Shown here piece after piece: positions 1 to 64,000 of a stretch of 64,000 nucleotides of DNA. Source of the DNA: Heliocidaris erythrogramma (Eukaryota; Echinodermata; Echinoidea; Camarodonta; Echinometridae); assembly GCA_025617745.1 (NCBI GenBank), contig CM046861.1:18387563-18451562 (forward strand). Reading direction: 5' to 3'. The translations under genes were made by a program, and so were the position numbers. Position 1 is the first letter of the stretch. Each line of letters opens with the position of its first letter. The notes beneath the pieces were generated by a model. It saw only the letters and a list, made by a program, of their open reading frames with translations. It ran no database searches and was not told the DNA's origin.

Positions 1-942
1 ATGATATCTGTTTGGGACACTGAAAGAAAGATATTCGTAAATCATGTAAAATGCTTATAGATCATGCATGATCCGAATAAATGAACGCAAACAGACATCG
101 GACTTTGGACTGACGTCATGAGATTGAAGCCAAGTATATGGGTATTGTTAAGTACAGAATTCATTCACCGAATTTCAATAACGTGAATACAATTATTATA
201 GTGCAATGTCACAATGCTGTTTCTTTCAGTTAATGTTAGATTGTTTTTGTGTTAGATATTGCGCAGTCCTGATCATTTCAGTTTCCGCACATGCTTGCAA
301 GAAGAATCAAACCCAAATACATCAAACTGATAACAAGTCATTTAACCACCCAAAGTGAGAAGGTTATGCAATTTAAGCAGTGTTTAATCTTCCATTCACT
401 TTGATTAAAAACCCCACGCGTTGTGTAAGGACTACTTGAGCACTGAACATGAATGAAGTGTAATTCAAATATTCTACTAAAGTAATTATTCATACACAGA
501 AGGAAATTAAATATGATACACCCAGTCCTTGTCATTTCTGATTTTTTATGAAAAAGGATTATCAATGATAGGCAAGAAGTCGGTAAACGTAGGGCATAAT
601 AGAAATTTTTAAAGGAAGAAAACAAACCCACATGATTTGGGTGAATAAAACCTATTTTTCAAAAAAATGTTATAGAGCAGTCAGATCGTGCATAAGAATT
701 AATCCAACACTTACATTCTTTCTTAGGTCTGTTCCTTAGATATTACTGTAACCATTTCACAACTTAGAAAAGAAACATGCGCAAGGGACTGACCAACGCT
801 TCAAAACATCTTTCGAGGGGCAAGTGAGCGGAACTCAAGATATTCTCATTAACATTTTTTTCTCTCTCATTAAAAATAAATAATGAAAAAGGTCCAGACA
901 ACTTAATGTTTCTCTTCTGTATTGTTTCTAATCTTCATATTC

Positions 943-985
943 TCCCCCCCCCCCCCCCCTCTCTCTCTCTCTTTCTTTCTCTCTT
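943..985. repeat. Poly-C / (CT)n tract
   Basis: About 16 consecutive C are followed by CT dinucleotides and CTTT units. It is a simple repeat, one of many C/G homopolymers in the window. Confidence 0.9.
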
Positions 986-1105
986 AGAATATTCGAGTAA
1001 AGCATGAGCAAATCAGAGGGTCAACGGTCAAACTTAGAGATCAAGTCTGAACAGTTCAGCCTCAGTTCGCCATCCTTTGAAGTGCGTACAAACAGATCGG
1101 GATAA

Positions 1106-1148
1106 GTCTGCCCAAGGAGTTATCACATAATAACTCCTTGGTCTGCCC
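1106..1148. mobile_element. 27-bp palindromic mini-insertion with 8-bp target duplication
   Basis: The octamer GTCTGCCC at 1106-1113 is repeated exactly at 1141-1148. Between the copies sits a 27-bp near-perfect palindrome with arms AAGGAGTTA / TAACTCCTTG. A second palindrome with the same arms, also flanked by a 7-8 bp duplication, lies at 26272-26304. Two independent cases of the same core with different flanking duplications argue for a mobile insertion rather than a chance hairpin. No known superfamily fits something this short. Confidence 0.6.
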
Positions 1149-1548
1149 CCGGACTGTTTGCCGTTCAGAGGCGGGTGTGTGCGCTACCGTGTTTATCAAA
1201 TTGAATTAGATTGGATGGCAGAGACACACTGACAATCTTTACCAGTGAACTTCAATGATGACAGTTTGCTTTTGGACGGCTTACAATTCGCAAGTGTTTG
1301 TGGGTGCTCCGATATTTGGTATTTGAGGCAGATTAATATTTGGAAAGAGGGCAGAGAAAACATCGCCAATCTTGGCACATCCGTCTCGATGGTGTAGCCT
1401 AAGCGTTTTCACTGCTCATGGAGAAAATATCTGAATTCAAATTTAATACCAACTGTAGGAACTGAATGAAAACATGCTGAGCTAATGTCACTAAAAGGCA
1501 TCGATCGTGGGGTGAGAGTTCAGAACATCAGAAACAAATGCTCATAAG

Positions 1549-4303
1549 ATGGCTAACCCAGACACTGGAACTCACCAAGTGGTAATAATAGTAGTTCTAA
1601 GTGTCGTCATCGTTCTGTTGGTAATACTCGTTTTGTTGTTAATCATCTACATCGCATTGCTCAAGTGGAAAAAAGGCCAGAGACGTCGTTCTGAGCGCGA
1701 TGTCCAACGTCCGATCTCGCTAATGCACCATGAACCTTCAAACTGCATCATATCAAGAGCAATTAATTCAATAAGCGATTACCACATTATGAGGGCTCAT
1801 GAGAACACGAAGGTAAATCCTGCTTATGTCCCAGAGCTGGAGGACGAAAGGTTCCAGAATAGTCCTACTCGTGGATGTGGCCCTTGTGATGGTGATTCAG
1901 GAGGGCATGAGAACGAATTAAACATGGCTCATGAACAAGCAGATGTATTAACTCCAGCCATTTGTGGTAGTGGTCGCCTAGATAGTGAGCTGATGGAGCT
2001 ACTGAAGACAGATATGACGGAGAGTGTTACGTTGAAGGTGGACAGCAAATTAGTGGTGTTCATATCACGAGAGATCGATGATACAGGCGGAACTCTTGTC
2101 CTGGACAAGATGGGTATCTCACTTCTCATTCCACCGTGCGCCATTCCTCGTGGTCAGAAGAAAATCATCCAACTGGTCCTTGACTGGGACCTCAGTGACT
2201 TTCCACAGATGAAAGATACCCAGACCATAATAAGTCCTGTGGTCCACTGCGGACCACATGGACTCAAGCTCGCAAAACCAGCTATCCTTAGCTTTATGCA
2301 TTGCGCAGATGATGTAAAGGATGTTGTCGTGCTGTCTAGCGAGACGCATTTGACTCAGGACAAGCACTGGAAACCCCTGCAGCATCGGAAGAATTGTGGC
2401 AAGGTTGAATACGCGCTTCTTGAAAACCAGTGCCAGCTATACCTTTCTCATTTCTCTCTATACACATGCATTGCTGAAGGATTACATTCACAGTTAACCA
2501 AGAAGTGGATTCAGCTGGCCGCGTTCGGAAAGAAAGAGGGAGGACAATTCCAGGTGTTCATATACATGCTTAACAACACGCCATGTGCTCTGCAATTCGC
2601 GACCCAACAGCAAGCACAGTACAACTGCTCCATGCTTCGATGTCCCTTGGAGTTTCTGATTGATGAGGAAGGAGGGGACCTCGTCTTCGATTTGAAACAC
2701 GTGAGCCAGGGATGGAATCCTGTCGGACGCAAGTGGGAGGAGGTCGGCCTCTTTCCTGACATCTGGCAAGGAAAATGCAACAACATTTCTTTCACATTCA
2801 AACAGGACAATCCAGCCTGCACTGACCTCAACTTCAATATATGTCTCTTCCAGAAGGACATGGCTGACGTTAAGCGACATTTTGAAGTCGCAATTTCGTT
2901 CCCAAATAAATGTTCAACCAGAAACACACGAAGACTATTACATCCCACCACAAAACTAAATGTGCATCTTTCCAATGCGCTGCCTTCCGTAATCATCAAC
3001 GGATTTGATAGCGGTATCTCAACCACCGCGTCGGAGACGACCTCTTATAAGTCGATGGTAATGGATCATTACCCCGTGATCAGTCACGAGGTTAACATTG
3101 ATAATGACGACAAAGATGACCAGTCGTACCAGATGGTCGTGTCGGATTGCTGCGGGGGAGATCAGGCCTATGATGGAAGCGAGGACAGTGATGACGATGA
3201 TGACGAAGAAGAAGAAGATTTTGGGGATGTCACATCAACAACGAAAGAAGGTCACCTTGGCAACGGCGGCATATTGGAGGCAAGCACACGAGACAAACGG
3301 TCGAGGACATATTCTGGAATAAGTACCAAATCGACAAAGACAACAAACATCAATATTCACACGGTAAGTGATTTCTGTCTCATTTTCTGATAATTTATGT
3401 TGGAGACTAAGTACAGTTGAATGAGTTGATAGCCTACATCAAGAAATATTAAACAACATTTTTTTCAAAGTCTTATGTACAGCGTGCCTTTTCGATATCT
3501 GAGAAAATTCGTCTGCATTTTGCCACAATTTCCTCTTAATCTTTATATTTTCGATTGATCTTATGCCTTTTCTTTTCTCTCCAAGAACAAACCAGTCAGT
3601 TAAATCGACCAATTGGTAAAAAAAAACATCTACCGTAATGATGTTACTAGCTATCAATTGAAAAAATGTTAGCAGTATTTAATATTTTCATATAAATTGA
3701 GATGATGTTCAATGTAAGAAAAACGTCTATTCAATAACATTGTATTTTTTGTCATCAACTGAACTAATCAGAAGCTATTATTTGAGATTATGGAAGGGAT
3801 GAAGATACTGTGCTTATCATCAATAACATGGTTTAAGTCAGACTTTGTACAATTATTCTTCCATATTCATCCAGGAGACGATAGTTCAGCCTCCAACATC
3901 CCGCGATCACCGTTATCTCCTGCAGGATGACCCTCCTATCGCTGTCTTTCCTCTTCGTCTCCGATCGAAGCTTGCCGCCTTTTTGGACCCTCCCAGTCAT
4001 ATTGCTTCCTCTGTCAACGACTGGCGAGTTCTGGCTGAAAGCCTCAATCTGGATTCCTTGGTGAGTCTGATTCGTATGAAGCTGAGCCCCACGGAGGAGC
4101 TGTTGGACGTCGCAGCGCAGAGAGGGAAGGACTGTCGGTGGCTCTATGGAGTTCTTCGTGATGCCGAACGCCATGACGCGGCGGACGAGGTAGCGCAGTA
4201 CTTGGGTGATGGTGACGAGTCGGTAATACATAACACAAACAATCATGTGGACGAGGATGAAGTAGGATGCAGGGATGCAAGCATTTCGGAGACGCTCGCT
4301 TAA
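1549..4303 (+). CDS. UNC5C-like protein (membrane anchor, ZU5, UPA, death domain)
   Basis: Two exons, 1549-3363 and 3875-4303, join in phase 0 (donor GTAAGT at 3364, acceptor ending CCAG at 3874) and encode about 747 residues. Residues 11-38 form one hydrophobic segment followed by KWKKGQRRR, a signal anchor that should place the rest in the cytosol. ZU5 spans roughly 178-275, UPA roughly 315-435, a linker with a long Asp/Glu run roughly 515-560, and the death domain is in exon 2. There are no Ig or thrombospondin repeats, so it is not a canonical netrin receptor in this gene model. It resembles vertebrate UNC5CL/ZUD, a death-domain adaptor linked to NF-kB and JNK signalling. ZU5 plus UPA in a single large exon is unlike intron-rich UNC5A-D and suggests an expanded intron-poor lineage. 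The ATG was chosen because it directly precedes the anchor; an upstream exon cannot be excluded. The function is inferred from the family. Confidence 0.88.
3875..4303 (+). CDS. UNC5C-like exon 2: death domain and C-terminus
   Basis: This terminal exon opens in phase 0 with ETIVQPP and ends at TAA 4301-4303, giving 142 residues. The stretch from PLRLRSKLAAFL through WRVLAESLNLDSLV to DAADEVAQYL has the spacing and hydrophobic pattern of the UNC5 death domain (Pfam Death), including the conserved DW..LA segment. The ~35-residue acidic tail after it has no recognised motif. No AATAAA is visible between the stop and the transposon starting near 4425, so the poly(A) site is unassigned. Confidence 0.85.
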   Translation, partial: ETIVQPPTSRDHRYLLQDDPPIAVFPLRLRSKLAAFLDPPSHIASSVNDWRVLAESLNLDSLVSLIRMKLSPTEELLDVAAQRGKDCRWLYGVLRDAERHDAADEVAQYLGDGDESVIHNTNNHVDEDEVGCRDASISETLA

Positions 4304-5063
4304 AGTAACTAACGCATGATATATATCTAGCATTACCATAAGCGATATGCCCGTTGCACACAATTATACTTATGAAACCATTTCAATTGGAATACCAATG
4401 CTAACATAAACGTCTTCCCTTATGTCTCGTTTTGGCGAAAAAGGGGGAAAAGTAGAGGTTTTGGGACCGTTCCTTAAAACTCGTGAGCTGATTGGCTAAT
4501 TGACGTCACACCCCAAGTGACGTATGAAGAGTAAGAGGCACAAGATCTGCATGCTGCAGCATATAACATTGTACACACAATGAGGTATTTGACCCCTCTG
4601 TTCAACGGACAATTTATGAAAAAAAGGAAATTAATCAATATAATCTTAGGAGTGAATAATCTTTATCAATATATTTTCTACAAGATCAGCAAACACTTTT
4701 GCCCAAATATATAGCTCTTGTTTTGAGCTTGCCGAACGAAAGCTTTGCATTGGTCTTAAACGTGTGCACAGCCGTTTTATGCGTCTGTACAATGTACTAC
4801 ACATCTTTAGTACGCCAGTTGCTATGTTCCCCTCACTTAGGACTTTTTTTTTTTTTTTTACTTCGCTTTACATAGTACGGTAGTACTGACTTAGATTTTG
4901 GCTGAATTCGAGTAACTTATATAGAGAGATGAAAAGTAACCATGATTCCGAGTTGGAGGACTTTTTGAGCCATCAGATCCCGAAGGTAAAGAAGCTCGAG
5001 TGGCAAGGAGAATTCGACCAAATATGTTTGAACCCGGGGCCTGGTGAAGGGGCCGTAGGTGAA

Positions 5064-5107
5064 GTAACTCCAGGGAGCCCCAACGCGTTGGAGCTCCCTG
5101 GAGTTAC
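5064..5107. repeat. 44-bp near-perfect palindrome (CTCCAGGGAG arms)
   Basis: The two 22-nt halves, GTAACTCCAGGGAGCCCCAA... and its mirror, pair with one mismatch around CAACGCGTTG. The paralogous element at about 63500 has only the CTGGAGTTAC half, so most of this hairpin is an addition in this copy. Related arms occur at 45874-45948. Confidence 0.7.
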
Positions 5108-5115
5108 GGGTGAAG

Positions 5116-5191
5116 TAGACCGAAAAATTCTGTCTCTCGTTCGTTAGCTCTTCACTTAGCTAACGAACGAGAGTCAGAATTTTCGGTCTAT
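5116..5191. mobile_element. 76-bp palindromic insertion with 8-bp target duplication
   Basis: A nearly complete palindrome (TAGACCGAAAAATTCTG ... CAGAATTTTCGGTCTA) is flanked by GGGTGAAG at 5108-5115 and 5192-5199. The homologous site in the paralogous transposon (about 63508-63530, other strand) has a single GGGTGAAG and no palindrome. It is therefore an empty site, which directly shows insertion with an 8-bp duplication. It has no coding capacity. Confidence 0.75.
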
Positions 5192-5522
5192 GGGTGAAGC
5201 TGCTGGAGACGATGTCGTTGAAAAAACAGATTGAAAGACTTGACTCCTGATCTTTAGAATCTTTTAGCTAGCTTATCCTTTTCTTCATGCCAAATTCGGA
5301 ATACAGGCCAGGATCCTCAAAATCATCTTTGGCAACTTGATCACTGCAGATTGTACTCCATTCACTTGGCCGGCCCTTGCCACTCTGCCCGCGTGAGCTT
5401 TACCTTCGCGACCCACAATTTCCATCTTTAGGAAAAAGAATGCTTACATCATCTTTAGGGGTCTTGCTATAGAGCGCAACTATACACCGATTCGGCATTA
5501 TTGATGAAACTGTGTCCCCAAA

Positions 5523-5764
5523 CAGGGGCGGGTCTAGCTTTTTTCCAAGGGGGGGGGGGGGGGAGTTTCACCCAACGACGATGCAGAGCATCGTGCACAA
5601 GCCGCGTAGCGGAGAGCCAATTTTTTTTTTCTATTTTGAACCCCCGTAAGTGATGTTTTCCTGGCATCTACTAACGCCTGAGACAGAGTGCTATAGGAAC
5701 ATACTGTGTGGGTCTGGACATATTATGATGGCGTTTTTCTATGCACATTAAATTTTTACTTGGT

Positions 5765-5796
<32 letters not shown>

Positions 5797-5811
5797 GTAG
5801 ATCCGCCACTG
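5523..5811. mobile_element. CAGTGGCG-type nonautonomous DNA transposon, nested in the THAP element
   Basis: The ends CAGGGGCGGGTCTAG and GTAGATCCGCCACTG are imperfect inverted repeats. The flanks are CCAAA at 5518-5522 and 5812-5816, and the uninterrupted paralog near 63190 has a single CCAAA, so insertion with a 5-bp duplication is visible. The interior has a 28-bp poly-C run (5769-5796) and other G/C tracts and no convincing ORF. The CAG/CTG ends recall hAT elements, but a 5-bp duplication is short for hAT, so the superfamily is open. Confidence 0.75.
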
Positions 5812-6013
5812 CCAAATCAACGTTATTGTGAGGAATTAAACACGAAAATATACAGGTGGGTGGAATATTTTCCCTTACTTTTTGTACGTCACAGATCAAG
5901 TGATCACGATGTCGCTTCGATAGTTTTTTTTTAGGGGCGGGGCTTATGACTGTGTAAATCTGCAAAAATGTACTTTTCAAATGATTATGAAATACGACTG
6001 AATGCATAAAAAA

Positions 6014-6959
6014 GTTTAAAGGATATCACTCTTTCGTGAAACAAGAAACACTTACACCCCGACGCTGGACTTAAGCTCGGTTTATAAGTCGAGTATTACA
6101 AAGCGACTGTTCAGTTCTCTGTCCTAGATAGAGCTTAGGGTTTCCTCATGTGAATACTATATTTCAACATTTCACCCCTATGAATATGTTCATACTACTT
6201 TTTCGTCTTTCGCAAATACAAATATTGCCAATAATTCACAGGCACTCACATATTTGTACTAAGGGTGTTCACTTATAAAGATGACGACAAGTCTTTCAAG
6301 TCGTGCACATACTAACCATGCTAACAACCGATTTGAAGATCAATTATATCAAAACATCTAAAGGAAATATTCAGATAGTAATGACCAGTCTATGTTATAC
6401 ATTTACATGCATTTATGTTACATTATCTTCCTTTCTATCAGTATTATTTTTCGTGATCTATAGAGCATAATAATTCCGAAATATGAGAAAGAAAGCATAT
6501 CGTATTCATTGTTATTATAATTGTGATATTTTTCAAAATGATTTATACTGTACATATACCTAGTATAGCGATGCAATTGCCATTAAAATATCCGCTATTC
6601 AACCATTCCGATATGTGTGTGTTATAAAATTTGACAATTTACTTCCAAGTTCTTTCGTTTTTTAAATACCCCCTATTAGATATTCCATAATTTGATCAGT
6701 TCCTTCATCTATTGAAGTATTAAAATGACCTCATTTTGTCCTAGCGCCTGAATCAAAGCTATCATGCAAGAACTATAAACTGATTCAGCGGACCCAGGTT
6801 TGGAGACTGAGTCCACGTCTTTCGGATAGTGACGTTAAAGGTCACTCAAACGTAAATAGATCATATCTGATTGATACACGTCTGTAAAAATTCAATTTAC
6901 ACATACATATGAAGTATTAAAATGACCTTCATTTTGTTCCTCCCCCCCCCCTAGACAAA
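6014..6959. other. Non-coding, AT-rich
   Basis: No gene is recognised. A ~25-bp direct repeat around GAAGTATTAAAATGACC occurs at about 6713 and 6911. Confidence 0.6.
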
Positions 6960-7120
6960 TCAGTCTTTATCACTTGCCTAAGAACTCGTTCAATTTTAAC
7001 CCAGAATACTTTTCATTTACAGCTCCTAAATTTTGGAATTCCCTCCCTTTAAATATATGAGACAGTATAAGTTTGAGTACACTCAAACGTAAATTGAGAA
7101 AATCACGTTATTGCTTTTTA
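6960..7120 (+). pseudogene. CR1/Jockey-type LINE fragment (C-terminal end of reverse transcriptase ORF)
   Basis: The frame reads YHLPKNSFNFNPEYFSFTAP and then KFWNSLPLNI, a stop, and LSTLKRKLRKSRYCFL. This matches the conserved tail of CR1-like LINE proteins (APxxWNSLP followed by a basic K-rich end). The in-frame stop and lack of upstream RT show it is 5'-truncated and dead. The 3' region may continue to about 7590, through a poly-C tract at 7201-7218. Confidence 0.65.
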
Positions 7121-7639
7121 TGAACGTTGATCCCTCATGATGATTCTTGTTTACCTGTGTAGTAAAATCTATAGACTAAATGTAAACATTCCAGATCCGT
7201 GCCCCCCCCCCCCCCCCCACACCACACACTTTGTCACTTGTCCTTCTTTTTCTGTCTTTTGTAAAGTTTACTCCTTTCCTTGTTACTATTTCCAGCTTTT
7301 CACTTTATTTTTCAACCTTTTTCTGTGTGTTATGCTTTCCATGGCCATGTATCTGTCTTCTTCTGTTTACCTTTTATTGGGCATATTATGCATGATTGCC
7401 AAGTCTAGTTTTTTATGTACTGTATTCATGATTTATCTTTGCCAGGGACAGCGCTTCTACAACCTATGCTTCTATGCTGGTCTCTGTTTTCATTCTCATT
7501 TTCATAAAATTAATCTAATGTAGTCTTCATTACTGTTACCTTTTTTCTTACACCTCAAACTTTAATGCACTTTATTTCGCTTGTAATGATCGAAAAGGTT
7601 TCTGCACTAAGTTGTGTTGTCAATTATATTGACAACGGG

Positions 7640-7770
7640 GGGTATGGGGGGAGGGGTACATGGAGGATCCAGGAGGGGTCACGTAGTCCGGACCCCCCCC
7701 CCCCTTGCGTGTCACAGGTTTTTGTGAATTAGACCCCCCCCCCCCCCACATACACACACACACACGACCC
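7640..7770. repeat. G-rich / C-rich tracts and short CA repeat
   Basis: GGGGGG-rich sequence at 7637-7680, two poly-C runs near 7694 and 7733, and a CA repeat near 7750 lie just left of the foldback element. The GGAGGATCCAGGAGGGG segment resembles degraded CAGTGGCG-type ends. Confidence 0.5.
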
Positions 7771-8029
7771 TTTTTGCCCCTTTTTTGTCGCTTGGTCTAC
7801 CATCACTTGGACTAATTATTATCAGTCCGTCGAACTCCACATGGTCTAAACTTCTTTTGTCTACAACCAGTTTGTCTACTTACTATTTCGTCTAATTTCC
7901 ATTTGGCTTAATAACCAATTCGTCTAATACCCAGTTTGGCCAACCCCATTCAGTCTAAACCCATTTGGGCTAATTTTCTCTTCGCTAATTTTCACTTCGT
8001 CTATTTCCAAATAGTCTAAGATGTTTGTT

Positions 8030-8565
8030 AAGACAAATGTTTGTGCAAGTAGTCAATAAACGCTAGGGGCGGTGCCAGGGTATTTTCATAGGAGGGGCAA
8101 GACGACCCACAGACTTGGCATTTCAATGAACTGGGTATCTTTTTGGGAAAAGGGGGAACTTAATTATAAAGGGGGAAGACAAGAATGGAAAATGGCGTTT
8201 TGATACGTTGCTGTACCCTACATTGTATTTAACACACATTAAATTTTAAGGATATATTTTCTAATCTTTGCATAATATGCAATTCTGCTCTACACCTAAC
8301 TTGCAAGAGAGCGACCAAAAATATACCATGTTCTTGTTGAAGGTCATGCATGGTGCTTGCATTATACAGGGATTTCATGACGAAGATGCCACAAAAGCGT
8401 TTAATTTCAGGCACGATATCTCAATAAAAGAGATAGGACTTTATGTTACTGCCATGAGTTACTATAAGTGAGTGCGAGCGAGCGTAGCGAGCAAGCTTCG
8501 GAAGGGGGGATATCTAATTGCTGCAAGATTATTAACCTTTTGGGCACTGTGTCCCCAGCTTTATG
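8030..8565. repeat. Inner inverted-repeat arm, left
   Basis: This segment is the reverse complement of 9440-9910 with moderate divergence. It runs from GTTTGTGCAAGTAGTCAATA through GGGCGGTGCCAGGGTA to TTTTGGGCACTGTGTCCCC. Small ORFs in the two arms encode related peptides only because the DNA is duplicated. Confidence 0.75.
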
Positions 8566-8602
8566 ACATTTGTCTATAAATTTGCAAGTCCGAAGCAGAA
8601 AT

Positions 8603-8603
8603 A

Positions 8604-8644
<41 letters not shown>
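8603..8644. repeat. (TA)n microsatellite
   Basis: About 20 TA units lie in the loop between the inner arms of the foldback element. Confidence 0.95.
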
Positions 8645-8646
<2 letters not shown>

Positions 8647-8984
8647 GTTTTTTTCCATGATTTGTCATGTAAATACTTAAACAATAGAGTACACCATAAT
8701 ATAACAAAATATGCAGCCGCACAGCTGTGTATTGGATAATTTGACAAAATATACGTTGTGTACAATAATATAGGCCTATTACGTACAGGCAAAGAGAACA
8801 TAGACTCTCAGAAACATTTGGTGAAATGAAACCATTTTTTTCTCAAACTTATCTTTTTTAAAATTTATCTTTGATATATACTTTTCCATATAATGTATTT
8901 TGATAGCTGTCAAAACTTTTCAAACCTTGGTAATTGACTTTTACATTTAGCTGAAAATATTTCTTCTTTTTTTCTTACAGGCCA

Positions 8985-9265
8985 ATTGGCATTAGACCAA
9001 TTGGCATTTAGACCAACTGACAATTAAACTAGACGGAAAATGGACAAAATGAAAGTTAGACCAACTGCACATTAGACCATAATTATAAATGTCATGTAGA
9101 CCTAATGGATACTAGACCAAGTGGATTTTAGGCGAAATCCCTGTAGACTAACTAGTTTTAGACTGACTGGGAATTAGACAAACTGACATTAGACGAACTG
9201 GTAGTAGACCAAGTGATAACAAAATGAAGTAGATGAAATGGTAATTAGACTAAGTGGTAATTTCC
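8985..9265. repeat. Tandem 'TTAGACCAAATGG' array, internal
   Basis: This is a degenerate ~20-bp tandem repeat of the same type as the outer arms, in the same orientation as the right arm. Its presence between the inner arms suggests nested or rearranged foldback elements. Confidence 0.7.
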
Positions 9266-9439
9266 TCTCTATCTCTTCTCTTTTCCTCTCTATCTCTCTC
9301 TATCCCTCTCTTTTTGCCATTTTGGTCACTTGAAAATTCATAGGGGGCATAGTTTGCATAGCTCAAAAGAATCAGAGAAGCTTAATGGCAGAATATTTGG
9401 TTCTTGATATGACAACAGTGTGACACCTTTGAGTAGGAA

Positions 9440-9910
9440 CTTAGCGAGAGCTGGGGACACAGTGCCCAAAAGTTTAATAATCTTGCAACAATTAAGATAT
9501 CGATCGCCCTCACTTATTATAACTCATGGCAGTAACATAAAGTCCTGTCTATCTCTTTTATTGAGAGATTGTGTTTGAAATTAAACGCTTTTGCAACATC
9601 TTCGTCATGAAATACGCAAGCACCATGCATGGCCTTCAACAAGAACATAGTATTTTTGGTCATTAGGAGTAGAGCAGAACTGCATATTATGCAAAGATTA
9701 GAAAATATATCCTTAAAATTTAATGTGCGTTTAATACAATGTAGGGGTACAGCAACGTATCAAAACGTTATTTCCCATTCTTGTCTTCACCCTTTATAAT
9801 TAAGTTTCCCCTTTTCCCCAAAAAAGTATGTTGGTCGTCTTGCCCCTCCTATGAGATACCCTGGCACCGCACCTAGCTTTTATTGACTATTTGCACAAAT
9901 ATTTGTACAT
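9440..9910. repeat. Inner inverted-repeat arm, right
   Basis: Partner of 8030-8565, starting at GGGGACACAGTGCCCAAAA and ending near TATTGACTATTTGCACAAAT. Confidence 0.75.
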
Positions 9911-10234
9911 CGGATATCAAATAAGAAACATTAATAAAAGATTATCAACCCAACAAACATAATTTGAAGTGCAATACAAAATCAGATTCTTCTACTTAAG
10001 TCATGAAAGGTAGAGGAGATCTATGAATGTTTTAATTACTAAAAAAACAACTAAATAATTGATTTTAATAAATTAATTTTATAAAATGTAGGGATTGATC
10101 TTGATATAAGCAGCAACAAGGTGAATAACTCTTTTAATGCACATTTACGTAGACGACTTCTTTGAATTTTCATTTTTTTTAAAGTTTCATTTCCCTGTCC
10201 TTTCTCAACTTGCTACGAAATGACCAGAAGAATA

Positions 10235-10728
10235 AATAGTAATTAGACCAAATGGTCATTAGGCCATATGAAAATTAGACCAAATGATAAATAGTCTAAC
10301 TGGTTATTAGACGAATTGGATATTAGACCAAATGTTCATTAGACCATATGACAGTTAGACTAAATGATAAGTAGCCCAACTGGTTATTAGACTAAATGGA
10401 ATTGGACCAAATGATAGGTAGACCATATGGTATTAGCCAAAGTAGGTGTAGCCCAAATTGATATTAGACTATGTGGCTTGTAGACAAAATGACTGTGAGA
10501 CTATTTGGAAATAGACAAAGTGAAAATTAGCCGAAGTGAAAATTAGCCCAAATGGGTTTTAGACTAAATGGGGTTAGCCAAACTGGGTATTAGACGAATT
10601 GGTTATTAGGCCAAATGGAAATTAGACGAAATAGTAAGTAGACAAACTGGTTGTAGACAAAATGAATTTAGACCACGTGCAGTTCGACGAACTGATAATT
10701 AGACCAAGTGGTGGTAGACCAAGCGACA
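10235..10728. repeat. Right outer tandem-repeat arm of foldback 1
   Basis: About 500 bp of TTAGACCAAATGG-type units. The distal half (10490-10728) pairs with 7786-8025; the proximal half has no partner on the left, so the arms are unequal in length. Confidence 0.75.
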
Positions 10729-11994
10729 GTGTGCCGAATGGATCGTTATAAGAGTTCAAATACGTAGTATGACACACACAGTATCATTTTACAACATAGA
10801 GCCCTCATAATGGCACGAATGTATTTGAGTGAAATAAGAGCGGATGTCTTAATAACTTACAAATTAGAAATTCTTGATTATGTCTGCATATTGTATAAAG
10901 AATATAATTCTAATATATTTATAGATATAATAGATGTAAATGTCATGTTGATCGTGGTACATCTATTCTTTCAATATATTTTTTAAAGAAGAAAATGTTT
11001 CATTTCTACCTCGATTCTTTTAATTCGATCAACTGTTGTGAGAATGATATCTTTTAAACCGTTTTGTATCACCGGTGTATTATCATTATGTCAGATGTGT
11101 TATTCATGTCTAAAAGGTCGTCATGACTCTGAGTTTCTGATGTTCATTCGTGGTATATAATTAAATTGAATTTATTTCATTTCAAAATGATTTACTTTAC
11201 CTTCATTTCTTTTCATTCCTCCTAAAATTGCAGAAGATCTTTTTATTGATGTATTTTGTACAACGGTGATTGAAAATGTTGATTGAACAGGTATGCATTG
11301 AAAAACCAGCTTGCAAAAGCTGAATTACATGGAATATACATAATAAGAAAATACAAAGTAATGTATAATTTAGATGTATTCATATTAGCAGAAATTTAAT
11401 AACCATTATAGTAACAGAGAGGATTGATGTAGACAGATAATTAGAGAGAGAGAGAAGAGAGAGATGAAAGCAGGAAGAGAGGGAATAAGAAACAAGAAGG
11501 ATAGAGAGATATATATATATACAGAGAGATAAAGGAGAGAGGGAAATGAAAGCAAGAAGAAAAGGAATAAGAAAGTAAGAAGGAGAAAGATAGAAAGAGA
11601 GAGGTTTATAGAGGAAGAGAGGAAAGGAAAACTCATCATACGTGTAGTTCATTTTGTGTAAAAACAAAATTATTGGTATGTTTATGCCAAACGGATAGTG
11701 AATTCAGACTCCTCAAAATGATAACTATGACCTGAAACATTAAAATGGGTTTTATTAAGTTTTTTATCAGGGTCACAACAAAATCTTCCAATAACTTTTA
11801 AAAATGGAACTCAATAAACTTTACAATGTTATTCTTGTTGTTTGTTCATCGGAAATTCTATTGAAACATAATTATATAATGCTACAGCTCACGCAAAAAC
11901 CAAAACCCTTCATCTCTTTCGAAAAAAGTAAAAAGAAAAGTAAAAAAATTATATAATAAGAATATATATATGGGCCTTTGTGTTTTGCCTCATG
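10729..11994. other. Non-coding stretch with polypurine run
   Basis: AT-rich with no recognised gene. A purine-rich (GA/AGAG) run spans 11430-11640; ORFs across it are low-complexity artefacts. Confidence 0.6.
11430..11640. repeat. Polypurine (GAGA/AAGA) tract
   Basis: About 200 bp of nearly pure A/G on the + strand with a short TATATA interruption near 11510. Confidence 0.9.
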
Positions 11995-12145
11995 ACAAAA
12001 ACAAAAACAACTCTTGAAGCATTTAGCTGTGCCGCTCCAAGACTCTGGAACTAACTTCATTTTGTAATTAGGAAAGCTCAATCTGTCCCCAGATTCAAAT
12101 ATTTATTGAAGACCCAGCTGTTTTCAGAAGCTTTATATCTTCTGA
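11995..12145 (+). pseudogene. CR1/Jockey-type LINE fragment, second copy
   Basis: The frame reads TLEAFSCAAPRLWN, a stop, and then RKAQSVPRFKYLLKTQLFSE. This is the same C-terminal LINE signature (APRLWN...FKxxLKTxLF) as at 6960. It is truncated and contains a stop. Tandem ~21-bp units (TTCCCTTCATATTAGTGCCAA) follow at 12150-12240 and may be the 3' end repeats. Confidence 0.65.
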
Positions 12146-12370
12146 TCGGTGCCCCTTTTCCCTTCATATTAGTGCCAATTTTCCCTTCATATTAGTGCCA
12201 ATTTTCACCTACTGATAAGTGCCCCTTTTCAAATATGATAAGTGCCCACCTTACTTCTGATTTATTATTATTTAAGTCAATCTTCAAAAAAGAAAAAAAG
12301 AAGCCAACTTTCAATGCAATTGGAAATAATATGCGTATGATAAATATATGTATAAATAAGAATATATAAA

Positions 12371-12397
12371 TATAGAATGCAATTATTGCATTCTATA
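12371..12397. repeat. 27-bp perfect palindrome
   Basis: TATAGAATGCAAT, a single T, then its exact reverse complement. It is similar in size to the palindromic inserts at 1114 and 26272, but no flanking duplication is visible. Confidence 0.7.
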
Positions 12398-14799
12398 AAT
12401 ATCTGATATGTTGCGGTGAATTATTCGCGACTTTGATCAATAAAAAAATCATCATGCCGTCGTTAGCTAAAGGAGAAGAGGGAATAAGCAGTGACGAAAC
12501 AAAAGGATGTAATGTCACGAGGAATCTGAAACTTTTGTGAGATAACACATTGCGATTCATATTGGTTCATTTTCATCTCTTATTGCTCGTGCTCTGATGA
12601 TATGATATGATATGATAACGATACTCTGCATGGTATCGTTGAAATTGCAGATCCCAGGTTTTGCATTCTTTCTGGGCCCCCCTGTATTATGCGCTTCAGG
12701 AAAGGAAAAATAGAAGGACAGACAGATGCTATGAAATCAGGGGTGTCGATCCGTGTTCATGATTGGGGGAACGACCGAGCGGGGGAGGGTGTGGGAGGGG
12801 GTTATCCCCCTCTCAACCAGGGACTTTTTCAAAAAAAATGTCTATAAAACTTGCATTTTATAGCATACCAAAATTGGGGGGGGGGGGAGGGCAGACGGAC
12901 AACCTTTGACCCAAAACAAGAAGAAAAGATTTTCGGTTCATGAAAAATTCTCTGTAAAAAGTCCTCTCCATCAGTGGAGGATTTAGGGGGACAATCCCGG
13001 CCCGTGCCCCCGCCCTTTTTTTTTTGAAAGACAAATATTGTGCTTTTTGAAAGAAAATTGTATACATTGTGCCACCCCCTTTCTTTTAGAACTGATTTTT
13101 TTTTTTGGCTTGTCAGAGAATTATGGAGGAAAACTGGACCCCATAAAATCTGATACCCCCCCCCCCCCCCCCCCCTTAGCATTATGGGGAGGGGGGAGGC
13201 AACGCTCGATGGATGAAATGCGTATTAACAATTCATTGATAAGGGGGATGTGGGAGGGGGTCCAATCACCTTTTCACGTTCCCTCCGCCTCTCCCTATTT
13301 TTGTCCCACTTTTGCGTGCCATTTCATGGGGGGGGGGGGGGGTACTTGTTCAAGTCACCCCCATAGCTAGACTCCTGAAGGTAAATATTCCAAGATTGTA
13401 GGTCAGGCTAGGCCTCCAGCTCAAAGTCTATATTTTAACAAGTAATTGTGTTTATGTGCACAATAACAATAGTTTAAATTTTACTTGCTGACGTGACCAA
13501 ACAGTTAAGGTAATATTGCGAACCTTGTCAAACATTGATAACATTTAGCGATATTTTACCGTGGGTAAACCAATATATTTACTTTACTGACTTTTGCAAT
13601 CTTAATGATAAAGCATGCAATGAAGATAGCATGATTGTTATTGTAAAGGAATAACTTACAAGTAATGTTTCAGTCATGCTTTTATTTTGAACGTGATTCC
13701 AAGTTTACTGGCATGCGCAAAGAAGCTTTGTCGGGTTAATTCACGGGCTTAAAGAGTTGTCATTTTAAAATCACTGGTGTGAATTTTGTGATTGACACAT
13801 AGGTCCCGTTTATGATTAATGACAGTTTTCTTTCAATTCAACATTTCAAATTTAAAAAGGTAAAAGATATTGCATCAAAAATCTTGCATGCTATACATGT
13901 CTATAAAAATATTAAACATGCTGCAAGACAACGTAATATATTCTTATCACCGAAATTATTCAGGGAGTTAGGGCGATCACCTTCTCATTGACAAAAGAGA
14001 TGAAAAAGAAGGGGGGGGGGCGAAAAAAAATAGGTGGGGCGGGATATTCGGGGAAAAGTGCCAATAATATTTAGCTGCATTTGACTCCTTAGTTTCTAAT
14101 TCTAGCGACGTATTTGGCCATTTGTAAGTTCAGGTAACAAACTTGTAAAATACAAGTCATGTACTTAACAAGAAATATGACACGAATCAGGGTCAATGTT
14201 ACAATTAAGTTAAACGTAAAAAGTTACGTACACTGAGAGTTTATATGGTATTAAGCGCTAGATGAAAATAAATTACTATTGTAATGATATTTGATATCAA
14301 TAAACGGTTATTTACCATCTTCAGTCTTAGGATCTGTACAACATGAGACTGTAAAGTGACGCAATGCTGATCTGACAAACGCGTTCGCTCAGACTAGGGT
14401 ACAGTCAAGTAAACATTGCTACTGATTTAAGGGGAAGTGAATCGCATTCCCCTTCATTAAAAAAAATGCCAAGTGAACTTGCTGCGTGCCGAAAGTCCAA
14501 AGTCAACACATACCAATGAAAACCAATAGCGGCAACACCCAATGTAGCATACCGTCAATACAAATTAAGTACAAAGATAAAATAAGTGCTCTTGAAAGCG
14601 TTTTCTTTTCACCAGAAAAGGCACCTAAAAATACATGCCATAATATCTTTTTTGTTTGTTTTGTTGCTTCCTTTGTTAGAGAATTTTCTGTGAAAAAAAA
14701 TTCCCATCCACCCCCCCCCCCCCCCCCCCCCCCGGTAATCATTACTCCCGTCGTGGTATACAAACCAATTTTCCGGGAGCAAAGATCAATCATGCAGGT
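12398..14799. other. Non-coding with G/C homopolymers
   Basis: No gene is recognised. Between 12720 and 13380 are several G or C runs (poly-C at 13156-13175, poly-G at about 13327-13341) and fragments such as CAGTGGAGGATTTAGGGGG at 12973 that look like degraded CAGTGGCG-type termini. A 23-C run lies at 14711-14733. 13380-14460 is featureless AT-rich sequence. Confidence 0.6.
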
Positions 14800-14817
14800 C
14801 ACCCAGCCGGGGGCATC

Positions 14818-15325
14818 TCGTTTTTCCGAAGGTTCGTTTTTCCGAAGGTTCGTATTTCCGAAGGTTCGTATTTCCGAAACACTAATTTCCCATGCCTGGG
14901 GGTTCATAATTCCGAAAATGAAAAAGGGTTCGTAATTCCGAACATTTGTTGCATTATTCCGAAGGTTCGTTATTCCGAAGGTTCGTTTATCCGAAGGTTC
15001 ATAATTCCGAAAATGAAATAGGGTTCATATTTCCGAAGGTTCGTATTTCCGAAAATGAAAAAGGGTTCATAATTCCGAAGGTTCGTATTTCCGAAAATGA
15101 AAAAGGGTTCGTATTTCCGAAAATGAAAAAGGGTTCGTATTTCCGAAAATAAAATAAGGTTCGTATTTCCGAAAATGAAATAGGGTTCGTATTTCCGAAA
15201 ATGAAATAAGGTTCGTATTTCCGAAAATGAAATAGGGTTCGTATTTCCGAAAATGAAATAAGGTTCGTATTTCCGAAAATGAAATAGGGTTCGTATTTCC
15301 GAAAAATTAAATAGGGCTCATAATT
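14818..15325 (+). repeat. Left arm: TTCCGAA tandem array
   Basis: More than 20 degenerate units alternate between short (TTCCGAAGGTTCGT) and long (adding an AAAATGAAAWAGG spacer) forms. Long units dominate towards the loop and short ones towards the outer end. Confidence 0.9.
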
Positions 15326-15355
15326 CCTGGTAAAAAAAGGCGAATTCATCAGGAG

Positions 15356-15615
15356 CAGAGGTGTAGCAACGGGGGGGGGGGGTTGGAGGGCACACCCCCA
15401 CCCCTCCCTCATCGGATGGCGAAAAAATAAGAAAAAAAGAAAGAAAATGGAATAGGAAAGAAGACGGTTGAACCCCATCCGGCAACCCCCCCTCCCCCCC
15501 CCCCCCCCCAACCCTCTTCCACCAGCGGCGTCTTAGCTTTAAGATTATTCCAAAAGACTTGTGCCTCCAATGGTGCCAGTGCTCCCACAATGGCTAGACT
15601 CTAGCTACGCCACTG
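15356..15615. mobile_element. CAGTGGCG-type short element
   Basis: Ends CAGAGGTGTAGCAACGGGG and CTAGCTACGCCACTG form an imperfect inverted repeat like those of 5523-5811 and 22540-24323. The interior has long G and C runs. No clear target duplication is seen, so the exact boundaries are less certain. Confidence 0.55.
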
Positions 15616-15860
15616 TTAAAGGGAAAATTTAGGGTAACGATAGGATATTATGGTTTTAATTGCCATCTTCAAAAAGCGGATCTCTTTTCGACGAAAAGCA
15701 CCTCCCCCACCCCCGCAATGAATAAAAAAATGAAATGGAGACACAAAACTGGGAAGGTTTATAAAAGAGGAGAGGAGAAGAGAAAAGAGACGAAAATAAG
15801 AGGACGAGATTAGAAAAATCGAATAAGTGTTTATGTGTGTGTGTGTGTGTGGGTGTGCGT

Positions 15861-16053
15861 TTGTTTAGCTTTATGTCCGAGGACATTTTCGGACAGAGAA
15901 CAAAAAAAAAATCATGACAACAATGGTCCTCGGAAGCCGGACAATAGTCCTCGAACGTCGAACAATGAATTTATGCCTTATTCCGTCGACTGTCCGAGGA
16001 CGAGAAACAATAGAGGAACAATAGTTGTCCTCGGAAGTAAAGCCATGTAAACG
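15861..16053 (+). repeat. ~190-bp 'CCGAGGAC' module, copy A, bounded by GT repeats
   Basis: This segment, with internal dyads such as TCCGAGGAC...GTCCTCGGA, recurs reversed at 20835-21018 and 21060-21250. Each copy is bordered by GT/CA microsatellite sequence. ORFs in it give similar peptides in all three places only because the DNA is repeated. Confidence 0.8.
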
Positions 16054-16074
16054 TGTGTGTGTGTGCGTGTGTGG

Positions 16075-16151
16075 AGGTGTCGTAGTCGAACGGTTTACAG
16101 CGCTTGACTGGAAACGCGAAGGTTGGGGGTTTGATCCCTGTTATGGCACCT
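16075..16151 (+). pseudogene. tRNA-derived sequence (tRNA pseudogene or SINE head)
   Basis: AGGTGTC at 16075-16081 can pair with GGCACCT at 16145-16151 as an acceptor stem. A B-box-like GGGTTTGATCCC and an A-box-like GTAGTCGAACGG are correctly spaced, and TTTTT follows near 16158. The anticodon stem does not pair properly, so it is not a functional tRNA; GGA would lie at the anticodon position (serine-like). Confidence 0.5.
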
Positions 16152-16159
16152 ATGGCCTT

Positions 16160-18013
16160 TTTGTTGTAAAACATATAGCAACTTTCCTTTTCTTAATTTA
16201 CGAGCGCGCGAAGCTAGCGACCAAAAATAATTGTGCCTTTCCGTTGTGAAAAATCATAAAAATAACGTATTTCGGCATATAATGACTGGAATATGAGGAT
16301 ATTCGGGCACCTCACTCCCTGAATATGAGGTGTGAGTTGCCGGAATATCTGCACTCTAAAAATCCGGGGGAGGGGGGGGGGGGGCTGCAGCAGCCCCCCT
16401 TCTCGTACGCCTATGCCTAGGCCTATGTTAAGTACACAGTTGCGATTGATTTTAACTTGCGATTGTTTCAAATAAATCGCTTCAACTCCTTATAAGGCGG
16501 GGCACTGGTTGATAAAAGCCATTAATTTAGGTCAGAATGTTTTCTTCTCCATGTGTAATTCCTTATTTCTATTTTTTACGATGAGGATTGTTTTACTCTC
16601 AATGTCTTTTAGTGTTTTGTAATTCGTTATGCTTGTAAAAGTTATTTCAAACTTCAGGTCAGCGGTTGTAACTGTTAAAAACGCAGACTGTGCAGTAAAA
16701 TGAAGCAACTTATTAGAATCTGTACAAATTTATTATGCTGTAAGCAGCTGTATAAAATGAAAGATTTTCATCCATGTTTAGAAATGATGGTATTTTGGCA
16801 AAGTTAAAGAACATGTTCAATGATTTTAATCTATTTATGCGGCATAGATAGTTAGGATTATTCCCTGTATGATAATTATTTTAGCCCGACTGAAAGAAAC
16901 TTAACATTTTGTATGTTGCTTTTAATCATTATCATTATATTCAATTAGCGATTGCACCTGACCTATATACTTACACATAATATGCCAGTATAAAGAGTTA
17001 TTTTTATTCTTCAAATGCGGTGTGCTACATAGCAGTGGCTTTAACATTTTTGTTATTGCTCACTTGTTATCTTTCTTTTCTTGAGAAGTAGCTGCTGCAC
17101 GGCTTTGGTAAAGTTCTGTTGGAATTGTAAAGTGTTTGAAAACTATCTGCGTCATAGATCATTTCAGATATGCGGCAAACAAAATGCTGTATAGTTGTGT
17201 AAGCAAGGTCATTACTTACAACATACTATGCTGCATTTCATTCATTTACCTCTACAATTTAAGATTTTAATCTGTTTTAAGAAATGTTAATACTTTTGCA
17301 AGGTTATAAAACATGCTCAATGCTTTCAGTCTGCCCTGCTGCATAAATTGTTTGAGATATTTTGCATTATAGTTTGGTTTTACTTTTGTTTCCTTTTATG
17401 ATAATCATTCAGCCTGATGATAAGACTCCTTCTTTAACTTGTTACGATCCATCTTTCTTCGGCTTTGGTTGTTTATGGTATCTATTCATTTATTTATTAT
17501 TATTAATAGTATTATTTGTATTATTATTATTGTTATTATAATTATCATTATTATCATTATTATTAGTAGTAGTATTATCTGTTTTATCATTTTTATTATT
17601 ATTATTACTAATATTATCAGTATTATAATTTTTATTATTGATAATATTATTGTTGTTGTTGTTATTATTGTTATTATTATTATTACAATTGTTATTATGA
17701 AGTGGACTACCCAGAATTACGATGACGATGTCATTTTGGATGGAGTTATGCGACCAGACTTAGATATTGCACCGGTTACTCTACTATTGCTTCTTTTATT
17801 TCCCTTGTCATGATCGTATAATTGGCCTATAGCCTATACGTATCAATAATATGCTTGTTATAATATGTTGTGCTACTTGCCAGGCTATTTATTAAACATA
17901 GCAGTGACTCCTTTATGAACTCTCTGTAATATTATGTTGTTGTTTTTATTGCTGTTGTTTTTATTGCTGTTGTTGTTTTGGGGACCGGAGGGGAGGGCTT
18001 GTAGAGTCATCTA
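16160..18013. other. Loop of foldback 2: non-coding
   Basis: AT-rich, with an imperfect hairpin at 16299-16350 (GATATTCGGGCA ... TGCCGGAATATC), a G run at 16372-16384, and a diverged direct repeat about 500 bp apart (16765-16900 vs 17265-17430). A TTA/ATT microsatellite spans 17490-17700. Confidence 0.6.
17490..17700. repeat. Imperfect (TTA)n microsatellite
   Basis: TTA/ATT trinucleotides with GTT and ATC variants; the overlapping ORF is low complexity. Confidence 0.95.
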
Positions 18014-18165
18014 CAGAGCCATATTACAGACTACGGCCAACTCGGTTTATTTGGGCACAACATGGCGTATATTCCTTTGTTTAGTGCTTGCCTAACAAAG
18101 CAACAAGCGCCATATTGCTACCTACATGGAGCCGAGTTGGCCATACTCTGTAATAGATGGCTCTG
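18014..18165. mobile_element. ~150-bp inverted-repeat element (MITE-like)
   Basis: CAGAGCCATATTACAGACTA... and its partner ...ATAGATGGCTCTG form imperfect ~33-bp terminal inverted repeats including GGCCAACTCGG. Inner segments (ACATGGCG.. / ..GCGCCATATTG) also pair. No clear target duplication is visible. Confidence 0.6.
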
Positions 18166-18964
18166 AGGGCTAGGGATGCAGGACGCCCCCACCTTATTTT
18201 TATATATTTTTAGTATACAAGTAATTACATCTTACATGTCTTAATAATAAAGTGTCAATGTTTGGCTCGCTGGAATCCAGCAGCGTGGTGCCCGAACATC
18301 CTTTTATTTTTGGAAGCGAGATGGTCGGCTATCCTTATCTGTGGGCGGGAAGGTACTCAAAATGTTATCGTTGTTTGGATTATCTGGTAACAAAATCATT
18401 ATTCTATAGACAATATCTCCTTTTTTTACTTGCTCACTAGCGCGTAAGATTTAGAAACGGAATAGTTTGGGACAGGGAACGCCCTTCATTAGGGCGAGTG
18501 AAGTGCCCAAATATTCCATATTCGGCAGCAGTTAAGTAATATTATTCATGGCTCATTATTACATGTTCTATATTAGTCTTTTGATGGCGAAATTGTATTT
18601 CCATTACAATAAAAAAAGGGTTTTATGCTTTTTTCTAACTCGCTTCGCTCGCTTGCAAATTGTAGAAACGGGGAATATGATATTCTGCCAAGAGGCATCA
18701 GCTCCCCCTTTCAAAAACATTACGTGGCCATTTTCTGCTTGTAAAGATCTACTTGGAACTTTGGTGTGTCTCATTTTCCAAAGCGGTATATACATTATAT
18801 AAATAACTTCAAGCCAATTTCGTTGTACCAAATTTAATCCGGAATCCGATCATTCACTTTCTTCAATACATCAGTATGTATTTTAATCACCGAAGTAATA
18901 TTATTTTATGAGAAATGAAACATGTATTCCTGAGGCGCTCGCTCTCTACGCTTGCTCACAAATA

Positions 18965-19100
18965 TTGGTTATTATAATAGGAACAATGATAATAATGATA
19001 ATAATATTAATAATAATAACAATAATGATGATAATAATAATAATAATTATAATAATAATAATCATAATAATAATAATGATAATATTGATAGGAATTACGA
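18965..19100. repeat. (AAT)n microsatellite
   Basis: AAT/ATA repeats with ATG and AAC variants, immediately inside the right arm of foldback 2. Confidence 0.9.
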
Positions 19101-19245
19101 TAATATAATGGCTATTTCTCTGGATTTTGTTATAATTGTTATCATCATTGTTATGATTATTGAGTACGAAATGAATATCTTTACACTTGGCCGTCTTTCC
19201 CCTCCTCCCTATCCGAAATACGGATTGACGCCATATTTTCTGAAT

Positions 19246-19603
19246 TTATAACCTTTTTTCATTTTCGGAAATACGAACCCTTTTTCATTTTCGGAAATAC
19301 GAACCCTTTTTCATTTTCGGAAATACGAACCCTATTTCATTTTCGGAAATACGAACCTTATTTTATTTTCGGAAATACGAACCCTTTTTCATTTTCGGAA
19401 ATACGAACCTCATTTCATTTTCGGAAATACGAACCTTCGGAATTATGAACCCTATTTCATTTTCGGAAAAAAGAACCTTCGGAAAAACGAACCTTCGGAG
19501 TGACGAACCTTCGGAGTGACGAACCTTCGGAATAACGAACCTTCGGAATTATGAACCTTCGGAAAAACGAACCTTCGGAAATACGAACCTTCGGAAAAAC
19601 GAC
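19246..19603 (-). repeat. Right arm: TTCGGAAATACGAACC tandem array
   Basis: Reverse-complement partner of 14818-15325 with the same gradient: long units near the loop, short units at the outer end. Confidence 0.9.
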
Positions 19604-19619
19604 ATGTAACCACCCAGCC

Positions 19620-20520
19620 ATCCTCCTCCGTCCTTCTCTCTCTCTCTCTGTCTCTCTTTCTGATACTAAGGTAACCTCTCCATGCATTCTCTCACCTTTC
19701 CATGTATCTTTCCAGTATACTCTTCATCTCTCCGCTACCCCTCTCTTTCTCTATCTCTCTCTGTGTCTCTGTCTCTCTCTCTCTCATACTATAAAGTAAC
19801 ATTTCACATGCATACTCTCACCTTTCCACAGCTTTCTTTACTCTTCATCCCGAGTCTGCTACCTTACCCCCCCCCCCCCCCCTCTCTATCTCTCTCTTTC
19901 TCTCTGGTAAATGGTAAGGGCAATAGATGCTTTGCCATATGACATGAATAATGGTCCAAATAATTATGCAGGAGCCAATATAATTAATAGCACAACTGGT
20001 CATCAGAAAAAACAAATTAAAATAATTGGGCTACATGAAAAGTGCACTATCTGATCATTAAGCTACAAAGAAAATAAACGAACGCGGGGGAGTAACTGAG
20101 ACAAAATAAAATGATAGACCACTTGGATAAAAGACAAACTGATTATATTGAAGAAATCAGATTAGATGAGATAGTAGACGAGTGAAAATAAACCTTCTGC
20201 GACCGACTCCCCTATTCTCCAAATTGAGGCAGTCTTTCTATTTTCAACAATATAGCGTAGCCCAAGGAAATAGGGGAGATTGACTCTCCTTGGCCATTTG
20301 GAAAAATTATATTCTGTATTGACATCAGCATGGCTGCTTATTTTTCCCAAATGAAAGATCGAAGGCCCCGAGTGCTCTCTGAAAGGAAAAGAGTGGGGTT
20401 TCACTCTATTTCCACTCTATGTTCATTCCCCCGGGGAGTGATGTCAGTGATCACTCGATTTTTTTTTAGAGAGAGTATGGTATGTACGCTGGTCAAATCC
20501 CAAATCCAACACTGAATACA
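19620..20520. other. Non-coding with CT-rich tracts
   Basis: Two CT-rich/poly-C blocks lie at 19630-19660 and 19737-19905. A small patch of the TAGACCA-type repeat seen in foldback 1 lies at 20110-20185. No gene is recognised. Confidence 0.6.
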
Positions 20521-20834
20521 CTTTTTTTTTGTTTTTCAGTAGTTTTTATTCATTTCTTTATATAACATAACATTCGTCTTGAATGAATACAACAAATTAC
20601 AATCAATAAAATCATTGAAACAAGACATATACAACAAAAATATCATTGAATGAAATGTAATCATTAAAAGAAAAGAAGACGAAGAAAAAAACCCCAATGA
20701 ATATTAAACTGTATAACGTAATACATTCTTACTATAGACTCCTTATTCCACTTACTGAAATCCCCCCCCCCCCCTTCGTCCCCCTACTTAACCCATATCA
20801 CAGCATATACACAACACACACACATACACACACA

Positions 20835-21018
20835 CGTTTACATGGCTTTACTTCCGAGGACAACTATTGTTCCTCTATTGTTACTCGTCCTCGGACAGTC
20901 GACGGAATAAGGCATAAATTCATTGTTCGACGTTCGAGGACTATTGTCCGGCTTCCGAGGACCATTGTTGTCATGACTCTGTCCGAAAATGTCCTCGGAC
21001 ATAATGCTAAACAAACGC
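20835..21018 (-). repeat. ~190-bp 'CCGAGGAC' module, copy B
   Basis: Reverse complement of 15861-16053, close to identical over most of its length, followed by a CA repeat that separates it from copy C. Confidence 0.85.
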
Positions 21019-21059
21019 ACACACCCTCACACACACACACACACACACACACAGAGTCT

Positions 21060-21250
21060 TGTATTGCTTTACTTCCGAGGACAAGTATTGTTCCTCTATT
21101 GTTCCTCCGTCCTCGGACAGTCGACGGAATAAGGCACAAATTCATTGTTCGACGTTCGAGGACTATTGTCCGGCTTCCGAGGACCATTGTTCTAATGATT
21201 TTTTTTTTGTTCTCTGTCCGAAAATGTCCTCTGACATACGGCTAAACACG
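21060..21250 (-). repeat. ~190-bp 'CCGAGGAC' module, copy C
   Basis: Tandem neighbour of copy B in the same orientation, again followed by CA-rich sequence to about 21300. Together B and C give a two-unit array with microsatellite spacers. Confidence 0.85.
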
Positions 21251-21654
21251 CCCAGACACACACAACACACACACACACACCCACACAACACACATGCACA
21301 CAAAAGCACCCACATGCATCCACTTATTCATATTATATCATCTCAGGTTCCATCCTGACTTGAATATTTGAATGAGCAATAAGCAACGACATAAACACAA
21401 ATAAACTGGAGGAAATAATCGAGCATAGAACGAGTGGGAAACAGGGAATGGACTGAAAATAATAGAAAGTACCCCAAAGTCAATCAATCCAGGTTTATAT
21501 GTTCCCATTTTCGTAAATGCAAATGCAGTGCACCTACTTTTGACGCTAGAGCTTTTTCATCCTCTTTCATCCTTTTCTCTGGATGGCAAGTTATTTTCTG
21601 AGCTGGATTTGAAAATGTATATTTCAACAAAATTATAATAAAGACTATTTATAC

Positions 21655-22539
21655 ACACTTAGATCTATCAGAATTATCCGTGATTCCCAAAATGCGAATA
21701 TGTCTCTGGTTCAAGTTGACAAAAGGAGCATATAGGTTATCAGCTATACAAAACCAAATTTCATAAGCTGTTCTTTGGTATATACGACATCGTGTACTAA
21801 CATAAACTGAAATTCTCTGCATTTCCAAATCAGTGTTGAACTTCTCGGTCTGACAAATAGTTCCCTCAATTCCTTATCCCTAAAATCAAAGTTGTTGTGA
21901 CCATCCCTTATCTGTAAATTATAAATGTCTTGCAACTCTTTGACAAAATGTTCTTAAATTCTCCTAGATTTTAAGCATTGAAAATTAGATTTCTGCTCAA
22001 AAATATTCAAGACTATATTAAAATTTGTTAAATCAACTTGCTTAAATCTGTCTACGGCTTCAGTATCATTCCGATTCATTGGTATAGCACTAATTATATC
22101 GTTTATCTTAAGCAAACCGTCTCCGTTAATACCAAGACTTTGAAAGTATGCCACCGGCTTCATATGTCCATTATCGTAAATATCTGTTAGCTGGCATCTG
22201 CCAATATCATATAAATCACTATAAAAAAAGTTTTATTTCCTATACGTATATTTCTATTATTGGATTTATAACATCACTTTCAATATTCCTGCATTTTTCC
22301 ATTCCCTCCCAAGCTTTCATAATTTCCAAATAAATGGTGGACCAACCAATCTCAAATTGGACGGCTCAAAATCACATTTAAAAACAAATCTTCCACCAAC
22401 TGATCTTAAACAGTGATCAAAATACAATTTCCATCCTGCATTCTTTTCTCCATATAATAAGCGCTTTAACCACATAATACGTTGTGTCTTGACAAACGGT
22501 TTGAAATTTGTCATTTTTAAGCGACAATTTGCATAATCC
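21655..22539 (-). pseudogene. LINE reverse transcriptase, downstream fragment
   Basis: Continues from the far side of the inserted transposon with ANCRLKMTNFKPFVKTQRIM, then VGGRFVFKCDFE, and ends with QLMKFGF and a CSFC...ET..H zinc-finger-like tail. Joining the flanks minus one TAATCC copy restores the frame across the insertion. Stops and shifts elsewhere make it non-functional. Confidence 0.8.
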
Positions 22540-24323
22540 CAGGGGCGTATCCAGGATTTCCCAATAGGGGGGCGCCAGGAATTATTGATCATACCAAAAA
22601 GTGTGTTGCATTGCGCGAGTTTAACTTTCCGCGCGGCGCATCACCCACCACAAATTTCCACCATTGAATCATGTACATTAATCATGAAAATCCATAAATC
22701 TCAACTTTTAAAACCATTTGTGCCTCCTCAAAACCTACAATAAGTCCAAAAAGCCCAAAGCAAACAGTCCAAAATAGCAAATTTGCTTCGATCAGTCGAT
22801 TTTCTGTTTTTGATAGAAATGGGTAGTTCCATTATCATTCTATCATGTCTCAAGTTTGTGAGTCGTAATTCGTTTTGGGGGTATTTTAAAATAACTCCTG
22901 TTTCCACCTGTCCAGCTAATGAATGTTTAAAGAGCTTTTGTAATACTTTCATTCAATGGCAAATTACTACTTTACCTCTAAAGGTATTAAATTGATTTTT
23001 GGAGTGAGTAATGAATAGGTCCTCCTGTAGCAGTTTGCCAAAATTCAGCCTAATCTGATAATCCCTTCATACATTACTGGTTGCTATGGCCTTTGAATAC
23101 CCGGTTTTACTTGGGCGCACACAGAGAGCGAAGGTTTAGCGCTCTTTTGTTCCGAACTTAAATTTCCATTTTCTCTGAAAAGGAGTTATTGATTGCTGGT
23201 TACATACTGATTCTAAATCTGACATTTAATGGTGTTATCATTGAGTAAACTAGGCAAGTGATATACCATTGGAAAGCTGAGAATCTCGACTTTCAGAAAA
23301 CGTACAAAACAACAAAAAATAATTTTGGCGACTTGTAGGTTTTGAGGCGTCGGGTCACATTTTATCTTTTTTAGTTTACACTGGTTTAATTCAGTTAAAA
23401 AGGAAAATATATATAGAAAACCCAAAGGTTCTGCTGTACATGAAAATATGAGTGCTTGTTTTGTAGAATTCTGGCCTATTTTGTTTCAAAACGGCCTGTT
23501 TATTGATGTTAAACACAAGCCGAAACACCATATTTACAAACGTTTCTATGGGAAAGTACGTCCATGCACGTTGACAAGGGTTTCTTTGGTGATTGGTTCG
23601 AAGTGTTTCTGATGGCGGAAATTAACCAGTTAAATGGTTTGTTAAAAGAATACAAGGTCCAGCTTTGACCTTTCTATTCTGGCTTTCGATTGGCTGCATG
23701 GAATTCTGGCCATCCAATTTCATGAATAAATTACCTTGCCTAATGAGCGGAAAAGCCCAGAAGCAGAAGTACTTTTTGTTGCCAATTTGAATTTTACGCA
23801 AATGTTTCCAAATGATGAATAAATAATTGAAAAAGATATTTGTTTGTCTCCTTACATAATATGTGTAAATTTAATATACTATTACTAATGACTATTATTC
23901 AACTGAAAAATTGTGAAAGAAAATTATTTATCGATATTTGATTCCCTGAAAATTAGAAGATCTCTTGTGTTTGTAGACTGATCACTCAATAATCAGATCT
24001 GTGCGTGTGCTCGTATTGTGCGTGGATGCTTGTCATTCAGGTGGCCTTCAAGTACGCGGATGCAACAAAGTAGGCGAAACTATTGACATGGGCCGTCATG
24101 GGGGAGGGGTCTTTGGAAAATTTTTGCTTCTGTAGAAGGGCTGAGATGCAAAATAGTGCTATATGTGACCAATTTTGAAGCCTATTTTATAAATGAACAA
24201 TATTTTAAATTGGTATGAGGATTTTTTTTTTTTTGCTAGTTTTTTTTTTTTTTTTTTTTTTACGACGGCCAATAGGGGGGGGGGGCGCGCGCCTGTTGCC
24301 CCCCCCCCCTGGATACGCCACTG
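22540..24323. mobile_element. CAGTGGCG-type DNA transposon (nonautonomous, 1784 bp) inside the LINE
   Basis: Ends CAGGGGCGTATCCAGG and CCTGGATACGCCACTG are 16-bp inverted repeats with one mismatch. TAATCC flanks both sides (22534-22539 and 24324-24329), and removing the element with one TAATCC restores the LINE reading frame. The interior has no transposase-like ORF, but poly-T and G/C runs lie near the right end. The 6-bp duplication, together with the 5-bp one at 5523-5811, suggests an hAT-like family with short duplications. Confidence 0.8.
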
Positions 24324-24329
24324 TAATCC

Positions 24330-25241
24330 TGATACATTATTTTCCTTTTTATTCGGTCTTTTCCACGCCAGAGAAATTCAAAAGTAATCCACTGAGGAAC
24401 CACTATAAGAGACGAAACATAATTAAGTTTTGATAATGCATATGTTTTGATCAGATTTATTTTCCCCATAAGTGTTAAATCTCGTTCTTTCCACCACCCT
24501 AAACGCCTTTTAATTTTACTTAATATCTCTTTATAATTCAATCCTCTTTTTTCCAACATCCATGGAAAAATAAACACACAGAATTTAACTACCTGAACGA
24601 GTTTGCCAAACAAGGCTATATCAGGTCTATCACAATTCTATATCCACAAAAATTAGTCTTTCCTTTGTTAACTTTGAGACCACTAATTTTCTCGAATTCT
24701 TCCAAAATAATTTGTAACCTATATCAATCGAGGGTTTGTCTTTTACAACTAAAGAAGTATCATCTGCATACACTATTTGTCTAATCTCATTCCCAAATTG
24801 AATTCCTTTAATGTTATTGTCTTTCCTTATTACCTGCGCCAGTGTTTAACAAAAACAGATAGGGAGATAATGGATCACCCTGTCTATAGCCCCCCGTTTG
24901 ATATCAAAGTACCCAGTCGAACGCCCACCGTTCATTACACACTTATATCCGTATATAACACCTTAATCCAAGATCGGAAAGAATCGCCAAACACAAACAA
25001 ATCCAGAACTTTGGACAGAAAAGCGTGAGCCACAGAATCAAATGCCTTTTCAAAATCCATGGTGACCCAAAAAACCATTTGTTTGATTTAAAGAATGAAA
25101 TAGCATATCATCTATTAACCTTACAGCTTCTCCAATATTTCTATCTTCTATATAACCTACTTGATCATCTAATATAATTAATTCGCTAAGACCACGCAGG
25201 GGGTCCCGCCCCCGCCCCGACCGGTCGGCCTGGTCCCCCAA
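24330..25241 (-). pseudogene. LINE reverse transcriptase, upstream fragment
   Basis: Contains palm motif A (FDSV), motif B (RQGDPLSPYLF) and motif C (VYADDTSLV), followed by a thumb-like region ending KIMYQDY at the transposon boundary. Three or more frames are needed to read it, and everything 5' of NIGEAVRLIDDM (endonuclease, ORF1) is missing. Confidence 0.8.
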
Positions 25242-25510
25242 GTGCTTCTACAACCCAAGTTTGGTTGAAAAGTGAGTGATGGTTGCAAAGTTATGTGTCA
25301 TTAGAGAGTATTGCAGGTAAACTTTCACGTTTGACCTCAAATGACCTTTGACCTCATGATGTGACCTCCAACGGCACCATAACATGCAGGTCCCCTTAGT
25401 GCATCTACAACCCAAATTTGGCTGAAAAGTTAGTGACGGTTGCAAAGTTATCTGTCATAACATTTGTGACGGATCCCTTTGGATCCCTTTATAGTCTCGC
25501 CTTCACCTCC
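25233..25510. repeat. ~155-bp tandem repeat with TGACCTTTGACC motif
   Basis: Two diverged units share CTACAACCCAA, TTTGG.TGAAAAGT and GGTTGCAAAGTTAT, with TGACCTTTGACCTC between them (about 25340). The block ends with a hairpin-like CTCGCCTTCACCTCCGGTGGGCGAG. Confidence 0.65.
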
Positions 25511-26263
25511 GGTGGGCGAGACAAAAAGCAAGAACAAAAGACATCAGAATTTAAGAAATACACCCAAAGTGATCTTTTATATTACTAATAGTGTGGAGAA
25601 GTACTATGGAAATAGTAAATCGGAATAAAAATAGTCAAATAGGGTACAAGATCATAGACATTCCACTTCAAAAATGTGTGTATGTGTGTAGACTATACTC
25701 CTTAAAAGACAGAAATAAACAAATATAAGGAGATACGGACGAACTCTTTATTCATCAAATCAAAGAGAAACCTCATCCCACCTCTCTCCCTCCCCCTTCT
25801 CTCTCTCTTCTCACCAGCTCACTCGTATTCTCTCACTCCCCCTCTCCTCCCTTTCTATTTCTTTTTGCCCTTCTCCAAGACCATCACGCTACCAACCGTT
25901 CTCTCGATTCACAATCAATGCCATACACTTCCCCATCCCACTTCTCAAATATTCATTTTGATTTTGTTGCTTCCATGCAATACCGAAGTATGTCATTGTA
26001 CCGGTCAAGAGTTCGGAGGGAGTTTACTTCCTCGCGGTAGGCAGAGTAAATATGTTCTATTTGCTCATCGGAGGTACTGTAGCATTAATCTTTAACAAGA
26101 TGGTTCTTTTTCTTCGTATACAGGAATTAATAACACACATCAATGATAGCATGTGTGATAAACGACCTACAATTGTAATGATTAAATGAAATAAAATGAA
26201 CCCGGTAATTGACCTGATTATCTTATCTTGTGGCATAGCGTAGGTCCGGCCACTGGGGGAACT
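25511..26263. other. Non-coding
   Basis: A CT-rich block lies at 25780-25865; nothing else is recognised. Confidence 0.6.
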
Positions 26264-26311
26264 GGTGTAACCAAGGAGTTATCACAGAGTGTGTTAACTC
26301 CTTGGTGTAAC
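26264..26311. mobile_element. 33-bp palindromic mini-insertion with 7-8 bp target duplication
   Basis: CAAGGAGTTATCACA...TGTTAACTCCTTG at 26272-26304 has the same arms as the palindrome at 1114-1140. It is flanked by GTGTAAC at 26265-26271 and 26305-26311 (8 bp if the adjoining G is counted). Confidence 0.6.
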
Positions 26312-26627
26312 AAACTTCTTGGATAAATCTCACAAATGTATAAATAAGAACACAATACGACAATCCCTTTTTTTAACAGGTAAATCAAACAAAATTTTAA
26401 TTCACAACAAAAAAAAAATCCCTTTATCGCTGAGGTAACATCTATTTCGTTTAAAAACAAATTTTAAATTTTTTGTCACTTTACAAGTTTACATACTACA
26501 CACAGAATCTGCAAGTATTGCTCTGAGATGGTGTTTTAATTTTTAAATTTGGATTACGCTGCAATCTACAGTTGAAAGGGATATAATTTTACCTAAATAT
26601 TGTTCATGAATGGGGGGGGGGAATTAA

Positions 26628-27407
26628 AGGGGAATGAAAGGCAACAAACATTATCCTATAATCATGTAGATAATTGTCAAGCCTCTTACAAATATCTTGA
26701 AATGTCTTTTTTGATTATTTAAGGAGAACAGAGTCTAAAAAGTTGCAGTTTCCTTGCTAGACATTATCCCCATGGGGGCTGCCATTTTCTTTACAAAGTA
26801 ATGTCAGAGCAGTGCTATTTGTGAGATACCCACTGACCTGTGTATACTAGCTATGATAACACTCATGATCACCTGTGGAATACATAACACTGGATTTTCT
26901 CAAACCACTTTTGTAGTCATGTACATTCAAATGAAAATACATTTATCCTGTCATGAAACCTATTTGTGTCAAGATATCTGGTTCAGCTGTTTCATAGGTG
27001 GGGCAGTTTCTTTTGTTAAGCAGGATTTGGCATGCACAAGTTGTTGCTTGGTCAGACAAAGGTTTGTCAATTCTTCAAAGAGATGACAAAGACTTACATA
27101 CAACTGCTCCTAGATATCACCTGTGCGAGATGCTGGGGGTACCAAGATGGCTGCTATTTTGCTTTGGTGGCTTTAGTTGTACAATATCATATCCATTGTG
27201 TACAGGTAAATGGACATGTCCTACTCTGACATCACAGTTTTTCAAAATGGCAGCCCCCATGGAATAATATCTAGCATGGAATCTGCAAACTTTAGAGAGA
27301 TTGTTCTGCTTACTGAGTAATCAAACAGGAGTATTTCAAGATATTTTGAACAGGCTAACAATTTTCCACATGATTATCAGCTAAAGTTTGTTGAGTTTCA
27401 TTCTCCC
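26628..27407. mobile_element. TTAA-flanked element with ~220-bp inverted repeats
   Basis: TTAA lies at 26624-26627 and 27408-27411. The termini AGGGGAATGAAAGGCAACAA and its partner extend inward as about 220-bp imperfect inverted repeats, including the shared CCATGGGGGCTGCCATTTT. The middle has no transposase ORF. TTAA duplication fits Kolobok or piggyBac; the AGGG start resembles the other Kolobok-like elements here. Confidence 0.75.
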
Positions 27408-27411
27408 TTAA

Positions 27412-30400
27412 TGATTAGTAATATCATACATATTTCACTTCCTAAAATATACAGTAAACAATTATGCATATCATGCTTTTCACTGCTGATAACCTACTTA
27501 CTGTTTGTAAATCTCAAATAAAGAAAATCAAACTCAATGTTGTCTTCAAGAAATATGTATTACTTAACATTCTGCCACAAATATTGATATTGATAATACT
27601 GGGTAAGCACCTAATAAAAGGAAGGTTAAACCAAGTATGCAATGATAAATGCATGACAAAGATTCAAGGAAAGATTTTTCTAAATTGACATAGGAAGGAC
27701 CTATACAAGCACACAATCGTAATCACAAAATGATAACTTTCAAAGTGATCACATCAAGAAAGAAAAGAAAACACACAGCATATACATTTATACAATTACA
27801 TTTAGATGAAAGGGTCAGATAAACTACCTGCAGTGAAAGTAACACTGATTGTTTGGAGATTGGCAAAATGAAAGAATTTGGCAAAAAGTTGAAAACATGA
27901 ATAGGTTTTATAAAAGGTAGCGAGCTATTATTCACTATCATAAATTGGCATTTTGAAGTACACGTTCAGTTTTTACTGCCGTTTGCTTGGATCATTTTAA
28001 CCAATAATTCCAAATGTTGGCACAATTCTTTAAAGCCATTTTGTCAATTGCAAAATTATCTGTGATTAATTACCAAAGACTAAAACTACAACAGTTAACT
28101 TTTTTTCACTATGAGAAATTAATTCTGGAATTCTAAAAAGTATCTTGAAAAGGAAAAATTAGATATGTTTTTTTTGTGTGTGTGTTTTTGCTTTGTCTGG
28201 GGATATGCTTTCCTGTCTAAAAATACATCTATGTTGTCTGTAGGAAAAACATAAATTTCTCTTTTGGTGCATTGACAATTCACAAAATATATATATATCT
28301 CATTTAGCACTTGAACAGCAGGAAGATTAGGAAGGATGAAATATTTGGCTTGTTCTACAAGTAACCACAATTAAGGCAAGTCTGATAAAGAATAAAAATT
28401 CAAACAAATATATTCCACAAGAATGATGTTCTAATTCGGGAGCTGAAAATACCACAGATAGAATCTATAAACTTTGCAAGTAAATGTAAATACAAACACA
28501 CTATATGCATTGAAATCTGAAAATTGGGGTGATAAGCACGTGTGTGACTATGGCTGGCATAATCCTTAACTGGAGTGTACAAACACATCTTGGCACTTGG
28601 ACAAATCACATACAAGCTATAAATCATCATGTTGAAGAGGGAAATATTAGGGACACCAATTTTCTCCAGACTACATATTGTCAAATTTCCTTTAAAAAAC
28701 AAACAAACTCATATACTATTCTTGTGCATTACATGGATCCTACCAATATTGATTTGGGCAATATCCAAGCGCATTAAGATAAAATGTTAAGAATAATTTA
28801 TCACTGACATTGTGGTATGACTATGACTATGACAATGGCTAACTCTCTATGCTCATCTAGATGTGACTATATCAAATACTTTGATAATCAGTATGCCCTA
28901 TAAATGTTTCACACACAATTCTGTATCAAAGTACATCAGGGACACTTATTAAATCTGCTTTCAATATTTGACAAACGTTTGTGAAAATATTCATATACTT
29001 CTTTACAGTTGACTATAACATCATTAGGCAGGTAGTCGTGAACAATAAAACTTGTATATAAAACTCTACCTTACAAGTCCATGCATGCTATGAGGAAGTA
29101 AATGTGTTATATCACACACCCCCACCCCCAGCAAAATTTTCAGATGTTGCGAAAATTTATCCAAACATCAACTCTTATACATACAGCACTGAATAAAGAA
29201 CATGTTCACATCACTTAACAATGAAATCATGAACTCAAATGCCTACTCTCATTAAGATTACATGGTACTTCTTACAGAATTAGAAGTAACAAAAACATTT
29301 TATTAAACATACAGTTATATACTGTACTCGTTCAGTATGAAAGGATACACAAATACAGAAGTCTTCTTTTTTTATTCAAAGATATAAAAATCTGAAAGGA
29401 ACATGAAATAGATAAACAGGTTACTTAAGTTGAAAGCAAATATGACGCATCCTTGAATTTATGTCGTTAGGAAGCTGCAGAATATTTTTATTCCAGGCGA
29501 TAAAGGTCATTTCATACTATAATTTGAATACTCTTTTTTTTTTTTTTCTTCTTAAACTCCAAGTTTTACACATCTCTACAAGTTTATATAGCTCTGAAAT
29601 CAATTTTCCTTTTTCGTGCTAGAAACCGTATTTCATTAGATGATATCCTTGAAATTCTATTACCATCTTATCTTCACCTATGTACAGTAAATTACATTCC
29701 TACACCACAACACAGAAAATCTTTCTTCCTTCACAAGAACTTCTCTTTGAATCACTTTCCTACACTTACATAATAAGTACTCCTAGGAAAGTAACAAAGT
29801 TTCAAAGATACTTACACTTTTACACAGACTTGTATGAATCTCTGAATGGGAATCAATTTATATGTAGAATTAACAAAACCTTAAACACTTCTACTAATTT
29901 TACAGGTACAATGCAGGCAATTCATCAATTATCTTCTTTTATATTAGCATTTCAACAAAAAAATATAAAGGATTTTTTTATTTTTTAAAAAATATTACTG
30001 AAGTAAAGATCTGAGAAGTCGATTGATACTAAGTTATTCAACACTTTAATTTCTTTGTAATTTGTTAAACACTGAAAAGGCAGAGATAAGGATTTCATAC
30101 TTGATTCCATTTATCTTTTCACTACCATACTCTGTGAATCCATTCTTGCTTTTTCAAAATTATTGCAAAAATCTCATTCATTCCAAACGATAAACAAAGA
30201 ATTGATATTCGCAGTACGAGGTAAAACTACCAAGTTGCTATTTACAGGCATAAACCACAGTGCTCTCTTCCTACGACACTTCTCAATATCCTATCAAAAC
30301 CAGAAGAGAAGGGTTAATACTAAGTCATTCTTCTTCCAAAAGAATCAGACAATCATAGACACAAAGTTCATCACGCGGAATAAAATATACATTCCTTGAA

Positions 30401-30492
30401 GAGTTAACGTAGACCATCTCCTTAGAACGTAAGTACATCATGAAGGAAAATATGCTCCCTAAACTAACAAAGGAACTACAGGATATAGAAGG

Positions 30493-30527
<35 letters not shown>

Positions 30528-33500
30528 CTTCTTAGTATATTGATAGGTGATCTGTTATACAGAGGTAGAAAGGTGACTTGTCATTATCTTCTACTGGTCA
30601 AAACTGAGAGTGGGTATCTATCCAAGATGCTAATCCTCCCTGTTAAACCCATGGGCTGGCTACAGGAACCGAGTGTTCCCTGTATTAAGCCTATGGCAAT
30701 AAGAGAATTCAACGGGTTATCATCCACTACACACACAGGTGGTTGTGTGTCCAGAATGAGTCTTTCTTTGTCTCTCTTTGGATTCCCAAAGTGAATATCT
30801 TGTACAACTTTTACAAGTGTATTAGTTTGGGGTAAGAAACTGGCACCTGCCTTTAAAACAAATGGCATATCTATCAAAATGTTGCACCGTTACTGTTACG
30901 TAATCAATACTTGCATTAATGTCATGGTCATGTGACCAGGGTTAAAGGCATATGCTAGGTAGTTTCCATGTGCAGTAGGTCGTAATCTGCAGACACCAGA
31001 CTTGGTGGAAAGCACTGGATTTATCAATTAATTAAACACCCAAATGGTTTCAAATTCCCCATGAGAGAGCCCACAACTATGGGTCTTTAACTCTCTGTCA
31101 TGTAAATTAAGATTTTGAATAACTTGTTTTGTCTGCAGTTATACAATCACATACCATGTGCTCACATAACTTGGTGTAAATACGTAATATATGATCATCT
31201 GTATTTATTCCTGATGGTAGGACTGTGGGATAACATACATGTACCACACCGCCACCTTGTTTCAATAGCTCGACATCTGATTTCAAACAATTTTTTTTGC
31301 ATCTGTGAATATTACAGCCCTCATGAACATTTCAACATTCGCTGTTAAAATGTGATGAAGTAACAGATCCTAACAACTTGTACAATCTGTTTAACCTGAT
31401 CAAAGTGACTGAAAAGAATCTACACAGAGATTGAAAACAATTTGGGGATAAATATCTAAGCTCAAACCTAAATACCTTTGCCTCTACAGTAAGTTCACCA
31501 AATTACAACTTCCAATGCATTCATCAGCAATGCCATTTAACAGCAATTGAAGAACTTATCAGACACACTCACCAACAATATTCATGCTCAAATGTGCAAA
31601 TCTCTTGGCTAATTCCCGAAACTGAAACGAAATAAAACATAAGTACATGTAACAGCGCCCCCATCTTTTCCTTTATGATAAGACCAAAATCAAGATATTT
31701 CAACCTAGAAAGAAAGAAAACAACTAAACGTCTTCCTACAAAGATCACACAAAAATCAACCTAATTATATAAAACAAATTGCTTGATCTCGTTCACAGAT
31801 TTCATTCTAATAACATGCAAATTTACCTTATTTTGTCTTTTACCATATTTGTCTCTCGCTTACCCTAAAACTCAAATCACAAATGTTCTAATATACATCA
31901 TTCTGAATTCAATCTCTACAAAAAGATTTGACAATGTAGATACATAAGAATATAAACTTCAATCCTCAATGTCTCTCTCCAAACTCTTTTCGATAACTCT
32001 TCATGTACACAATACAACTACTCTCTCAAAACTCAAAAATATATATATTGTTCCCTTGTACCAACCTTGTGTTTTCAACACAACTGAAAATGTGTTTGTT
32101 GACAAACAAAATCCAATTAAAACACACTCAACGACTACCATTTCATTCAGTGACAAACACATATCGTTATTATCGATATTATACACTGCAACCAAACGGT
32201 TTGTCTTTTGCTTTGGTAAATAAACGCACACTCCTGACTGTATCTGGGTCTTTCTCTAATCTCACACAAACTTCTAGTTAATCACTGCTTTGTATCACTG
32301 GGCCATGAAGTTTTATACTGACCAGACAGCTAAACACAGTTCCCTCCACTAAATTTGTCTACACTGCAGCTTACTTTAACGACTATGTTCTCACTCATTT
32401 ACTGTGATGTGAATATGGTACAAAATAACCGGACAGGGACTTGTGAACAGAGCAGTCTTGTTTAACAAAGCATTCCCTATCCTTTCAGTAACACTTTTGT
32501 CAATACTTGAACTTCAGTGCCAAAAATCCCCTATGATTACATGATATCAATGCTTCCAACAATGAGTCCAAAAGACTTCATCAACAATATCCAAGATGTA
32601 CACATTTCTCGTTTTGTGTCAATATGCAATCTTAATCAATTGCAAATATTTAAGACTAGACAAAAGATTACAAATTCCTGTGTAATAAGCTGAGTAAGAT
32701 TGTGACATAATCCAAAGAAAAGCATATCTGAGTAAACAAAATAACTATGAAATGTTCAAATGCATTAAAAATGTTGCAAATGCTGGTTTGCATTCATACA
32801 TCTAAATGAATTTTAAAAAGTCCCATGCTTGCAAGAATGGTAACTGGTCAAGAATTGTGAAACATTTTGAAATCCTTACATGGCACAAAAGTGGAATAAA
32901 GACATCTCTGGTCTCCCTAAAATATACATCCTATAACTCTATAAATTCTCAAAGCATGAATGAAAGTTGTCATGCTAACATGATTTCATCTGTATGGAGC
33001 AAATAAAAATGAACTTGTTTTTATTCTTTTTTTTTCATGCATGAACACATGAAAACTATGATTTTTTTTTTGGTGAGCACAACCTTCTATCACATCTTGA
33101 CAATCTCTTACCTCACACAATTTTCAGACCCCATGGAATGCCACCTCCCTGAAAGCACACTCAACTGAAGTATTGTTATGCATGTTATGCCATGTTTTTG
33201 AATAATAAAGAGGGATAAAGTATGCAGCAAAGTCACAAAATGTCTCCAGCTATATGTTTGTTTTGAAATCCCTTGCTTAATTATCAGCTACATGTAAGAG
33301 TGAACACCAAAAGAGGAACTTGGGAAGATCCAACTTCATATAAGAAGCAATTTATGATTGGCACAGACGGGATGAAGACTGCTGATATGTTTGAAAATCA
33401 TAACTTGACATAACTTGACACCACATGATCAGAATTTGTGGAGGTACTGAATCATCCAGTTGAAATTGAAATAGATGGTCTCTAGGAATGTTTGGGTGCA

Positions 33501-35042
33501 TTTGTAATTCAGGCTGCCTGTCAGTAATACCAAATGTATGCCCATCTTGAGTGCTACCATGGCATGGTCTCCTGGAAACTTTCAGCTTTATAGTGAGTGC
33601 TAATTAATAAGTAACTTTGAGGCTTGTAAAAACAGAATTAATTATATTTCCACATCCCTGACATGACTGCAGACTGGGCTCCTGAATGTCTATAACTTCT
33701 ACTTGTGTTTGCTGCTATAAGAATTACTAGAATAGAGAATAAAGAATATATCGGCAGATAGGAGATTTCTAGGCTTGCTCACTTATCCAAAGCATGTCCA
33801 TTTTCAAATATATCGATAAGCAAAGTACCCAATTCCTCCGGACTGACGAAAAGTGAAACAGTATTCAAACGCAGATGACCGATGATAACGGAAACAGTGG
33901 ACCTTCATAATCCACACCGAGCAACAGAAGGAGACTATTGATAATCTCATGGCAGAGGTGACTTTCTGGCTGTAACAGCAGGTGAATCCTATATGGCCTG
34001 TACTGTGCAAACAGCACAGCATTAGATACTATCAGTTGAGAGCCAGAAGGGCATTAACTCGTATACTTTAACAGAGTTAACTCCCCATTTGGCTCATTAC
34101 ATATGATACAATATATGGGAAATTGTACATTGGCACCTGAACTATAGAGAATATCTGTTTTGGTAAACCAGTGGGCAGTGATATATATATATATGAAATC
34201 TTTGGAAGATTAATGATAATATATATAACTCTGTTTTATGGAATTACAGTAGTAGATGTAGGCAATGCCTTGAACCTTCCCTTCTGGATTGACAGCATAC
34301 TCAATCCAGTTTCCAAACTAAGCAATCAAACTCATTGTTTTGACATCTATCGCCCCACCTTACCATCAACAAAGGAACAAGATCAGAGCTTTTTCTTGAA
34401 GGGGGGGGGGGGAGACATCTTGAGCCCCCTCCTCCTATCCTGCTTACCATCTTTTCTCTCCATTCTGTATTTAAATTAAACATTGTCCTCAGATATCATT
34501 CTCCATTAACATGAACATGTTTCTATGGAAGTCAGACAATCCCTTACCATAAGCCGGACTGCTATCGGACATCCACCCATCAACGATCTCGCAGCCTAAA
34601 ATTCCCTCATCAGAATTTTGTTCTCTCTCTTTGCCCTCCCTAGATCAGTCACTTCTTTACTTTCCTTAGCTAAAACACTAAATAATAAAGGAAAAGATCA
34701 GGTATTTGGAAACAAATAAAAATACAACTTTCATAACCAGTGGTAGTGAATAGTTCCAACTTATTAATGACAAGATGTACGCAAGCTCAAACATAATCCT
34801 TACGTTCTATTCTCCTCATTGATGGAGTCTGGCTCCACTCTGTTGCCATCGGAAATATATCATCCCCCGAGCCTGCATCCATTTTATCCATCTTCCTCCT
34901 GCATTCACATTCCATACTTTCCTTCATAACTCAAAATCAAAGAAATCTAAAAACCGACATTTCTCTCTCTCCCTCTCATCATGTCTTTTATTTTCCTTTA
35001 TTTGCCTTCCAGATGTCCTTTTGCAATCACGACCCTTGGATC
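27412..35042. other. Long region without recognisable genes
   Basis: 7.6 kb of AT-rich sequence 3' of AKAP1. It may include 3' UTR or intergenic DNA. It contains a CA microsatellite (30492-30526), a poly-G run at 34400-34412 and short AT repeats. No ORF shows a protein family signature. Confidence 0.55.
34987..35002 (-). terminator. Two AATAAA poly(A) signals 3' of AKAP1
   Basis: On the - strand, AATAAA occurs at 35002-34997 and again at 34992-34987, about 40-56 nt after the AKAP1 stop. This would give a very short 3' UTR. Use of either signal is inferred. Confidence 0.45.
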
Positions 35043-35186
35043 CTAGCTCGGTCTGACCAATGTCTCCGTGCTATAGAGGGCGCCGTTCGTTATGGGGACT
35101 GCGTCCGGGCTGGGCTCTGCTGCCTCTGTACCTTCATACCAAGATACCAGACCCTGGTTCACCAGTTGTTTGTTCAATGACTGAGA
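35043..35186 (-). CDS. AKAP1: AKAP1 terminal exon
   Basis: Acceptor TTTCTCTATTCAACACAG leads in phase 0 into SQSLNKQLVNQGLVSWYEG, the counterpart of the conserved 'INRxLVxRGLAxW' end of AKAP1, followed by a ~25-residue tail and TAG. The exon is too short for a 60-residue ORF cutoff and was found by continuing the splice phase. Confidence 0.85.
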   Translation of the reverse strand, partial: SQSLNKQLVNQGLVSWYEGTEAAEPSPDAVPITNGALYSTETLVRPS

Positions 35187-38100
35187 CTGTGTTGAATAGA
35201 GAAACAAACAAAAAAACAATAGGGCATAAACAGGATTTAAAAAAAAAAAAAAAAAAAAAAGAAAACCATATTACAGTCAAAATTGCCTAAGTGGATCATG
35301 ACGGGACTAAGTTAAATGCGTCGACTAAAGCGATTTTCGACTTGTGCGGAAGTCGAAGAAAATCCGACTTACGCGTGTACATTGTATACATGACACGGGG
35401 ACGCAGCAGTGCGGACTGTGGTCGGCGGACTTGCGGTGTGATTGATTAGGAGTTCTCATCACATAATGTACCATGATTTATATTGTGCCGACATTGAGAA
35501 AATAAGAACATACATGTACCCAGGATATTACTTCACACTCCTGTCACAAGTTGGACAATAAAGAATAAAACTAGACACATCCAGTGATTAATTTCAATGT
35601 ATTAAATCCTCCCTTACATCCATTTATATGCATATGGCCGTGAAGGCAATAAAACTGCATGCAGGTACGGCGTAGGTACGGCGTAGGTACGGCGTCCGTC
35701 CGGCCGGCCGGCCGTGCAAACATGACTTAACGCATGACATTTTGTTCTTCACATGAGAGCACGAGAGAGTGCGCGAGAGAGGACACGGAGATCGCGCCAG
35801 CAAGTCGGGGAATTTTTGTAAACAAAATCGGCATGTGGCAGTTTCAACAATGATTGATTTCACATTGCCGTCTAGTTCGACTTGCGCGGTGTAAATTTAA
35901 TGGTTTTTCATGTTATTGTTCTGAGAATTTGATCAATATAGGCGAGTAGTCGACCTACAAAAATCGACTTGTCCAAAGGATTAACACACATAAGTCTATG
36001 AGGATAAATTGAGACTTTTTATTTTCATCGACTTGAGCGACTATTCGACACATGCTATGTCCACTTAAGCGAGGTTGTCTTTACTTGTCATGTGCCTGGC
36101 AGAGAGTTGGTATCATGGGTATTCCTAAAAGTTTAACCCTTTCATGACAGCAATTTTTAAAGTGCTAAATTGATCACATTTTGTTCTTCAAATTGGCAAC
36201 AAAAAATTTCTTTTAGTGCTACATGGTTCTAATAAGGTGTAATGTCTTTGAAAACAATATACATGGTTGGGAATTTTGTCAATAAGTTGAAAAAAATTGC
36301 AAATTTGCTAAAAAAAATAAACCCAAAGATTCTGAACCTCTCAAACGCAGTATGGTCATGCAACAAAAAAGGACATAGTGTGTGCAGAAACTTTTGATCT
36401 TTCTTCTCAAAATGTGGTCAATTGTCTCAAAAGAGTTAACAAATTTGGAATTTCCCTACTAATGCCTTTCTGCTGGGCGTAACAAATTGCTCCCCAAACA
36501 CCATTTCACTGTGAATCAACATTTTGACTCCATAGCTATGCACTCTGCAATCATTTTCCTCAGACTGTGATTGTGAAATCCATTACTTGATATTTTAACC
36601 ACTTAACTGCTATTGGGCTTATTACACATTGATAGCCTGCCCTCTGTGCTACAGCACTTTTTGGGTATTACAGTATTTTCACATTTTTTATGTTTTGGAG
36701 TTTTATCATAAAAATTTGGTTATTTATTGGTTATAACATTAACAATTGTTCTAGCTATTGTTCAAACCCTGTATATCATAACAGCAGTGCTACTGGCATA
36801 AGGGGGCAAATCAATCGGCAGTGCTATCATTCTGAAAGTGCAATAGCCTAAGCACGTACATGTACGTGGCACGCACGGTGAGGTGAGATTGAGAGCACGG
36901 ACATGTACGTGGCACGCAGTCAAGTGGTTAAAGACATTTGAGTTCCAAAAACCTCCCTCATTAACATGAATTATGGTGAATTGAATCAACAGAATTGGTG
37001 CCATTTTGTGATTACAATCCTGGATCTATCTCACTCTTGAACTAAACCCAATTTAATGAAATATCTTTTGGAAGAGAACCAGTGAAAAAAAAATTTATTT
37101 GCTTATGGGAACTCTTTTTGAATTTTCTTTAGTAAGGCAAGATTTCATCACAATTATTTTTTGTTTGTATATTACTCTTTTTTACCAGATCTCTTTTCCA
37201 GTTTTCGAAAGCTTTTGGACCTCTCCGAGCCTAATAAGCCAGTTCGTAATTACAGTCTGCACATGTGCAGATAAAGATCAGTTGTACCGAGTACAATTGA
37301 CCTTTATACACTGTCATTTTGTGCGCACTATGAGGTGCGCACTGGTATGATTTTACATGTTAAACAAGTAGCGTGTCCACCAAAAACAAATGCATGTGCG
37401 CGTACAAATTGGGGTCATTTGTACCATGAACTAATTACGAACTGGCTTATTGCTCACAACTACCGTGGATAGTTTCACAGCAACTGTCAAATAATCCATG
37501 AGATTAAGAAAGATGAGGCTGAACACATAATTGGTCAAATGTTTGATTACCTTGCCAAAGCTGTCGATAAAGAAGATTTCAATGAATGGGATACCGTCCA
37601 CTGAGTATCCAGTGATGGTTGCTTGCATCATTCCAATACTCTGAGCTAGCTGCTCAATGAAGATTCTACACGACTCACTGAAGTCGGCTTCACCTGTAAG
37701 ACAGAGAGAGAAAGAGAGAGACAGACAGACATGAAATAGTATCGGGGTAGTGTGCAGTTTAGCAATTGTCCAATTTTCATATAAAAAACTCCACTTTATA
37801 AACAATTATCGAAATTCTACATACATGGCCAGTATAATCCTAGTCTAAGCTTCATTTTCGTACGCGTACGATTATTATGCGCGTGTCACAACTCTCTCTA
37901 TCAACGCGATCTGGCATGTTCCTTTTTCAATTTTACATGTGACCTGAATGTGCCATTTTTTCTGTGATTCTAACGAACGATAATTATTCTTCCGATTGGT
38001 AGCTTAGTTGCATGAATATTTCTTTCCTCAAATTTTGGAGGGGGTTCCCTTCATAGTTTCTTCCATGTCTTATATTTTTTAATTGAGGGGCTTGTTGACC

Positions 38101-41100
38101 ATTGCTTCTGATATTTGACCTACGTTTTTTTCTTCGTCCTTCCCTCTTATGGTAGGCCTACTTTAAAAAAAAAATTATTATTCCTTCTCTTAATATTTCT
38201 TAATTCTGAAGTACTCTAGCAATCAATATATTTGTGCCTTAAATTTTTTAAAGACCTGAAAGCTTTCATATTTCTTTTCATTTTATATTTCTTCTCAGAC
38301 TCTTTTTTTGGAGGGGGGTGATTTTTCTGGGGGGGGTTGTTTTTTTTTTAGTTCTTTGAACGCCGAGTTTCCATTCCGAAGTAAATTTCGTTGATTTGTT
38401 TCATTAATTTTTATATCATTACACCGGATTAGAAATGCAAACCAGCAATGATATATTATGTTCTGTCCCTGCCCCTAAATATTCATCTCGCTCCCTCACT
38501 CACGCGCTCTTTTCCTCTCTCTCTCTTCCAAGCTCTCCTGCATGCTGATAGTTTCCCTAGTGTGCTAGTACATCACAATGAGGTGTGCGCTATTAACAAC
38601 ACATTAATGACACACACATACCCCCACAAGCATACACACACTGTACTGATAAAGGAACTATGTTTATTATGTACACCCACGAAGTAGGCCTACATATCAT
38701 ACTGGCTTCGTTTTGCGGAGCCGAGTAGCGTCGCTGATATGACTGGAAGTTCAAACTTTCACTCATTCTGGGGCCGATTCCGAGGATCGTATGTACTATC
38801 ACACGACAGAATCGACTTGGGGGCCCATTCCAAGGCTCTTTATGTTTAATCAAACAACAGAATCGACTATCGGAACCGCAAAACCGCCGGGCATGAGTAC
38901 TCGACTCTGGACATCACCGAGTCGACTCCTCAGTTCTCGGAACGGGAGTGGAGTAGAATCAATTACTCGACTCTCGCTCCCAAGTCTACCAAGTACATAA
39001 TATATTGTCAAGACCATAGAATCCTAGCACTGTGAATGGCTGGCAAGGCCACCCTGCAAGATTACGGCGCAATATTTGAAACCACATACCACCTGTTAGG
39101 TGAACTCTTGACCTCTTGTGCAAACATGTTGATCTATCTTGGGGAAAGGGCTTGAGTAGTAACAATCAAAATGCTGGAATCAACTGTTTGAAGGACACAA
39201 TGTGTACTTCGGTTACATTTTGCTGGATCCTGACCCTGTCATTAAGTGTGCATTCATATTATTTCATTATTTGTAAAGTATAGAAACAGTCAACCTCGCC
39301 TAAGTCGATCATGACAGGGCTGAGTGAAATGCGTCGGCTTAGGCGATTTTTGACTCGTGCGGAAGTAAATCCGACTCACGTGTGTATACATGACACAGGG
39401 ACGCCGCTCGGCGGACTGTGGCCGGTGGCCCGGCGGCTTGATCGATTGGGAGTTCTCATCACATAATAATGTACCATGATTTATATTGTGCCGACATCAA
39501 GAAAATAAGAACATACATGTACTGTACCTTTCATGAACCCAGTATATTACTTCACACTCCTGTTACAAGTTAAACAATAAAGAATAAAACCAGACACGTC
39601 CAGTGATTAATTCAAATGTATTAAATCCTCCCTACATTTATATGCATATGGCTGTGAAGGCAATAAAACTGCATGCAGGTAGGGCGTCCGTCCGGCCGTG
39701 CAAACATGACTTAGCACGTGACATTTTCTTCTTCACATTAGAGCGCGCGAGAGTGGGCGCGGGGATCGCGACAAGCAAGTCGGGGAATTTTTGTAAACAA
39801 AATCGGCGTGTGGCAGTTTCGAAAATGATTGATTTCACATCGCCGTCTAGTTCGACTTGCGCGGTGTAAATTACGTTTTTTCATTGGATTGTTCTGAGAA
39901 TTTTATCGATTTAGGCGAGTATTCGACCTACAAAAATCGACTTGTACAAAGGATTAACACACGTAAGTCTATGAGGATAAATTGGGACTTTTTATTTTCG
40001 ACTTGAGCGACTATTCGACACATGCGACGTCGACTTCAGCGAGGTTGACTATATTGCCCTTCACACTCATGTAAAATTCAACCTGGCTCATAATAAAACT
40101 ATGTGAGTTTTTTACAGGTTTACTTTTCGTTTCATTTCCATTTTCTGGTCATAAAATAACATTATTTTTCACCGACTTTGTAACATTTTTCATATACAAA
40201 TAAAGTATGTCATGAATCTCTAATTCCTCCTCTTTTATGTGATGTGTAAATCATGACAAACGGTAAATGTTAACTAGTCCATTCAACCATTTGGACATTA
40301 GATATTCCTGGGGATTCCTGCTCATTATGTATTCAGAGACTGACCCCGTCAAGCCAAACTGGAAACAAAATAGAGCACTTTTGGGGGACCTGCAGTTTGA
40401 CTGATCTTCTCCAAAAATTCTCCAAGAGTTGATAAGTTTGTAATATCAAGCTTGCATACCCGGGAGAGGAGCGATATTGCTCATGTAGCACTCCGTAGCC
40501 TGGAAGGGAAGCCCAAGGAAGTCGGATCTGATCTGTCTCAGAGCATAGGCCTCTATCCTAGCATAGCCTCCATAGTCTAGAAATCGCACGTCGACCTCGT
40601 CGGTCTCATGGCTGACCTCGACGACCTGGGCTCGATACCAGCCCTCCATCACAGGAGCAGCACAGATGACACCATCTAAGGAGAAGAAGATACAGAGACA
40701 GAAAGGATTATGCATCAGTGTGTGCTGTTTTTAAAGCAAGAGCAAATAAAAACTTATGGATCAGAAACAACAGAACTAGTGACTACTAAGTCCTATTCAA
40801 GTGACTTAGTAATATCCTTAGCACATCAACATAGTTGGAACATGGGACCTTACCATTCACACACCTCTTCTATACCAACAGACATCATACCCCTTTATTT
40901 ACTCCAATATTTTAATGCAATAGTTTGATCATTTCATTGAGAGATACTCTTAATATATGAACCTGTTAAACAATTGAGGTCAAAGGAAAAGGATATCTTT
41001 TGCCTTCAGTTAAAACAAAATGGGGTGAACTATGATTGAGTACGGGGCAATGTTTCATACAATATAAAAAATGCTGGATCCTTTGGAAAATTAAAACCTT

Positions 41101-43334
41101 CACTTTAAATATGTACCAATTAATTCAGTTGACTGGTATACAGGCATAATATACCCCTGCTAGTTTCTTGCAGCATTTTTTTCTTTTTGCTTTTGTTTTC
41201 CTTTTTTTTTTTAAAGGATTGGACTGTTCCTCAAAGGTATGATGCACAAAACAAAAATTGTTCCACCATATTATTTTTATTCATTCCAGTCATAATTTTG
41301 TTCAGGGCAACTTACTCTCAATGGGTCTTGGAAGCTGGGGTGTCATATCAGCTTGCTGGTAGATCTGTGTCATCAAGTTATCCTGTATGTTAAGACCTTG
41401 GTAAGTCTGATGCACAGGTTGCTGGATGAAGATATGGCCTCCGGACACCACACTTGAGATGAGAATGTTGTTCGGTGTCTCTTCTGGTAAGTGGAGCTAT
41501 AAGATCAAACAAGAAAAGATGTTATCATTAATGTTGGTAGATCCGAGTCATCAAACATCGAGACCTTGGCAAGTCTGGTGCATGGGTTGCTGGATGAAGT
41601 CCCATATGTTACCGACCACATCTAAGATTTTAGCATATCTGAGTACTGTATCCAGCTGACAGCCCTACTAGAGCTAGGATCAGACAAAATATCATTAAAA
41701 ATGATATATTTTTTAGTAATGCAATTCCATAATACATGGTAACAAATGGAACATACCTTGGACTTCCCCAACAATATTACTAACCTTGCTGCTTACAACT
41801 TTGCCTGTCCACACTATGCATTCAGAATGTAGTCTACTCTTAACCTAGCTTTAACATGGCCAACTGCTGATTTGTGGTGCAATATAGGCACTGATTGGAT
41901 TAGTGTCTTACAAGCTGGGGTTTTGTGTCATTTTCTCAGGGATCAGCCACTGCTGACTAAAGGCAACCACAGAACTGCTTACCATGTTCAAGCTAGCAAA
42001 TTTCAACTTTCGTTTGAAATCTTGACCGGATGGACAGGTTAGTATCGCAATTCTGCCATTTTCTGTCATCCTTTGAAAGGATCAAACGTTCCCACAAAAA
42101 GAACCCCATTACAATTCGCAACATTTTTTTAATAATCAAGTCTCTTTTGAAAGCATCTTGACAGGTAGGTACTCTACTTCTGTTCAGTTAAGTAGGAGGG
42201 TAATGTGTGGTACACTAGCAGATTCTGAATGATTTTGTATGCTAACCTGTGTCATATCTGGTGTTTTAGGGTTAGACTTTTTCTGTTGCTGTGTGTTGGC
42301 TCGTCTGCTAAGGTCCACACTGGGGAACTTCCTCTTCATATAGGCCAAAGCTCCATCCACCTCTCCTCTCAAGCCTGAAGTAGGATGAATAAGAAGAAAG
42401 AAAAAAAGGGGTCACAACTAGCTTCCATCACAGGATGAGCTTACCTTGAGGCATGTTCATATAATTCTGCCAAAATAAAACATTTTTCATACATACCGAG
42501 TTTCACATTTGGGTATCTTATGCAGAGGACCTGTGTTGCACAAAGATGCTTTTTCATCCAAACTTGCCATTTATTTACATGTAAAAAAATAATAAATGCA
42601 GTTATCTGCTGCACATGTGAATGAGGCTTTAATCATGACTTAAAGAACATTTATCAAGCCTGGCAAAATAAATGCTACGAACACTGCCAAGCTTTTAACA
42701 TGGAATTCATATTCTTCTAATCCTAGGAATCTTTACTTCCAAAATGGATGCTTTGTAGGCTGTTTTATGTCAGGTTGGAAGAACATCATAGTAGAAACGT
42801 CCCCAGAACAGGATTGTTTTTCAAATGCCCTCATATTCGAAATATGACAAGAAATAGTTGGTTCGGGCCAAACATTCATATATATGTGTGTGCAGTCCCA
42901 TATAACCATTTCTAAGTATAGTGCATGTGCTTTTCAGCAAGATTGGGTCAATTTCTTATCATTTCGATGATTCCAAAACCTGTATACACCAATTCTTGTG
43001 TAGACGTGATCAACTTTTCCCCATTGCTTTGAGACAGTTTGTTTCACAATGTAATCACAATGTAATCACAATGTAATCACAGGACCAGAACTCAACTTTA
43101 TTTTTAAGATTTGAAGTCCTAGACATAAGAAGCCAACAATTAACTCTTTCCTGTGGGAACATGGAATTAGTGTCGGTAGAAAAAAAGAACCCTAATTTGT
43201 GGCATGTCTCTAGTTTAGTGTTGAAACATCCAATCAGTGAAGTTTATGTGTGCATACTTTATCAATGACTCTGTAACTGTTGATCCAGATACACTTGATT
43301 TCAAAAGTGAAATATCTTTCAAGTTATATGAGTC

Positions 43335-43374
<40 letters not shown>

Positions 43375-46300
43375 ACTCACGTATATTGGGTATACGGGGA
43401 CGTGCCGCTGGAAAGGATGACTTTTTGAAGAAAGATCCTTAGACATGGGTCCCCTTTTCATTAAAAAGATCCTTAGACATGGGTCCCATTTTCCCCAAAA
43501 AAATGTTGTCCCTACCCCCCCCCCCCTCCCCCCCCACTGAGCGACTTTTTGAGAAGCTGGCAAGACCCCCCAAAAAACACGGGTCTACCTTTTTCACAAA
43601 AAATCCTTAGACATGGGTGCCTATTTACAGCAAAAGGACCCTTGGATATGGGCATGGGTCTGGAGTTCTCAGCCGCACACCCCGTCGGATTATAATCTGA
43701 GTACCAAACTTTTTGGGGGCTAATGGAAATGCACCTCCTGGAATCTCTTTTGTTTACCTTCGACAACACAGATCTGATGTGTGGTGCTGTAGGGGACATT
43801 CTTCAGTATGACCTTGGCTCCTGTCTTGTCCTTAAGCTCACGAATGTTCTTTCCCTGCAAATAGAAGAAAAGGTGGTGTAAAGACTCCATTCAATCCTTA
43901 CAGATATTACAATATTACAATATGATTGTATCCCCGGCACTGGCAGCGCTTTGGAGGGACAAAGAACCTCCCCCCTCCTCTCCCTCAAAGAAAAGGATGG
44001 CGTAGAGATTGCTGCCAGTGGCCCGGACTATTGTCAACACTAGGAGCAGCATCACCAAAACAATGTGTGTAAATTAGAGTATAATGCCTCTCTATAGAAA
44101 ATTCGAAAGAAATCTGTCAAGAAATGTGACCTCAGAGCGCACACAAGATATCCACTAAATATGACCTTTGACCCTATGAAAGCCGGAACACTGGGGGCAG
44201 CAACACCAAAAACTGTACAGGTCTAGATTAATCTATGATGGACCTCCATACAAAATCTGAAGAAATCAGTCAACATATGTGTCCTCCAGAAGGCAAGCAA
44301 CCAAAATATGATATTTGACCCTATAAAAAGAGGAACAATGGGGGCAGCATCTGTAAACACTAATGATGTGTAGATTTCACTAAGACACACCTCCCTATAA
44401 AATTTGAAAGAAATCCGTCAAGAAATGTGAAAGTTAGAACGCACAAAAGACATGACTTTTGACTCTATAAAGGACGGAACAATGAGGGTAGCATCACCAA
44501 AAAGGAAAGATATGGAGATTATACTAAGTTATATCTCCATACAAACTTTGAAAGAAATCCATTTGGCCTGCAAAGTGCACTCACGCAATCCTTTGACCTT
44601 TGACCCTATAAAACACTGGTGGCAGCATCACCAAAAACTATAGGTTTTTAGATTACACCAAGAGACACCTTCATGCAAAATTTGAACGGAATCCGTCAAG
44701 TAATGTGACTGCCAGAGTGCACACAAGAGTGCACACAAGTCATCTATCAAAATATGACATTTGACCCAATAAAAGACGGAACACTGGAGGCAGCATCACC
44801 AAAATCTATAGTTTTCTATATTATACCAAGAGACACCTTCATGCAAAATTTGAACAAAAATCTGTTGAGAAATGTGACCGCTAGAGCACACACAATCTAT
44901 CAAAAAAAATATGGCCTTTTACCCTATAAAAGACGGAACACTGGGGCAGCATCACCAGAAATTATAGGTGTCTAGATTTTACCAAGATACACCTCCATAC
45001 AAAGTTTGAAAGAAATCTGTTGAGAAATGTGACCGCTAGAGCGCACACAAGAAAGTGACGCGGCAGCTGCGGAACGCTGCTGAATCCGGCAGAATGCCGG
45101 AGGATACAATAAATGGACAAATACTTGATGCTGAATTAGATTGAACAGGAGGAAAGGCAAATATATGGAGGCACGATGGCTCAGTGGTATATCAGTGGTC
45201 TTGTAACTGGAGGACCCGGGTTTGAAACCAAGTGCATGTGCTAGTGCCCTTTGGTAAGGCATTAATCCTCATTACCAAGGAGAGGACTTAAAGCCGTCGG
45301 TCCCCTGGTTGCTTACTTACATGTACAAACATACACATGCTTCTTAAGCAGTCGGGTAAAATACACCATCACACCAACCAAACCAGCCAACCAATACATT
45401 CCTCCATAAATTTGCCGTATGTCACATTATGCTAGTTGTCAATGAAATGGATGGAAATTTTGATAGAAAATCGACATGGACAACCAGGACAAATATATTT
45501 GCTTGCATAAAATCTAAACGTAGCCAATAACATATTTCTGAGGATATTTTCATGTATAATCTAATAAAGTTGGGTCATCTCCAGCATCAAAGAAATATAA
45601 AAACACAGCAAAATTGTTGAGAGGGAAGAGAAGTCTTCAACAATGCTCTTGCATTCCGTTCCATAATATACTAACAACTGGATTTACAGATCATAACACT
45701 TTTTTATACGACAACCACATACATGTATACTGTGATAAACTATGGCGGTTTACCACAGGGTTTTTTAAAGTGTAATGCGCTTAACATCTGTTTATCTTAT
45801 AACACACAGATTAGCTTACTTGCTAACATTTGGAATTCAGCAAACGAAACGCACATTGGCAGGGGGTCCAATAACTCCAGGGAGCTCCACCGCCAACGCC
45901 ACCGCCGCCGCCACCTCCGCCACCACCGGCGGTGGGACTCCCTGGAGTAAACGTTCCGTATTTATGGTTCTAAAGACTTAAAATACGGGGCGGTTCCGTT
46001 AAAAACGGAACGGTTGGCATGTATGGATAAGTGAGCATGCATAGGATTTTTGTTGCACGTACCAATATTTTTGTATGCCCATTTGCCATTCATTTACACT
46101 TTAATAAAACCTGCTGTGATGTATGGTGGCTTATGTGAACGAGCCTTTAAAGTAGCATAACAGAAGAGCTACATGAATTCAACCAAAGTAATATATGATT
46201 TCCATTTAAATTTCCCTGCAACATAGATTCATTTCCGTACATACCGACCAGTAGTCTACTACTCACCGACTTGCCAATGAGTCTGCCACAGAGCTTGGAA

Positions 46301-46462
46301 GGGAACTCAAACTGATACATGACTGGTCCTTCCTTGACACCCAGTGCCTGTGAGACGGCAGCGGGGCTAGCACTAGCCCCAGAGTCTCTTGAACCATGTC
46401 CGCTGTCTATCGATGACCCCTCGCTGTTCACTTCAGAGTTCACATCACATCCGGTTGAGTTA
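35043..46462 (-). CDS. AKAP1: AKAP1: A-kinase anchor protein 1, KH plus Tudor region (C-terminal seven exons)
   Basis: Seven - strand exons, 46462-46267, 43854-43758, 42374-42247, 41496-41316, 40675-40460, 37693-37551 and 35186-35043, join with consistent phases and GT-AG borders into about 367 codons ending in TAG. A Ser/Asp-rich linker (SIDSGHGSRDSG) precedes a KH domain with an intact GKSG loop, then a Tudor domain with VICAAP...WYRAQVV, FLDYGGY and LRQIRSDFLGLPFQA, which closely resembles AKAP1 rather than the two-KH protein TDRKH. In the known family, AKAP1 sits on the outer mitochondrial membrane, tethers PKA and binds mRNA. The exons encoding the mitochondrial anchor and RII-binding helix are 5' of 46462 and not securely found. 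Introns hold transposons, a tandem array and a SINE; two exons have decayed copies beside them. Confidence 0.9.
35274..36081 (+). mobile_element. CAGTCAACCTCGC-type element (Tc1/mariner-pogo-like), copy 1
   Basis: Shares its length and order of segments with 39287-40050 (direct orientation). The left end CAGTCAAAATTGCC is diverged and the right end is GAGGTTGTC. TA precedes the left end. It contains GC-rich repeats (GGCCGGCCGGCC near 35700) and a small ORF conserved with copy 2 but without a transposase motif. It lies in the last AKAP1 intron. Confidence 0.7.
36095..36594. other. AKAP1 intron sequence with one piggyBac-like end
   Basis: TTAACCCTTTCATGACAGC at about 36133 resembles a piggyBac-type terminus, but no matching second end was found. 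Nothing else is recognised. Confidence 0.4.
36599..36927. mobile_element. piggyBac-like nonautonomous element
   Basis: TTAA at 36595-36598 and 36928-36931 flanks the inverted ends CCACTTAACTGC and GCAGTCAAGTGG. The interior includes two copies of CATGTACGTGGCACGC, one within a palindrome (CACGTACATGTACGTG). TTAA plus a CCMYTT start fits piggyBac. Confidence 0.65.
37233..37451. mobile_element. 219-bp element with 20-bp perfect inverted ends
   Basis: AATAAGCCAGTTCGTAATTA at 37233-37252 is exactly mirrored at 37432-37451. The interior has short palindromes (GTGCGCAC-rich). It lies about 100 bp 3' of an AKAP1 exon, in the intron. No target duplication is evident. Confidence 0.75.
37551..37693 (-). 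CDS. AKAP1: AKAP1 exon: C-terminal part of extended Tudor domain
   Basis: 143-nt exon encoding GEADFSESCRIFIEQLAQSI then MMQATITGYSVDGIPFIEIF and FIDSFGK. Acceptor after a CT-rich tract ending TTACAG; donor GTAATC. Confidence 0.88.
38690..39000. repeat. Degenerate CGACTC/GAATCGACT-rich block
   Basis: About 300 bp with repeated GAATCGACT, GAGTCGACT, ACTCGACTC and GATTCCGAGG motifs in both orientations, more GC-rich than its surroundings. It looks like a decayed tandem or foldback arm. No coding potential is recognised. Confidence 0.45.
39287..40050 (+). mobile_element. CAGTCAACCTCGC-type element, copy 2
   Basis: Left end CAGTCAACCTCGCCTAAGTC and right end GCGAGGTTGACT are inverted repeats. 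It is similar throughout to 35274-36081. It lies in the AKAP1 intron between 40460 and 37693. Confidence 0.75.
40460..40675 (-). CDS. AKAP1: AKAP1 exon: Tudor core
   Basis: 216-nt exon encoding NGVICAAPVMEGWYRAQVVE, the cage segment VRFLDYGGY, and LRQIRSDFLGLPFQATE, ending APLPG with a split codon. Aromatic residues typical of a Tudor ligand cage are present. Donor GTATGC. Confidence 0.92.
41316..41496 (-). CDS. AKAP1: AKAP1 exon: start of extended Tudor domain
   Basis: 181-nt exon encoding LHLPEETPNNILISSVVSGG, HIFIQQPVHQTYQGL and on to PRPIE. The acceptor was placed at TTGATCTTATAG because it keeps phase 0 with the previous exon and has a good polypyrimidine tract. Donor GTAAGT. A decayed copy of part of this exon lies just upstream. 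Confidence 0.85.
41534..41626 (-). pseudogene. Decayed duplicate of an AKAP1 exon (Tudor start)
   Basis: About 90 bp lying 38 bp 5' of the functional exon 41496-41316 can be aligned to it. The - strand reads FIQQPMHQTCQGLDV then a stop, against FIQQPVHQTYQGLNI in the real exon. The start and end of the exon and its splice sites are not preserved. Confidence 0.7.
42247..42374 (-). CDS. AKAP1: AKAP1 exon: end of KH and inter-domain linker
   Basis: 128-nt exon encoding LRGEVDGALAYMKRKFPSVD then a Gln/Lys-rich linker ending KTPDMTQ. Acceptor TACTTCAG; donor GTTAGC. Confidence 0.85.
42745..43125 (+). repeat. ~310-bp dispersed repeat, copy 1
   Basis: Matches 56357-56642 and 60852-61640 in the same orientation (shared AGTAGAAA.GTCCCC, TATTCGAAATATGA, TGTGTGCAGTCCCAT, CATTGCTTTGAGACAG). 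It has a triplicated AATGTAATCAC near its 3' end. The family is unidentified. Confidence 0.75.
43337..43712. repeat. 37-bp poly-G followed by 'CTTAGACATGGGTCC' minisatellite
   Basis: G at 43337-43373, then several ~30-50 bp degenerate units around GATCCTTAGACATGGGTCCC (about 43430, 43470, 43605, 43640) with a second C-rich run at 43515-43537. It ends less than 50 bp from an AKAP1 exon. Confidence 0.85.
43758..43854 (-). CDS. AKAP1: AKAP1 exon: second half of KH domain
   Basis: 97-nt exon encoding GKNIRELKDKTGAKVILKNV through HQICVVE, ending with a split Gly codon. Acceptor TTTGCAG; donor GTAAAC. A poly-G tract and minisatellite lie directly 3' of it (43337-43712). Confidence 0.88.
44030..45055 (+). 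repeat. ~147-bp tandem array, about seven units
   Basis: Each unit contains TTTGACCCTATAAAAGACGG, AACACTGGGGGCAGCATCACC, TACAAAATTTGAAAGAAATC and CGTCAAGAAATGTGACC. Starts of GCAGCATCACC recur near 44046, 44195, 44342, 44487, 44623, 44790 and 44945. It lies in an AKAP1 intron, and some units carry TGACCTTTGACC. Confidence 0.85.
45166..45400 (+). repeat. tRNA-derived SINE
   Basis: GGAGGCACGATGGCTCAGTGG (A-box like) and CCCGGGTTTGAAACC (B-box like) are spaced as in a tRNA head. A body containing GGTAAGGCATTAATCCTCAT and AAGCCGTCGGTCCCCTGG follows. It is in the sense direction opposite to AKAP1. Confidence 0.65.
45874..45948. repeat. Palindrome with CTCCAGGGAG arms and CCG-rich loop
   Basis: ACTCCAGGGAGCTCCACCGCC pairs with GGCGGTGGGACTCCCTGGAGT around a CCGCCGCCACC loop. 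The arms match those of the palindrome at 5064-5107. No clear target duplication. Confidence 0.65.
46267..46462 (-). CDS. AKAP1: AKAP1 exon: linker and first half of KH domain
   Basis: Acceptor GATTGCAG precedes the exon, which starts with the last base of a split codon. It encodes NSTGCDVNSEV through FEFPSKLCGRLIGKS, and the donor is GTGAGT. The GXXG loop of the KH domain is split by the intron between S and G. Confidence 0.88.
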
Positions 46463-46537
46463 CTGCAATCATGAAAAATGAAACAAAATATTCAATCAGT
46501 AATCTAATTGAATTTTTTATTATAATAACTATTGTTC

Positions 46538-46660
46538 TGGACTCTGGGGCTAGCACAAGCCCAAGAATCTCTTGATCTATGACCACTATCATCGATGAGC
46601 CCTTGCTGTTCACTTCTTACTTCCAAGCTGACATCACATCCAGTTGTGATACCGTAATGC
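46538..46660 (-). pseudogene. Decayed duplicate of the AKAP1 linker/KH exon
   Basis: About 120 bp lying 75 bp 5' of exon 46462-46267 aligns with its first part. The - strand still reads SLEVRSEQQGLIDDSGHRSR DSWACASP against NSEVNSEGSSIDSGHGSRDS GASASP. The acceptor AG is lost (GCATTACGG in place of GATTGCAG), and the KH-coding part is absent. Confidence 0.75.
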
Positions 46661-46662
46661 AG

Positions 46663-48218
46663 AACAAAAATAATTGGAAATAAATATATTACTTGGATAA
46701 ACAAATAATTCTAATTTTACAGACTTTCTAATGCAATATGAGCTACAATTTCTGAAATGCTGTTTTGTGCGGAGTACTTCTAAACATCTATTATTCATAA
46801 AATATCTCCTTGATACCCCTCCCCCCTTTAATCTTCAGCATTGTAGTACATAAGGTGTCATAATTTTTATTACATATACTTTAGAAAGTATTGCCAGAAC
46901 TCCATATTACATGTTCTCCTACATCCTGTGCACAGGAAGTTGTACAGCGCAGTGAAATACAATGCTATGACAATTTCTTTGATTACTTTTCTCTTATTCT
47001 AGAAGAAACGAGGAGCAGATGATGCCAAATAATCCTGACTTTGCTGAATCTGTCTCCCATATAATAGAGTTTAAGAATTTAAGTACAAAAGAGATGGAAA
47101 ATGCAACGTTTCCACCTTACTCAGCAAAATCTGTGGTGTTGTAATTTGACAAATACATGTAGGTCAATCTTTTATTGTACTCATCCTTGTTATTCAGACA
47201 CTGCTACTGCTTTGGGAAATATGCAATGTGAACTTCAAGTCAACCCCCTTTTATTCCAAACTTTTTCTTCAGAGTTCTTTCCTTCCCAATAAAAAAAGTT
47301 ATTTTGAGTAGCTACTACATTAACATTCATCACCCTTTGTGCCTATTTTAGGATTCAGAGTTTGTGAAAATATGCTCTTGTGGTATCAAGATACAGAGAA
47401 GCAGGAAAAGATGTCCTACAGTATTACAGATGATATTTTAAAAAAAAAACCCTCATCATAGTGGAGCTTCAAGAGTTTTTCTGGATAGTTCCATCATTGA
47501 TTAATGGATGTTTCACTTTCTCACAGACCAAATGTGTACATGTGACTTCCCTTAAAAGGTGAATTTAGCCTTACTATCAGGTGCAATCATTTTTCTCATC
47601 TTTTAGTGACAGTATAGATTCACGGCTTTCATATCACACTATTCTCAAACTGAATGGAGTTGGAGATAAGTCTAAGAAGTCTTTCCACCAGATAGATGAA
47701 GAGAGCAATTAAAAAAAAAAATCTTCATACCTAAGCCTATACATGTATAAGCAACATGAAACATATTCCTCAAGCCTGGTAGCAAGGCTAGGTTGACGTG
47801 TAAAAAATGTTCCATGAATGGAAGCTCACGTACACCAACGGAAAGTAGAGCATGACCCGAGAAGCCTAGGTTTTAAATTTGATTGAGAATCCGGATATTA
47901 ATGTTCAAGTACCAATAAAAAGACAGATGCCAATAAAAGATTTTCATCTGTTCTACAGTCAGTTTAATATACAAACAGAAGGGACATTTATGCTGTACTT
48001 CTTTTACTCAAACCCTCAATTCAATAGGCCATTTGCAATATGTACTGAAATGTAATTAGAGGCCCATCTTCTTCTCTACTTTACTTTTAATAAGAAATTT
48101 TTTCCAGCAGTTCAAACCAATGATTTTTTTTCTGATAGTTTCCATCTTGCATGCATGAGCTGTCGGTTGGTTTTACAAACCTATGACAAATGCTTAATGT
48201 TACCAAAATAAAGCCTAT
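46663..48218. other. Non-coding, probable AKAP1 intron
   Basis: AT-rich; no exon or element is recognised. Confidence 0.5.
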
Positions 48219-48473
48219 GGCCCGTATTCTGAACTCTGGTTTAACTTAAACTCCAGTCTAAGTTAAACCAGAGCGTTAATCAATACTGACTAAAACCTTA
48301 GGTCCCGTCTAGATTTTTGTACAAAGTTAAGCCATATTAGAGTGGAGTTTAATTTAAAACGGATTTCAGAACTTAATTTTCTAAAACTATGGTTTTAAAG
48401 GGCAGTTTTAGACTGGGTTAAAATCACACTTAGACCGCGGTTTAAGTTAAACCGGAGTTCAGAATACGGGCCC
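48219..48473. mobile_element. GGCCCGTATTCTGAA-type MITE, 255 bp
   Basis: Ends GGCCCGTATTCTGAACTC and GAGTTCAGAATACGGGCC are inverted repeats extending about 35 bp (GGTTTAACTTAA). The left arm also folds on itself (CTCTGGTTTAACTTA pairs with TAAGTTAAACCAGAG). A more decayed relative may lie at 59440-59560. Confidence 0.75.
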
Positions 48474-48652
48474 ATGAGTTTTAACATGGTGTATCTGTCT
48501 TGAAGTTGATGATAAAGTGGGTATAGTCAGACAGCCACTCGCAACAAAACTACTCACACTGTCTCAAAGTGACGGTTGTTAGTTACAAGTTCAGCCAAAC
48601 CTGTACATTAAACACACTTGCTTAATTCTTATTTCTGAATGTGCACATTTAA

Positions 48653-49228
48653 AGGGCAATCCTACCTTGGTAATAAAGATAATTTGTGTGAAAGCAGAAA
48701 AATAAAATAAAACAGGATGGTGACAGAATGAAAGATATTGGACAAGGATTAAGAAAGTTACGGATGCTTCAGAGATCACTACATCCATACGAGTCTCAAA
48801 TTGGCAATTTGGTGAGTCAATTGTGACATTTTTGTGGACAACTCTCCCATTTGTCGTACACAAAAATCATTATTTGCGGCTTTCTTCGAGGCGCTTTTAC
48901 CCTCGGGGCTGTACTCAAATATATTGGAGATAGCATATTGTTATAGGTCCTCATGAAAGAAAAAGATCCTACTGAGTAATACACAAAAAGTGACATTTTA
49001 GTCATTTTGTGTGTTGGAGCGAATGGGGGAGTTGTCCACAGCTACATCACAGTGACATTACCTATTCGGCCAATTTGAAATTCCCATATGTATAGTGATT
49101 ACAACTTTCAAAAATCCAGAACTTTCTTATTGCTTGTCCGATTTCGTTCAAACTTTCACCAATCTGCTTCTCTGATTTTTCCTCTTTCTTTCAAAGCAAC
49201 TCAAGTGCTATTTAGGTTGGATTTCCCT
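48653..49228. mobile_element. TTAA-flanked MITE, AGGGAAGTCC family, member 1
   Basis: TTAA at 48649-48652 and 49229-49232 with inverted ends AGGGCAATCCTACCTTGG and CTAAGGTTGGATTTCCCT-like. An inner pair around GACAACTCTCCCATTTG / GAATGGGGGAGTTGTCC also folds. Confidence 0.7.
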
Positions 49229-49473
49229 TTAATGATGTACAAAGTTACAAACCCACCCATGGATGCAATTAATTTGCACTGTAAGGCATTTGATTGAAAT
49301 TAACGTCCTCAGATGACTGTTTGATGTCATAAACACAGATCATCAAACACATTGCCATACATGTACGCCATACATGTACTGTAAATTCCACTATTCATGA
49401 TCATAACTAATGAAGAGCTACAATGTAGTGTACATGTAACTAAGTACAATGTACAAGTCTGTCTATATCTTAA

Positions 49474-49969
49474 AAGGGGAAGTCCACTCCAGCATCAAAT
49501 TAATTTCAATAAAGGCAGAAAAATATAGAGAAGCAGATCAGTGGAGAAATATTCAATGAACGTGGAGTTATTCCAACTCACATGGTTGTACCGCAAACCT
49601 TTTTTCTGAAGAATAAGTTATTATTATCTAAAGTTGTGATCGATCATACAGATTGGCAACTCTCTCCCCTGCAAGCAGCTTTTTATTTGTTTTGTATTAA
49701 GAATTTCATAAATTCCCATTTTCTCCACAGAAAACATTTTCTTACAGCCTAACTACAACCTAGACATATTGTATGACAAACACTTTTACACATCAGCCTC
49801 TGTCAAATGCATTTATATTCCTTCACCAAAAAACAAGATGGATGGATGTTTTAAAGTTTTTAGGAACAAAAAGAATCAAGAGTTTCTCATTATTTTACTT
49901 AATCCTTCACTCTGTTCTCATTTTTCAGATTTCATTGAGACCCAACTTGATATTGGGGAGGACTTCCCT
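49474..49969. mobile_element. TTAA-flanked MITE, AGGGAAGTCC family, member 2
   Basis: TTAA at 49470-49473 and 49970-49973. Ends AAGGGGAAGTCCACTCCAGC and ATTGGGGAGGACTTCCCTT are inverted repeats. It shares the AGCAGATCAGTG segment with members 1 and 3. Confidence 0.75.
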
Positions 49970-50315
49970 TTAAGACAACAAACTCCTATTTGAGATGTAT
50001 TCATTTCAAAACAAATGAAGATTGCTCCTATTCCAATCAAAGTTCATTGAGTCATGTAGAGTTAAAGTAAACTTCAACTTTCCCAAACACCATAAAAATT
50101 TCCCCAAATTGATACAATATCCCTAAAATACTCTTAAAGTTACAATTTATTGGAGATGAACCCAAACAAAGCTCAAGTGCTTGTGTCTACTACCCCGCCC
50201 CCCCCCCCCCCCAAAAAAAAGGTCAAGGTACATGTATCACATATAAAAGGGCATATAACCATTGCATTTTCAAAGGATTGACTTGGAAGACTTTCATATC
50301 AGCAATGTACCTGAC

Positions 50316-50488
50316 CTGCAAGTTGATAACTCCTTGATATAACTGTGCAACTCTTGATTTCTTTTTTCCTCAAGAGGGCTCGTTTCAAACTTTTGAAATC
50401 TGTTCACTTTCACACATGGAAATTTAGGGTCTTTTTTGAGATCTACATGATGTAAAGGAGTTATTACATTATTTGCACTTAACAGCAT
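50316..50488 (-). other. Candidate upstream AKAP1 exon
   Basis: An open frame with coding-like composition (VNRFQKFETSPLEEKRNQEL HSYIKELST) ends in TGCAG|GTCAGG. This leaves two bases, exactly the phase needed by the exon at 46462. No homology is recognised, the donor is weak, and the match could be chance. Confidence 0.2.
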
Positions 50489-51119
50489 TTATCTACATGT
50501 ATGTGGCCATGACAAGATGTCAAGAATATATGTACAATGGATACAAGGGACTTCAGTTATCATCACTGTCATTAACACATCATGCTGATATAGCTTAATA
50601 ATCCTCATCACCACATGATGAATGTGCCATGGATTTGATGATTGAAATCATTTGGTTTAACTTAGACCCAGATCATCAACCCCAACATACATCATCTGTC
50701 CTAAAAATGCACCGCAAACCAAATAATGCATTCATCATTATTGCTGCTATCCGAAGATGGCCTAATTACTTCCCACTTCACTGTATCACCTCTACTGGCT
50801 GCCAGAGAAGGGGGCAACATATCTGACATTAGCGCCACACTGCATGACCCCAAATGCGAAGGACAACTGCTCCCATTAAATATTTTCCTACTCAGAAGAG
50901 TCTATGTAGTTGTAAGTGCAGCCAGCCATGTGTGATTCTACTGGGGTCTACCCTTAGATGACTATTCTTGCATCACAGACTCAATGTCTTTAATATTTCT
51001 TTTTTCTATTTCCATTTCCTATTTTTGTTCAAGGAGTAGTGAATAAATGGCTTTAATTTTGCCTACCTCAGAATTAAAAGTGCTATTTAGTATTCCTACA
51101 TCAAGAATTTTGACTGCAT

Positions 51120-51430
51120 GACAAATGCCTACACAAATTCTGGCATCGTCTAACTTCATCGGCATCGGAAATACACAAGGGCGACGGACGATTTCACCCT
51201 CCTCGGCCCCTACATCGCCCCAAGAAATGCTGGACAGTTTTCTCATGGGCAGTGAAAAGAATTGGTGGATTTATAATGGGTTTCTTTTATTATCGCGAGC
51301 TGCTCAGCAAGTGAGATGGTTATCAGTAAAAAACAAATTGAAAACAAAAAATCACCCGGAACCTGCCGGTGTGGCGGGTTTCCCGCCATTGCCTGCGCAT
51401 TCAGTGTACGGCCGGCGGATTTAGGAATAC
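51120..51430. promoter_or_regulatory. CpG-richer island, possible promoter or first exon
   Basis: CpG and GC content rise sharply (CGGCATCGG, GGCGACGGACG, GGCCGGCGG, CCTGCGCATTC) against AT-rich flanks. Open frames run through it on both strands without family hits. It could be the AKAP1 promoter, but no element decides this. Confidence 0.3.
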
Positions 51431-51964
51431 CACGTGAGAGAAATAAACCACCAAGCCCATCTTATCGCGTAAAATAAAAACATCTCCGTGATAAATACGC
51501 CTAACAGCAAATTCAGGTAAAATTGACCTTATGTTGATTTATTCCTTCAAATTAAAAAAACCCATAATATTCCAATTTGTGGGGGGGGGGGGGGGTGGTT
51601 AAAATTTCAAAATCTGAATTTTCCAATTAAATTGGTCAGTATGCATGACGTAAAGTCTATCTATGTATAAGATTAGTAGGCCTAACAATGTAACAGCAAT
51701 TGCAATATCACAACTTATGCCTCCGCCATCACCAAATTGGAAATGTATGGCATACATGTACACTCTAAAAAGGACTGGTCCAACAAAATTACAAATCTTT
51801 TCACTTAAAAAGCACAGGAGACAGAAAATTTATTTCATTTCATTTCCATCCCGTACAAATAAAAAAACCATTGATGACTTACAATCATCAAATACACAAA
51901 GGAAATAGATATTTTATAGCAAATAGACCACTGTCCCCTTGAAATTTCTAAAATAGGTAGGCCT

Positions 51965-52495
51965 AGACTCTATACATCATGAACCATTTTCATGTATATA
52001 ATGACCTCTATGACCTTTGAACTTTGACCTTGAGACCCTAAAATCTAATCCATTCATCGTCCCTCACATATGCATACATGGGCTAAGATAGAAGCTGATC
52101 CGTCAAGCAGTTCTGAAGTTATTGCGAGAACGAACCATTTTTATGTATATGACCTCAATGACCTTTGACCTTAAGACCCGAAAATCTAATCAGTTCATCG
52201 TCCCTCACATATGCATACATGGGCCCAAGTTAAGAGCTGATCCGTCAAACAGTTCTGAAGTTATTGCGAGAACAAACCATTTTTATGTACATAATGACCT
52301 CTGACCTTTGAACTTGAGACCCCAAAATCTAATCAGTTCATCGTCCCTCCCATGCATACATGGGCCAAGTTACAAACTGATAAAAAAAAAACGGTTTTGA
52401 ATTTATCGCGAGAACGAAAAGGGGACGGACGGACGTACGGACGACCCGAAAACATAATGCCTTCGGCACCACCTATGGCGGGCGGAGGCATAAAA
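51965..52495 (+). repeat. ~143-bp tandem array with TGACCTTTGACC, three units
   Basis: Units share TGACCTTTGACCTT.AGACCC, CGTCCCTCACATATGCATAC, GAGCTGATCCGTCAA and GTTATTGCGAGAACGAACC. The array ends in a GGACGGACGGACG run and a CATAATGCCTTCGGCACC segment. CCGTCAA is shared with the 44-45 kb array. Confidence 0.85.
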
Positions 52496-53038
52496 AACCT
52501 AAATTGATAACCAGTCTGCACTTTGCATTAAAATTGTAGCTCCTTAATATAAGAAGTAGCCCTTTAAAATTCAAAAGTAGCCCAAAGGCTAATAAAAAAG
52601 TAGCCCCCTAAAAAAAAAAACATTCCTAGGCTGAACTCCATGCGTACCGATACGTGTACTTAAAAATATTCACAATGAGTTTTAATCAAATTTTTATCGT
52701 ATTACAAAGTTGCATTTTTAACTTACTTTCACAGAAGCACTATTCAAAAGTTTTTACAAAACATTTGCATATTTCTATGAATCATATCTATTGATATCAC
52801 TTCCGAATATGTCTCATTTTTAAAAGGGTCTATGTATGCATATAGATAGTCCACTTCAACTTGGCAGTGAAATATTTGGACTGATGTGCAGGAGTGGTAC
52901 AGATGATACAATTAGCCATAGGGATATATCCTGCACACAGTGACTGTGAATCAGACAGCATCTCATCCAGGTGAACCTAGTCTTCTTCATACTATAAACA
53001 GACCTTGTTACACTTCATTGTACACATGTACACATATA

Positions 53039-54124
53039 CAGTCAACCTCGCTTAAGAAGACATTACAACGGTTACATGTGTCGAATAGTTGCTTAAGTCA
53101 ATGAAAATGCGATGCCTCATGTTCGTGAGGTTATTGGCTGCTTGGTGTTACTAATTTAGGGCTGGAATAATAGAGGCAACATTGTTCCTTAGCTAGCTAG
53201 CTAGAATGACATAAATCGTTGTGGCGTCGAGTAAGAAGGGAGGCCTCCCGTGCGAATGAAATATATTTTGGAATCAGAATAGGGCCCACTCGTTATCTGA
53301 AATCAAATACATTTCGTACAATATTTGAAATGTTTAAAAAGTCATTTATATATCAACATTTGTTTTATTTGTTTAAATTAATTTGTTTAAATGTCGACAG
53401 CTAACGAACATTCATTGCCATTACAAAATTGAGACATCATTGATATCAGAATTTTTTTTACTCATTCTGGAGCATCGTAGAATGCCTTCTCCTTGAAAAA
53501 AAATTGAATTGGAATTTCAAGGAATATCTTTATTAAACAAGATTAGAGAGCAGGGTTATCCAGTCGAATGTCATTTTCCCGATACAATTCTTATCAGCCT
53601 CGTTAGAAAATGATAGGCCTATGGATCATCGATAACTGAAATAAATAATATCTATTTTTTATAAAGCACGTTGTATGTTTTCCGTCTTCAAGTTAAATAA
53701 CTTTGATTCAATAACATCGTTAGCCGGAGACTTTTTAAATAGCAAAATTACCAAATTAAATTCAAGCATCTGGTAACAACATTTTTATCAGCCTCGTTAG
53801 AGAATGATATGGATGATTATTATAATTAAAATAAAATGAATATTCATTCTGTATAAAGCACGTTGTGAAAAAAGAAAAGCATATAGGCTAAGGCCTCGGA
53901 TGTTCTCATTTCCTGGATGTCTGCACAACAAAACCACGGCATGCATGGGATAATAGTGTAATCACAATGAAGCAAACAGCCGCGCCGCGTTCCCGATATA
54001 CACGTACATGTATGTTAGGGCGGAGAGAAGCATAAGACGAATTTTCTTGACTTCCGCATAAGTCAAAATTGCCTAAGTCGACGCATTTCAGTCCCGTCAA
54101 GATCGACTTAGGCGAGGTTGACTG
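53039..54124 (-). mobile_element. CAGTCAACCTCGC-type element, copy 3 (inverted)
   Basis: TA flanks both sides (53037-53038 and 54125-54126). Ends CAGTCAACCTCGC and GCGAGGTTGACTG are inverted repeats. The right end matches the left end of copy 2, so it is in opposite orientation. The interior differs and has a ~90-bp direct repeat (about 53580-53675 and 53780-53870; shared ATCAGCCTCGTTAG and TATAAAGCACGTTGT). Confidence 0.75.
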
Positions 54125-54126
54125 TA

Positions 54127-56356
54127 CTGTACTAGCAAAATTCCAAAGCTATCTTAATTTTTCTTGTTGCATTATGCAATTCAAAGTAAAGATATAACAG
54201 TATGACATTGACTGATAAAAAAATAACAGTAGGACATTGACTTCTCAGAAATTACAGGACATTGATCTATCATATACCAGGTCTGATATTCCAGACTAAG
54301 CTCTCTTCATCTGATCTGGTTGAATAAACAAGGTAGTGAGGAAAACATGCATCTCAGCTTGCAGAGATGGGACAGACGCAGACAGAACACATCAACTTAA
54401 CTACAAGACTACTATTAATTAGTCTTCAAATCATATCAAAAAGTAATGTCATGAATGCAAAATCAAGGAAAATTTGTGGAAAGAGTTCAATATCTTTTAA
54501 AATCTTATCAAAAGGAAATAAATCAGTAATTAGAAATTGATTTCTGTAGTTGCTTCCTACAATGATACATGTATGTGACTGCATCATTTTGTAGTAATGT
54601 ATGAACTGTATTTCATTCACATTTGTCACTTCCACAAGCTGAAAATATGATATTGATGATTTAAAATTGTCATACTTGACAAACAGAAGAAATTAGGATT
54701 ACCTTTGCAAATAAAAGACACTGCCAATAAATACTTGATTCCACATTCTCTAACCACAACTACCTACAGCTATGATTGAAAAATCAAATATTGTATTCTC
54801 TGTAACCCCCCCGCCATGCAGCAAAACCAACTCAAACTCATGCAGCGAAATCAAGTCAGACTGATCATCAACAGAATGTTGGCCATTGCAGGAAATATGT
54901 TTTTGTGTGATCTATTGTTAGTCAGAAGTCAGTCTCACTGGTGTGACTGAAGTATTAACGTAAAGCAATTTTTTCTGATTACGATGCAATCTAAAACTCA
55001 ATTCTCTATTATCAATAATCAGTTCTTGATCAATTACATTTCAAACTAGTTGTTTGAACCTTCCAGTTAGTCTTTTACCTTTTCAAATTTTCGCTTTATC
55101 CTGGGCTCCAAACTGGAGCTGAAAGGGGAATTTGTGGAAAATACAATATAAAAGGAAGTCTTGCTACTCTCCACAATTTTGTGACAATATGCTAAATTGT
55201 AATGGATCATTTTCCCTATTTTAACAAGGCAAATTAAAAATTTCCCCAAGGGACTTGGAGATGAACTAGAGAGCATGTGGAGGAGGAGGAGGAGAAAGCA
55301 ACGTTGATACGCAGCGATGCCCTTTTCTAGACAGCGTGCCCTTTAACCAGTCAGCTATGCAAGGAGGTTGATATGCTGTTTAAGGCTATGGGATGAAACC
55401 CCCAGGTGGATAGGTTAGCGCTCTGGGTGTCTTGCTTGCCGTCTGGCCACTAGAGGTATACATCAGCACACGTACGCACAACTGTACATGCATATATAAC
55501 GTACAGATGTATTTATTCCTAAATGAGCTAGTGGGCTACCATGACTGTGTAGAAATTAAAAGACCTCAAGTCCTCAAATATAATTTAATATTAAAAAGTG
55601 AATACATGATTTTCAGTGAGGTTACCAAATTTCTCCACATTCTTAAACACCTTACTTGGCTAAATCAAATTAAAAAGTGAAAATTTTATCATAGTACATG
55701 TATTTGAAATTTGTCCAGTAACTGGTTCTATGACACATGCATGCTCTGGTGTCAATTTCTACACTAACCATATTTCTAACATCAACACTGGACTAAACAC
55801 CATAACTTACCAATAATAACCCTTATCTAAAAGCATATCACAAACATTAACCCAACCCTGTATCTTTGTCACGAAATAAAAACCTGAAGCAATGTCGCCA
55901 AAACAAAGGTTGTGTCACCTCATAACCTCCTTAACATGAAATTCATCATACTTCCCTATGGAAAGAACAATATTGCCATACAGATGATCACATGTACATG
56001 TACATACAAATCCTATACCTTATTTTATTTGTCATGATTATAATGAGATGTAGATTGGGCCAGGAAATATGCAGGGCTAAACAAAACAGTGATGTGCTAA
56101 TCTTATCCCAAATGATGCTACCCATCCCTACCCCCTCCTCAAGCTAAAGGGATCATAGTAAATTATCAAAACAGAAGTGTCATTAGCTTCATTTGTCAGC
56201 AATATTGAATATGTATTCATGTCCATCAGTGCTATTTCCAGGAGAATGTGAGGGTTTGGACTTGGCCCCCCATCACCTCTCAATTCTCCACTACTTAGGT
56301 GCATCTCCATTATCCCTGCTTAAAGTCTAAAGAGCAGGTTGAGTTCTGGGAAAAGT
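54127..56356. other. Non-coding
   Basis: No gene or element with clear ends is recognised. Slightly GC-richer sequence near 55280-55470 has no supported identity. Confidence 0.5.
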
Positions 56357-56642
56357 GAAAATAGTTTGTGAGCTGTTTCATTCTTTTCACGTCAGCTTTG
56401 AAAAATATCACAGTAGAAATATCCCCTGAAAAGTATTGCTCTTCAAATGCCCTTATATTCAAAATATGATGAGAAATAGCTGAAGTAGTTGGAACTAACC
56501 CTCATGCTGCATGTGTGTAGTCCCATCTATATATTTCTCATTTTGACAATTATGCAGACATGATGAACCTTTCCCAATTGCTTTGAGAGTTTCTTTCAAC
56601 ATGTAATCGCATGACCAGTGCTCAACTTTATCTTTAAGGTAG
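56357..56642 (+). repeat. ~310-bp dispersed repeat, copy 2
   Basis: Uninterrupted relative of 42745-43125 and 60852-61640; it provides the empty-site sequence CCTTTCCCAATTGCTTTGAG for the insertion in copy 3. Confidence 0.7.
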
Positions 56643-57138
56643 AGATATTACATTGTTCAGCACTTCTCATGAAAAAAAAAACAGTCAGACTTTCAAGTTC
56701 CCTATCTTGAACTGAGCAATGTCTGCTTGCGCAAGCTTCAGAGTATATTATAGTCCGAGTGCATCTTCATCAGATTATTAGCCCCTACTTATTAGCCCCA
56801 AATAGTAAAAAGTACTTTGGGAAAATAAATCAAGCTAACATCCCAAGTACAAGAGTGAAATAGCACTCTATTTGTATCTCCACTGTGAACTAAGTCCAGC
56901 TACATGTAGCTGTGATCAGGCTAATTTCCCAGGATCGGGATTAGAGGGCTTACTTGAAATCTCAGGCTAATGAGGACAGGCCTACTATCATATCATGAAT
57001 ATGACACTAATCTCCCTCCAGTCTCCAACCCTCATCTCATCATCGTATCTGATGTACAGCACATTTTACACCTCGTCCATTGCTAATATCATTAGCATGC
57101 ACCGTACCCGTACACCTGTGTTCACCATGGACCTAGGT

Positions 57139-57682
57139 TAATGTTTGAGATATCTATAGACCCTGATTACAAGTTGGTTTTGAAAAATTAAAGAAACAGA
57201 ACAGTGAAGGTTCGAGCAAAATACAATAAGAAATTTAAAAAAAAATAAGAATTTTTGAAGTTGTAATCAATCAAACACAAATTGGCAACTCCATGATACA
57301 TCTTGTGAGCTCCTCTCCCATTTGCCCCGTACCCAAAATTAATTTTTTCCATTTTCTCTAAGGAATATATTCAAACATCTCTAAGGAATATATTCAAACA
57401 AAGATGCAGTGTACCGCTTAGATATAATCATTGCTCGTATGTTTTTTAAACACAAAACCTGAATGAAACAAAGTTATTCCTTCATCAGAAGCTTAAGATG
57501 AAAATTTATGAAATTTTCTGTACTGAGCAAATGGGATAGGAGCTCGCAAGATACATCACGGAGTTGAAAGATTACAAATTAAAGACTTCAAACTTCAACT
57601 TCTTATTTCTTATTGGATTTTGCTCAAACTTTCATTGATCTGCTTCTTTCAAAACTAACTTGATATCAGGGTGGACTTCCCA
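57139..57682. mobile_element. TTAA-flanked MITE, AGGGAAGTCC family, member 3
   Basis: The right end (GATATCAGGGTGGACTTCCCA then TTAA at 57683-57686) matches members 1 and 2. Its left half, from CCCTGATTACAAGTTGG, pairs with the right half over about 150 bp (GCAAAATACAATAAGAAAT; CTTGTGAGCTCCT). The left end is eroded; TTAA at 57139 is the likely boundary. Confidence 0.65.
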
Positions 57683-57686
57683 TTAA

Positions 57687-58033
57687 ATGGTTACTAAAAT
57701 AGAAAATTAATGGTCCATTTTTTGTAGGAAGGAGTCATCAGGAGCCAAAAAATATCTATCACACACTTTTTTATGCATTCAGTCATATTTCATAATCATT
57801 TGAAAAGTAGTTTTGCTGATTTACACAGTCATAAGCCCTTCATACGTCACTTGGGGGTGTGACGTCAATTAGCCAATCAGCTCACGAGTTTTAAGGAACG
57901 GTCCAAAAACTTCTACTTTTCCCCCCTTTTCGCCAAAACGAGACATAATTTGGACAATCAGATGCCAAATTTGTGATTGGAAGGCAAAAATACATGGAAA
58001 CAGCACCACTTTTCTCTCTAATTTAGTCAACCT
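57687..58033 (+). mobile_element. Kolobok-like MITE, 347 bp, end-to-end with the previous element
   Basis: TTAA at 57683-57686 and 58034-58037 flanks ATGGTTACTAAAATAG and CTAATTTAGTCAACCT. The left half matches the 5' end of the THAP element at 62860, and the right half matches the 3' end at 4425-4530, so it is an internally deleted derivative. It carries TGACGTCA and a CCAAT box (GACGTCAATTAGCCAATCAG). Confidence 0.8.
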
Positions 58034-58039
58034 TTAAAG

Positions 58040-59807
58040 GTCTTCTTCTACATGCAGCATTTTACATCCAAAAGAAATAAACTACATATATATTTTTTTC
58101 ATCTGTGTGCTTTGGAAATCTCCAAATTACCTCTGGGAAACTAAGAAGGGGAAAAAAAGAGCTCAAGGAATAAACAAAATAGACCTACATGATCAAAACC
58201 CTTTGCCAGGAAATGTAATTTTTACATAAGAAATCTAAAAAGAGCTCCTGTGAACAAAGAGGTTTTTCCCCTTCTTTTTTTAAAAACAATATCAAATAAG
58301 TAGTACTATATGATTAAGCATGGTAGTGAACATGCTGTAATTTCTCAATTTCCATAGATTCCAACCTCTGAAAGTGGGTGATGAGGGACATTAAATATTT
58401 TTCATGATTCTTTTTGTTGTGCAGCAAGTCTGGTGAACTTTGGTTAACTTTTACTCCTATTGATTCTAAAGAAAGAATATTTTTTTGTAAAGAAATATGT
58501 CTAAATGAATGAAACTTCTGAATGGAGATGTCATTAGCATTCATTTGTTGCTATTCTTTCTCTAAATATTGCAAATTCAGTGAATTTTTCTCATAAGAAA
58601 AAAAAAATGCAGATGAATTAAACGTGTTGGTTCTATGTGTGCGAACACAACCTCATTGTCTGTAAAAGTAGTGAATCATGATTGATGTACATTTATATGA
58701 ATCGTCATACAATATAAATTTTCGCTTCACTGTATACAATGTACGGTATGATATTCTTAGGCAATTTTGGTCTGTCCTTTACAGATAACAAAAGTTAAAT
58801 TCCCCCTGTGTCATTCACTGATATCAAATATATGATAGCCTTTCTCTAAATAGGTACATTAAAATTTCTGTATATCATACCAATGATAAATTAATCATCA
58901 AATCATTAATTGCCAAATTATCAAAATTATTGAATGGTATTAAACTGTCTCTTCAAAAGCACTTTACTACCTTATTGTGGAAGGCCTAAAATACTTGTCT
59001 ACCTTCTTTACTATCCCTCACATAGAGAAAATTTAACCAAACCAATTAATAAGCTCTTGTCTCGTAAAAAATGTGATTGCAGATGACAAATTTCTACTGT
59101 TGCCTTCCCACTGATAGAGTAGTAATTTCTCAATCAATTACAAGGAACACACTGGATAAAGACCTCCGATATTTCACTTCAGATGAGGTACAGAGAGAGC
59201 GCCATGCATTGCCCAAATTCTTCTTAATTATCTCTTCTCTTCCCAGCCACATTCCCATGTCTGGTGAATCTGCTTTGAATGACAAAGCTTGGTATCTAGT
59301 CCAAGAACTGGCCTATATCCATTCCCTTTCATAAAACAGTAACCTACATGTTGTAGAGTTTTCAGTTTATTGACTGCTCCAAGTCCCCTCCCCCCCCCCC
59401 CCCTCCATTTTTATCCACGTACGTCCAGCCCTGTATTCTTCTTAACAATTTAAACCTGACACCAAGTTTAAGTTCAAACTAAGACAAGTTTAATGCAGGG
59501 ACAACTTGGACAAAAGAGCTTTGGCTAAACTTTAAACCAAGCTTTAACCCAGTTTAATATTGAATTATGGCCATTTTGCTCATGGTCAGATTAATCCATT
59601 TGAGTACAGTATCTCCTTTTAGCAAAGTTCTTGGATTATCTGTTGTTCCAGATTGCTAGGAATTACACAATATATATAGCATAAAGAGCAAATATCACAA
59701 ATTTCGAGTCCACTTCTGTACGTTGTGCCATTCACGAATAAGAGTGATTAAATTGTAACAAATCATTAAAGTATCGAAACAAGCTGCTGAAAACTGCTTA
59801 TCCAATA
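58040..59807. other. Non-coding
   Basis: AT-rich; a C run at 59392-59404. 59440-59560 (AGTTTAAGTTCAAACTAAG, AACTTTAAACCAAGCTTTAA) may be an eroded relative of the element at 48219-48473. Confidence 0.5.
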
Positions 59808-60251
59808 CTGTATAAGCTGATATTTTCGCGAATGGCGACCTCTGCCACATATTCGCGTGTTGTTAAATTCGCGTTCACCACCACACAACAGATCTAGGGA
59901 AAGACATGAAGGGATAAATAACCTAAACAGAGTTGATATTCCCCATCTGAAAGTGGAAAAAGCGAATACATTTACACATCGCGGGCGCGGGAATTGTAAT
60001 GGGGCCAAAAAAATCTGAGCAAGCAATTGTTATTGCTAGCTAGAGTAGGCATGCTAGGGGATCGCGAAGCGACAACGCATGGTTTGTACTACTAATAGTA
60101 CAGCACTGTATTGTTCGCCTTGTAAAAATGTGCTCTCGTAATGTTGCATGTTCATATGAGAATATTTTCGCGTGTTGTTAAATTCGCGGGTGATATTTCA
60201 TTCGCGAAATTCGCGAAAATAAAACCCTCGCGAAAATAACAGCTTATACAG
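59808..60251. mobile_element. TA-flanked MITE with TTTTCGCGAA motifs
   Basis: TA lies at 59806-59807 and 60252-60253. Ends CTGTATAAGCTGATATTTTC and CGAAAATAACAGCTTATACAG are inverted repeats, and the interior is rich in TCGCGAA. This fits Tc1/mariner-type insertion. The flanks also share a direct repeat, ACTGCTTATCCAATA. Confidence 0.8.
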
Positions 60252-61175
60252 TAATAACTGCTTATCCAATAATAGCGAGCCAATGGAGTAAAATCACTAA
60301 AGTCTCTAAATTGGCAACACAGTGTAAAATATAATTACCATTTTTGTGTACAAATTGGCAATTTTTTCTATTAAATTTTGCAATTTTTATTCACATTGGT
60401 TTATTAAAAAATAAATATTTTTATTTTTTCAAACTATGAAAGAGTGGAAAATAAGAATGATTTGTTGCTAATTTGAAGATGGGAAAACTGATTAATCTCG
60501 ACCTTATGAAAACTGAAAGTTCTGCTACAGATTAAATCAATCCCAGTTCCATGATTATAAAGACTTCAGCCATTAATAAATTCCTCTACCTTGCCAGCAA
60601 AACAGTCTCCATGTTTGCATATTAGTGTAAATGTCTACAGGCACTGTCTTATCAATACCAATGTCAGCGGGTTATCATGAGCACAGATGACATTCACAGC
60701 CAAGTATCTTCATGTTACATGTGGACATTGTATTCAATCACCACACTATCACACACTCCATTCATCAGATGCCATCTCCATAAAGAAGGTGGGTTTGCTG
60801 CATAGTAGTACATGTACAGGTACAAGTCTTTTCAAATCTGTGAACAGACAATTGATCCAGGTGAAAGTTAATTTGTGAGCTTTCTCTTTCCATTTATGCC
60901 AGTTTGGAAGATTATTATAGTAAAAATGTCCCCTGAAAAGGATTTTTCCTCAAATGTCCTCATATATTCGAAATATGACGAGAAATAGCTGAAATGTTCT
61001 GGTCGAACATTCATTTACATTGTGTGTGCAGTCCCATGTACCCATTTCTGTGTGTAGTGCATGTGCTTTTCAGCGAGAATGGGTCAATGTCTTATCATTT
61101 TGATGATTCAAGAACCTCACAATACACACCAATTCTTATGTACATGAATGAAGACATGATCAACCTTTCCCAATA

Positions 61176-61391
61176 GACCGCTTTGGTAATGTATGCAAAT
61201 TTTATATATACCTTTCAAACAAAGGTGGTTCTTGACAACCTGAAAGCTTGCCGGGCATAGCAACAAATAATGTATGCAAACTGAATTCCAAGCATTGAGG
61301 CCGTTTATAAAAAGCAGGTTAATGGAATAGCTCGTCACTAGGTGGTCAAAGAATATATGTGCATAAATCTGTATACATTACAGAAGCGGTG
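61176..61391. mobile_element. 216-bp TA-flanked MITE inside the dispersed repeat
   Basis: TA at 61174-61175 and 61392-61393. Ends GACCGCTTTGGTAATGTATG and CATTACAGAAGCGGTG are inverted repeats. Copies 1 and 2 of the host repeat read straight through this point, confirming insertion. Confidence 0.75.
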
Positions 61392-61436
61392 TATTGCTTT
61401 AAGACAGTTTCTTTCACAATTCAATCTCGTGACCAG

Positions 61437-61633
61437 CACCGCTTCATAAAACTGGTCATCAATGACAAGTTGCAATAAGCTACTGAAATCCTTGCATCTG
61501 ATTGGCCGAGAGCAAATTTGTCGGTAAAAATCACCAACAAGACACTTGATCAATTCAATTCAATTCATTTATTTCACATTTGCATAAAAAACAAAATATA
61601 TAACATTAGAAAAATAAATAGGATCAAACGCCC
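61437..61633. repeat. Second insertion in the dispersed repeat, LINE/SINE-tail-like
   Basis: About 200 bp lies between GACCAG and CCAGAACTCAA, which are contiguous in copies 1 and 2. It includes ATTCAATTCAATTCATTTAT TTC, resembling a retroelement 3' end, and a CCAG direct repeat at the borders. Confidence 0.5.
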
Positions 61634-61640
61634 CCCAGAA

Positions 61641-62855
61641 CTCAATTTTATTTTATAAGTTCAGACAAGGTCAAACAAACAAAAAAAAAAAAAAAAAAAA
61701 TGCAATGTAACATTTGTGTAGTCCCATATATACAAGTTACATGTCCAGGTAAAAAAAACCTGCCGATTTTTGTTTTTTTTTCTCCTTTTTATTCATTCAA
61801 TTTTTACAATCTTAGCTGCTCCTGGAAGGTAACCCATTTAGCAAACTCTGAGGGTGGTTTACATGGCTCACAGTATGTGGGAAATGGTGATATTTAGATC
61901 TATAGCTCTCTCCACACACAGTAAATTGATCCCATGTACAGCTCCGTAGGCCAGTACCAGATTGATAAGCCAAGGAGCTTGTACAGCTAGGCAGTATCTA
62001 CAGGACGTCTACTAAACCTATGCAAAGTTTTACAGAATTTTCTGCGAGTGATTCTGCAAAAGGGATGAAGTACCTTCAATAGATAACTACATGTATTTCA
62101 CAACTTGAATTGGATGAATCTCTGTCGTTACTGGCCATCTTGTGAAATAATCCACTGTTAATTCACTGTGTACACAAAGAACTGATACTGTGCAAAGTGA
62201 ATGAGGGCTGGACTATTTCACAAGAATGCAATGATACTAAAAGCCTGAACATACCTTTCCTGATCTACAACCATCTTGAAACACTGCAACTCAAGTCATG
62301 ACAAGATGGTAAGTTCCACACCATCTGAAAAAGCTGTTAATTCCACTTGTAAATCCTTCACAGACAGCTTCCAGAATGTTTTAATCTAACCACATCGATA
62401 GATTACCTCCCTTCATTCAAATATTAACCATTTATTCCCTAACATAAAATGTTTCTTTTTGCATTCAGGAGTCTAAGAAAACCCTTTTGCAAGTCACAAT
62501 TCCCCAAGTGCTATTCACATCCTGTATTTCATACTTCTAAGGATTCAAAATTGCCAAAGCCATTTACTTGCAAATTCTTGCAAATTCTTGCAAATACTTG
62601 CAACTACATTGTATCTGCTTGAGAAACTTGTGCAAAGTGCATTGCTTACAATTATTTCAAAACCATCTGTTTGCTTTGATGGGCCAACATTGCAATAATT
62701 CCTCCCATTGTTATACTGCACATGTTTAAAATTCAAAGGGCAACAGTTTTTACATGTATGTACATTCTCTTTATCTAAAGTGACAAAAGAGAGCCATGTG
62801 TTGTGCATCCCACAGCCTGTATGTGTACATGTACATTTACAAGGCTATATTTATG
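61641..62855. other. Non-coding
   Basis: A 20-A run near 61681 and AT-rich sequence; no gene or element is recognised. Confidence 0.5.
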
Positions 62856-62859
62856 TTAA

Positions 62860-64000
62860 AGGGTGACTAAAACAGAAAATTAATTGCCCTTTTTTTGTAG
62901 GAAGGAGTCATCAGGAGCCAAAAAATATCTATCTCATACTTTTTTATAATCATTTGAAAAGTTGCTGATTTACAGAGTCATAAGCCCCGCCCCTGAAAAA
63001 ACCCATCAAAGCGACATCTGATCACATGATCTGTGACATACGAGAGGTAAAGGAAAATATTCCACCCATTTGTATACAAAGCCCGCCCGCAGGCTTTGCA
63101 GGCCCAGCCCGGTACGGTGCCGAACTCAAGCATGATGTTCACCGCATCGACCATTTGCATTGCATATTTTTGTGTTTAAATCCTCACAATAACGTTGATT
63201 TGGGGACACAGTTTCATCAATAATGCCGAATCGGTGTACAGTTGCGGGCTGTAGCAAGACCACTAAAGATGATGTAAGCCATGGAATTTGCAGGTCGCAA
63301 AGGAAAAGCTCACACGGGCAGAGTGGCAAGGGCCGGCCAAGTCAGTGGAGTACAATCTGCAGTGATCACTTTACCGAAGATGATTTTGAGGATCCTGGCC
63401 TGTATTCCAAATTTGACATGCAGAATAGGAGAAGCAAGCTAAAAGATTCAGCACCTCCAACGATCAGACTTGGAGTCAAGTCTTCCAATCTTTTTTCAAC
63501 ATCGTCTCCAGCAGCTTCACCCGTAACTCCAGGCCCTGGCGCGTCTTCTGCGAGGGGTTCAAACATATAACATGGTCGAATGCCCCTTGCCACTTGAGCT
63601 TCTTTGCCTTTGTGATCTGACAAATCTTCTGATAAATCAGAGTTCGTATCTGGCTTTAAAAAAATCCTCCAACTCGGAATCGCGGTCACTTTTCATCTCT
63701 CTATATCAGTTACTTGTATTCAGCCAAAATCTAAGTCGGTACTTCCGTATGTACATGTAAAGCGAAGTAAAAAAAAAAAAAAGCCAAAAGCGAAGTAAAA
63801 AAAAGCCGAAAGTGAAATAAACAAAAGCACTAACCAGTCGCTAAGTATGAGGGGAACATACATGTAGTTGCTGTACTAAAGATGTGTAGTACATTTTACA
63901 GACGCATAAAACGGCTGTGCATGCGTTTAAGACCAATGCAAATCTCTCGTTCGGCAAGTTCAGATGTATGAGAACATTGTTTAAAAAAGTTAAAAAACAA
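62860..64000 (+). mobile_element. Kolobok-like THAP transposon, copy 2 (runs off the window)
   Basis: TTAA at 62856-62859 is followed by AGGGTGACTAAAACAG, the terminal repeat seen in the MITE at 57687. The next 130 bp match that MITE, then comes a THAP frame at 63223 and sequence matching copy 1 through 63960. The right end lies beyond the window. Whether a transposase core follows cannot be seen here. Confidence 0.75.
63223..63570 (+). pseudogene. THAP zinc-finger reading frame of the transposon
   Basis: The 115-residue frame has Cys5 and Cys10 (MPNRCTVAGC), Trp42 and CSDHF (Cys46, His49), so the C2CH ligands and the CSDHF signature remain. The middle, where copy 1 keeps ILFPKD, is deleted, which shortens the domain and probably destroys the fold. 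After residue 115 a stop follows, while homology to copy 1 continues in other frames. THAP fingers bind DNA at transposon ends in related systems; this one is likely inactive. Confidence 0.7.

Follow-up and report, generated by a model that had tools for sequence, protein, structure and literature searches.

Results

Two palindromes lie side by side within a THAP-encoding element

The stretch of Heliocidaris erythrogramma DNA analysed here (64,000 nucleotides; hereafter, the window) contains two palindromes, H1 and H2, that are directly adjacent within a copy of a THAP-encoding, TTAA-flanked element (the host). On the plus strand, positions 5056–5199 read TAGGTGAAG, H2, CGGGTGAAG, H1, and TGGGTGAAG, with H1 and H2 set between consecutive copies of one 9-bp target. 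The features, with target-site duplications abbreviated to TSDs, are as follows.

1106..1147, plus strand: CAAGGAGTTA hairpin (1113–1140) with a 7-bp TSD, GTCTGCC, on each side; a separate family
4420..6015 (approximate), minus strand: host copy carrying H1 and H2, THAP-encoding, Kolobok-like, non-autonomous; delimited by BLAST against loci L031, L032, and L036
5056..5064, plus strand: outer target repeat TAGGTGAAG beside H2, 7/9 identical to CGGGTGAAG
5065..5106, plus strand: H2, a 42-bp palindrome and putative relic of a second inverted-repeat family with 9-bp TSDs
5107..5115, plus strand: left 9-bp target repeat CGGGTGAAG (direct reading), common to H1 and H2
5116..5190, plus strand: H1 hairpin, 42 bp plus 32 bp corresponding to opposite ends of a ~430-bp inverted-repeat element
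5191..5199, plus strand: right 9-bp target repeat TGGGTGAAG, 8/9 identical to the left one
26265..26311, plus strand: CAAGGAGTTA hairpin (26272–26304) with a 7-bp TSD, GTGTAAC, on each side; a separate family
57683..58037, plus strand: short, internally deleted relative of the host with TTAA at both ends
62852..64000, plus strand: paralogous host copy without H1, running off the window (the 63-kb copy, L039)
63515..63523, plus strand: single CTTCACCCG, the empty site of H1
63524..63533, plus strand: H2 scar, comprising the first 10 bp of H2 (TAACTCCAGG) followed by a deletion into the right flank

The folding energy of H1 is –33 kcal/mol (z = –11.3), a value that none of 200 shuffled sequences equalled. 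An earlier, sequence-only reading of this DNA had described a 76-bp hairpin with an 8-bp repeat; hairpin and duplication are both real, but they measure 75 bp and 9 bp in the window copy, the discrepancy having arisen because the right repeat begins with a mutated base, which was counted as hairpin. The same reading missed the second palindrome, H2 (5065–5106), directly beside H1.

The window was also scanned loosely for inserts with outer inverted arms (9 bp or longer) between near-flush repeats (6 bp or longer). This returned H1, H2, the two CAAGGAGTTA hairpins, and two further inverted-arm stretches with short flush repeats, at 10291–10361 and 58471–58560; 20 shuffled sequences gave 0–3 hits each, which is the chance level of the scan. 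The host copy is interrupted at about 5523–5811, where an insertion with long G and C runs is found. A 613-aa reading frame (1549–3390) harbors a ZU5 domain and a UPA match slightly under the cut-off, and may be netrin-receptor-like.

Left ends of the host read TTAAAGGG in 11 of 15 cases (exceptions: L013, L018, L019, and L032), and its right end was TTTAGTCAACCT-TTAA in L032 and a close variant, also ending in TTAA, in L031; the span between the ends is 1,709 bp in L032 and 1,942 bp, insert included, in L031. A THAP domain (PF05485) was detected in the one copy tested, that at 63 kb (E = 8.9e-07; 30 bits, cut-off 23.9). In a study of Xenopus Kolobok elements (PMC6004289), the superfamily is characterized by a THAP domain, an RR terminus, and insertion at TTAA. 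The host likewise possesses TTAA ends, an AG-type terminus (AGGG...), and a THAP domain, and we class it as Kolobok-like from its target, terminus, and THAP exon, the one exon seen; a copy measures about 1.7 kb (L032).

H1 is an insertion with a 9-bp target duplication

We searched 1.06 Gb in 26 contigs with H1 plus flanks (2064 first-look candidates) and with H1 alone (2050), scoring 40 candidates and reporting 80 matches in each search, the palindrome matching both strands; some of the genome search counts given here and below are lower bounds. H1 lay in the context of the THAP element at all 30 loci that were cut out (the window copy and 29 others), and was 74 bp long in 28 of the copies read and 75 bp—as in the window—in two. 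Because these 30 copies have flush 9-bp repeats at the borders of H1, perfect in 17, 8/9 identical in eight (the window copy included), and poorer in five, the target duplication is 9 bp; CTTCACCCG stands on both sides in 17 of the 30. The original claims of an insertion that duplicated its target, and of a paralogue without H1, are both right. In two host copies (L022 and L038), the palindromes are rearranged and the H1 or H2 arms lengthened by the target repeat, which suggests hairpin-driven rearrangement following insertion.

H1 matches both ends of a longer inverted-repeat family

The sequence at the end of H1 also occurs in many dispersed copies. Preceded by a base other than G, the family end TAGACCGAAAATTCTGTCTC had 520 + 556 exact matches (reversed control, 0 + 0), although some of these 1,076 may be host copies, given that the filter omits the usual host flank (G) and not host copies in which this base has changed; the 100 matches listed were all on contigs C1 and C2. 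We fetched 13 inverted end pairs, spanning 103–733 bp, of which eight fell between 420 and 464 bp. Inverted terminal repeats were present in all 13, the pairs having been chosen by their ends, and a flush 9-bp TSD was perfect in ten, 8/9 identical in L072, and absent from L070 and L077. The TSD thus has a constant length, as in MITEs, and its size of about 9 bp, found in both the H1 and the H2 family, is that of Mutator-like (MULE/Phantom) elements. H1 consists of the exact 42-bp prefix and 32-bp suffix of L071 and L076, two of the eight ~430-bp elements compared, while the other six carry changes near an end relative to H1. By its sequence, H1 is therefore most likely an internal-deletion relic of this longer, 9-bp-TSD family.

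The sequence-only reading had proposed looking for a longer element with such ends that could supply a transposase. The longer element exists, at ~430 bp, but a transposase-encoding form was not found, nor was any transposase linked to the H1, H2, or CAAGGAGTTA family; at two of the 31 loci matching a MULE transposase (PF10551) that were read, the exact H1, H2, and CAAGG end strings were absent. The 733-bp form (L081) was rejected as an autonomous partner, its extra part being a different, abundant repeat. This ~331-bp repeat was scored at 39 further places with 97–98% identity, the first-look candidates numbering 2412, and from its identity would be young as well as abundant.

Short forms in which the right flank is changed were represented by 33 + 23 matches at 43 distinct places (13 listed on both strands). 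Of the 20 places fetched, six are host copies; the 14 outside the host comprise seven with a perfect 9-bp TSD and seven with no clean TSD. Of the 23 places left unread, a dozen or more have a centre like TAAGACGAC; the five places read with such a centre (L126–L130) are all host copies. The seven TSD-flanked forms outside the host (75–86 bp) occupy six distinct targets, and could be taken to mean that H1 is a transposing hairpin DNA, that is, a 74-bp palindrome integrating as such at a staggered cut, as could the 26-bp palindrome L083, whose ends are those of H2 and whose 9-bp TSD is perfect (see below). They possess seven different centres, however, as expected of separate internal deletions (20 of the 43 places read), and ~430-bp forms account for eight of the 13 end pairs fetched. 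We therefore consider an integrating hairpin improbable; given the seven centres, longer elements seem to have collapsed separately to give the hairpin-only forms found outside the host. One target, GGGTTAGCA/TGCTAACCC, recurs with forms of 74 (L117), 79 (L118), 84 (L125), 103 (L080), 112 (L187), and 114 bp (L077), with the repeat perfect on both sides in L118, L125, L080, and L187—a size series that would fit either a centre that has eroded or several insertions at this target.

H2 belongs to a second family with 9-bp duplications

The H2 end, again with a non-G base in front, had 308 + 336 matches (control, 0 + 0). Five of nine H2 pairs fetched measured 533–580 bp, and the others 26, 48, 1011, and 4481 bp. 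A perfect 9-bp duplication was found in four (L083, L086, L088, and L089), among them L083 (G000:C1:28703100-28703190), whose 26 bp form a perfect palindrome that bears H2 ends and lies between two copies of ACTCAGACA. The remaining five lack a direct TSD: the flanks are inverted repeats in L082, L085, L087, and L090, and L084 has none. An inverted-repeat flank is common to L082, L087, and L090. As an autonomous partner, the 4.5-kb form (L082) was set aside; the reading frames in its insert are presumably of non-LTR retrotransposon type.

Host copies are found empty, with H2 only, and with both palindromes

We fetched 30 further loci with the 63-kb copy as query. In the sequence-only reading, this copy had served as the empty site of H1. 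It does have a single CTTCACCCG and no H1, but the site is not pristine, as the target repeat is followed by ten H2 bases and then by the far flank. Other copies are clearer. L042, L043, and L050 have a single target repeat and neither palindrome, and L046, L048, and L068 have H2 and a clean H1 empty site; H2 is shortened in L041. H1 and H2 occur together in many host copies, and further copies have damaged or deleted sites, including partial H1 deletions in L054 and L057. H2 was probably lost in L012 and L030, which have H1 without H2, since both fall within the H1 group next to H2 carriers in the tree.

The host tree started from 60 loci plus both window copies, 62 sequences in all. Seven had no anchor, and 18 of the remaining 55 were dropped beforehand, 11 as duplicates and seven for their poor flanks (L057, L011, L064, L040, L020, L042, and L061, with L040, L042, and L061 being H1-less). 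With the hairpin columns omitted and any H1 remnant scored as H1, the resulting 37 copies require one change of H1 state, a number that none of 500 shuffles reached: the 30 H1 rows lie on one side of a branch and the seven H1-less rows, the 63-kb copy among them, on the other. This branch has a support of 82/73, which does not reach the starred level, and the forks deeper in the tree are weak. A rough tree of all 55 rows placed L042 and L061 among H1 copies; in L061 a deletion spans the site, and long branches join L042 to L020, and these placements would be losses or misplacements. Collectively, the comparison supports—with moderate tree support, hence not decisively—a single gain of H1 in the host lineage, after H2. 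The simplest order would be an empty site, then H2, then H1, then spread by the host; an H1 insertion into the window copy itself had been assumed before, and although the insertion stands, the window copy probably inherited it.

If H1 and H2 were instead ancestral to the host, H1-less copies would have arisen by deletion. Deletions do occur: the 63-kb copy has lost most of H2, L054 and L057 have lost part of H1, and two H1-less copies sit among H1 copies in the rough tree. Nevertheless, three copies show one target repeat and neither palindrome and three more show H2 with a clean H1 empty site, the seven H1-less rows share one side of a branch, and each family has copies at other places, flanked by TSDs of their own. 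These TSD-flanked copies elsewhere make ancestral palindromes very unlikely, and a hairpin ancestral to, and deleted from, the 63-kb copy was not what the 37-copy tree returned (82/73, not decisive). A local origin of the palindromes, by template switching or hairpin-primed copying with repeats due to chance or slippage, might account for the rearranged palindromes of L022 and L038, but has next to no chance in view of the H1-end matches without the host's usual preceding base (even if some are host copies with a changed flank) and of flush TSDs whose length is the same from one unrelated site to the next.

Second insertions land on the duplication of an earlier element

The junction between H1 and H2 has counterparts across the genome. 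H1-type ends face each other across 3–20 bp at 13 places, and the spacing is exactly 9 bp in ten, 15 bp in two, and 14 bp in one. This excess has P = 6.9e-11 if the 18 spacings are equally likely, and P = 9.5e-10 for nine of 12, two of the ten 9-bp junctions having the same spacer and probably being one duplicated locus. Among the 12 of 13 places fetched, L153, L154, L158, and L163 have three target copies, the outer flanks repeating the target (with six extra bases at the inner copy in L163), whereas in L155 the right copy is 10 bp off. No complete target triple was seen in L156, L159, L160, L161, L162, or L164. In L157 (G000:C13:31771270-31772370), which holds opposite H1-type elements, the 9-bp copy in the middle runs opposite to the outer two, as would result if recombination between the elements had flipped the spacer. 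The left partner in L160 and L161 is a sequence that ends in TTTTCGGTCTA, is otherwise unlike the 430-bp family, and lies 9 bp from an H1-type element; such partners are possibly further families with common outermost bases.

Slippage as the source of the doubles is ruled out for L154, L155, L157, and L158, because their elements are oppositely oriented, and for the H1–H2 pairs, because these join different families; it may explain L153 and L163, where the orientation is the same. Searching for H1–H2 junctions with a non-C first base yielded 22, of which 20 have host-target-like spacers (18 of 9 bp, two of 11 bp). The other two lie outside the host, and both are 9 bp: in L187, a 112-bp H1 form and a full H2 element lie among three perfect TGCTAACCC copies, and in L186, where both elements are full, the copies around them read GGTTTAGAC twice and GGTTTGGAC once. 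Across 26 nine-mers of duplications we found a weak G...C edge bias (0.3 bit), which rules out a strong target motif and argues that a motif alone does not explain landing at the same site. Outside the host as well, second insertions have repeatedly hit the very 9 bp that an earlier element had duplicated.

CAAGGAGTTA hairpins form a separate family with 7-bp duplications

Exact CAAGGAGTTA...TAACTCCTTG arms 3–30 bp apart occur at 596 places in the genome (control, 0), forming palindromes of 23–40 bp among the sites listed. Of 40 sites fetched from the head of the list (L091–L110, L133–L152), at least four pairs of which are duplicated loci by their flanks, 29 have a 7/7 duplication, eight 6/7, and three fewer. 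The duplication has a palindromic bias, roughly RTYWRAY. One identical 34-bp core was found with five different duplications, all perfect, and a second core also with five, three of them perfect. The 16-bp family end had 934 + 967 matches (control, 1 + 0). Twenty unpaired ends (L166–L185) comprised nine damaged-arm hairpins with a perfect 7-bp TSD (two of which are near-duplicate loci), two at 6/7, and nine others, and within the ~75 bp examined no longer element was visible beyond them. Unlike H1, the short CAAGGAGTTA form itself seems to have multiplied, and it looks like an extremely small transposon family.

These data do not sustain the suggestion in the sequence-only reading that all such palindromes are one class of integrating hairpins with cuts of ~8 bp: the H1 and H2 families duplicate 9 bp and appear here as collapsed longer elements, and the hairpin-only H1 forms differ in their centres, whereas CAAGGAGTTA duplicates 7 bp around a recurring 34-bp core.

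Discussion

A probable nested relic spread by its host

The 9-bp TSD, the assembly of H1 from two element ends, the existence of a longer family, and the empty, H2-only, and H1+H2 states of the host lead us to interpret H1 as a nested, non-autonomous DNA-transposon relic from the ~430-bp family, lying beside H2 and spread by the host element (probability roughly 0.9). H2, a relic of another 9-bp-TSD family, would have been first at the target within the Kolobok-like element. A ~430-bp element with TAGACCGAAAATTCTGTCTC ends would then have inserted by a 9-bp staggered cut at CTTCACCCG, flush against H2, and the loss of its interior—presumably by deletion, which would look alike in the host copy whether it preceded or followed insertion—would have left both ends as a hairpin. 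Finally, the host element would have copied the double relic to many loci. The 430-bp family was presumably moved in trans by a transposase that we have not seen, and the H1 and H2 families may have in common either their transposition machinery or a target-site bias. What began as an odd hairpin has become a readable record, in which empty, H2-only, and H1+H2 host copies order a nested insertion and its later spread. For the most part, H1 would be an ordinary relic of this kind, apart from the habit of landing beside earlier copies.

Same-site double insertion is a known phenomenon. In Drosophila, double insertion of transposons at one target is reported in portions of two reviews, PMC12628747 and PMC7214746, which credit McGurk and Barbash (2018) with describing a second element inserted into the TSD of the first, giving TSD-E-TSD-E-TSD. 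This arrangement is found in both systems; here, in addition, two unlike inverted-repeat families are joined and opposite orientations are seen, and the accounts of double insertion in those portions do not mention a mixing of families. The 9-bp junctions between H1-type ends (10 of 13) and between H1 and H2 (two of two outside the host) provide a test for the targeting of earlier TSDs, and of whether unlike families have this habit in common.

Several other systems bear resemblance. According to PMC3169594, Tm1 elements of root-knot nematodes (Mutator/Phantom/Foldback type) mostly have 9-bp TSDs with no clear consensus. The elements described here likewise have 9-bp TSDs without a clear consensus and inverted-repeat-rich, non-autonomous copies of variable length; in contrast to Tm1, the H1 family has no linked transposase, and the two are likened by TSD and structure. 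Plant Mutator-like elements with multiple TIRs also present inverted-repeat ends side by side, but the part of PMC3310237 that describes them reports no TSD at the internal TIR, hence no nested insertion, whereas a 9-bp TSD copy lies between the elements here. Bacterial REP palindromes, as portrayed in PMC3733652, are short and of high copy number, as are those described here, though ours reside in an animal genome and have TSDs of fixed length.

Tentatively, and with the odds somewhat against it, one may go further and regard inverted-repeat ends as the unit of both mobility and targeting. A 34-bp palindrome (CAAGGAGTTATCACAG...) would then move as such with a 7-bp TSD, and H1 and H2 would use one machinery that prefers earlier TSDs and builds target-element arrays. 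If true, this palindrome, with little beyond its two 16-bp ends, would be among the smallest eukaryotic transposons. In a limited search of partial sources on very short or palindromic MITEs, from which absence is not proven, we noticed none of ~34 bp for an animal. Though distinct from the H1 finding, the CAAGGAGTTA family was the most surprising thing met in this analysis, and it bears on the minimum size at which a eukaryotic transposon is still able to move.
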